DNA of 33,133 nucleotides from Flavobacteriales bacterium (GTDB lineage: Bacteria > Bacteroidota > Bacteroidia > Flavobacteriales_D > CANHHI01), in assembly GCA_947460225.1 (NCBI GenBank), contig CANHHI010000003.1:1-33133 (forward strand), in the 5' to 3' direction. Made by a program: the position numbers and the translations under genes. The notes beneath the pieces were generated by a model that was not told where the DNA came from, made no database searches, and was given only the letters and a program-made list of their open reading frames with translations. This document shows, one piece after another, positions 1 to 33,133 of the stretch (positions within the stretch are counted from its first letter, which is position 1; every line of letters starts with the position of its first letter).

Positions 1-67
1 GAGGGATTCGAACCCCCGACCCTCTGCTTGTAAGGCAGATGCTCTAAACCAGCTGAGCTAGTTTCCC
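1..67 (-). tRNA. tRNA-Val (anticodon TAC), 3' end truncated by the window edge
   Basis: Reverse complement GGGAAACTAGCTCAGCTGGTTTAGAGCATCTGCCTTACAAGCAGAGGGTCGGGGGTTCGAATCCCTC shows D-arm, anticodon stem TCTGC/GCAGA with loop CTTACAA (anticodon TAC), and T-loop GGTTCGAATCC. Confidence 0.93.
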
Positions 68-81
68 TTGATTTACGGGTA

Positions 82-111
82 CAAATTTACAAACTTTTTT
101 TTAGATAGCAA
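82..111 (-). promoter_or_regulatory. Bacteroidota-type promoter for the tRNA (TTG-N19-TAAATTTG on the minus strand)
   Basis: Minus strand: TTG (111-109), 19 nt, TAAATTTG (89-82), just upstream of the tRNA 5' end at 67. Matches the Bacteroidota -33 TTTG / -7 TAnnTTTG consensus. Confidence 0.6.
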
Positions 112-155
112 GTTTTTTCGCATTTTTTTTTAACTTTGAGTAAAAGTTTTTTACT

Positions 156-1301
156 ATGAAAGTTATTGGCATACACCACGAAGGCTACCCAACCCTGCGC
201 AATATTGCACAGTTGCCTTTTACACATTACAAGGTTAAGCGGGTTTACGACATGTTTACCTTGCCCAGGTATTTGAGTTTTAAACTTGGAGAAACGCCCG
301 ATTGGCTTTTGAATATTCATCAAGATTTTGGCATTTCCAATTGTGATATTTTGCATTTTTTCAATACGGTCAGTTTTAGTCCTAAACCTTGGATTACGAC
401 CTTTGAAACCGCTGTGCCTCGCTGGGGAGACCTGCCAAAACACATACAAGAACTAGGCGTAAAGCAATTGCAAGGAGAACATTGCCGGCAAATTATTGCG
501 CTCTCCGAATCCGCAAAACAGATACAAACAAAATTGCTAAAAACGCATTTTCCCGCATGTGCCGATGAAATTTTGGCAAAACTATGTGTGATGCACCCGC
601 CACAAAAATTAGGTTTGCAAAGCATTGCGGAAAAGCATGCTTTTGAAGAACTTTCTTTTATTTTTGTGGGGGCAGATTTTTTTAGAAAAGGCGGTAAAGC
701 CATGCTGGAAGCCTTTGCGGAATTTTGGGCACAAGGCTTTAATGCCCACTTATATGTCGTGTCTAGTTTAAAAGCTGGAGACTATGCCACGCACGCCACA
801 CAAGAAGACGTGCTGTGGGTGGAAAAGTTTTTGAAAACCCATCAAGGCAAAATTTTTCATTTTCACACGCTACCCAATAGCGATGTTTTGGCACTATTGC
901 AAAGATGCCACGTAGCCATATTGCCTTCTTTTGCAGATACTTACGGCTATTTTGTTCTGGAAGCCCAAGCCAATGCTTGTCCGGTTATCACAACAGATAT
1001 TAGAGCCTTTCCAGAAATCAACAATCAAGAAACTGGCTGGGTGCTACATGTAGAAAAAGATGAATTTGGCAATGCCAAAATGGACACGCCTGAACGCTGC
1101 ATAGCACAACAAGAAAATTTGCGTGTACAAATACTTGCCACCATTCAAAACATTGTGCAAAATCCCATATCTATCCAAGCAAAAGCTGAACAATCCCTTT
1201 TGCGCATAAAAAAAGAACACTGCCCAGTGATTCGTGCCAGAGAACTGGAACAACTCTATGACAGTGTTCTATTACATGTTGTTGCACCAGCAACGTATTA
1301 G
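156..1301 (+). CDS. Glycosyltransferase (GT4/GT-B type)
   Basis: 381-aa ORF. C-terminal half reads like a GT-B donor-binding domain ([54 protein letters not shown]). Confidence 0.82.
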
Positions 1302-1717
1302 ATAATTTCGTATTGCGAAAAATGGAAACCGCACTCTATATGTGCATTTTCATCGCTATCCGAACCATGCACCGCATTTTCAGCTATGGAGTCCGCATAT
1401 TTTCTGCGAATTGTTCCCTCTTCTGCTTTGCTTGGATCTGTTGCGCCTATCAAGGTTCTGAAATCAGCCACAGCATTTGATTTTTCAAGCATCGCCACCA
1501 CAATAGGTCCCGAAATCATAAAAGAAACCAATTCCCCAAAAAAAGGACGTTCTTTATGCACTGCATAAAAGCCTTCTGCTTGTTTTTGTGTCAAATGAAC
1601 ATATTTCATCGCACGGATTTTGAAACCCGCTTGAATGATGTCGTTTAAAATCGCCCCTGTTGTGCCTTTGCGCACGGCATCGGGCTTAATCATGGTAAAA
1701 GTAATATTTCCTGTCAT
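1298..1717 (-). CDS. ndk: Nucleoside diphosphate kinase (start at [15 protein letters not shown], not the longer ORF start)
   Basis: [13 protein letters not shown], and active-site His in NAVHGSDS. The longer ORF start at 1744 would translate the upstream terminator hairpin. Confidence 0.95.
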
Positions 1718-1725
1718 AGCTTTAT

Positions 1726-1753
1726 GAAAAAAACCGCACTCCAAAAAGTGCGG
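1726..1753 (-). terminator. Rho-independent terminator after rplT
   Basis: CCGCACT-ccaaaa-AGTGCGG hairpin (1734-1753) followed on the minus strand by a T-run. Confidence 0.8.
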
Positions 1754-1760
1754 TAATTAT

Positions 1761-2105
1761 TTATTTTACGCTTTCCACAACAGCTGTAAATGCTGCTGGG
1801 TGGTTCATCGCCAAGTCTGCTAGCACCTTTCTGTTGAGCATAACGCCTTTGGCGTGTACTTTACCCATGAATTCGCTATACGACATACCATGTAATCTCG
1901 CTCCTGCGTTAATACGCTGAATCCAAACAGAACGAAAATGTCTTTTCTTCTGTTTCCTGCCGATATACGCATATTTTAATGCTTTATCTACGGCGTTCTT
2001 GGCTACGGTAAACACATTTTTACGTGCTCCGAAATACCCTTTGGCTAGTTTTAAGATTTTTTTCTTTCTAGCTCTACTTGCTACACTGTTTACACTACGA
2101 GGCAT
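1761..2105 (-). CDS. rplT: 50S ribosomal protein L20
   Basis: [55 protein letters not shown]: clear L20. Confidence 0.97.
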
Positions 2106-2189
2106 AATTTTTAGTTTTTAATTTGATCCTTAGGGGCTGTTTTGCACTTAACCTAAGCATCGGGTTTTAACGTACCTGTTTTTTAATTC

Positions 2190-2384
2190 TTAGATGCAAA
2201 GCATGAACTTCACGTTTGACATGTCGCTAGGGTGAACCAAAGCATTGTGGGTTAAACGCAATTTTTGTTTTTTGCTTTTAGCTCCCAAAAGGTGGCGTTT
2301 GAACGCCTGCTTTCTTTTCACCTTGCCACTTGCCGTTACCTGAAATCTTTTCTTGGCACTGGAATTGGTTTTCATTTTTGGCAT
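2190..2384 (-). CDS. rpmI: 50S ribosomal protein L35
   Basis: [44 protein letters not shown]: clear L35; sits between infC and rplT. Confidence 0.96.
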
Positions 2385-2416
2385 AAAATCCTATTATTTA
2401 TGAACGGACTGCAAAG

Positions 2417-2989
2417 TTACTTCTTTTTTTTGTTCGGCGCAATAGTAACGAGTATTTTTTTTCCTTCTTTTCTAAAAGGTGCTTCTGGAACGCCAACTTC
2501 TGCCAAAGATTCAATAAATTTTTTAACCACAGCTTCCCCAATTTCTTGGTGAGCCATTTCCCTGCCCTTAAACATCAAAAGCACCGTAACTTTGTGCCCC
2601 TCTTCTAAAAAAGCCTTGGCATGGGTGAGTTTAAAGCTAAAATCGTGTTCTCCCAAGCGAGGGCTCAACCTAATTTCTTTCAGCAAGGTTTTCACTTGTT
2701 TGGCTTTAATTTCTTTCTGTTTCTTTTTTTGTTCGTATAAAAACCTGCTATAATCTACGATTCTACACACAGGAGGGTCTGCATCAGGAGCAATTTCTAC
2801 AAGGTCTAAGCCCTGCTGTTTCGCAACTGCCAAAGCCTCTTCCAAGGTAAAAACCCTTGCAGCTTCGCCTTCCAATGTAATGCGAACATGAGGCGCACGA
2901 ATGTACTCATTGATTCTATGTTCTGCTTCTTTTCTAGGCGCTCCCCTTCTAAAATGAGGACGAGACGGTGTTGTTTTTTTCTTTATCAA
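2417..2989 (-). CDS. infC: Translation initiation factor IF-3
   Basis: INEYIRAPHVRI, GLDLVEIAPDADPPVCRIVDYSRFLYEQKKK, KEIRLSPRLGEHDFSFKL: IF-3 signatures. Confidence 0.96.
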   Translation of the reverse strand: MIKKKTTPSRPHFRRGAPRKEAEHRINEYIRAPHVRITLEGEAARVFTLEEALAVAKQQGLDLVEIAPDADPPVCRIVDYSRFLYEQKKKQKEIKAKQVKTLLKEIRLSPRLGEHDFSFKLTHAKAFLEEGHKVTVLLMFKGREMAHQEIGEAVVKKFIESLAEVGVPEAPFRKEGKKILVTIAPNKKKK

Positions 2990-3050
2990 TGGATTTATGG
3001 TTTGAATTTGAGTACAAAGGAAATAATTTTTTTTAATTCAGCAAGCAAAA

Positions 3051-4841
3051 TTATTGATTTAATTTCAACACAGCTAAAAATGCGTTCTGAGGAATTTCTA
3101 CGCTACCCACTTGGCGCATGCGTTTCTTGCCTTCTTTTTGTTTTTCTAAAAGTTTTCTTTTACGTGAAATATCTCCCCCATAACATTTTGCCGTTACATC
3201 TTTTCTTAAAGCCCTTATGGTTTCCCGAGCAATAACTTTCGCCCCAATAGTGGCTTGTATGGGTATTTCAAACTGATGGCGTGGAATAAGCTCTTTGAGC
3301 TTTTCGCAAAGTTTTTTGCCCAAGTCGTATGCATTGTCTTTGTGTATCAAAGCTGAAAGCGCATCAACAGGCTCGGAATTGAGCAGAATATCCATTTTTA
3401 CAAGCTCGGAACGGCGCATGCCGATTGGCGCATAATCAAAAGACGCATAGCCACGAGACACCGTTTTTAATCGGTCGTAAAAATCAAAGACAATTTCACT
3501 CAAAGGCATTTCAAAAACAAGCTCCACACGCTCTGGAGTGAGATAATTTTGGCTTTTTAAAAAACCTCGTTTTTCTATGCACAAAGTAATAATTGCGCCA
3601 ATATATTCAGATTTGGTAATGATTTGCGCACTAATAAAAGGCTCCTCCACGTGGCTCAACAAATTTGGCGGTGGCAAATCCGAAGGATTATTGATAACCA
3701 ATTGTTCGCCTTTTGGGGTATAAGCAAAATAAGACACGTTGGGCAGGGTCATGATCACGTTCATATCGTATTCACGCTCCAAGCGTTCCTGAACGATTTC
3801 CATGTGCAACATACCCAAAAAGCCACAACGAAACCCAAAGCCCAAAGCCGCTGAACTTTCTGGCTCAAACACCAAAGATGCATCGTTGAGTTTGAGTTTT
3901 TCCATAGCTGTTCGGAGCTCTTCGTAATCATCTGTTTCTACGGGATAAATCCCTGCAAACACCATGGGTTTTACCTCTTCAAATCCATGCACGGCTTCCA
4001 AGCACGGTTGATTAAAATGGGTGATGGTATCCCCCACTTTTACCTCGCTGGCTACTTTAATGCCCGAAATAATATAGCCTACATCGCCCGCCCGCACTTC
4101 TTGTTTGGGTTCTAAACTTAGGCGCAAAATGCCTACTTCATCGGCGGTGTATTCTTTTTGTGTGCTGAAAAATTTAACCTTGTCGCCTTTTTTTAAAGTG
4201 CCATTGAGCACACGGTAATAGGCAATAATTCCCCTAAACGAATTGAATACGGAATCAAAAATCATGGCTTGCAAAGGCGCATTAACATCGCCCTTGGGTG
4301 CAGGCACACGTGTTACAATGGCTTGCAAGATTTCATCAATGCCTAAACCTGTTTTGCCAGAAGAGTGAATAATATCTTCTCTTTTACAACCCAGCAAATC
4401 TACCATTTCATCTTTTACTTCTTCTACCATGGCACTTGGCAAATCCACTTTGTTGAGCACAGGGATAATGGTCAAGTTTTGTTCCATAGCCAGGTATAAA
4501 TTGGAAATGGTTTGCGCTTCTATGCCTTGTGCGGCATCCACCAAAAGCAAAGCACCTTCGCAAGCGGCAATAGAACGGGAAACTTCATAAGAAAAATCAA
4601 CGTGTCCTGGTGTGTCAATCAAATTCAACACATAATCCTCGCCGTTGAGTTTTAAGTTCATTTGTATGGCATGACTTTTAATGGTAATCCCTCTTTCACG
4701 TTCCAAGTCCATATCGTCCAAAGTCTGGGCTTTGAGTTCTCGGTCGGTGATGGTTTTGGTGGTTTGCAAAAGCCTATCCGCCAAAGTTGATTTTCCGTGG
4801 TCTATATGCGCTATGATGCAAAAGTTGCGTATATTTTTCAT
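3051..4841 (-). CDS. lepA: Elongation factor 4 (LepA)
   Basis: [42 protein letters not shown]4-type C-terminal domain ([25 protein letters not shown]). Confidence 0.98.
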
Positions 4842-6292
4842 AATGAAGTGCCAAAAATTTGCGTTTGAACCGTTTGTGCGACATGCAATAATTTTTCATC
4901 GTCAAAAGGTTTTGCCATAAGCTGAAAAGATGTAGGCAAACCGTTATCGTGCTTGCCCATCGGTATAGCAATGGCTGGCAACCCCGATAAATTTGCATGC
5001 ACGGTAAAAATATCTTCTAAATACAAAACCGTTGGATCTTGGTTTTTCTTTTCCCCTAAACCAAAAGCGGTGCCAGGCGTGGTGGGCGTGGCAATAAAAT
5101 CATAATTTTTAAATATTTTTAATGTGTCTTCTGTAATTAGCCTTCTGACTTGTTGGGCTTGAATGAAAAAACTTTCGTAATTGTCATGGGAAAGCACGAA
5201 AGTACCCAGCATAATGCGTCTTTTTACTTCATCGCCAAAACCCTCCGTGCGAGAATTTACATAAACTTCTTCCAAGGTTTTGGCATTTTCTGAACGATGT
5301 CCATAATGAACGCCTGTATATCTGGATAAGTTTGAAGAGGCTTCGGCAGTGGTTAAAATATAATAGGTAGGCACCATGTAGTCTAAATAAGCAAAATCAA
5401 CAGATTCAACAGTCGCCCCTTCTTGCACAAGGCGGTTTAAAGTCTCTTGAAATTGTTTTTTGATATGGCTATCCAAAGCTGGATTTTCCACATATTCTTT
5501 AATATACGCAATGCGCTTGCCTTGCAAAGAGCCTTTTTCCATAGAAGGATTTACCGCATGCGCTATCTGCGACATGGAAGCATCGTGCTGGTCCAAGCCA
5601 GCCATAATGCTTGTCAATAAAGTTGCATCTTGCACGCTTTTGGTTACCAAACCAATTTGGTCAAAAGACGAAGCATAAGCAATCAAGCCCCAACGAGAAA
5701 ACAAGCCATAAGTAGGTTTGTAGCCCGTAATGCCACAAAAAGCGGCTGGTTGCCTCACAGAACCACCCGTATCAGAACCCAGCGAGGCAAAGCAAAGGTT
5801 TGCTGCCACTGCTGCCGAAGAACCGCCCGAAGAACCGCCCGGCACTTTGCTTTCGTCTAAGGGATTTTTAACCACCCCAAAAGCAGAGTATTCGTTAGAA
5901 CCACCCATAGCAAACTCATCGCAGTTCAAACGACCAATCACAATGGCATCTTCTGCGAGCAAACGCTCCAAAACGGTTGCGGTGTAAAGGGGTTCAAATT
6001 TTTCAAGCATTTTGGAAGATGCGCTCGCCACATGCCCTTGATAACAAATATTATCTTTAATAGCAATGACCATACCAGCTAGTTTTCCTGCTGTGCCTTG
6101 CTGTATTTTATGCTGTATATCGTCGGCTTTTTGTAGGGCTTCATCGGCAAAAACTGCCAAAAAAGCGTTAAGCGATTGCCGTTTTTGAATTTCAAGTAAA
6201 TATTCGCCCACCAAATCTCGCAAAGCTAAAACACCTTTGTCTAAATCATTGCGGAGCGTTTGGTAGTTTTTGTAATGCTCTATGTAACGCAT
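4838..6292 (-). CDS. gatA: Asp-tRNA(Asn)/Glu-tRNA(Gln) amidotransferase subunit A
   Basis: Amidase signature [38 protein letters not shown]. Overlaps lepA by ATGA (4838-4841). Confidence 0.96.
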
Positions 6293-6301
6293 AATATGGT
6301 T

Positions 6302-6487
6302 TTACTGCTTATTTTTTTCGTCTTTGTTTTCTTCCTCTTTGCCAGACATTATATCCTTAAAATCTTTAATGCCATTAGCTAAGCCTTTCATCAGTTCGGG
6401 AATTTTTTTTCCGCCAAACATAAAAAGAACAACGGCAATGATTAAGACAACCTGCCAAGGTCCCAAAGTTCCTAATATAACTTGCAT
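6302..6487 (-). CDS. tatA: Sec-independent translocase subunit TatA/TatE
   Basis: MQVILGTLGPWQVVLIIAVVLFMFGGKKIPELMKGLANGIKDFKDIM: TM helix, FGGKKIPEL hinge and amphipathic helix. Start at 6487 fits the promoter position better than 6517. Confidence 0.9.
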   Translation of the reverse strand: MQVILGTLGPWQVVLIIAVVLFMFGGKKIPELMKGLANGIKDFKDIMSGKEEENKDEKNKQ

Positions 6488-6514
6488 AACTGAATAATTT
6501 CTTATTTGAATGGA

Positions 6515-6546
6515 CAAAATTACATTTTTTTTTTCAAAAGTCCAAA
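6515..6546 (-). promoter_or_regulatory. Promoter for tatA-gatA-lepA (TTTG-N20-TAATTTTG)
   Basis: Minus strand: TTTG (6546-6543), 20 nt, TAATTTTG (6522-6515), about 28 nt upstream of the preferred tatA start. Confidence 0.5.
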
Positions 6547-6557
6547 GATGTCGGTTT

Positions 6558-7505
6558 TTAGGGTTTTTCTACCAAATCCATTTTACAAACAGGGCAGGTT
6601 CTAAAAACAGCATAGCGTTTTTTTCCTTCGCAATACATGGGACAAAAGAATTTTGGTGCTGTATAAGTTGCTTGCACCTGAAAATCTGCCGTGTAAAAAA
6701 CATCATCATGCAAAAATTGTAGCCATAATTTATAATTGGCGTTTTTCAAAAAAGGCGTTTCAAAAGCAATTTGATGGGCAGCGGGCAGAGGCTCCTGTAT
6801 CCAAAAGTCTTGCATGTCCTCAGATACCGCAATTAAAATGGCTTTACTTCCTAGGTAATCATCTAAATGCTGGGCATGTAAGGTATCTGCCAAGTGCGTA
6901 AAAGAAAAATGCAAAGAAAAAGGATTAGCACTAGAATCCGCTTGATACTGAGGCATCATATTTACTTGCACATCGCCTATGGACAAATTATTGTTAAACT
7001 GCCAATTGGTTTTCTTAGAGTTTGATTGTTTTTCTCCCAAAACAGCATGCACCCATTCTGTTTTTTCAGCAGACCTTGAAAAATACAGAAAAACATGATG
7101 ATTATTCAAGTTTTCTATTTTTTTAGAAAAATGTACAACATATCTATCATTGGCATCTTTTTCTGGGTGCAAGTATTCAAAATAAGAAAAGTCTGTACTG
7201 GTAAGCACTACATGAGCTGCATGTTCGTGTATTTTTTGCAAAGAGATGGGTTTTTCGCCAGCAAACAATTGCAAATACAAACCCGTAGTATCTTTTTCAT
7301 GAATTTCAAAAGCCAATTCCAAGCGTGGAGGATCCATTTGAGGCTCTATTTTTTTTAAAGACAGTCCGCAAATATTGCAAACACCAATGCTTGATGATTG
7401 AACCTCTGGGTGTAATTTGCATTGATATATTTCTTGCTCTTGTTTGCTAGGCATAACACAAGCATGTAAACCTATCAAGAACAAGAAAAGTACTTTTTTA
7501 AACAT
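6558..7505 (-). CDS. Lipoprotein with a heavy-metal-binding-like (HMBD/YHS-type) Cys motif at each end
   Basis: Lipobox-like LFLIGLHACVM. N-terminal YQCKLHPEVQSSSIGVCNICGLSL and C-terminal FFCPMYCEGKKRYAVFRTCPVCKMDL. Confidence 0.7.
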   Translation of the reverse strand: MFKKVLFLFLIGLHACVMPSKQEQEIYQCKLHPEVQSSSIGVCNICGLSLKKIEPQMDPPRLELAFEIHEKDTTGLYLQLFAGEKPISLQKIHEHAAHVVLTSTDFSYFEYLHPEKDANDRYVVHFSKKIENLNNHHVFLYFSRSAEKTEWVHAVLGEKQSNSKKTNWQFNNNLSIGDVQVNMMPQYQADSSANPFSLHFSFTHLADTLHAQHLDDYLGSKAILIAVSEDMQDFWIQEPLPAAHQIAFETPFLKNANYKLWLQFLHDDVFYTADFQVQATYTAPKFFCPMYCEGKKRYAVFRTCPVCKMDLVEKP

Positions 7506-7615
7506 ATTGGCACGTATTTTTGAGCAAAGATAAGGATAAAAATATTTTTTACGAAATAAAAAGAAATCATTGAAAATTTACGTATATTTGCCCCAAATTA
7601 TGTCATAATTATATC

Positions 7616-8533
7616 ATGGAACATAGAGAAAATAAACCATCTAAGGAAAAAAAGATGCTTGTCTTTGTGGTTATTTTGGTGCTTGCCAATTTAATTACGT
7701 TTTTCTTTTTTATGCGCAACAACGCTAAAATGGAACAACTTCAAGTAGAAAGAGAAATGCTTTTAACTGAACAAACCACTTTGCGTGCAGATTTAGAAAA
7801 AGCACTCGGCGATTTTGACTTGATGCAAACAGACAATGCGGAATTGCAAGCAAAAATTGCAGAGCAAAAGGCTTTGATTGAGAAACAACTCAAAGAGCTT
7901 GCAAGAAACCAACAAGATTTAAAGTTTTTAAAGTCCCTGAAAGACAAAGTAAAAGCTTACGACCAAATTATTTTGGATTACCGTGCAGAAATCGAGGCGC
8001 TTAGACTTGAAAATGAAAGACTAAATGCAGACAACAAAAATCTTTCCGAGCAAAACGAGGTATTAAAAGAAGAAGGCGAAACTTTGAAAAAAGATAGAGA
8101 TTCTTTGAAAAAAAGAGTTGATGCGGGTTCTACTTTGCAGGCTTATGATTTTAATATCACTGGATTGCGTGTGAAAGAGGGTTCTAGCAAACAGTCGCCT
8201 ACCAATAAAGCACCTAAAGTCAATGCAGTTAAGGCTTGTTTTGTGATTGCGGAAAACAAAATTGCCGAAGCTGGTGAAAGGGACGTATTTATGCGTTTAT
8301 TAGACCCAAGTGGCAATGTGTTAAACCCAAGCGCAGGAAATCCAGAGAAATTCCAAACACAACAAGGTTCTAGTGTGAATTACACGGAAAAAAGACGTGT
8401 GGAATACAGAAATCAAATTTTAGATGTTTGTGTATTTTGGTCGCCTTACGAGCCGATGACAAAAGGCACTTATGTGGTTGAAATCTGGGCAGAAGGCAAA
8501 TTGATTGGCAAAGATGCACTGATTTTAAAATAG
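7616..8533 (+). CDS. Single-TM coiled-coil protein with C-terminal globular domain (uncharacterised)
   Basis: N-terminal TM (MLVFVVILVLANLITFFFFM), long heptad-rich region, then a conserved-looking domain (KACFVIAENKIAEAGERDVFMRLLDPSGNVL...). Confidence 0.75.
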   Translation: MEHRENKPSKEKKMLVFVVILVLANLITFFFFMRNNAKMEQLQVEREMLLTEQTTLRADLEKALGDFDLMQTDNAELQAKIAEQKALIEKQLKELARNQQDLKFLKSLKDKVKAYDQIILDYRAEIEALRLENERLNADNKNLSEQNEVLKEEGETLKKDRDSLKKRVDAGSTLQAYDFNITGLRVKEGSSKQSPTNKAPKVNAVKACFVIAENKIAEAGERDVFMRLLDPSGNVLNPSAGNPEKFQTQQGSSVNYTEKRRVEYRNQILDVCVFWSPYEPMTKGTYVVEIWAEGKLIGKDALILK

Positions 8534-8555
8534 TACTTTAACAACATATTCCATT

Positions 8556-8582
8556 TCCCGTTCATTAGAGCGGGATTTTTTT
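8556..8582 (+). terminator. Rho-independent terminator
   Basis: TCCCG-ttcattagag-CGGGA followed by TTTTTTT, right after the 7616-8533 CDS. Confidence 0.75.
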
Positions 8583-8599
8583 ACACAAAAAATTTTAAC

Positions 8600-9742
8600 A
8601 TGCATACAGAAATAATAGACTATTTGGCACTTGGTTTTTTAAAAGCCAAAGGCATTGACACTTGTACAATAATAAAATGGCTACACCATTTTGAGCACGC
8701 AAACCTTGTTTTAAACGCAAGCGTGGCGGATTTGGCGGAAATTCTCGGCAAAATACCTTTTGTGGCAGACGAAGATTGGCAGCGTAACGTGGCATTGGCA
8801 TATCAAAAAGCCCAAGAAGAGTTCCAGCACATAAAAAACCAAGGCATTCAAGCGGTTTGTTTTGCCGATGCAGATTATCCCTCATTTTTAAAACATTGTC
8901 CTGATGCGCCAATTGTTTTATATTATAAAGGAACATTGGCGACGTTAAACGAAAGAGCCAATATTTCTATTGTAGGCACCCGCAAAGCCAGTCATTACGG
9001 CATCAAACAAACCGAAAACATAGTGCAAGCCTTATCTGCATACAAAGTCAATATTATCAGTGGCTTGGCACAAGGCATAGACCAACATGCGCATTTGTGC
9101 GCCTTAGAAGCAGAATTGCCCACTTTTGGCGTGTTAGGGCATGGTTTACAGCAAATACACCCCGTTTCCAGCCGAGAAATTGCGCAAAAAATGCAAAAGC
9201 AAGGTGCGGTTTTAACGGAATTTCCTTGGGGATTTCCAGCTTCCAAGTATTCTTTTCCCCTTAGAAACAGGATTGTGGCGGGTATTTCTGAAGCAACAAT
9301 ACTTATAGAGAGTGCCATAGACGGCGGAGGCATGATTACCGCTCGCTTATCTAGCGAATACAACCGAGAAACTTTTGCACTGCCTGCCCGTTTGGACGAT
9401 GAACTTTCGCAAGGCTGTTTGGCGCTTATTGCACAAAATAAAGCCAGATGCTTTACACGCATAGAAGAAGTATTGGAAAGTTTAGGAATTGCAAAAAATG
9501 CGCAAGAAAAAGTTAAAAAATCACAAGAAACTGTAAAAATTCCTGAAAAAATTAACAAATTATATCCTCAAGAACAACAAGCCATTATCAATCTTTTGCA
9601 GGAAAAAGAAAAACTGCATATTGAAGAATTGAGTGAAAGAGCGGGTTTTGATTTTTCTGACCTAGCCACTATACTTTTTGAGTTGGAAATAGAAAATGTC
9701 ATAGAAAGTTTACCAGGCAAATATTATCAAGTGAAAAAATGA
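8600..9742 (+). CDS. dprA: DNA-processing protein DprA
   Basis: SIVGTRKASHYGIKQTE, ISGLAQGIDQHAH, FPLRNRIVAGISEATILIES; C-terminal winged-helix DprA domain. Confidence 0.96.
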   Translation: MHTEIIDYLALGFLKAKGIDTCTIIKWLHHFEHANLVLNASVADLAEILGKIPFVADEDWQRNVALAYQKAQEEFQHIKNQGIQAVCFADADYPSFLKHCPDAPIVLYYKGTLATLNERANISIVGTRKASHYGIKQTENIVQALSAYKVNIISGLAQGIDQHAHLCALEAELPTFGVLGHGLQQIHPVSSREIAQKMQKQGAVLTEFPWGFPASKYSFPLRNRIVAGISEATILIESAIDGGGMITARLSSEYNRETFALPARLDDELSQGCLALIAQNKARCFTRIEEVLESLGIAKNAQEKVKKSQETVKIPEKINKLYPQEQQAIINLLQEKEKLHIEELSERAGFDFSDLATILFELEIENVIESLPGKYYQVKK

Positions 9743-9767
9743 TTATCTTTGCCTTGTATTATAAACC

Positions 9768-10736
9768 ATGAAAATTTTTGATTACGAAAACATTCTCTTA
9801 ATTCCGAGAAAATGTATTGTGGATAGCCGAAAAGCCTGCGATACGAATGTAACCTTGGGCAAACACACCTTTAAACTTCCTGTGGTGCCCGCCAACATGA
9901 AAACAGTGGTCAATGAAGAAATATGCCAATTTTTAGCTGAAAATGGGTATTTTTATGTGATGCACCGCTTTGATATTGACGTGGTGGAATTTGTAAAACA
10001 CATGCACCAAAAAGGTTTGTTTGTGTCTATTTCTTTGGGTGTGAAACAAGCCGACAAAGACATTGTTAACGCCCTTGCCAAAGAAAAATTGCATGTGGAC
10101 TATATTACCATTGACATAGCGCACGGGCATTCCGAACCCGTACGTGAAATGATTGCGCACATCAAATCCTTATTGCCAGAGGCTTTTGTAATAGCAGGCA
10201 ACGTGGGCACGCCTGATGCTATAATAGATTTGGAAAATTGGGGTGCAGATGCAACCAAAGTCGGCATAGGACCAGGCAAAGTGTGTATTACACGCTTGAA
10301 AACAGGTTTTGGCACAGGCGGTTGGCAACTTTCTGCACTCAAATGGTGTTCAAAAGTAGCCACAAAGCCAATTATTGCAGATGGAGGCATTAGAGAACAC
10401 GGCGATATTGCCAAATCCATTCGTTTTGGCGCAACTTTTTGCATGGTGGGCTCGCTGTTTGCAGGACTGGAAGAATCTCCTGGAACGACGGTGGAGGTAG
10501 ATGGCAAGCTCTATAAGGAATACTACGGCAGTGCATCTGAATTTAACAAAGGTACCCGTAAAAATGTAGAAGGCAAAAGAATCTTGGAACCTGTTAAGGG
10601 CAAATTGAACGATACTTTAATAGAAATGCAAGAAGATTTGCAGAGTTCTATTTCTTATGCGGGCGGAACAAACCTAAAAGATATTAAACGTGTAAGTTAT
10701 ATCATTTTAGGGCATGAAAATGCTGTGGATTGGTGA
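9768..10736 (+). CDS. guaC: GMP reductase (GuaC2 type)
   Basis: [70 protein letters not shown] family without CBS domains. Confidence 0.92.
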
Positions 10737-10743
10737 TAAAAAT

Positions 10744-11067
10744 ATGGCTGAGGAAACTTTTACAATTACCCAAGTTGCCCAGCAATTTGGTATAAACCCT
10801 TCCAAAATTCGTTTTTGGGAAACAGAGTTTGCGTTTTTGCGTCCAAGCAAAAGCCCCAAAGGAAATCGGTTTTACACGGCACAGGATATTGAAAAACTGC
10901 GCTTGGTGCATCACTTGGTGGAAACAGAAGGTTATACCTTAGAGGGAGCAAGAAAAAGATTGCAAACCCCAGATAAAACTACAGAAAACTACGTAAAAAT
11001 ACAAGAACACCTACAAAAAATCAAACATTTTTTGACACAATTAGACCAACAAATAGACCAATACTGA
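10744..11067 (+). CDS. MerR-family transcriptional regulator
   Basis: [24 protein letters not shown]...[32 protein letters not shown]: MerR HTH. Confidence 0.9.
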
Positions 11068-11411
11068 TGCGCATAGAAGTTTTAAAGTCTAAAATACACG
11101 GGGCAATAATCACCCAAGCCAATTTGCAATATATTGGCAGCATTACCATAGACGAAACCCTGATGCTTGCTGCCAATTTAATAGAAGGCGAAAAAGTAAC
11201 CGTAGTCAATAACAACAACGGCGAACGTTTGGATACCTACGTCATTAAAGGCGAAAAAAACTCAGGTGTTGTTTGCTTAAACGGTGCCGCCGCAAGAAAA
11301 TGCCAACAAGGAGACAAAGTGATTATTATGTCTTATGCCAGCATGGATTTTGAGGAGGCAAAAAAGTTTAAGCCCAGCATTATTTTTCCAAACGCAGATA
11401 ATACTATTTAA
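11067..11411 (+). CDS. panD: Aspartate 1-decarboxylase proenzyme
   Basis: [29 protein letters not shown] (Gly-Ser self-cleavage site), [20 protein letters not shown]. Confidence 0.95.
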
Positions 11412-12175
11412 GCGTTTTTACTGCGCTGTTCTTGTGCTTGATATAGCGCAATACCAGCTGCCACAGACACATTCAAAGACCCAACGCCACCTAGCATGGG
11501 AATTTTCCCTTTTGCATCGGCTATTTCCAGGTGTTTTGGTGAGATGCCTTCATCTTCGGAGCCCAAAATCATCACCAAAGGACCTGTTAATTTGACATCG
11601 GAGATATGTTTTGGCGTTTTTTCGGTGCATGCCACCACAAAAAATCCGCTTTCTTTAAGGTATTTCAATGCCTTATCGGGGAAATTCACTCGGCACACAG
11701 GCAATCTATGCAAAGCACCCGCAGAGGTTTTAATGGCGTCGGAGGTTACCAGCGCACCGCCTTTTTGGGGAATAATCAAAGCATCAACGCCAAAAACTTC
11801 CGCGCTTCTCGCAATAGCACCAAAATTGCGCACGTCCGTGATTTGGTCTAAAAACAGAAAAAGTGGCGTTTTGCCCTGTTCAAACAAAATTGGCACCAAA
11901 TTTTCCAAATCTTCATACACACAAGGACTGACCATAGCCAAAACGCCTTGGTGGTTTTTGCCTCTTGCCAATTGTTGAAATTTCTCTTCGGGCGCATACT
12001 GAAAAGGCAAATCAAGTTCTTGAATGCGTTTTTTGAGCTCTGCCAAAAGGGGATTTTGCCCACCACGGAGCAATAAAATTTTATTGATTTCCTTGCCAGC
12101 CTCTATGGCTTCCAAAACCGCACGTGTACCAAAAACAAAATCCTCTGTATTTGGTTTATAGTTATTTTTATTCAT
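11408..12175 (-). CDS. rlmB: TrmH/SpoU-family 23S rRNA (guanosine-2'-O)-methyltransferase, RlmB-like
   Basis: [71 protein letters not shown]. Confidence 0.92.
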
Positions 12176-12199
12176 CTGGACTGCAAATATAATAAAAAA

Positions 12200-12267
12200 C
12201 AGACATCGTCCGGCATCAGAGATGCTTCAATCTGCACTGCGTGCAGGGCAGGCAAGGTTACTCCCTG
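12200..12267. repeat. Intergenic mini-hairpin array (copy A)
   Basis: CAGAC-atc-GTCCG (12200-12212, 4/5 pairs), GCATC-aga-GATGC (12213-12225), CTGCAC-tgc-GTGCAG (12232-12246), CAGGG...CCCTG (12244-12267). Confidence 0.6.
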
Positions 12268-12342
12268 AACACAACGACTTTTTTCTTAAAAACTTCAAGC
12301 GTTTGATTTTTTTTGATTACTTTTGTGGCATATCTATCTAGT

Positions 12343-12987
12343 ATGCAAATAAAATTACTTGGCACAGTATTGATGCTTTTGACGTTGTTAGCCTGTAAAA
12401 AGAAAGAGGAAAAGCTACGTTTAGAACCGCTTTTGGTTGGGACAACTTGGGAAATTGCACCTTTTGAGGGGGAGCAAAATGTTGTGCTTAGCAATAGGTT
12501 CAAGAAAAGTTGGTCTAGCTTAGACACACGCACAGAAAGCATTTCTTTGGTATATGCTACTTTGCAAAATAATCCTGCAGGGCTTATCACAAAACAATTG
12601 ACCTTTGAAGAACCAAAGAAAAAAGTTGAAGACCAGGGCAATGCGCATGAGATCTACTACATACAAGATAAGTGTATTGAAAAAATAAAAAGTCCAGAAG
12701 AATGTAAACCAGCCGTTGATGCAATGAAGAATTGGTTTTTAGCAAGCGAGGATTATGACATCATTGAGAAAATTAAGCAAGATTACGCAAGCAGTAATAT
12801 TTGCAGAACACGTTATTACACAAAACAGAACCATTTTAGTATTTCCGAAAGCAATTTATATTTTAATGGCATAACTCATAAAGAGGAAACAGTTTATACC
12901 GAAGGGTTGACCAAAAGAAACCTAGGAAAAGAAACCATAGAACGCCTAAGCATAGGTGTTTGGAATATAGCGTATTTGAAAAAATAA
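12343..12987 (+). CDS. Uncharacterised lipoprotein
   Basis: MQIKLLGTVLMLLTLLACKKKEEK lipobox. ATG at 12343 preferred over the upstream TTG; TACTTTTG -7-like box at 12318-12325. Confidence 0.7.
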   Translation: MQIKLLGTVLMLLTLLACKKKEEKLRLEPLLVGTTWEIAPFEGEQNVVLSNRFKKSWSSLDTRTESISLVYATLQNNPAGLITKQLTFEEPKKKVEDQGNAHEIYYIQDKCIEKIKSPEECKPAVDAMKNWFLASEDYDIIEKIKQDYASSNICRTRYYTKQNHFSISESNLYFNGITHKEETVYTEGLTKRNLGKETIERLSIGVWNIAYLKK

Positions 12988-12990
12988 ACT

Positions 12991-13017
12991 AAACGCAGGC
13001 AAATGCCTGCGTTTTTG
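12991..13017. terminator. Bidirectional terminator between convergent genes
   Basis: AAACGCAGGCA-AA-TGCCTGCGTTT perfect 11-bp-arm hairpin (12991-13014) with flanking A/T tracts. Confidence 0.88.
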
Positions 13018-13023
13018 TTATTA

Positions 13024-14823
13024 TTAAAAGTTTAATATTGGGAATTTACCAACGCCTTGCCATTTCCAAGTACTTGAAAAATCAAAGCCAATAAAGTCGT
13101 TTTGGGTCATTTGACTGATATTTATTTGCGTGCCGTTGTTGTTCAAAAATTGCGAAACCTGAGGTTTATTGACATAATAGGTGTTTCTTATGGGGTAAAT
13201 GCCACTGGCATACCCGACAATACCACCTGCATAACGCAATAAAGACCCTTGAAAGATATTGGAGGCATAAGCATTTTCTAGCATTGTACGCTCAATGGCA
13301 TAGCCAAGCACACCGCCAACGCTTGCCCCACCAGCAACTAGTCCAGCAGACACATATACATCTTGTATTTGTGCATCTTGCGCAAGACCAACAAGCCCAC
13401 CAACTTGCTTGGTGCCATAAATATGCCCTGTTTCGCTGTAACTATTTTTAATGCTTGTTTTAAGAGCAAGACCTATCAAAGCCCCTGTGTTTTCTTTGCC
13501 ATCTACATGCGCATTTTTAATGCCTACTTTTTCAATGATGGCATTTTCCGCATATCCTGCCAAAACGCCTGTGTTTTCGCCTGTTCCTACCACGCTAGAA
13601 AAAACAAGGTTTACATTTTTAACTGTTGCCCCTTGTGTGAGTTCGCTAAACAAACCAACATTATCCACTGACACCAGGGCATTGGTATTGATGATTAAAT
13701 TTTTAATAGCATAACCCTTTCCGTCCAAAACACCCATAAAACCTCGTATAGGCTTCCAATTGCTGTTTGATAAAACAATGTCACCACTTAATTCATGCGT
13801 ATCAAACGGGCTTTCAATACCTATCTGTGCCAATTCTTTTTCATGGCTTATTTTTATGAGCAATGGATTGAGACGTTGCGTTTTCTCTGCATTCAACAAA
13901 ACACTTGGTGAGCTTTCTGCTATAATGTGTTGTCTAACTTTGATTAAATTTTCTTTTAAAAATAAAATTCTATCCCCAGAAAGGTGTGGATACATAATAT
14001 CTGTTCGTTTGGTGCTGTGTTTTAAAGAAAAGGCATGCCCAAGTTCGTGCACGACCGTTTGCAAAGAACGCCCCAAAGCAATTGTTCTTTTGCGTATAAA
14101 TATATTATTTTTGCCTGTTTTGGTTACGCCTGTGATATGATTTGGATCAGTCCCTCCGTTATCATCAGTTTCATAGCAAATATCAACTTCATCGCCAGCA
14201 TCACGTGTTTGGGCTTTGAAAGCTACTATCATAGACAAATAACCGCTATGATTTTTGTGCTGTAAATTTAACCAATGTTGAATTTTATTTGTTATGGCAT
14301 GTGGGTGTTCATCTGTTAAAAAAGTAGTCAAAAAAGTTGGGTTATCCTTTTCATCAATTAACTCTACGACCCAACCCAAAAAGCCAAAAAAGTCTGCATC
14401 TTCAAAATCCGTAGGCTCTGTGCTGATGTACAGTCGGCGTATAAACTCCTGTGCCGATAGAATAAGCTGAGTTTTTGCGGTTTCATCTACGGCATCGTGT
14501 CCAACTTGTGCTTTGCTGGAATAATAAATCCGCAAAGTAAGCGTGTTGGTTGGCACAAAATTAAACTGTGGTTGGTAACGCTCCACAAAACTGCCGTCCG
14601 CATCTTTATAAGTGCTTTTTACTAGCTCAATGCGGTCTCCAATAATATAAGGATCTCTTGTTAAAGGCACAATGGCAGGCAATTTATCGGCATAGCCATT
14701 GCCCAAGGAGAGCCTTTGATTAGCCTCTGCAACGGCAGTTTGGGTGTGTTGTGTTTTTTTCTTGCTACAAGCAAAAGCAGTAAGAACAAGCAAACTACCA
14801 AATAGAATTTGTTTGGTTTTCAT
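13024..14823 (-). CDS. Secreted lipoprotein: metzincin-type metalloprotease domain with C-terminal GLUG-like repeats
   Basis: Lipobox LTAFACSKKK. HELGHAFSLKH zinc motif (about 14017-14049) and downstream Met-turn-like DIMYP. C-terminal repeats (NVGLFSEL..., NTGVLAGYAENAIIEKVGIKN..., QVGGLVGLAQDAQIQDVYV..., SVGGVLGYAIERTMLENAYA). Confidence 0.82.
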   Translation of the reverse strand: MKTKQILFGSLLVLTAFACSKKKTQHTQTAVAEANQRLSLGNGYADKLPAIVPLTRDPYIIGDRIELVKSTYKDADGSFVERYQPQFNFVPTNTLTLRIYYSSKAQVGHDAVDETAKTQLILSAQEFIRRLYISTEPTDFEDADFFGFLGWVVELIDEKDNPTFLTTFLTDEHPHAITNKIQHWLNLQHKNHSGYLSMIVAFKAQTRDAGDEVDICYETDDNGGTDPNHITGVTKTGKNNIFIRKRTIALGRSLQTVVHELGHAFSLKHSTKRTDIMYPHLSGDRILFLKENLIKVRQHIIAESSPSVLLNAEKTQRLNPLLIKISHEKELAQIGIESPFDTHELSGDIVLSNSNWKPIRGFMGVLDGKGYAIKNLIINTNALVSVDNVGLFSELTQGATVKNVNLVFSSVVGTGENTGVLAGYAENAIIEKVGIKNAHVDGKENTGALIGLALKTSIKNSYSETGHIYGTKQVGGLVGLAQDAQIQDVYVSAGLVAGGASVGGVLGYAIERTMLENAYASNIFQGSLLRYAGGIVGYASGIYPIRNTYYVNKPQVSQFLNNNGTQINISQMTQNDFIGFDFSSTWKWQGVGKFPILNF

Positions 14824-14984
14824 AAATAATCGTTATGGCAACAAATGTAGAGAAAGAGAAAACATCATGCCGATTATTTACATTTAATTAAGGTTTTTTG
14901 GTTTAATTTTGTTAAACACCTAAATATATTTTCACACAAAAAAACCCATAGACAAGCAAAATTGCCCCTTTGTAATTTTTTGCT

Positions 14985-15045
14985 TATCTTGCCTGCCTAG
15001 GGTAGATTAAAATAGGTTATGCTTGCGGTCATGCCATGACCTTAC
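14985..15045. repeat. Intergenic palindromic element (copy B), partial relative of the 12.2 and 31.6 kb arrays
   Basis: GGTCATGCCATGACC palindrome (15027-15041). Minus strand carries TAGGCAGGCAAG, sharing GGCAGGCAAG with 12.2 kb. Confidence 0.45.
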
Positions 15046-15056
15046 TGGTTTTCGTT

Positions 15057-15446
15057 TTATTTTTTAAGAATACTGGCGTGTATGGCTTGCATCTCTTCCG
15101 TGTTCAATTGGAGTTTGGGTTTGGAAAAATCCAAATCCGATACGCTCTGCAAAGGCACCAAATGAATGTGCGCATGAGGCACTTCCAAACCGACCACTGC
15201 CACGCCGATTTTCTTGCAAGGGATAGCGAGTTTTAATTGTTTTGCTACGCCTTTGGCAAAAATCATCATCTCACCCAGCAGCTTATCTTCTAGGTCAAAA
15301 ATATAATCTATTTCCTGTTTGGGAATAACCAGCGCATGCCCTTTGGCTAAGGGAAAAACGTCCAAGAATGCCAAAAAATGCTCGTTTTCGGCAATTTTAT
15401 AGCAAGGAATTTCCCCTGCTATAATTTTTGAAAAAATGCTTGCCAT
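15057..15446 (-). CDS. HIT family protein
   Basis: SIFSKIIAGEIPCYKIAENEHFLAFLDVFPLAKGHALVIPK and HAHIHLVP histidine triad. Confidence 0.94.
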   Translation of the reverse strand: MASIFSKIIAGEIPCYKIAENEHFLAFLDVFPLAKGHALVIPKQEIDYIFDLEDKLLGEMMIFAKGVAKQLKLAIPCKKIGVAVVGLEVPHAHIHLVPLQSVSDLDFSKPKLQLNTEEMQAIHASILKK

Positions 15447-15449
15447 AAT

Positions 15450-15923
15450 TTATGCCCTAGAAATTTCTAACACTTCAAAAAATACTGAACCATTTGGGGT
15501 TTTGATTTCCGCCTCTTCGCCCACTTTTTTACCCAGCAAACCTTTGCCGATAGGCGAATCTATGGATATTCTGCCACTGGCTAAATCTGCTTCTTTTTCC
15601 GAAACCAGCGTATAATGAAATTCCTTGCCCAAAGTTTTGTGGCGCACTTTCACCTTAGACAAAATCAAAACCTTGGAATTGTCCAATTGGCTTTCGTCTA
15701 TCACCCTTGCCGAAGAAATAATTTCTTTGAGCTTGGAAATTTGCAATTCCAGCAAACCCTGCGCTTCTTTGGCAGCATCATATTCGGCATTCTCGGACAA
15801 ATCGCCCTTATCACGTGCCTCTGCAATTTGCTCGGATATGCGTGGTCTTTGAACGGATTCCAAATGTTTGAGTTCCTCTCTTAATTTTTCAAGTCCTTCC
15901 TTGGTGTAATAATGAATAGACAT
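15450..15923 (-). CDS. greA: Transcription elongation factor GreA
   Basis: YYTKEGLEKLREELKHLESVQRPRISEQIAEARDKGDLSENAEYDAAKE: GreA N-terminal coiled coil. Confidence 0.96.
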   Translation of the reverse strand: MSIHYYTKEGLEKLREELKHLESVQRPRISEQIAEARDKGDLSENAEYDAAKEAQGLLELQISKLKEIISSARVIDESQLDNSKVLILSKVKVRHKTLGKEFHYTLVSEKEADLASGRISIDSPIGKGLLGKKVGEEAEIKTPNGSVFFEVLEISRA

Positions 15924-16070
15924 AGCGTAAATGTTTTATTTAATCAAAAAGAACAACCTCGCCCAGAATTTATCAGAGCTCAGTTGTACTAAATTTATAG
16001 ACAAAGTTAGTGAAATCTCTTTATGCTTTGATTTTTTAGGGCATTTTTTTATTATTTTTGATAAAAAATT

Positions 16071-16457
16071 ATGCGAACATTTTTATATTTATGCTTGTTT
16101 ACTTGCTTTGCTTGCAACAAAGACACGGCTTACCCTTATGTGCCTGTTCAGGTGCAGTTTGATGTGAATTTTTATCCAGAATTATCGTATGCACAAGGGC
16201 GCATTTATTATCCCAATGCTGGGCAAAAGGGTTTGATTGTTTTTAACAATTCAGATTTGGAATTTTTGGTTTACGACAGACTTTCCCTTGCAGGTTGTGT
16301 GCTAGAATTTGTGCCCGGCAATACTTGGAGCGTGCAAGACCCCTGCAACCAAGAAACTTATAATTTAATATTAGGGTATAGCGATAAAAATCCCAATCGC
16401 AGACTTCTAAAATACAATACTTACTTTGACGGCACTCGTCTGTTTATCAACAATTAA
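16071..16457 (+). CDS. Small lipoprotein, likely degenerate Rieske-like fold
   Basis: MRTFLYLCLFTCFACNKD lipobox. GLIVFNNSDLEFLVYDRLSL...VQDPCNQETYNLILG...RLLKYNTYFDGTRLFINN resembles a common Bacteroidota Rieske-like lipoprotein family. Confidence 0.6.
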   Translation: MRTFLYLCLFTCFACNKDTAYPYVPVQVQFDVNFYPELSYAQGRIYYPNAGQKGLIVFNNSDLEFLVYDRLSLAGCVLEFVPGNTWSVQDPCNQETYNLILGYSDKNPNRRLLKYNTYFDGTRLFINN

Positions 16458-16463
16458 AAAGAT

Positions 16464-17021
16464 ATGGAAAATTTTTTGCAGCACTTGGACGAAACGATTT
16501 TGCGTGTATTGAACGCACCCCATACGCCTTTTTTAGATGAGGTTTTTTGGTATGTGAGTGGCAATGTTGTTTGGATTCCTCTGTATGTTTATTTGCTGTG
16601 GCTACTTTACAAACAATATGGCTGGCAAAATTTGCTTAAAATTTTGGGCGTTTTGGTTTTGCTTTTGGTTTGCACCGACCAAATATGCAATGTATTTAAA
16701 AATTTTATCCAAAGACCTCGACCCACGCACAACCCAGATTTAACTTGGATTAAAACTGTGCGAGATTATAGGGGAGGGGCTTTTGGCTTTGTTTCGGCAC
16801 ATGCGGCGAATACCATGGTGGTAGCTTTGTTTTTGGGCAATTTGCTGGACAAAAAAATGCGTTATGTTTTGCTTGCATGGGCAGTCTTGGTGGCATATAG
16901 CCGTACGTATTTGGGGGTGCATTATCCTTTTGATATTTTCGGCGGTTGGTGCTTGGCAGGTATATTGAGCACGCTCGCCATTTGGCTAACACGCAAGTTT
17001 TTTTTGCCGAAGGCATATTAA
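16464..17021 (+). CDS. PAP2-superfamily membrane phosphatase
   Basis: KNFIQRPRPTHN, GFVSAHAANTMVVALFLG, YSRTYLGVHYPFDIFGGW: the three PAP2 motifs (KxxxxxRP, SxHxxN-like, SRxxxGxHxxxD). Confidence 0.92.
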   Translation: MENFLQHLDETILRVLNAPHTPFLDEVFWYVSGNVVWIPLYVYLLWLLYKQYGWQNLLKILGVLVLLLVCTDQICNVFKNFIQRPRPTHNPDLTWIKTVRDYRGGAFGFVSAHAANTMVVALFLGNLLDKKMRYVLLAWAVLVAYSRTYLGVHYPFDIFGGWCLAGILSTLAIWLTRKFFLPKAY

Positions 17022-17027
17022 GACGAA

Positions 17028-19424
17028 TTATGCCCGTTTGACGGCTACGGTGCAGACTTTTTTGAAACTGTGTGTGCCTTTTTGGGGATTGCGCAAAAGC
17101 ACCTGAATAATGTACATGCCCGCAGAAACTTTATAGCCTTGCAGGTTTTTACCGTCCCAAATAAAAGTGCCTGAATTGCCTAGCAAAACATTTTCTGCCA
17201 ATTTTTGCACGAGTAAGCCTTTGCTGTCGTAAATCAAAATATCTGCCATGCTTTGACTGTCTTCTAGTTTGTAGTGTAAAAAGAGCAAATCTTTATAGCC
17301 ATCATCGTCTGGGGAAAAAAGTGGATTTTCCAATTCCCAAGAGCCAAAATTTAAGGCTTTTTCACTTTGGTGCTGGCTATTTTGCTCCGTTGGCGTGGCG
17401 TAATTTGCCTTTGCCGATGCAGAAGTCCAATTTTGTGTTTGTTCAGCAGGCAAGTCTAGGCGCACACGTTCCAAAGACACGCCTTTGCGATTTTTCAGCC
17501 AAGGGTGGTGCATTTTGTCTTCGTATTGCAAAATTTCCCATACGCCATTTTCTGGATTTTTTTCATCAAAATCAGCACCCAAAAGCGCAACTAAACCGCT
17601 GGTACTGCTGTAATAGCTAGACAAAGCAAAAGGAATCACCTGCCTTGGAATTGCTTGGGGATAAAATTGTAAAAATTTCTCTTTGTCTGGGGTTAAAACC
17701 AAATATTGATGGGGCAAAATGCTGTAATTGTTTTTAATTTCTGTGCCTTTTATGGCTCCGCTGTAGCGATAGCCAATTTTTAAGTTCTGCAAACTGCGCA
17801 CCTGCGGACTTTGGTTGTAAATTTCTAGCCATTTTGGGGCATCTCCCTGTGGGGCAAACATTATTTCCGTGAGCAAAATTTCCCCTTGTTTTGTATTTGC
17901 GCCTCTGGCGTAAGCAAAATTTTCCAATTGAAAGGTTTTGCCGTTGCTGGCAAAAATCGCTTCCGTATTGAAATAAAACAATGTACCGGTGTCCACGGCA
18001 TTGGCAAAAATAAAACTCAATTCATGGTGCGCCTCTTTGGCGTTTTGTCCCCAAGTGCTGATTTGGTCTTGGTATTGCAGGCTTATGCTTTTTGGGCAAA
18101 GCTTATGTCTGTTCACATTTCTATTGAATTGCAAAACCAACGTCTTGCTGTCTTTCCAAAACACATCATTTAGACGCAAGGCTTTTTCGTCTGGCGTATC
18201 CACAGACATGGGGTTTCTTGCGCCCGGACTAATGGCTTTGCTATTTTGGTAATTGTCGGTTTCAAAGCCTTTTACCGCAAAGTTGATTAAATTTTGGGAG
18301 CCATCGGCTGAGCCCGTCAAGCCATAAATGGCGTCAATTTCTTCGGATTTGTTGTTGCGCAAATACATGTAATTCGTGCTCGATGAGGTGATGCCTATTT
18401 TTTGCGGAATACTCACGATTTTGTCCAAAGGCACAAAAAAATCTTGGTGGAGTATTTGTGCATCTGCGCTTAAAACCAGTTCTGAGTTTGGGGGCAAAAA
18501 TGTATCTTCTTGTAGTATTATGCTTTTTTCCGAACCGCCCAAAGACGCCGCACGGGAAATTTGCAAGCCTTTTAAGTTGATGCTATCCCCACTGGCGTTG
18601 TAAATTTCTACGTATTCGGGCAAAAGTGCTGTGCTAGACGAAGCGGAAAATTCCGCAATGCGCAAAGCCCCAAATGGAATGGGCTTGGGCTCTGGTTTTG
18701 GGGGAATTATAGGGTCAATAGGCGGTTCAATGGGTGGCTCAACAATATTGCAAGGATTTTCGGTGTTGTTGTCCAGGCTTTGAAAGGCAAAATTGCTCAC
18801 GGAAAAAGTGTGTTTTGCTGTTGTGGCTATGTAAAACCCGATGTAAAATGCTGTTTCTTTTTCAAAAGGGTCTTTTCCGCAAGGCATTTCAGCGCATATT
18901 GGATTTGCCAGCGCATTGCCAAGGCTTTGTGTCAAACAAAATTTGTGATGATTTTTTTCAAAAGCAATGCTATAATCCGTATTGATGTTGTTTTTTTCGG
19001 TTTTAGCACTTGCTTTTTGCCCGTTTAACACCATATAACTCTCAGGTGCATTACTACCCGTTTGCGAGCCATCAGCAAAGTAAAGCAGATGCTTGTTTTT
19101 TTGATTTGTTGTAATACTGCTATTGGAGAAATTATTCAGTGTAGGCTTTTCTGTGCTGATAAAAAACAGTAAAATATTTTTACCTGCCCAAGCCCCATTG
19201 GTTTTTTGCCAAGCCCATTGGGCGAGTATTTTTTGTGCGTACGGGGCGTTTATTTTTTGAAAAATGACCACGCCTGTGGTGGAGCCTGCTGAAAATTGTT
19301 CATCGGCTAAAACAACTGCACTGGCGTCTCCTTCGGTTTGCCAAGTTTGCCCATAAGTCATGCTAATCCAGCAACAGAGTGCGCAAATAAATGTGTATCG
19401 CATAAAAATAAAACTTGTCGGCAA
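17028..19424 (-). CDS. Secreted protein with lamin-tail (LTD) domains and a FlgD/CHU-type C-terminal domain
   Basis: Signal peptide; LTD-like RIAEFSASSSTALLPEYVEIYNASGDSINLKG and LLTEIMFAPQGDAPKWLEIYN; Pro-rich linker VEPPIEPPIDPIIPPKPEPKPIP; C-terminal FSPDDDGYKDLLFLHY...IYDSKGLLVQKL...FIWDGKNLQGYKVSAGMYIIQV. Confidence 0.8.
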   Translation of the reverse strand: MPTSFIFMRYTFICALCCWISMTYGQTWQTEGDASAVVLADEQFSAGSTTGVVIFQKINAPYAQKILAQWAWQKTNGAWAGKNILLFFISTEKPTLNNFSNSSITTNQKNKHLLYFADGSQTGSNAPESYMVLNGQKASAKTEKNNINTDYSIAFEKNHHKFCLTQSLGNALANPICAEMPCGKDPFEKETAFYIGFYIATTAKHTFSVSNFAFQSLDNNTENPCNIVEPPIEPPIDPIIPPKPEPKPIPFGALRIAEFSASSSTALLPEYVEIYNASGDSINLKGLQISRAASLGGSEKSIILQEDTFLPPNSELVLSADAQILHQDFFVPLDKIVSIPQKIGITSSSTNYMYLRNNKSEEIDAIYGLTGSADGSQNLINFAVKGFETDNYQNSKAISPGARNPMSVDTPDEKALRLNDVFWKDSKTLVLQFNRNVNRHKLCPKSISLQYQDQISTWGQNAKEAHHELSFIFANAVDTGTLFYFNTEAIFASNGKTFQLENFAYARGANTKQGEILLTEIMFAPQGDAPKWLEIYNQSPQVRSLQNLKIGYRYSGAIKGTEIKNNYSILPHQYLVLTPDKEKFLQFYPQAIPRQVIPFALSSYYSSTSGLVALLGADFDEKNPENGVWEILQYEDKMHHPWLKNRKGVSLERVRLDLPAEQTQNWTSASAKANYATPTEQNSQHQSEKALNFGSWELENPLFSPDDDGYKDLLFLHYKLEDSQSMADILIYDSKGLLVQKLAENVLLGNSGTFIWDGKNLQGYKVSAGMYIIQVLLRNPQKGTHSFKKVCTVAVKRA

Positions 19425-19495
19425 ATATAAAAAAATTATTTAATTTTGCTCTGGCTAACGAAAAAATATAGGCACATTTTGTTTTGCAAAAAGTT

Positions 19496-19525
19496 TTGGA
19501 GTTATCAAGAATAATAGTAAATTTG
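19496..19525 (+). promoter_or_regulatory. Promoter of the TolC-MFP-RND operon (TTG-N19-TAAATTTG)
   Basis: TTG at 19496-19498, 19-nt spacer, TAAATTTG at 19518-19525, just upstream of ATG 19541. Confidence 0.55.
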
Positions 19526-19540
19526 CCCTCCATTTTAGAT

Positions 19541-20878
19541 ATGAAAAGAAATTTGTTTTTATTGCTATTTGCAATGAGTACCTTTCTGCATGCGCAGGAT
19601 ACTTTAAGGCTAGATTTAGCAACCGCAAAGCAAAAAGCACTCGCCCATAACCTGGCTTTGAGACAAACTGCCTTATCCAGACTTGCCGCACACAAAGAAG
19701 TATATGAAGCCTTAACGCAAGGTTTGTTTAATGTGCAAGCCAAGGCTGGTTTTACCGATAACATTACTTTGCCTGAACAAATTTTGCCAGGAGAAATACT
19801 TAATAAACCCGGTGAGTTTATTCCTGTCAAGTTTGGTACAAAATATGGCTTTAATACCAATGTTTCGGCTAATTTACTGCTATTTGATGCCAATTATGTT
19901 GTTGCGGTGCAGGCAGCAAAGGCTTACGAAGCCCTTTTAAAAGGACAAGAAAAAAATGCAAAACACCAGGCTTTAAATGCTGTTTCCATGGCGTATTATG
20001 CCACGCTCGCTGCAAGAGAGAGCATTGTTGTTTTGGCAAGTAATTTGAGCAATGCGGAAAAAATGTTGGAAGACCTGAAAAAAGTACTCGCCAGTGGCTT
20101 GATAGAAGAGACGGACGTGGACCAAATGCTTTTGAATGTTACCCGCATACGCAATAGTTTGTATGTAGCCAATATTCAAAGAGAATTAGGTGATAAAATG
20201 TTAAACTTTCAAATGGGAGAGCCTTTGCATACACCCTTGGTTTTTCAAGATAGTTTAGCATTGATGTGGGATTTAGCCGTGCAAGATGCGCCATCTTGGT
20301 ATGAAATGCCTTTTTCAGTGGAGGAACATGGCTTGTATCAATCAGCTTTTGAACAAGTGCGCTTGCAGAAAAAAAATCGTTTGAGATACCAAACTGCTTT
20401 TTTGCCTAATTTATCGGCTTTTGGTGCTTATACTTATGCCAAAAACACGCAAAATTTTGACTTTGGACAAAGACAAGGTTGGTTTTCAGCAACTGCATGG
20501 GGTTTGAATTTGAGTTTGCCTATTTTTTCTAGTGGCAATAAAATCATATCCATACAAAAAGCCAAAATAAACCTGGATAAATCTAAATTGCAGCTGGAAG
20601 AAACAAGCGAACAACTTGATTTGCAAATGCAACAAGCATTAACGGATTATTCTTCTGCTTATGCGTCTTATACCAATGCTTTGCAAAATGTAGAACTTTC
20701 CACTAAGATTTTGCGCAAAACAGAGCTTAAATTTAATGCAGGTACTGCCAACAGTTTGGATTATACACAGGCTTTGCAACAAGCCTTGTCGGCACAAAGC
20801 GATAAAATCCAGAGCCTTTTGGCTTTGCTCAATGCGAAAACTAAAATAGAAAACTTAAAACAAAATATAAATAACTAA
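19541..20878 (+). CDS. TolC-family outer-membrane efflux protein
   Basis: MKRNLFLLLFAMSTFLHAQDTLRLDLATAKQKALAHNLALRQTALSR; C-terminal coiled coil LRKTELKFNAGTANSLDYTQALQQALSAQ. Confidence 0.92.
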   Translation: MKRNLFLLLFAMSTFLHAQDTLRLDLATAKQKALAHNLALRQTALSRLAAHKEVYEALTQGLFNVQAKAGFTDNITLPEQILPGEILNKPGEFIPVKFGTKYGFNTNVSANLLLFDANYVVAVQAAKAYEALLKGQEKNAKHQALNAVSMAYYATLAARESIVVLASNLSNAEKMLEDLKKVLASGLIEETDVDQMLLNVTRIRNSLYVANIQRELGDKMLNFQMGEPLHTPLVFQDSLALMWDLAVQDAPSWYEMPFSVEEHGLYQSAFEQVRLQKKNRLRYQTAFLPNLSAFGAYTYAKNTQNFDFGQRQGWFSATAWGLNLSLPIFSSGNKIISIQKAKINLDKSKLQLEETSEQLDLQMQQALTDYSSAYASYTNALQNVELSTKILRKTELKFNAGTANSLDYTQALQQALSAQSDKIQSLLALLNAKTKIENLKQNINN

Positions 20879-20881
20879 AAC

Positions 20882-22000
20882 ATGGCTAAATTTTTAAATC
20901 CTTTCTTATTGTTGCTTTTGCTGGCATCTTGCACGGGAAAAAATCAAACAGAACAACAGGATAAAACGGCTTTGATTGCCGAGCAAAAACGCTTGCGCAC
21001 AGCTTTGCAAGAAATAGAAGAAAAACTGACGGCTTTGGACACCAACACCAATAACCGTGCTTTGGTTTATACACAAAAAGTGGAGCGTGGTACTTTTCAG
21101 CATTTTGTAGATGCCCAAGGCAGTTTGGAAAGCAAACAGACTTTGCAAATTTTTGCCGAAGTGCCGGGTAAAGTGATGCGCATAGAAGTGAAAGAAGGGC
21201 AGGCGGTTTCGCAAGGAACGGTGCTGATGCGCATGGAAACAGACATCATAGACCAACAAATCAAAGAACTGAAAAGTGCTTTTGAATTTGCCAGTTTCAC
21301 GTATGAAAAACAAAAATCGCTACACGATCAAGGCGTTGCATCGCTTTTGGAATATAAAACGGCTAAAAATAACTTTGAAAGTGTACAGCAAAAATTGAAA
21401 GCCATGCAAAATCAAAGGGAAAAATCTATTGTTACTGCGCCAATTTCTGGCTATGTGGATAAAATTTATGCCCGTGCAGGTGAAATCAATGCAGGACAAA
21501 TGCCAGCTTTTCGTTTGGTGAACACCGATAATATTTATGCTGAATTTGAAATGAGCGAGTCTTATGTGGGGCGCATAGAAAAAGGTGCTTTGGCTGAGGT
21601 TTCTGTGCCAACCTTGCAAGCCAAGTTTGAAAACTTACAAGTAACGCACGCAGGGCAATACATACACCCCAACAACAGAACGTTTACCGTGCAAATCGCG
21701 CTGAAAAAAGACAAACGCTTGGTGCCCAATTTGATTGTGAAAGCCAAAATCAAAGATTTTGAAGAAAAAAATACCCTGGTGATTCCTTCTTTTTGCGTGC
21801 AACAAGACAACAAAGGCAATGCTTATGTGTATGTTGTGGCAGAAGGGCAAAAAGCCGAAAAAAGAGCGGTGCAATTGGGTATGCAATACGAGCAAAATCA
21901 ACAAATATTAGAAGGGCTTACAGCAGGAGAGCTTTTGGTGGTAAAAGGATTTAAAAATATCCGACAAGGACAGGCTTTGCAAGTAAAAATGGATAACTAA
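20882..22000 (+). CDS. RND efflux periplasmic adaptor (MFP) lipoprotein
   Basis: LLLLLLASCTGKN lipobox; VPGKVMRIEVKEGQAVSQGTVLMRMET; TAPISGYVDKIYARAGEINAGQ. Confidence 0.94.
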   Translation: MAKFLNPFLLLLLLASCTGKNQTEQQDKTALIAEQKRLRTALQEIEEKLTALDTNTNNRALVYTQKVERGTFQHFVDAQGSLESKQTLQIFAEVPGKVMRIEVKEGQAVSQGTVLMRMETDIIDQQIKELKSAFEFASFTYEKQKSLHDQGVASLLEYKTAKNNFESVQQKLKAMQNQREKSIVTAPISGYVDKIYARAGEINAGQMPAFRLVNTDNIYAEFEMSESYVGRIEKGALAEVSVPTLQAKFENLQVTHAGQYIHPNNRTFTVQIALKKDKRLVPNLIVKAKIKDFEEKNTLVIPSFCVQQDNKGNAYVYVVAEGQKAEKRAVQLGMQYEQNQQILEGLTAGELLVVKGFKNIRQGQALQVKMDN

Positions 22001-22002
22001 TC

Positions 22003-25000
22003 ATGCAAAAAGAAACCAAATATAAAGAATTTGCCCTATCTTCTTGGGCAGTGGACAACAACAAAACGGTTTACCTCATTACTTTTTTGGTGTTTTTGTG
22101 GGGCTTGATAGCTTATACGTCTATGCCCAAAGAAGCGTTTCCGGAAATTGTTATTCCAGAAATTTATGTGAGTACGCCTTACCCTGGCTATTCCCCAGAT
22201 ATGGTGGAAGATAAAATCACAAGGGCTTTTGAAAAGGAAATTTATACCGTAAAAGGCGTAAAAAAAGTATCTTCCCAGTCGGTGCAAGGCTTTTCGTCTA
22301 TTAAAGTGGAATTTGACTATAAAGTGCCTATTTCCGAGGGTTTGCGCAAGGTTAAAGATGCGGTGGACAAGGCTCGGGCTAAAAAGGAATTTCCAAGGGA
22401 TTTGCCCATGGAGCCTATGATTTTTGAGGCGGATATGTCGCAGATGCCGATTGTGAATATTAACTTATCGGGGGATTATAGCGCAGAACAGCTCAATGAT
22501 TATGCAGAACTTTTGAAAGACCGCATAGAAGAACTCGCTGAAATCAACAAAGTAGATATAAGAGGCGTTCAGAAAAAAGAATTACTTATAGAAATAGACC
22601 CTGCACAAGCCACAGCACGTGATGTAAGTTTTACGGACATAGAAAATGCGGTGCGCTCGGAAAATGTTAATATTTCTAGCGGTGAACTTTTAGACCAAGG
22701 TATTCGCAGAGCTATTAACATTAACGCAGAGTTAAAAGACGCCAAAGATTTTGAAAATATTGTTGTCAAGCAACACCAGGGGCAACCCATTTATTTGCGA
22801 GATGTAGCCCGTGTGAAATTCACCTTTGCCGATGTGTCTTCATTTGCAAGGGAATTTAAAAAACCTGTGGTGATGCTGGACGTGAAAAAACGTTCTGGCG
22901 AAAATCTTTTGGAGGCTTCTGATAAAATCAGAACGCTTTTGCGCCATATTTGGTCAAGCGGAGAATTGCCAGCAGATTTAAGTTATACCCTCACCAACGA
23001 CCTTTCCAGAAACACGAGAGGGCAGGTGAGCAATTTGGAAAATTCCATTATTTTGGGTGTGCTTTTGGTGGTTGGTGTGCTTTTGTTCTTTATGGGCTTG
23101 GGCAACGCGCTTTTTGTGGGTGTAGCCATACCACTTTCTATGCTGATGTCTTTTATGATTTTGCGCAGTTTGGGCATTACCCTCAACGTGATGGTTTTGT
23201 TTTCTTTGGTTTTGGCATTGGGCATGCTGGTGGACAACGGCATTGTGGTGGTGGAAAACGTTTATCGCTGGCTAGATGAAGGCATGGACAGAATTTCTGC
23301 CACAAAACGTGCCGTAGGTGAAGTCGCTTATCCGATTATTGCCTCCACAGCCACCACTTTGGCGGCGTTTATTCCCTTGGCATTATGGCCAGGCATTATG
23401 GGGGAATTTATGAAATACTTGCCCATTACTTTGATTATTGTGCTAAGTTCTTCGCTTTTTGTGGCATTGGTTATCAATCCAGCTTTGGCGGCTTATTTTA
23501 TGAAGCCATCGAGTGCGCAACAAGCAGAAAAAACAAAACCCAGCAAAAAATTGTGGATACTGGTGGTTTTGGGCTTGGTATTTATTTTGATAGGCTGGCG
23601 CACGGTGGGCAATCTAATGGTGCTTTTTGCGCTGTTTAGCTATCTCAACAAGGTTTTTTTAATTCCTAAATCTTACGCTTTCCAAAATAAATTTTTGCCA
23701 AAATTGGAAAATGCGTATCAAAAAACTTTGCGGTTTGCTTTAAAAAATAAAAATCCAAGGCGTTTTACTTTGGGCACTTTTGCCTTGCTTTTTGTGTCCT
23801 TTGTGCTTTTGGGCGTTTTCACCCCTAAGGTTGAATTTTTCCCAGTCAATGAACCAACCTATATCAATGTTTTGATAGAAATGCCGATGGGTACAGATAT
23901 TGAACAAATGAACAATATCACCCGTCAGGTGGAAAATATTACCGAGCAAGTGCTTGGCAAATACAAAGATGTATATGGCATAAACGCAAAAACCCAAGAC
24001 ACCTTGCGCTTTGTGGAGTCTATGATTGCGCAAGTTGGGCAAGGAGCTTCCGATCCCAATGACGGCGTTGCCCTCAACGATACGCCCAATAAGGCACGTT
24101 TAACGGTTTCTTTTTCAGAGTTTGAATACAGAAATGGCGTGTCCACAGGCGAGGTGATGAAAGAACTGCGCCATGCCTTGGTGGGTGTTTTTCCTGCGGA
24201 TATAAAAATTGCTGTGGATAAAAACCGCTCTGGACCACCGCAAGAACCGCCTATCAACATAGAGGTGCGTGGGCATGCGGGTAGCCGTTATGAAGATATT
24301 TTAGATGCAGCCGATGATTTATTGGGCTATATTGGGCAAAAAAACATTGCGGGTATAGAAAATTTAAAAATGGATATAGAAATCAGCCGTCCTGAAATGC
24401 CTTTGCATATAGATAGGGAAAAAGCTCGGTTTTTGGGTTTATCCACCCAGCAGATTGCGTATCACGTGCGTACGGCTTTGTTTGGTAGTCAATTTTCAAC
24501 CTATAAACAAGGCAAAGAGGTGTATGATGTGAATTTGCGCTATCAAGACGAAGATAGATACAATTTAAATTTACTCTTAGACCAAAAAATTGTGTTTAGA
24601 GACCAAATTACGGGTAAATTGCTGAGTATTCCTTTGAGTGCCGTTTTGGAAGCCCCTAAAAAGACTTCCAGTTTTTCGGCGGTGAATAGATTAAATCAAC
24701 AGCGTTTGGTGCGTTTGAAATCGCAAGTTAGCGAGGGTTATAACGCCAATGAGGTTGTGCAAAACATCAAACAAACCTTGTCGGGTTATACCATGCCCGA
24801 TGGATTTATGTATAAATTCACGGGGCAACAAGAAGAGCAAGCCAAGGAGATGAAATTTTTGAGCACTGCGCTTTTGATAGCGGTATTTTTGGTGTTTTTA
24901 ATTATCGTGATGCAATTTAATTCTATTTCCACGCCTTTGATTATTATGTCGGCGGTGGTTTTGAGTTTGATTGGGGTTTTGCTTGGACTGGTGATTTTCC

Positions 25001-25461
25001 AGCGTCCCTTTATCATCATTATGACCATGATTGGGATTATCTCGCTGGCAGGTGTGGTGGTAAACAACGCCATTGTGCTTATTGACTATACGCAGGTTTT
25101 GGTGAATAAACGCAAGGACGAACTTGGGCTGTCATCTGACGAATATTTGGAGGAATCTGATATGAAAGCCTGCATTGTCAAAGGAGGCACAACACGTTTG
25201 CGCCCAGTACTGCTCACGGCAATTACCACCATTTTGGGATTGATACCTATGGCAGTGGGCATTAACATTAACTTTTTGACTTGGCTTTCGGATTACGATG
25301 CCAATATTTATTTGGGCGGAGAAAACGCATTGTTTTTTGGTGCCATGAGTGAGGCGATTATCTACGGTTTGGTGTTTGCCACCTTCTTGACTTTGGTGAT
25401 TGTCCCGGTGATGTATTTGCTTTTGTATAAATTAAAAAGGCGTTTAGCTAAAAATGGATAG
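22003..25461 (+). CDS. RND efflux transporter permease (AcrB/MexF-like)
   Basis: 1152 aa; PEIVIPEIYVSTPYPGYSPDMVEDKITR, LALGMLVDNGIVVVENVYRWLDEG, GGTTRLRPVLLTAITTILGLIPMA. Confidence 0.96.
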   Translation: MQKETKYKEFALSSWAVDNNKTVYLITFLVFLWGLIAYTSMPKEAFPEIVIPEIYVSTPYPGYSPDMVEDKITRAFEKEIYTVKGVKKVSSQSVQGFSSIKVEFDYKVPISEGLRKVKDAVDKARAKKEFPRDLPMEPMIFEADMSQMPIVNINLSGDYSAEQLNDYAELLKDRIEELAEINKVDIRGVQKKELLIEIDPAQATARDVSFTDIENAVRSENVNISSGELLDQGIRRAININAELKDAKDFENIVVKQHQGQPIYLRDVARVKFTFADVSSFAREFKKPVVMLDVKKRSGENLLEASDKIRTLLRHIWSSGELPADLSYTLTNDLSRNTRGQVSNLENSIILGVLLVVGVLLFFMGLGNALFVGVAIPLSMLMSFMILRSLGITLNVMVLFSLVLALGMLVDNGIVVVENVYRWLDEGMDRISATKRAVGEVAYPIIASTATTLAAFIPLALWPGIMGEFMKYLPITLIIVLSSSLFVALVINPALAAYFMKPSSAQQAEKTKPSKKLWILVVLGLVFILIGWRTVGNLMVLFALFSYLNKVFLIPKSYAFQNKFLPKLENAYQKTLRFALKNKNPRRFTLGTFALLFVSFVLLGVFTPKVEFFPVNEPTYINVLIEMPMGTDIEQMNNITRQVENITEQVLGKYKDVYGINAKTQDTLRFVESMIAQVGQGASDPNDGVALNDTPNKARLTVSFSEFEYRNGVSTGEVMKELRHALVGVFPADIKIAVDKNRSGPPQEPPINIEVRGHAGSRYEDILDAADDLLGYIGQKNIAGIENLKMDIEISRPEMPLHIDREKARFLGLSTQQIAYHVRTALFGSQFSTYKQGKEVYDVNLRYQDEDRYNLNLLLDQKIVFRDQITGKLLSIPLSAVLEAPKKTSSFSAVNRLNQQRLVRLKSQVSEGYNANEVVQNIKQTLSGYTMPDGFMYKFTGQQEEQAKEMKFLSTALLIAVFLVFLIIVMQFNSISTPLIIMSAVVLSLIGVLLGLVIFQRPFIIIMTMIGIISLAGVVVNNAIVLIDYTQVLVNKRKDELGLSSDEYLEESDMKACIVKGGTTRLRPVLLTAITTILGLIPMAVGININFLTWLSDYDANIYLGGENALFFGAMSEAIIYGLVFATFLTLVIVPVMYLLLYKLKRRLAKNG

Positions 25462-25470
25462 GAAACAAAA

Positions 25471-25498
25471 AAATCGGGCAATTGCCCGATTTTTTTTA
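25471..25498. terminator. Bidirectional terminator
   Basis: AAATCGGGCAATTGCCCGATTT palindrome with flanking A and T runs between convergent genes. Confidence 0.88.
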
Positions 25499-25516
25499 TG
25501 TTTTATTTAGTTTTAT

Positions 25517-26680
25517 TTATTCTAGTTCAAATATTGCTTGAATTTCCACAGGAACACCCAAAGGCAAAGAACTTGTGCCCAAACTTGCTCGGGCATGTTT
25601 GCCTTTATCTCCTAAAATAGCAACCAATAAATTCGAGGCTTCATTGAGTAGTTTGGCGTGGTTTTGGTAATCTTCCGTTGTGTTGAAAAAGCCCGTGAGT
25701 TGCACGGTTTGTTTGACTTTACGCCAATCATTGTCTGTGGCTTTGTAGAGCACTGCCAAAACATTTAACAGCGTTGTTCTTGTGTTTTGCATGGCGTCCG
25801 CTTCGGAAATATCTCTGCCAATTTTGCCCACAAACTCAGGTTTTCCCTCCTTTAAGCCAATTTGATTGATATACACCAATTTGCCCACAATGGTGTAAGG
25901 GCGATAATTCCCCACAGGCTCAGGAACTTGGGGTAAAGTGATATTCATTTTTTCCAAACGTGCTTCAATCTCTTGATTTTTGCTGGGTTTTTCGCTTGTA
26001 TCATTTATCTTTGGATTGATGCCTTGCAGGGCTTTGGCAATTTCTGCCAAACGTGCACCTTGTAAGCGAGCTAAATACAATTCAGAAGCAGAAGGTCTTT
26101 CTCCACCTGCACCTGCTAAACTGCTTGTGCCATAAGGACTATTGCCTTGTGGAACGGATTTATCCACCTGTGCCATACCTGCCATGCCCGTTGGTATAAT
26201 CAACATGCCGTGCGATGCCAAAGCATGCCAAACGGATAACATGGCTGTTTCCTTGCCTGCGCCACTGCCTGCGGACATAAAAACGGTGCTTGGTTTTCCC
26301 GCCAATTTTTGTTCCGACCACAGTGGAATGGTTTGGCTGAGAAAGGCTGAAAATGCCGTGCTCATACCACCAAAATACACGGGACTTCCCCATGCTATCC
26401 CCTGGTACATGGGTAATTCTTCTACCTGCACAACAGGCAAATTATCCCAAGCCTGTTTTTTATTGGTTTGGTCAGGAATTCGTTTTAGGATAGCTTTGCA
26501 ATCGGCTATGCTTTCTACGCCTTCAGCTATGGCTTTTGCCATTTGGAAAGTGCCTCCGTTTTCAGAATGAAAGACCACCAAAATTTTTGTGCTGTCTTTT
26601 ATCATAGGCTTTGTTTTTTGCGGTGCGCCGTTTGCAATGCCATAAGACAACAAACCGATACCGATAATCAATTTCTTCAT
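25517..26680 (-). CDS. Putatively exported fusion: WrbA-like flavodoxin/quinone oxidoreductase + RidA (YjgF/YER057c) domain
   Basis: N-terminal signal peptide (MKKLIIGIGLLSYGIANGAPQ). WrbA-like KILVVFHSENGGTFQMAKAIAEGV, AWGSPVYFGGMSTAFSAFL, GKPSTVFMSAGSGAGKETAMLSVWHALASHGMLIIPTG. RidA part IEARLEKMNITLPQVPEPVGNYRPYTIVGKLVYINQIGLKEG...GKHARASLGTSSLPLGVPVEIQAIFELE. Confidence 0.87.
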   Translation of the reverse strand: MKKLIIGIGLLSYGIANGAPQKTKPMIKDSTKILVVFHSENGGTFQMAKAIAEGVESIADCKAILKRIPDQTNKKQAWDNLPVVQVEELPMYQGIAWGSPVYFGGMSTAFSAFLSQTIPLWSEQKLAGKPSTVFMSAGSGAGKETAMLSVWHALASHGMLIIPTGMAGMAQVDKSVPQGNSPYGTSSLAGAGGERPSASELYLARLQGARLAEIAKALQGINPKINDTSEKPSKNQEIEARLEKMNITLPQVPEPVGNYRPYTIVGKLVYINQIGLKEGKPEFVGKIGRDISEADAMQNTRTTLLNVLAVLYKATDNDWRKVKQTVQLTGFFNTTEDYQNHAKLLNEASNLLVAILGDKGKHARASLGTSSLPLGVPVEIQAIFELE

Positions 26681-26707
26681 GTTTTTATCTATAATAATTC
26701 TACGCTG

Positions 26708-27061
26708 TTAGCACCTTTCGGCAACCTTTGGATTTTTCAACAAATAATTTATGCCCCATTTTTCCATGCTTTCCAATACCGGGCATAGTTCTTTGCCAAA
26801 GTCTGTTAAAAAATATTCCACTTTTGGCGGTATCACGCTATGTACCTGCTTGTATATTAACCCGTCTGCGAGCAATTCTTGTATTTGCTTGCTTAAAACA
26901 CGCCGACTAATGTTTTTAATATTTCGTTCTATATCACTGGGTCTATGTACGCCTTTGGCAATAAAATGCAAAATATTCAATTTCCATTTTCCGCCAATAA
27001 TCACCAAAGTGATTGCCATGGGGCATAAATTTTTTTCTGTTTCTTTTGGTGTTTCTATCAT
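26708..27061 (-). CDS. HxlR-family winged-helix transcriptional regulator
   Basis: LCPMAITLVIIGGKWKLNILHFIAKGVHRPSDIERNIKNISRRVLSKQIQELLADGLI...PKVEYFLTDFGKELCPVLESMEKWG. Confidence 0.95.
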   Translation of the reverse strand: MIETPKETEKNLCPMAITLVIIGGKWKLNILHFIAKGVHRPSDIERNIKNISRRVLSKQIQELLADGLIYKQVHSVIPPKVEYFLTDFGKELCPVLESMEKWGINYLLKNPKVAERC

Positions 27062-27114
27062 GCTAAAAATTCATTTGTGCTTAATTTATCCCTTAGGGCA
27101 TAAAAAATCCCTAC

Positions 27115-27145
27115 TTGCTTGTCGCTTTGTTTTCATTTAACTTTG
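27115..27145 (+). promoter_or_regulatory. Promoter for the nitroreductase operon (TTG-N20-TAACTTTG)
   Basis: TTG 27115-27117, 20 nt, TAACTTTG 27138-27145; CDS start 27168. Confidence 0.55.
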
Positions 27146-27149
27146 TATG

Positions 27150-27179
27150 CAAATATAGTAGATAATTATGAAACCACAA
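27150..27179 (-). promoter_or_regulatory. Promoter for hxlR and the WrbA-RidA gene (TTG-N19-TATATTTG on minus)
   Basis: Minus strand: TTG (27179-27177), 19 nt, TATATTTG (27157-27150). Confidence 0.4.
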
Positions 27180-27836
27180 GAAATTTTAGATGCCTTGCAG
27201 TGGCGATATTCGGTTAAAAAATTTGATGCGGGCAAAAAAATAGAAGAGTCTATTTGGCAAAACATTTTAGACGCCGCTGTGCTTACACCGTCTTCGTTTG
27301 GTTTACAGCCTTGGCAATTTTTAGACGTGCGAAACGTTGAACTACGTGAAAAACTTGTACTTGCGAGCTACGGGCAAAAACAAGTAGCAGAATCTTCGCA
27401 TCTTTTGGTGCTGACTTGCAAAAAAACGATGGACCAGGCGCATTTAGACCGTTTCCTTGCGGTGTCTCAAAAAATTAGAAAAGCCAATGCGATGGCAATT
27501 ATAGGTGAAAATGGGGCAACAGATTATGCTGGAGAAAATTTTAAAGCCATTACGCTGTCTTTTATACAAAGTTTGAGTGCCGAGCAAAATTTTATTTGGA
27601 ATGCCAATCAGATTTATATCGTTTTGGGCAATATTCTCACAGTAGCAGCCATGCTTGGGATTGATGCCATTCCTATGGAAGGCTTTGAAGCGGAAAAATA
27701 CAATGAAATTTTACACATAGATAAAAATTATACCGCTAAATTAGTTGTGCCTTTTGGTTATCGAAGTGCCCAAGACAAGAATGCGACGTATAACAAAGTG
27801 CGCTTTGATAAATCGGAAATTGTTAAAATTATTTAA
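27168..27836 (+). CDS. Nitroreductase-family NAD(P)H-dependent oxidoreductase
   Basis: ILDALQWRYSVKKFDAGKKI, AAVLTPSSFGLQPWQFLDV, NAMAIIGENGA...IPMEGFEAEKYNEIL: NfsB-like FMN nitroreductase. Confidence 0.93.
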   Translation: MKPQEILDALQWRYSVKKFDAGKKIEESIWQNILDAAVLTPSSFGLQPWQFLDVRNVELREKLVLASYGQKQVAESSHLLVLTCKKTMDQAHLDRFLAVSQKIRKANAMAIIGENGATDYAGENFKAITLSFIQSLSAEQNFIWNANQIYIVLGNILTVAAMLGIDAIPMEGFEAEKYNEILHIDKNYTAKLVVPFGYRSAQDKNATYNKVRFDKSEIVKII

Positions 27837-27838
27837 AT

Positions 27839-28282
27839 ATGACACCTAATCAGTACCACAGTCTTTCCAAAGAAACAGTAGATAAATTATACGCTACTTA
27901 CTTTAGTTTAAAAAATTCTTCTGTACCTGCAGAATTGGCAATTTTAACAGAAGTGTTTGTTTCCAGAATAAATGCCTGCGATTTTTGCATAGGTTATCAC
28001 GTGAAAGATGCCCAAAAGCATGGTATTTCTCAAGAGAAAATAGATGCTGTGTCCATGGATGTTTATCAAGATGCTATGTGTTTGGATGAGCAAGAAAAAT
28101 GGGCTTTGCAATATGCTCATGCTGTAACCATAAATCAAAAAGAGCGTTATGAAGAGCTACATAAACAGCTAGAACAAACATTTACTTCTCAGCAAATTGT
28201 GGATTTAACTTTGGTTATATCCATTACGAATTGTTTTAATAAACTAACAGGTTCTTTAAAATATGCAACCTTAAATGCTTAG
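27839..28282 (+). CDS. Carboxymuconolactone decarboxylase/AhpD-like protein
   Basis: AILTEVFVSRINACDFCIGYHVKDAQKHG: CxxC...H AhpD-core motif. Confidence 0.88.
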   Translation: MTPNQYHSLSKETVDKLYATYFSLKNSSVPAELAILTEVFVSRINACDFCIGYHVKDAQKHGISQEKIDAVSMDVYQDAMCLDEQEKWALQYAHAVTINQKERYEELHKQLEQTFTSQQIVDLTLVISITNCFNKLTGSLKYATLNA

Positions 28283-28901
28283 TTTTATGGATATTTTTTT
28301 TCAATCTTTTATACTGGGTTTAGCTATAACCATTCCTGTTGGACCTGCTACTTTTTTGTGTATCAATAGCACCTTAAATCAGGGATTTAGACATGGTTTG
28401 GTTACCAGTATAGGGATAACTTTAGCAGACTCTTTGTACGCACTTGTTGCAGTTTTGGGTCTTGGCACCATTACTGTATTTACTAGCCAGTACGGGTTTA
28501 TTCCCCAAGTGTTGGGTTCTTTGTTTTTGGCTTACTTGGGTGTAAAAAACCTGCGTAAGTCATCCACTTTGGATGCCCAAAAAGTAGTGCGGGCTAGTCT
28601 TTTGAAAAACTTTTTGAGTAGTTTTTTCTTTACTTTGTCCAGCCCAGCTACTTTAATTTTATTCTTAGCTGCTATGAGTTTGGTGCAATTTCAAGCTGAT
28701 ATGACTAGGGATATTGTGTTTATATTGCTAGGATTTATGTTGGCGTGCATGGGTTTTTGGTTGCTGCTTATAAGTGTATTGCTCTTGTTCAAAAAGCGTT
28801 TATCTGAAAACGCCATTAACATGATGAATAAAATATCTGGTTTGATTTTTATTGGTTTTGCCCTTGTGGGTTTCTATATGTTCTTCAAAAATATCTTATA
28901 G
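28275..28901 (+). CDS. LysE/RhtB-family transporter
   Basis: FILGLAITIPVGPATFLCINSTLNQGFRHGLVTSIGITLADSLYALVAVLGLG and LGVKNLRKS: LysE family. Confidence 0.9.
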   Translation: MLSFMDIFFQSFILGLAITIPVGPATFLCINSTLNQGFRHGLVTSIGITLADSLYALVAVLGLGTITVFTSQYGFIPQVLGSLFLAYLGVKNLRKSSTLDAQKVVRASLLKNFLSSFFFTLSSPATLILFLAAMSLVQFQADMTRDIVFILLGFMLACMGFWLLLISVLLLFKKRLSENAINMMNKISGLIFIGFALVGFYMFFKNIL

Positions 28902-28904
28902 AAT

Positions 28905-29969
28905 ATGTTAGTTAAACAAAATATAATCTTGCCAATGGCTTTGGCAGGTATTTTATCTGCCCAAAGTCCTGCTGTGCAAAAAGCCATGGCTTCTCGTTTG
29001 CCCGCAGACCCAAATAGAGTGTATTCCACGTTTAATACGGTTTTAATTGATAAAGAACTTGCGCCTGGTGTGTTTGCTGTTTTTGCCGACGATGCCTTTG
29101 AGCGTGGCGAAAAAGGCTTACAGGTGAGCACGTCTAGTGGTTATGTGATTGGCGAAAAAGGTGTTTTGGTGATAGATGCCCAGCAAACCAAAAGACTTGC
29201 CACCAATTTGATAGAACTTATCAAAGAAAAAACGGATAAACCTATTTTGTATGTGGTCAATACCAATTACTATGGCGACCATTCTTTTGGCAATCAATTT
29301 TTTGTTGCGGAAGGTTTTCGCATCATCAACAATGGCACCAAAATCATTCAACATGAAAATGCCCAAAAAATGATACAAAATCATTTTGAAGAAGATAGGG
29401 TTTTTGAATATACTTTGAGTGCACGCAAAGAAGACGTGGCAGAAATGCAACCCACGCCTGCCGATATTTTAATCACCGGGCAAGCTGTGAGCAAAACCGT
29501 GATTGATTTGGGCGATAAACAGGTGGAAATTATTTACCCAGGGCGCACCCAAACCGATGGAAATTTATTTGTGTATCTGCCTAAAGAAAAAGTGCTCTTT
29601 GGTGGAAATTCTATTCCTTCTGGGGGCAAAGTGGTGGGCATGCCTTGGCTTACGTACGGCGGTTTAGATGAATTTTTAAAATCTTTGCAGGTTTTGCGCA
29701 AGATGCTTGCGAGCGATTCGCAAATTGGCTCTGGACACGGTTATCCCACGGATATAAAGGCTTTGGATAATATTATTGTCTATTTTCAAGATTTGCAAAA
29801 AAGTGTTAGGCAAGCGGTAAACAAAGGCTTAGATTTGGCGCAAACAAAAATAAAAGTTAAACAAGACTTGGAAAAATACCGCAATCACACGCTTTTTGAG
29901 ATGATACAAGACCTCAATATTGAAAAAACTTATCAAGAATACAAAACAGTAACCCCTAAAACCAAATAA
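28905..29969 (+). CDS. Secreted metallo-beta-lactamase-fold protein with degenerate metal site
   Basis: N-terminal hydrophobic signal-like segment; MBL fold landmarks GVLVIDAQQTKRLATNLIELIKEKTDKPILYVVNTNYYGDHSFGN, YPGRTQTDGNLFVYLPKEKVLFGGNS, IGSGHGYPTD. Confidence 0.85.
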   Translation: MLVKQNIILPMALAGILSAQSPAVQKAMASRLPADPNRVYSTFNTVLIDKELAPGVFAVFADDAFERGEKGLQVSTSSGYVIGEKGVLVIDAQQTKRLATNLIELIKEKTDKPILYVVNTNYYGDHSFGNQFFVAEGFRIINNGTKIIQHENAQKMIQNHFEEDRVFEYTLSARKEDVAEMQPTPADILITGQAVSKTVIDLGDKQVEIIYPGRTQTDGNLFVYLPKEKVLFGGNSIPSGGKVVGMPWLTYGGLDEFLKSLQVLRKMLASDSQIGSGHGYPTDIKALDNIIVYFQDLQKSVRQAVNKGLDLAQTKIKVKQDLEKYRNHTLFEMIQDLNIEKTYQEYKTVTPKTK

Positions 29970-29971
29970 TT

Positions 29972-30379
29972 ATGCTTAAAAAAATTCTAAACTTGGATAT
30001 GATTCCAAAAAGTACAGACTTAGGGTTGCTTGCCTTGCGTCTAGTTATCAGTTTTGCCATGCTTGGCAAACATGCTTTGCACAAAATTTCAGATTTTAGT
30101 GCCATGAAAGACATTTTTCCAGACCCCTTGCATATTGGTTCTACCATGAGCTTAATTTCTGCCATTGTGGTGGAAAATGTATTTTCAATTTTATTGATTT
30201 TGGGCATTTATGCACGGTTTGCGGCTTTTGCCCTTTTTATGAATTTACTCGTTATTTGGGCTTTGGTGTATCAATTTTCCATCGCTACCGACCACCACGA
30301 ACTCGTGTTGCTCTATCTGGTGGGTTACTTCACCTTGATTTTTACAGGTGCAGGCAAGTACAGCCTTGATAAGCAATAA
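29972..30379 (+). CDS. DoxX-family membrane protein
   Basis: TDLGLLALRLVISFAMLGKHALHKISDF...FSILLILGIYARFAAFALFMNLLV: four-TM DoxX pattern. Confidence 0.85.
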   Translation: MLKKILNLDMIPKSTDLGLLALRLVISFAMLGKHALHKISDFSAMKDIFPDPLHIGSTMSLISAIVVENVFSILLILGIYARFAAFALFMNLLVIWALVYQFSIATDHHELVLLYLVGYFTLIFTGAGKYSLDKQ

Positions 30380-30399
30380 CGGAATTTAGAAGTTAAGGT

Positions 30400-30427
30400 A
30401 AAAATGGAGCGTTTACACGCTCCATTT
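30400..30427. terminator. Bidirectional terminator
   Basis: AAAAATGGAGCGT-ttac-ACGCTCCATTTTT hairpin between convergent doxX and ADH genes. Confidence 0.87.
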
Positions 30428-30430
30428 TTA

Positions 30431-31498
30431 TTATTTAGACATATCCGACTGTTTGACATCTATCACAAAGCGATACTTCACATCGGATTTCAACACCCGC
30501 TCGTATGCTTCATTGATGGCTTGCACCTTGATTATTTCTATATCCGACACAATGCCTTTTTCGGCACAAAAATCCAACATTTCTTGCGTTTCCGCTATGC
30601 CCCCAATGAGTGAGCCCAAAATCTGTTTTCTTTGCATCACCAAAATGGCAGGATTTACAGGCACAGCCTCAGCAGGTATGCCCACTACCGCCAAAGTGCC
30701 ACCTATGTTTAGCAAATTTAAATACGCATTGTAATCAATCGGCGCAGACACTGTGTTCAAAATCGCATCAAAACTGCCTGCGAGTGTTTGCATATTTTCC
30801 GCTTTTGTGGTGAGTGCAAAATGATGTGCGCCCAATTTTAGCGCATCGGCTTTTTTATTTTCCGAAGTGCTCAACACCGTAACTTCTGCGCCCATTGCCA
30901 CAGCTATTTTTACAGCCATGTGTCCCAAACCGCCAAGTCCAATAATGCCTATTTTTTTGCCTTTGCCAACGCCTAGTTTTTTCAAGGGCGAAAACGTGGT
31001 AATGCCTGCGCACAAAAGCGGTGCCGTAGCGGCTAGGTTGTTTTCAAATTTTTTGGAAATGCTGAGTGCAAAAGCCTCCGTGCAAATAATATGCGTGGCA
31101 TAACCGCCATAAGTAGGTCGCCCTGCGATTTTATCCATGCTGTTGTAAGACCAGGTAACACCTTCTTTGCAATACTGTTCTTCATGGGCTTTGCAATGCG
31201 AGCAAGCCCGGCAAGAATCCACCATACAGCCCACGCCAGCCCAGTCGCCAACTTTAAATTTGCTCACCGCACCGCCCACGGCAATCACTTTGCCGATAAT
31301 TTCATGCCCTGGCACCATGGGAAACGTAGAACCGCCCCATTCGTTGCGTGCTTGGTGAATATCCGAATGGCACACCCCACAATAATAAATTTCTATTTCT
31401 ACGTCTTTGTCTTGACAATCCCTTTGCACAAAGTCAAAAGGTTTTAAGTTTTCGTCTGCTTTATACGCAGCATAAGCCAATACTTTTCTGGTATTCAT
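30431..31498 (-). CDS. Zn-dependent NAD(P)-alcohol dehydrogenase / aldehyde reductase (YahK/CAD-like)
   Basis: YYCGVCHSDIHQARNEWG, GVGCMVDSCRACSHCKAHEEQYC, IGIIGLGGLGHMAVKIAVAMGAEVTVLSTSENK. Confidence 0.94.
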   Translation of the reverse strand: MNTRKVLAYAAYKADENLKPFDFVQRDCQDKDVEIEIYYCGVCHSDIHQARNEWGGSTFPMVPGHEIIGKVIAVGGAVSKFKVGDWAGVGCMVDSCRACSHCKAHEEQYCKEGVTWSYNSMDKIAGRPTYGGYATHIICTEAFALSISKKFENNLAATAPLLCAGITTFSPLKKLGVGKGKKIGIIGLGGLGHMAVKIAVAMGAEVTVLSTSENKKADALKLGAHHFALTTKAENMQTLAGSFDAILNTVSAPIDYNAYLNLLNIGGTLAVVGIPAEAVPVNPAILVMQRKQILGSLIGGIAETQEMLDFCAEKGIVSDIEIIKVQAINEAYERVLKSDVKYRFVIDVKQSDMSK

Positions 31499-31574
31499 AA
31501 ACTGTAGTTTTTTACAAATGTACGATTTTTGCGTGGCATTTCAAAGGGGTTTTGCTATTATTTCCAAGTAAGGC

Positions 31575-31829
31575 GCATGTAAAACACATGCAAAACGTAG
31601 AGAACGGTTTCTAACCGCAGACATTGTCTGTTTTATTCTGCCTTCGGCAGGCGATGCAGAGGCAAAACGTAGGGAAAGGTTTGTAACAGTTCCAAAAAAT
31701 ACCATGCCCGTAGGGTCTTGCCATGGCAAGACCTCTGAATAATGCCAAATAAAAACAGAAAAAACGCCTGCCGAAGTCAGAAAACGTGCAGGGTTTGCCT
31801 GCAATAAAAGGGCAGGCTTCCGTCTGCCC
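31575..31829. repeat. Dense intergenic hairpin array (copy C) containing a 20-bp perfect palindrome and an 18-bp inverted-repeat pair
   Basis: Seven hairpins: 31575-31591, 31605-31617, 31618-31630, 31638-31650, 31714-31733 (GGTCTTGCCATGGCAAGACC), 31787-31803, 31810-31829. 17/18 inverted repeat 31636-31653 vs 31765-31782. 23/26 direct repeat 31590-31615 vs 31662-31687. Confidence 0.75.
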
Positions 31830-31867
31830 AGTCAAATTTTGATAGTAAATTGCTTATGCGAATTGTA

Positions 31868-32644
31868 TTAACTTTCTTGTTTAGGCAATATGCGAAATGC
31901 CCATTTTACAGAAGGTATAACTTCATGTTTGCTTAGTCTAATGCCTTCTGAATGATAATTGATGTAATTATGGTGAATACCTATAAAAATACCCATTCTT
32001 TGCTTTTTGCCTAAATACCAACCTGCATCCAAATGGGTATGTTGTAGCCAACCAAACGAAATGCCTGTTTGACTATTTTTAGGTGTATTCCAAATGCCTT
32101 TGCCATCGTATTGATGGGCAAATGAAATCAAATTTGAAAAACTACCAGCATCTAAAACAAAAGCCGTACCTTGTAATTTCTCTAAGCGAAACCTTACGCC
32201 AGAAACAGGGGAAATAATATTGATATTGCGGTTTAATTTATCGTCTTTATTTTCTTTATACTGCATAAATACCGAAGAGCTCGCAACACCTGTATTTACA
32301 TACAACGCAAACCAATACTTTTCTTTATGCCACTGAAACAATCTAAAATCTATCAACATTTTATTTTCTGTCAAAGTCAAAGACGTTTCATCTGTTTGTT
32401 GCTTGATAGATAAAATGCTGGTAACATCCCAAGCATAACGAAATGCCAAAGGCAATTTAGTATGTTCAACATAAATAAACCCATTACCTCCTCCCGCTGG
32501 CAAAGAAGATTTATCAAAAAAACCGTCTTTATAATTCAATAAAGGGGTAAAATGTAATCCAAATCTAAATTCCCATTTGAGTGGGTGCTGTGCAGATAGC
32601 ATTGATACAAAACTAAATACTGTAAAAAGAATAATTTTTCGCAT
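31868..32644 (-). CDS. Uncharacterised secreted / probable outer-membrane beta-barrel protein
   Basis: Signal peptide MRKIILFTVFSFVSMLSAQ followed by alternating amphipathic strands and an aromatic-rich C-terminal region. Confidence 0.55.
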   Translation of the reverse strand: MRKIILFTVFSFVSMLSAQHPLKWEFRFGLHFTPLLNYKDGFFDKSSLPAGGGNGFIYVEHTKLPLAFRYAWDVTSILSIKQQTDETSLTLTENKMLIDFRLFQWHKEKYWFALYVNTGVASSSVFMQYKENKDDKLNRNINIISPVSGVRFRLEKLQGTAFVLDAGSFSNLISFAHQYDGKGIWNTPKNSQTGISFGWLQHTHLDAGWYLGKKQRMGIFIGIHHNYINYHSEGIRLSKHEVIPSVKWAFRILPKQES

Positions 32645-32664
32645 AATCATTTATAATTTAAATT

Positions 32665-33133
32665 TTACCCACAAATTTTTGTTGTTACATAATTGGTTGC
32701 CCAATAGCAACTTTGTTGAACGGTATTAAACATCAATCCAGGTGCCGAAGAATTAGGGTCTGATATACTAGCCACTGCACCAGCCGCCAATCCTGCAACC
32801 GGAATACAAACAAAAACCTTAATGGCAATATTCACAACCCAACACACTATCTTCTTGAACCATTTTACTACACTTGACCAAAACCCTCTAAATGCCCCAT
32901 CTTCACTATCCAAACTAAACAATTCCTAAATACATCAGACATGGTATCTAAGGTTACAGTAGCTTGATAAAACTTTACCTTTTCACTTTCCAATATCAAT
33001 GGGTGCGCTTGAATGCGTGCATTGTAAGCTGTAACAATTGCTTTGGATTTTTCTTGCGCCTCTTCTTCGCTAAACATATCTGCCTGCGTCTGTAAAAGCT
33101 CTAACTCCACTTGCATCTCTTCCACTAAAACCC
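32665..33133 (-). pseudogene. Bacteroidota hypothetical protein split over two overlapping frames; 5' end beyond window (frameshifted gene, or two overlapping ORFs)
   Basis: Upstream frame (...VEEMQVELELLQTQADMFSEEEAQEKSKAIV...MSDVFRN) is open to the window edge and overlaps by 55 nt the -1 frame LFSLDSEDGAFRGFWSSVVKWFKKIVCWVVNIAIKVFVCIPVAGLAAGAVA. Confidence 0.45.

Follow-up and report, generated by a model that had tools for sequence, protein, structure and literature searches.

GTAG- and CGTC-tagged REPs, together with REPIN/BIME arrangements, are intergenic palindromes of 20-40 bp that reach high copy number and often stand as inverted pairs (PMC3733652, PMC3116915). Their stems vary while pairing is kept, several families can share one genome, and some copies are inserted in other palindromes (PMC3733652, PMC3116915). 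REPs also occur in excess between convergent and tandem genes (PMC3733652). We describe here a repeat family, composed of A and B hairpins, that has all of these features in common with them. It is repetitive, conserved in structure, modular, biased toward intergenic DNA and restricted in lineage. The SDR4-SDR6 repeats of Nostoc, which Elhai et al. are said to have reported in 2008, are hairpin repeats of 21-27 nt with compensatory stem changes across families of one fold. Reportedly, these SDRs form nested insertions, have a limited taxonomic range and are single hairpins with no fixed spacer and second hairpin. Nostoc-type SDRs are cited in PMC3116915. Short palindromic repeats of Volvox organelles were judged selfish, and their mechanism is also unsettled (PMC2670323). 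Like the repetitive hairpin elements of sponges (PMC2800124) and the units described here, they combine constant loops with varying stems, are intergenic and are often mutually inserted; unlike ours, these elements belong to organelle genomes, and the Volvox loops are TAAA/TTTA. Among Bacteroidetes, the passages of PMC6006769 on TnpA-Y1 subclass 2.6 describe atypical repeated hairpins around genes. Compared by description rather than by sequence, those passages and our data share non-canonical hairpins repeated through Bacteroidetes genomes; however, the subclass 2.6 hairpins flank a class 2 TnpA gene, and we found none in the ~79%-complete draft.

By its tags the A/B repeat is neither a GTAG nor a CGTC REP, and it is neither a MITE with matching ends nor an Rfam family. 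The units in our catalogue carry neither GTAG nor CGTC as an unpaired terminal tag or at any other fixed position, and a half unit consists of two short triloop hairpins, whereas REPs have one stem of 6-13 bp. As in REPINs and BIMEs, whose basic unit is an inverted palindrome pair, inverted pairs are prominent (B-to-B pairs outnumber A-to-A pairs by 19 to 3), with single and tandem units also common. However, REPIN halves pair into a long hairpin, whereas the halves of these doublets mostly have different stems. MITEs are marked by terminal inverted repeats that match each other and by short duplications of the target site; we found neither at A/B clusters. The units do share with the cyanobacterial SDRs compensatory variation in a common fold and nested insertions, a likeness of description for which we claim no membership. 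By analogy, the A/B repeat appears to work most like REPINs, Nostoc SDRs and Volvox organelle palindromes.

Results

The window, that is, the whole stretch of 33,133 nucleotides analysed, corresponds to contig 3 of an assembly in draft state, which spans 1.45 Mb over 158 contigs at ~79% completeness. We confirmed a chain of hairpins at 12,200-12,253, one member of a repeat family with dispersed copies. The initial annotation had described three paired hairpins there and a second chain of one shared architecture at 31.6 kb. Its sequences and coordinates match as written at both sites, and the second and third hairpins at 12.2 kb pair fully, but the first does not. This first hairpin, CAGACATCGTCCG (12200-12212; this and the following features of both chains are given on the + strand), is A-type with hybrid arms, CAGAC and GTCCG around the loop ATC. 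Its second pair is mismatched (A-C, or G-T on the opposite strand), which leaves 4/5 pairs. As read from its letters, the stem is a hybrid between CAGAC/GTCTG and CGGAC/GTCCG stems; the same hybrid recurs in L078, there with TTTTAAT directly after it. The abutting A-type hairpin GCATCAGAGATGC (12213-12225; GCATC/GATGC, loop AGA) is the most frequent A module (17/115 units). It is followed by TTCAAT (12226-12231), a variant of the TTTTAAT/TTTAAT spacer in our spacer census, and by the B-type hairpin CTGCACTGCGTGCAG (12232-12246; CTGCAC/GTGCAG, loop TGC), whose - strand loop, GCA, is a GNA triloop with C-G closure. GGCAGGC (12247-12253) begins a linker that follows B at other loci too (GGCAGGCAAACCCTGCACGTTTTCTGC). 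Our covariance model, R1, matches 12213-12248 with 29.6 bits (E 7.8e-6). Folding of the 12.2 kb chain alone does not surpass that of its shuffles (z from -0.9 to -1.3 under DNA parameters, from -0.2 to -1.1 under RNA parameters); the evidence lies at the family level.

The 12.2 kb chain lies in a divergent gap, with an rlmB-like gene on one side and a hypothetical gene on the other. A Bacteroidota-type -7 box, TATATTTG, spotted by eye at 12191-12184 on the - strand, adjoins it, and the chain stands where the -33 box of that putative - strand promoter would be. It might therefore influence this candidate promoter.

At 31.6 kb, the second and third hairpins are homologous to those at 12.2 kb, but the first is the end of a different repeat. 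A GTAG-tagged, REP-like palindrome of repeat family D13 (GTAGAGAACGGTT-TCT-AACCG, 31597-31617) is truncated at AACCG and fused to an A hairpin; its cut end is the hairpin CGGTTTCTAACCG (31605-31617; CGGTT/AACCG, loop TCT). The A-type hairpin CAGACATTGTCTG (31618-31630; CAGAC/GTCTG, loop ATT), a TTTTATT spacer (31631-31637) and the B-type hairpin CTGCCTTCGGCAG (31638-31650; CTGCC/GGCAG, loop TTC, GAA on the - strand) follow, with an R1 match at 31618-31652 (36.6 bits, E 6.2e-8). This chain outfolds its shuffles (z -4.7 with DNA parameters, -3.1 with RNA parameters). Downstream lie a second, imperfect palindrome of the D13 family, GTAGGGAAAGGTTTGTAACAGTTCC (31669-31693), and another GTAG-tagged palindrome, GTAGGGTCTTGCCATGGCAAGACC (31710-31733), with 8 copies in our sample. 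Other copies of the 31597-31617 type continue to TTCC. A/B units adjoin such palindromes at a recurrent base: 6/18 in the sample change to a CAGAC/CAGGC hairpin at the identical position (AACCG|CAG). Note that several families of GTAG-tagged REP-like palindromes are present (GTAGGGGCGTATTGCATACGCCC, GTAGGGTCTTGCCATGGCAAGACC, GTAGGGAACGGTTTGTAACCGTTCC and others), and the sample holds 74 sites with the tag, the commonest stem accounting for 11 of these; CGTC-tagged palindromes number 3. A survey of 2013 recorded GTAG repeats in other phyla and, for Bacteroidetes, none but CGTC repeats (PMC3733652).

We found many further copies. The sample comprised stretches totalling ~600 kb of the same genome, part of which were picked for containing matches and 395 kb of which were picked independently of them. 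A search of the genome with the 12.2 kb DNA gave 48 matches, almost all on the hairpins. A rule-based catalogue of the ~600 kb holds 115 A-spacer-B units, and R1 gave 193 matches there at E<=0.1, 42 matches at E<=0.01 in the unselected 395 kb, and 72 units in the complete 1.45 Mb draft under stricter filters. The initial annotation had proposed a covariance-model scan of the genome, in which finding no more copies would speak against it; the scan went the other way. The pattern CATNGYSYGTTTTAATCYG occurs 63 times in the genome and 0 times when reversed. Many units lie near contig ends (within the first 1.1 kb of C5, C7, C20, C24, C27, C43, C56, C73 and C90), which points to assembly breaks at the repeats and to a copy number higher than the one counted.

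The basic unit is a hairpin A (5-3-5), a TTTTAAT spacer and a hairpin B with a 4-7 bp stem and a 3-nt loop. The A stems fall into a limited number of types (GCATC, CGGAC, CAGGC, CAGAC, CGCAC and a few rarer ones) with loops ATA, ATT, AGA, ATC or ACA. B stems form a separate set (CCGTGC, CTGC, CTGCC, CTGCACC, CTGCGCC, CTGCAC) with loops TTC, TAC, TGC or TTT. C-G closure of the loops, including that of A, is nearly universal in the 115 catalogued units, and in 94/115 the B loop reads GAA, GTA or GCA on one strand. GNA loops make unusually stable DNA mini-hairpins, according to a passage of PMC6479982 that cites Yoshizawa 1997 (its ref. 47). By analogy, the GNA-type B loops would fit recognition at the DNA level, without proving it.

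Chance and base composition were ruled out as the source of the chains by shuffles and genome-wide scans. Triloop hairpins with stems of at least 5 bp number 779 against ~650 in shuffles; this weak excess makes single hairpins uninformative, so chains are needed. Pairs of GC-rich 5-3-5 hairpins whose centres are separated by 13-26 nt occur 3 times in the window (0-1 in 20 dinucleotide shuffles) and 27 times over the 395 kb (0-1 shuffled). At 103 spacer-plus-B sites picked blind to A, an A hairpin stands in exact register in 90/103, against 0-1 at shifts of 2-4; most of the 13 out-of-register sites have A off by one base and the spacer ATTTAAT. Among 38 distinct A sequences, counted as sequences and not as independent events, stem pairing is 91.1% (68.1% shuffled, <=39.5% with the partner slid), the covariation score is 0.608 (0.170 shuffled, <=0.130 slid), and both sides change at 4/5 stem pairs. 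The spacer was written as TTTTAAT in a few rows of this alignment, which leaves the counted pair columns unaffected. A stems are linked by single-pair changes through mismatched intermediates, and hybrids between main types include CAGAC/GTCCG, CAGGC/GTCTG and CAGAC/GCCTG; stepwise compensatory change thus accounts for much of the stem diversity. Stem families of A are independent of those of B (mutual information 0.163 versus 0.185 shuffled, p=0.62), and such free assortment requires recombination, nested insertion or independent change. The earlier suggestion of structural constraint or of a stem-swapping module therefore holds for the family, through A-stem covariation, free A/B assortment and many copies, but not as proof of swapping as an event.

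Units are found singly, in tandem, abutting one another or as inverted pairs. Neighboring units are arranged B-to-B in 19 cases, tandemly in 16 (often with one base between) and A-to-A in 3. About half of the B-to-B pairs have a 26-27 bp centre like GCAAGATTACCCAGCGATTACAACGC, and a full composite of ~95 bp reads A-spacer-B, 26-bp centre, B'-spacer'-A'. B equals B' in 0/20 composites and A equals A' in 1/15, that is, 1 identical half observed against 3.9 expected for A and B together (P=0.055). At most, this hints that differing stems between halves would avoid unstable long inverted repeats. The composite at L267:883-976 folds into separate triloop hairpins on both strands with DNA parameters; with RNA parameters, the two spacers of the - strand also pair. 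Local tandem repeats were seen in self-comparison at L037:473-974, L270:2575-2966 and L289:895-1438 (offsets ~66, 123 and 102 bp), and at L255:1490-1640 a hairpin unit with its GTAGGTGCTTGGGTGTTTAGGA flanks is tandemly duplicated, the hairpins differing slightly between copies.

Units are mostly intergenic. Among 103 units, 21 overlapped an ORF (many of these short) and 28 lay too close to a stretch end; the 54 with both neighbors known, as greedy ORFs rather than curated calls, lie between convergent genes in 27 cases, tandem genes in 22 and divergent genes in 5. Against background gaps of 38/102/43, units are in excess between convergent genes (p=5e-5). At L039:570-609, a B'-ATTAAAA-A' unit is flanked by two 25-bp copies of CTTGCAACATAGATGAATTGCGGTG; at L264, L290, L032 and L293, CTTGCAACATAGATGAATTGCGGTG is single, with small changes, and has no hairpins, as in paralogous empty sites. 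Related cases occur at L283 and L299. Read against these paralogous sites, the one L039 insertion supports unit movement. Across the flanks of 122 clusters, we detected no general signal of target duplication, the count equalling permutation except for 4 long direct repeats. The few flanking direct repeats measure 16-25 bp, more than transposases usually produce.

Beyond this genome, CATNGYSYGTTTTAATCYG is absent from 398 genomes of the same order and from 395 of a phylum sample (the two samples overlap slightly). R1 gave one marginal match, at about chance level (E 0.006), in 99 relatives; a class sample of 118 genomes had no match at E<=1e-4. Absence from every related genome searched is as expected for a recently amplified element. 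Neither the genus nor the family was represented among the relatives, so "lineage-specific" means below the order level at best. No copies were found in viral contigs, phages or plasmids, and a loose-pattern scan of genome contigs gave nothing beyond chance among the matches listed. The initial annotation recognised no named family, and Rfam 15 agrees: in the window it matches nothing but a tRNA at the edge, and the related loci have no match above gathering score. A known structured RNA family was ruled out on this basis.

A separate repeated, RNA-like element of ~200 nt occurs at L264:1700-1945, L039:230-470, L290:178-387, L040:9826-10062 and elsewhere, with 16 long copies in the genome and 4 short matches to its start. 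It has a Bacteroidota-type promoter (TTTG-N21-TACCTTTG), conserved hairpins and a terminator-like end, GTCAGGTTGGGTTTTTT. Its closing stem of 12-17 bp differs in each copy and is fully paired in 10/10 checked; the arms were chosen by eye, and swapped arms pair 52% on average. The predicted RNA fold has a z of -6.5. The element has no Rfam match and no BLAST match in 79 relatives, and it may represent a previously undescribed RNA family whose stem varies.

We found no mobilising enzyme linked to the A/B family in the ~79%-complete draft. The sole Y1_Tnp gene passes the NCBIfam IS200 model but not the REP-associated one, and the palindrome at its flanks, GCCCAGGGTTTAAACCCTGGGC, is of another kind. 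We therefore rejected this IS200-type gene as a cognate RAYT; RAYT-dependent REPs, in contrast, flank their own RAYT. The fifth of the genome that the draft lacks may contain a class 2 TnpA-type gene. At L051:1-235 (contig C30), three tandem copies of a unit with GCTCAGGG or GCCCAGGG-TTTAAA-CCCTGGGC precede the IS200-type gene. Related palindromes, GCCCACGGTTTAAACCGTGGGC, occur near hairpin chains.

Discussion

On balance, we think it probable that the 12.2 kb feature represents a degenerate member of a hairpin repeat family that is lineage-specific, non-autonomous and REP/REPIN-like and is spread by an enzyme acting in trans. Copies would spread by inserting into intergenic DNA and into each other. 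The enzyme, in the style of an HUH/Y1 transposase, would read a folded single strand and recognise it chiefly by shape. If shape and the C-loop-G tip outweigh the stem letters, stems would drift by compensatory change and modules would recombine. The 12.2 kb chain may have reached its divergent gap through chance or tolerance, and no host function would be required. We infer mobility in general, as well as the enzyme and the strand.

Hairpins could instead be kept for what they do in transcripts: terminating transcription in both directions, stabilising 3' ends or serving as RNase sites, with a GC hairpin followed by TTTT acting as a weak intrinsic terminator. The convergent-gene excess and divergent-gene deficit agree with this, as do the TTTT directly after the A hairpin and an RNA fold of the composite unit that beats shuffles (z ~-3.2). 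However, any insertion is also best tolerated in convergent gaps, stems of 5 bp make weak terminators, no T runs follow the B hairpins, and the starts on either side of the 12.2 kb copy are divergent. Folding is equal on both strands, with energies preferring neither one strand nor DNA over RNA, and mismatched stem intermediates, used as an RNA-versus-DNA test, have no strand bias (10 A-C versus 10 G-T). We consider such RNA-level roles unlikely as the explanation.

We rate as slightly more improbable a mutational origin with no enzyme in trans, in which intrastrand template switching (quasi-palindrome correction) makes and repairs the short perfect palindromes, which replication slippage, tandem duplication and ectopic recombination among copies then spread. 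Hybrid stems intermediate between the main types, direct repeats of 16-25 bp that resemble slippage beside some units, and the recurrent AACCG|CAG joins to other palindromes all suit it. Yet dozens of unrelated loci share the same few stems, TTTTAAT and the 26-bp centre, so that copying of units is needed and local repair alone does not suffice. The units might also be debris of a single longer MITE or IS with hairpin ends, the 26-bp centre being a remnant of its body. Inverted pairs around a constant centre do resemble a small element with structured ends, and units flank longer repeats such as the RNA-like repeat (0.2-0.5 kb). We regard this debris origin as very improbable: sampled copies, read by eye, show no coding parent, and the two ends fail to match as inverted repeats, with A versus A' and B versus B' differing in nearly all composites.

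Alongside the trans-mobilised, REP/REPIN-like reading, we put forward a tentative and rather doubtful idea, a mobile system that relies on shape only. An enzyme or replication process would need two consecutive C-G-closed triloop hairpins across TTTTAAT, one of them GNA-type. Stem letters would be ignored, stems would diversify and halves would recombine freely.

Hairpin repeats are common in bacteria, and their spread and recognition are mostly unsettled beyond GTAG REPs and RAYTs. Our findings indicate that hairpin chains beside promoters are not necessarily regulators and that assemblies of the CANHHI01-type lineage may break at such repeats. With more than 100 small separable modules in one genome, whose stems are finite in kind, covary strongly and assort freely, the question of whether sequence or shape is recognised becomes directly testable.

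Follow-up and report, generated by a model that had tools for sequence, protein, structure and literature searches.

The window, the whole 33,133-nucleotide stretch of DNA that was analysed, contains a divergent gene cluster that has the look of a detoxification set put together locally, not of a conserved system. We tentatively read it as a lineage-specific detoxification locus associated with HxlR, and electrophilic aromatics are the most plausible compounds for it to counter; co-regulation, signal, substrates and joint action of the products are what we infer from the genes. What newly speaks for aromatic electrophile chemistry, and can be checked, is that one operon protein is probably an intact zinc hydrolase of the chlorothalonil dehalogenase (Chd) type. 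The cluster is known from one draft genome.

Layout and boundaries of the cluster

The leftward unit consists of hxlR followed, after a 27-nt gap, by the gene for a WrbA-Rid fusion. The rightward unit comprises, in order, the genes for a nitroreductase (NTR), an AhpD/CMD-like protein, LysE, an MBL-fold protein and DoxX (Table 1). Its genes are separated by 2 nt (NTR-CMD), 3 nt (LysE-MBL) and 2 nt (MBL-DoxX), while CMD and LysE overlap by 8 nt. Pfam and NCBIfam profiles uphold the families of all eight ORFs. The first-pass annotation can be followed in its gene positions and family names, in the divergent arrangement around HxlR (a leftward pair against a rightward five-gene operon) and in its description of a mainly redox/detoxification gene set. 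The tight operon spacing and the two strong hairpins that bound the cluster argue for the detoxification reading. The same annotation had made the zinc-alcohol dehydrogenase (Zn-ADH) a member of the system. However, it is encoded on the opposite strand, past the second hairpin, and because this strong bidirectional hairpin parts it from doxX, it is best treated as a separate, convergent gene whose membership in the cluster is not required. An efflux operon with TolC-like, HlyD and RND genes (window positions 19484-25461) directly precedes the cluster, with a bidirectional hairpin between them, and at the contig end (32665-33131) two short overlapping ORFs resemble one frameshift-split protein.

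Table 1. Features of the cluster, in window coordinates
Feature	Position	Strand	Size	Evidence or remark
Bidirectional terminator-like hairpin	25460-25506	.		between RND pump gene and fusion gene; z ~ -5.7 on either strand
WrbA-Rid fusion	25517-26680	-	387 aa	NF002999 150.7 bits, PF14588 63.5 bits
HxlR/DUF24 winged-helix regulator	26708-27061	-	117 aa	PF01638 95.2 bits
Divergent intergenic region	27062-27167	.	106 bp	candidate promoter, chance-level palindrome
NfsB-type nitroreductase	27168-27836	+	222 aa	PF00881 83.6 bits; PDB 9gjx, NfsB relatives
AhpD/CMD-like protein	27839-28282	+	147 aa	PF02627 and TIGR00778 above cut-off; PDB Atu0492, PA0269
LysE/RhtB-type exporter	28275-28901	+	208 aa	PF01810 72.5 bits
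Chd-type MBL-fold protein	28905-29969	+	354 aa	Lactamase_B family; 6uxu match, predicted zinc-ligand mapping
DoxX-family membrane protein	29972-30379	+	135 aa	PF07681 49.4 bits
Bidirectional terminator-like hairpin	30395-30440	.		between doxX and convergent ADH gene; z -8.3 and -9.7; also delimited as 30397-30432
Zinc-alcohol dehydrogenase	30431-31498	opposite to rightward operon		convergent

The HxlR regulator and the divergent promoter region

The regulator is the only HxlR match in the genome, which is 79% complete. Its assignment to HxlR/DUF24 lies far above the curated PF01638 cut-off (20.8 bits), and its solved relatives in the PDB include HxlR, HypR (YybR), QsrR and YodB. It contains three cysteines (Cys13, Cys93 and Cys117), and Cys13, which precedes the (I)GGKW motif, is the N-terminal Cys that the first-pass annotation had pointed out. 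In the DUF24 regulators YodB, CatR and HypR, the N-terminal Cys senses HOCl, quinones and diamide, and their regulons contain the nitroreductase YodC and the azoreductase AzoR1 (PMC6943732). The window resembles these Bacillus subtilis systems in that an HxlR-family regulator with an N-terminal Cys lies beside a nitroreductase gene and a gene of quinone-reductase type, and by analogy the composition of the DUF24 regulons favours the detoxification reading. Unlike the B. subtilis regulons, the window set, a predicted regulon, adds the AhpD-like, LysE, Chd-like and DoxX proteins and the exported fusion. The Cys had also been taken as a pointer to quinone sensing, which is not supported: Cys13 is present in 27 of 31 aligned HxlR sequences, counting that of the window (two of the remaining four have gaps), and the relatives come from loci without any other cluster gene nearby. 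The residue is therefore family-wide and not diagnostic of a quinone signal. The Cys11-Lys13 methylene cross-link of formaldehyde-sensing HxlR is not expected here either, since Met15 stands in the place of Lys13.

Upstream of the nitroreductase gene, a candidate Bacteroidota-type promoter (CTTG-N16-TAACTTTG, one mismatch, ~27118-27145) may drive the rightward operon; within the window, the exact Bacteroidota promoter consensus does not occur above chance frequency. A palindrome at 27085-27104 (16/20) was rejected as an operator, as its like is seen in 8% of shuffles and in 6.5% of window pieces, and no operator above chance was recognised in the 106-bp intergenic region. The family-wide Cys, Met15 in place of Lys and the lack of a recognisable operator count against the detoxification reading. 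A literature search found no relevant paper on HxlR together with DoxX in Bacteroidetes.

A chlorothalonil dehalogenase relative and the WrbA-Rid fusion

The MBL-fold protein seems degenerate because its motif reads NYYGDH and the positions of two usual ligands, the second-motif His and the Cys/Asp ligand, are occupied by Gln and Asn; it does not match the canonical metallo-beta-lactamase ligand pattern (HxHxDH with a second-site His and Cys/Asp). It had been described as degenerate on first inspection, but none of the residues that hold the catalytic zinc in Chd is lacking. Its closest solved structure is Chd of Pseudomonas sp. CTN-3 (PDB 6uxu; 147 bits, E 4.9e-42, residues 43-344), with ~36% identity across nearly the entire mature protein, while the second-best structure reaches only 57 bits. 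Chd hydrolyses chlorothalonil, an electrophilic aryl chloride, with Asp116, His117, Asn216 and His257 as catalytic zinc ligands and a structural zinc site at the dimer interface formed by His143 and Asp146 (PMC12784990). In the 6uxu sequence the Asn, the distal His and the interface His lie 100, 141 and 27 residues past the Asp, in agreement with this numbering (PMC12784990). In the alignment to 6uxu, all four catalytic ligands are identical (D125, H126, N235 and H278). At the interface site the His is kept (H160) and, unlike in Chd, Asp146 is replaced by Glu163. Given these four conserved ligands, the protein is probably an intact zinc hydrolase of Chd type, although ~36% identity does not fix its substrate. 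The predicted relationship to Chd, with all four ligands, favours the detoxification reading, and an aryl dehalogenase relative in the operon gives this idea independent, if indirect, support. The case shows that what seems a degenerate metallo-beta-lactamase motif can turn out to be another subfamily's intact site. Moreover, Chd, which destroys the fungicide chlorothalonil, has so far been known as a pesticide-degrading enzyme, and an apparently intact relative in a probably regulated redox operon of Bacteroidia, flanked by hxlR, offers a lead to a natural role.

The N-terminus of the MBL protein has a hydrophobic, signal-like stretch. An AlphaFold model of the protein alone (pLDDT 37) was set aside. 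Searching the genome's own contigs with this protein returned a single distant relative. A second, distant MBL-fold ORF of the genome (L068, 6704-7387) is truncated by a contig end. Four Chd-like homologues (L062-L065) also keep the four catalytic ligands; three belong to Bacteroidia and the fourth to a different class of the phylum. The three Bacteroidia homologues (L062-L064) lie in a recurrent cluster of several secreted-looking enzymes that is placed at ~4-13 kb of each locus and in two cases includes an Old Yellow Enzyme-like reductase, these genes being named by inspection alone.

The fusion joins a WrbA-type NAD(P)H:quinone oxidoreductase, called by NF002999 against a cut-off of 141 bits, to a PF14588 Rid-like domain. 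An Arg in the latter (HARASLG) may correspond to Arg105, the catalytic Arg of E. coli RidA, a by-eye comparison that we treat as a lead only. Full-length orthologues with both domains (47-54% identity) were found in five of 398 phylum genomes, all Bacteroidia (L028-L032), and on the conjugative plasmid pYGP1 of Sphingobium sp. YG1 (L117, 7914-9080). Signal-peptide-like N-termini are common to these proteins, and because the orthologues begin with evident signal peptides, export, as proposed in the first-pass annotation, looks conserved. WrbA depends on NAD(P)H, a cytoplasmic electron donor that is not expected outside the cytoplasm, which makes an exported WrbA-like protein odd; the exported fusion may therefore have another role. 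Unlike the window fusion, its relatives in Bacteroidia and on pYGP1 have neighbourhoods without an HxlR gene or the rightward operon. On pYGP1 the gene adjoins an SDR oxidoreductase gene, with insertion sequences nearby; apart from this fusion, plasmid searches gave weak matches. No relevant paper on any WrbA-RidA fusion was found in a literature search.

The peroxidase-like AhpD/CMD protein scores 36.6 bits with TIGR00778 (cut-off 27.8) and carries the CxxC of the core domain (CDFCIGYH, CxxC...H). The retained AhpD CxxC and a predicted quinone reductase of WrbA type are both in keeping with detoxification, whereas an exported WrbA without its expected NAD(P)H and a Chd identity too low to fix a substrate speak against it.

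Occurrence across Bacteroidota and readings of the cluster

The first-pass annotation had named co-occurrence of the genes across Bacteroidota as its own test, and this failed in every sample searched. The MBL protein and the fusion were searched for in 60 order relatives and 398 phylum genomes, the nitroreductase and CMD protein in 342 class genomes, and HxlR and LysE in 186 class genomes; these six proteins were the genome queries, and the samples were partial and covered genomes outside the window's own family. The full gene set recurs in none of these samples, and the 60 order relatives contain no convincing orthologue of the MBL protein or of the complete fusion. In the phylum sample, the five genomes with the fusion (G268, G304, G324, G344 and G384) and the four with a Chd-like protein (G071, G232, G280 and G281) do not overlap, and the gene contexts differ. 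The 11-18 kb neighbourhoods of these genes contain no second, different cluster member, nor do the short (1.5-kb) flanks of the nearest nitroreductase, CMD, HxlR and LysE homologues contain another cluster gene; the sole blast match to ADH among the neighbourhoods is weak (L061, 25% identity). Recurrent co-localisation, as expected of a conserved multi-gene system, was therefore not seen in the other Bacteroidota genomes sampled, which weakens the proposal that an envelope quinone/electrophile system exists as a recurring unit.

This lack of recurrence in any genome sample counts against the detoxification reading. The main rival is chance assembly, a serious if somewhat doubtful possibility in which HxlR would regulate only itself and perhaps one neighbour, and individually acquired redox genes would share a transcript without a joint pathway. 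Three observations fit such an origin: in the Bacteroidota samples no two cluster genes turned up close together, the fusion and Chd-like genes of other genomes have surroundings quite unlike those in the window, and gene GC spans 0.336 to 0.44 within the cluster. It accounts less well for a five-gene operon with 2-3-nt gaps, one overlap and a divergent regulator, or for the redox or detoxification-type families of most products.

Unlikely, by comparison, is an operon that serves the catabolism or biosynthesis of one particular small molecule and is switched by HxlR in response to a ligand. The nitroreductase might, for example, convert an aromatic or amino-compound that the Chd-like enzyme would then hydrolyse and LysE export. 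LysE/RhtB exporters handle amino-acid-like compounds, and Chd-like homologues elsewhere are clustered with amidohydrolase-like and Old Yellow Enzyme-like ORFs (named from sequence starts only), both of which would suit this explanation. However, the operon lacks enzymes for ring cleavage, CoA ligation or any other clear pathway step, and the AhpD-like protein and the quinone reductase better match stress.

For the favoured detoxification locus, an electrophilic or oxidising aromatic (a quinone, nitro- or halo-aromatic) would modify the Cys13 thiol of HxlR, and the modified regulator would alter how both units are transcribed, the leftward one to which it belongs and the divergent rightward operon. 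In the cytoplasm, the nitroreductase and the CxxC protein of AhpD type would be at work; DoxX would function in the membrane, LysE would export a product, and the two exported proteins, the Chd-like zinc hydrolase and the WrbA-Rid fusion, would function beyond the inner membrane. In the most far-reaching form of this idea, a thiol switch in HxlR would govern a detoxification set that spans the envelope, and its exported arm would pair a Chd-type zinc aryl dehalogenase with the WrbA-Rid fusion. This is rather improbable; if true, it would point to a natural role of the Chd family in defence against electrophilic haloaromatics.

Follow-up and report, generated by a model that had tools for sequence, protein, structure and literature searches.

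A conserved Bacteroidota gene family joins a WrbA-like flavodoxin domain to a Rid1-like domain behind a putative Sec leader

Main finding

The window analyzed here is a stretch of 33,133 nucleotides on contig 3 of a draft Flavobacteriales genome (1.45 Mb, 79% complete). It carries a wrbA-rid1 fusion gene (25517-26680, minus strand; 387 aa) whose single open reading frame (ORF) encodes a putative signal peptide, a WrbA-type flavodoxin domain, and a Rid domain. This is a genuine two-domain gene that belongs to a conserved Bacteroidota family, and its architecture is shared with 81 other loci. The product, probably exported via Sec like the other members of this WrbA–Rid1 family, may act in the periplasm or envelope and detoxify electrophilic aromatic or imine compounds in two steps. 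That functional reading is tentative, and we give it a probability of roughly 0.4. The two-domain family is apparently undescribed, its parts being known and their combination new to the literature searched. Within that literature, largely from outside the subscription journals, no relevant paper on a WrbA-RidA fusion or an exported RidA was found.

Gene and domain architecture

The ORF opens with an ATG at 26680, closes with a stop codon at 25519-25517, and runs on the minus strand through 387 codons with no internal stop. The plus strand of the same interval contains many stops, leaving the minus strand as the only one with an open frame. The sequence-only reading, a note made from the letters alone, had described a single 387-aa ORF without naming its strand, and the description holds with the strand fixed as minus. 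A chance ORF is ruled out as the source of the fusion by the Pfam and NCBIfam scores and by the structural relatives found by sequence. Joining of two genes through a sequencing error, which the same reading had named as a possible refutation, is excluded by the 81 further single-ORF copies.

In the predicted protein, the leader is followed by a WrbA/flavodoxin-like domain (aa 31-220; 26021-26590, minus strand), a short low-confidence linker (aa 221-236, INPKINDTSEKPSKNQ; 25973-26020, minus strand), and a Rid1-like PF14588 domain (aa 237-387; 25520-25972, minus strand). An AlphaFold2 model built from a 31-sequence family alignment reached a mean pLDDT of 81.7, with values below 50 at aa 223-234 in the linker. 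Its pTM of 0.56 means that the relative placement of the two domains is not defined by the model. The fusion is the sole PF01042 protein found in the 79% complete draft genome.

The WrbA-like half

Profile scores and structural matches place the first domain among WrbA-type proteins. Pfam FMN_red matches at 30.8 bits (cut-off 24), and NCBIfam NF002999, 'NAD(P)H:quinone oxidoreductase', matches aa 31-219 at 150.7 bits, above its cut-off of 141. The equivalog model TIGR01755 scores 130.1, just below its cut-off of 132.5, so the domain is termed WrbA-like here and is not assigned as a type IV NQO. A sequence search of solved structures returned WrbA proteins over aa 31-220 (E about 1e-36). When the AlphaFold2 model was compared with VIA-align, aa 30-221 superposed on WrbA and PnpB structures with Z of 28-29; for WrbA 3b6i, Z was 28.7 over 190 residues with an rmsd of 2.2. 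The flavodoxin-like domain proposed from the letters alone is borne out by these matches, with limits at aa 31-220.

Conservation across the family is high at the predicted flavin site. Positions G42, F103, W121, H157, G138, and G140 are kept in all 82 fusions and T44 in 81 of them. The FMN-type phosphate loop S-x-x-G-G-T and the G-x-G loop are retained, as are several residues on the isoalloxazine side. Other positions differ from WrbA: Arg79 is replaced by His or Tyr, Thr114 by Ala, and Tyr143 by Ile or Met. Because the equivalents of Arg79 and Tyr143 are altered, the nicotinamide/quinone face may differ. The roles given to these positions are those that we take WrbA structures to assign to the corresponding residues.

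The Rid1-like half

The second domain matches Pfam YjgF_endoribonc (PF14588) at 63.5 bits (cut-off 35) and Ribonuc_L-PSP (PF01042) at 31.9 bits (cut-off 27.3), whereas the archetypal RidA model TIGR00004 gives 28.6 bits against a cut-off of 106.25. On these scores the half is classed as Rid1-like (PF14588, which we equate with Rid1) and not as archetypal RidA. The complete RidA domain of the sequence-only reading is therefore retained as a Rid domain and dropped as an archetypal RidA. Among solved structures, 3d01 matches aa 236-386 by sequence (1e-29), and aa 234-387 of the model superpose on the Rid proteins 3d01 and 2otm with Z of 24.

R364, E379, and Y259, which correspond to R105, E120, and Y17 of E. 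coli RidA, are invariant in 82 of 82 fusions. As had been noticed from the sequence, the motif GKHARASLG keeps its Arg: this is R364 (codon 25589-25591, minus strand), aligned with the catalytic R105. A survey of the Rid family reported that this Arg is needed for imine hydrolysis by RidA and is present in Rid1-3, predicting activity there, that the in vivo substrates of Rid1-3 were unknown, and that Rid proteins are typically trimers (PMC4433059).

The loop equivalent to Ser30-Gly31 reads I-N-Q in every fusion examined. It is one residue shorter than the T-[S/A]-G-Q or S-G-x-G-P of stand-alone Rid proteins, which suggests a changed pocket. This comparison comes from an alignment with stand-alone Rid proteins, as an alignment with E. 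coli RidA only is poor around Ser30/Asn88. By sequence, the I-N-Q loop is a variant pocket inside the Rid superfamily, and superfamily membership stands. Judged in this way, the pockets of both halves are conserved in the family, yet unlike those of the classical enzymes.

Rid proteins had been described in the sequence-only reading as normally cytoplasmic, a statement that needs qualifying for Bacteroidota. Stand-alone PF14588 Rids with Sec-type (L028, L029, L033, L034) or lipoprotein-type (L021, L035) leaders occur there, at about 1400-2100 in these loci, with an SGNGP, SGHGP, or AGKGP loop. No description of exported Rid proteins was found in the literature searched. As direct ancestors of the fused Rid domain, these stand-alone forms are unsupported by the tree, a quick one in which the window branch is long.

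Leader and probable route of export

The putative Sec signal peptide covers about aa 1-22 (MKKLIIGIGLLSYGIANGAPQK; 26615-26680, minus strand), with a Lys-rich start followed by a hydrophobic stretch. Judged by composition, the window leader MKKLIIGIGLLSYGIANGAPQ is Sec-like, and the leaders of relatives, for example, MKKQLLVLLITVFIGFGAIAQ, are clearer. Across the 82 fusions, leaders are short and hydrophobic, start with Lys, and frequently end A-Q. A simple scan detected a strongly hydrophobic core in 79 of the 82; start-codon choice may be the cause in the remaining three.

Neither a twin-Arg (RR) motif nor a lipobox was found in any of the 82 leaders. The draft genome encodes TatC and ApbE. 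Composition and conservation of the leader agree with the export signal seen in the sequence-only reading, and the choice it had posed between Tat and Sec points to Sec despite the presence of TatC. The fusion proteins are probably exported via Sec, not Tat. Such a route implies that FMN is taken up after export.

Distribution and evolution

A pattern scan with the family alignment over a collection of 84,980 species returned 201 relatives, of which the best 80 were kept; all are full-length fusions. A single-sequence peptide-pattern scan of genome contigs found no match because its patterns are not conserved, whereas the alignment-based scan succeeded. Hosts among the best 80 of 201 include Flavobacterium, Chryseobacterium, Elizabethkingia, Pedobacter, Sphingobacterium, Myroides, Mesonia, Tenacibaculum, Psychroserpens, and Pontibacter. 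Among plasmids, tblastn added a full-length homologue on pYGP1 of Sphingobium sp. YG1, annotated 'NAD(P)H:quinone oxidoreductase'. These 80 other Bacteroidota loci and the plasmid copy show the same single-ORF architecture, at 46-53% identity to the window protein.

Five more full-length copies turned up among 395 sampled genomes of the phylum, and the fusion occurred in 16 of 296 genomes sampled from the Flavobacterium order. Closer to the window, 60 genomes of its own order held separate Rid or WrbA proteins only and no fusion, so the gene is patchy near this genome. Phages gave single-domain matches only. The sequence-only reading had called the fusion unusual, which does not hold for an architecture spread over many Bacteroidota genera and a Sphingobium plasmid. 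It had also allowed that the architecture might be both common and characterized; common it is, and no paper characterizing it was found in the literature searched.

Representatives of the family share a median identity of 56%. Distances of the two halves are correlated (Mantel r = 0.90, a value as high being reached in 0 of 2000 permutations). In the Rid tree, all fusion Rid domains lie on one side of a branch with support 93, the trees being quick ones with long branches for the window and Sphingobium rows. Because the halves co-diverged and the fusion Rid domains form one group, a single fusion event is probable. The Sphingobium copy is nested in a well-supported Bacteroidota set, which suggests transfer onto the plasmid. 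It was probably acquired from Bacteroidota.

Genomic neighborhood

A gene for an HxlR-family regulator of 117 aa (26708-27061, minus strand; PF01638, 95.2 bits) lies 27 bp upstream of the fusion gene, and the two form a probable operon. Cys13 of the regulator stands just before its HTH domain. Divergent from them, a plus-strand cluster begins with a nitroreductase (27168-27836; PF00881) and continues with an AhpD/carboxymuconolactone-decarboxylase-like protein (27839-28282; PF02627), a LysE-type exporter (28275-28901; PF01810), a metallo-beta-lactamase-fold protein with a leader-like N-terminus (28905-29969; PF00753, closest NCBIfam SoxH_rel_PQQ_2, below cut-off), and a DoxX-family membrane protein (29972-30379; PF07681). 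In the metallo-beta-lactamase-fold protein, NTNYYGDH takes the place of the usual HxHxDH metal motif, so its metal site looks altered. An operator search of the HxlR-nitroreductase intergenic region gave no convincing palindrome.

The palindrome TCGGGCAATTGCCCGA with a T run (25474-25497), read from the sequence, is a probable terminator, likely bidirectional, between the fusion gene and a convergent RND-pump gene. The latter is part of a tripartite RND efflux cluster (OEP, membrane-fusion protein, AcrB-type pump; 19484-25461, plus strand). Elsewhere in the window, two minus-strand ORFs are lipoprotein-like. One (6558-7505) has a Cys/His motif of heavy-metal-binding type at either end (YQCKLHPEV...CNIC; FFCPMYC...CPVC), and the other (13024-14823) combines a zinc-protease motif, HELGHAFSLKH, with GLUG-like repeats downstream of it.

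In B. subtilis, the DUF24/HxlR-type regulators YodB, CatR, and HypR sense quinones, HOCl, or diamide via an N-terminal Cys, and their regulons include azoR1, the nitroreductase gene yodC, and catDE (PMC6943732). The HxlR/nitroreductase arrangement of the window is not common to the 81 relatives: a relative of this HxlR protein occurs further off in seven loci, and the nitroreductase is nearby in none. An AraC-family regulator (PF12833 with AraC_binding) is found near the fusion in 40 of 80 loci; in 38 it is the directly adjacent divergent gene, usually 45-100 bp away. About 25 loci of the Flavobacterium group lack an adjacent regulator. The Sphingobium locus has LysR and SDR genes as neighbors; the fusion gene there (8914-10080 of L007) lies near IS66 and IS21, and an adjoining DMT transporter gene is seemingly split by IS66. 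What recurs across fusion loci is a dedicated regulator rather than a fixed pathway. Since relatives have AraC-type or LysR neighbors instead of HxlR, genomic context backs stress or catabolite induction loosely.

Proposed function and alternative readings

With a flavin reductase, an imine hydrolase, electrophile-type regulators, and an extracytosolic place brought together, detoxification of imine- and quinone-like compounds is the most economical reading. The Rid1 half would convert a reactive imine such as a quinone imine into the carbonyl by hydrolysis. The FMN-binding WrbA half would reduce the resulting quinone by two electrons, preventing redox cycling or thiol alkylation. In this genome, the HxlR-type regulator, presumed to sense redox state or electrophiles, would probably control the fusion and the divergent nitroreductase operon jointly. 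If the fusion is truly exported, cytosolic NAD(P)H cannot be the donor, and we assume that the electrons come from a membrane quinol or from a redox partner in the periplasm. We infer the substrate, cofactor, and donor steps of this scheme throughout, with a quinone imine as a plausible substrate linking both halves, for which the literature searched yielded no paper. The chloramine-type products mentioned in the sequence-only reading find no direct support in this analysis. Several points count against the detoxifier. The Arg79 and Tyr143 equivalents are changed, and the HxlR/nitroreductase setting is not shared by the relatives. Beyond the cytosol no NAD(P)H is expected, and FMN must be loaded after Sec export.

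The NAD(P)H and FMN-loading objections would vanish if the leader were uncleaved or vestigial and the protein stayed cytosolic, acting as a conventional NAD(P)H quinone reductase and imine hydrolase. The window leader is indeed less canonical than most of the 82-fusion set. Nearly all 82, however, carry a Lys and hydrophobic leader, often ending AQ, a pattern unlikely to persist unless export were under selection, and we hold a cytosolic role to be highly improbable. An oxidase would also dispense with periplasmic NAD(P)H: the flavin half would oxidize an envelope amine and the Rid half hydrolyze the released imine, as part of periplasmic amine catabolism, with the fusion as a natural channeling route. 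Rid proteins hydrolyze imines from flavin amine oxidases (PMC4433059) and are reported to accelerate a D-arginine dehydrogenase reaction (PMC5619798). The fusion domain nevertheless scores as WrbA and not as an amine-oxidase family. We know of no amine oxidase among WrbA/flavodoxin-fold proteins, and this role appears very unlikely.

The exported Rid half might instead be an envelope stress chaperone activated by HOCl through N-chlorination, as reported for E. coli RidA, with the flavodoxin half as redox sensor or scaffold. HypR, which belongs to the regulator family of the neighboring HxlR protein, responds to HOCl (PMC6943732). Chlorinated S. aureus YabJ lacks chaperone activity, so the effect of chlorination is not general (PMC6435465), and small-molecule chemistry is favored by the invariance of the catalytic residues Arg, Glu, and Tyr together with a specifically altered pocket loop. 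We therefore regard a chaperone as quite unlikely. Much the same likelihood attaches to a binding or assembly role in which at least one of the domains has no catalytic activity and a Rid trimer could multimerize the flavoprotein. The changed Arg79 and Tyr143 equivalents, the shortened Ser30-Gly31 loop, and the trimers typical of Rid proteins (PMC4433059) fit such a role. Against it, the 82 sequences show next to no variation in the Rid Arg and Glu or in the FMN phosphate loop despite the low median identity of representatives.

The detoxifier thus remains our preferred reading. A conserved tandem enzyme that couples flavin chemistry to imine hydrolysis on a dedicated extracytosolic substrate, quinone imines for instance, and draws electrons from the envelope in place of NAD(P)H is by itself unlikely. 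If it did exist, the Rid1 branch would gain an assigned substrate, handled in a rebuilt (I-N-Q) pocket. Fusion to a flavodoxin-type reductase offers a 'Rosetta stone' clue that opens the question of the Rid1 substrate to testing in culturable hosts, Flavobacterium johnsoniae among them. It also suggests that flavin and imine chemistry takes place in the envelope of Bacteroidota. The database name NAD(P)H:quinone oxidoreductase conceals both the predicted export and the second domain.

Comparison with known systems

E. coli WrbA (3b6i, 3zho) and PnpB (4laf) resemble the first half in fold and FMN phosphate loop, at about 38% identity. Equivalents of Phe80, Trp98, and the active-site His of WrbA, an NAD(P)H:quinone oxidoreductase type IV, are kept. 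Unlike WrbA, the fusion has an export-type leader, an attached Rid domain, and the Arg79 to His/Tyr and Tyr143 to Ile/Met changes.

The second half is closest in kind to Atu1372 (3d01) and SO_1960 (2otm), PF14588-type Rids that are probably Rid1, with a fold Z of 24 and 31-37% identity. It shares with them a PF14588 score above cut-off and the catalytic Arg, Glu, and Tyr, and differs in being fused, predicted to be exported, and equipped with I-N-Q for T-[S/A]-G-Q. The stand-alone exported Bacteroidota Rids likewise combine an export-type leader with a PF14588 domain that keeps the Arg. They lack a flavodoxin domain, branch off as a distinct group (support 99) when Rid domains are placed in a tree, and have an SGNGP/SGHGP-type loop, not INQ.

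The regulatory setting resembles the YodB, CatR, and HypR regulons, where an HxlR/DUF24 regulator with an N-terminal Cys stands beside nitroreductase, DoxX-type, and quinone-reductase genes, as in the window; CatD belongs to the DoxX family. Unlike the Bacillus subtilis regulons, the window belongs to another phylum, and regulation of its target genes is predicted from gene context. A further difference is that the fusion and the metallo-beta-lactamase-fold protein of the window cluster bear export-type leaders.
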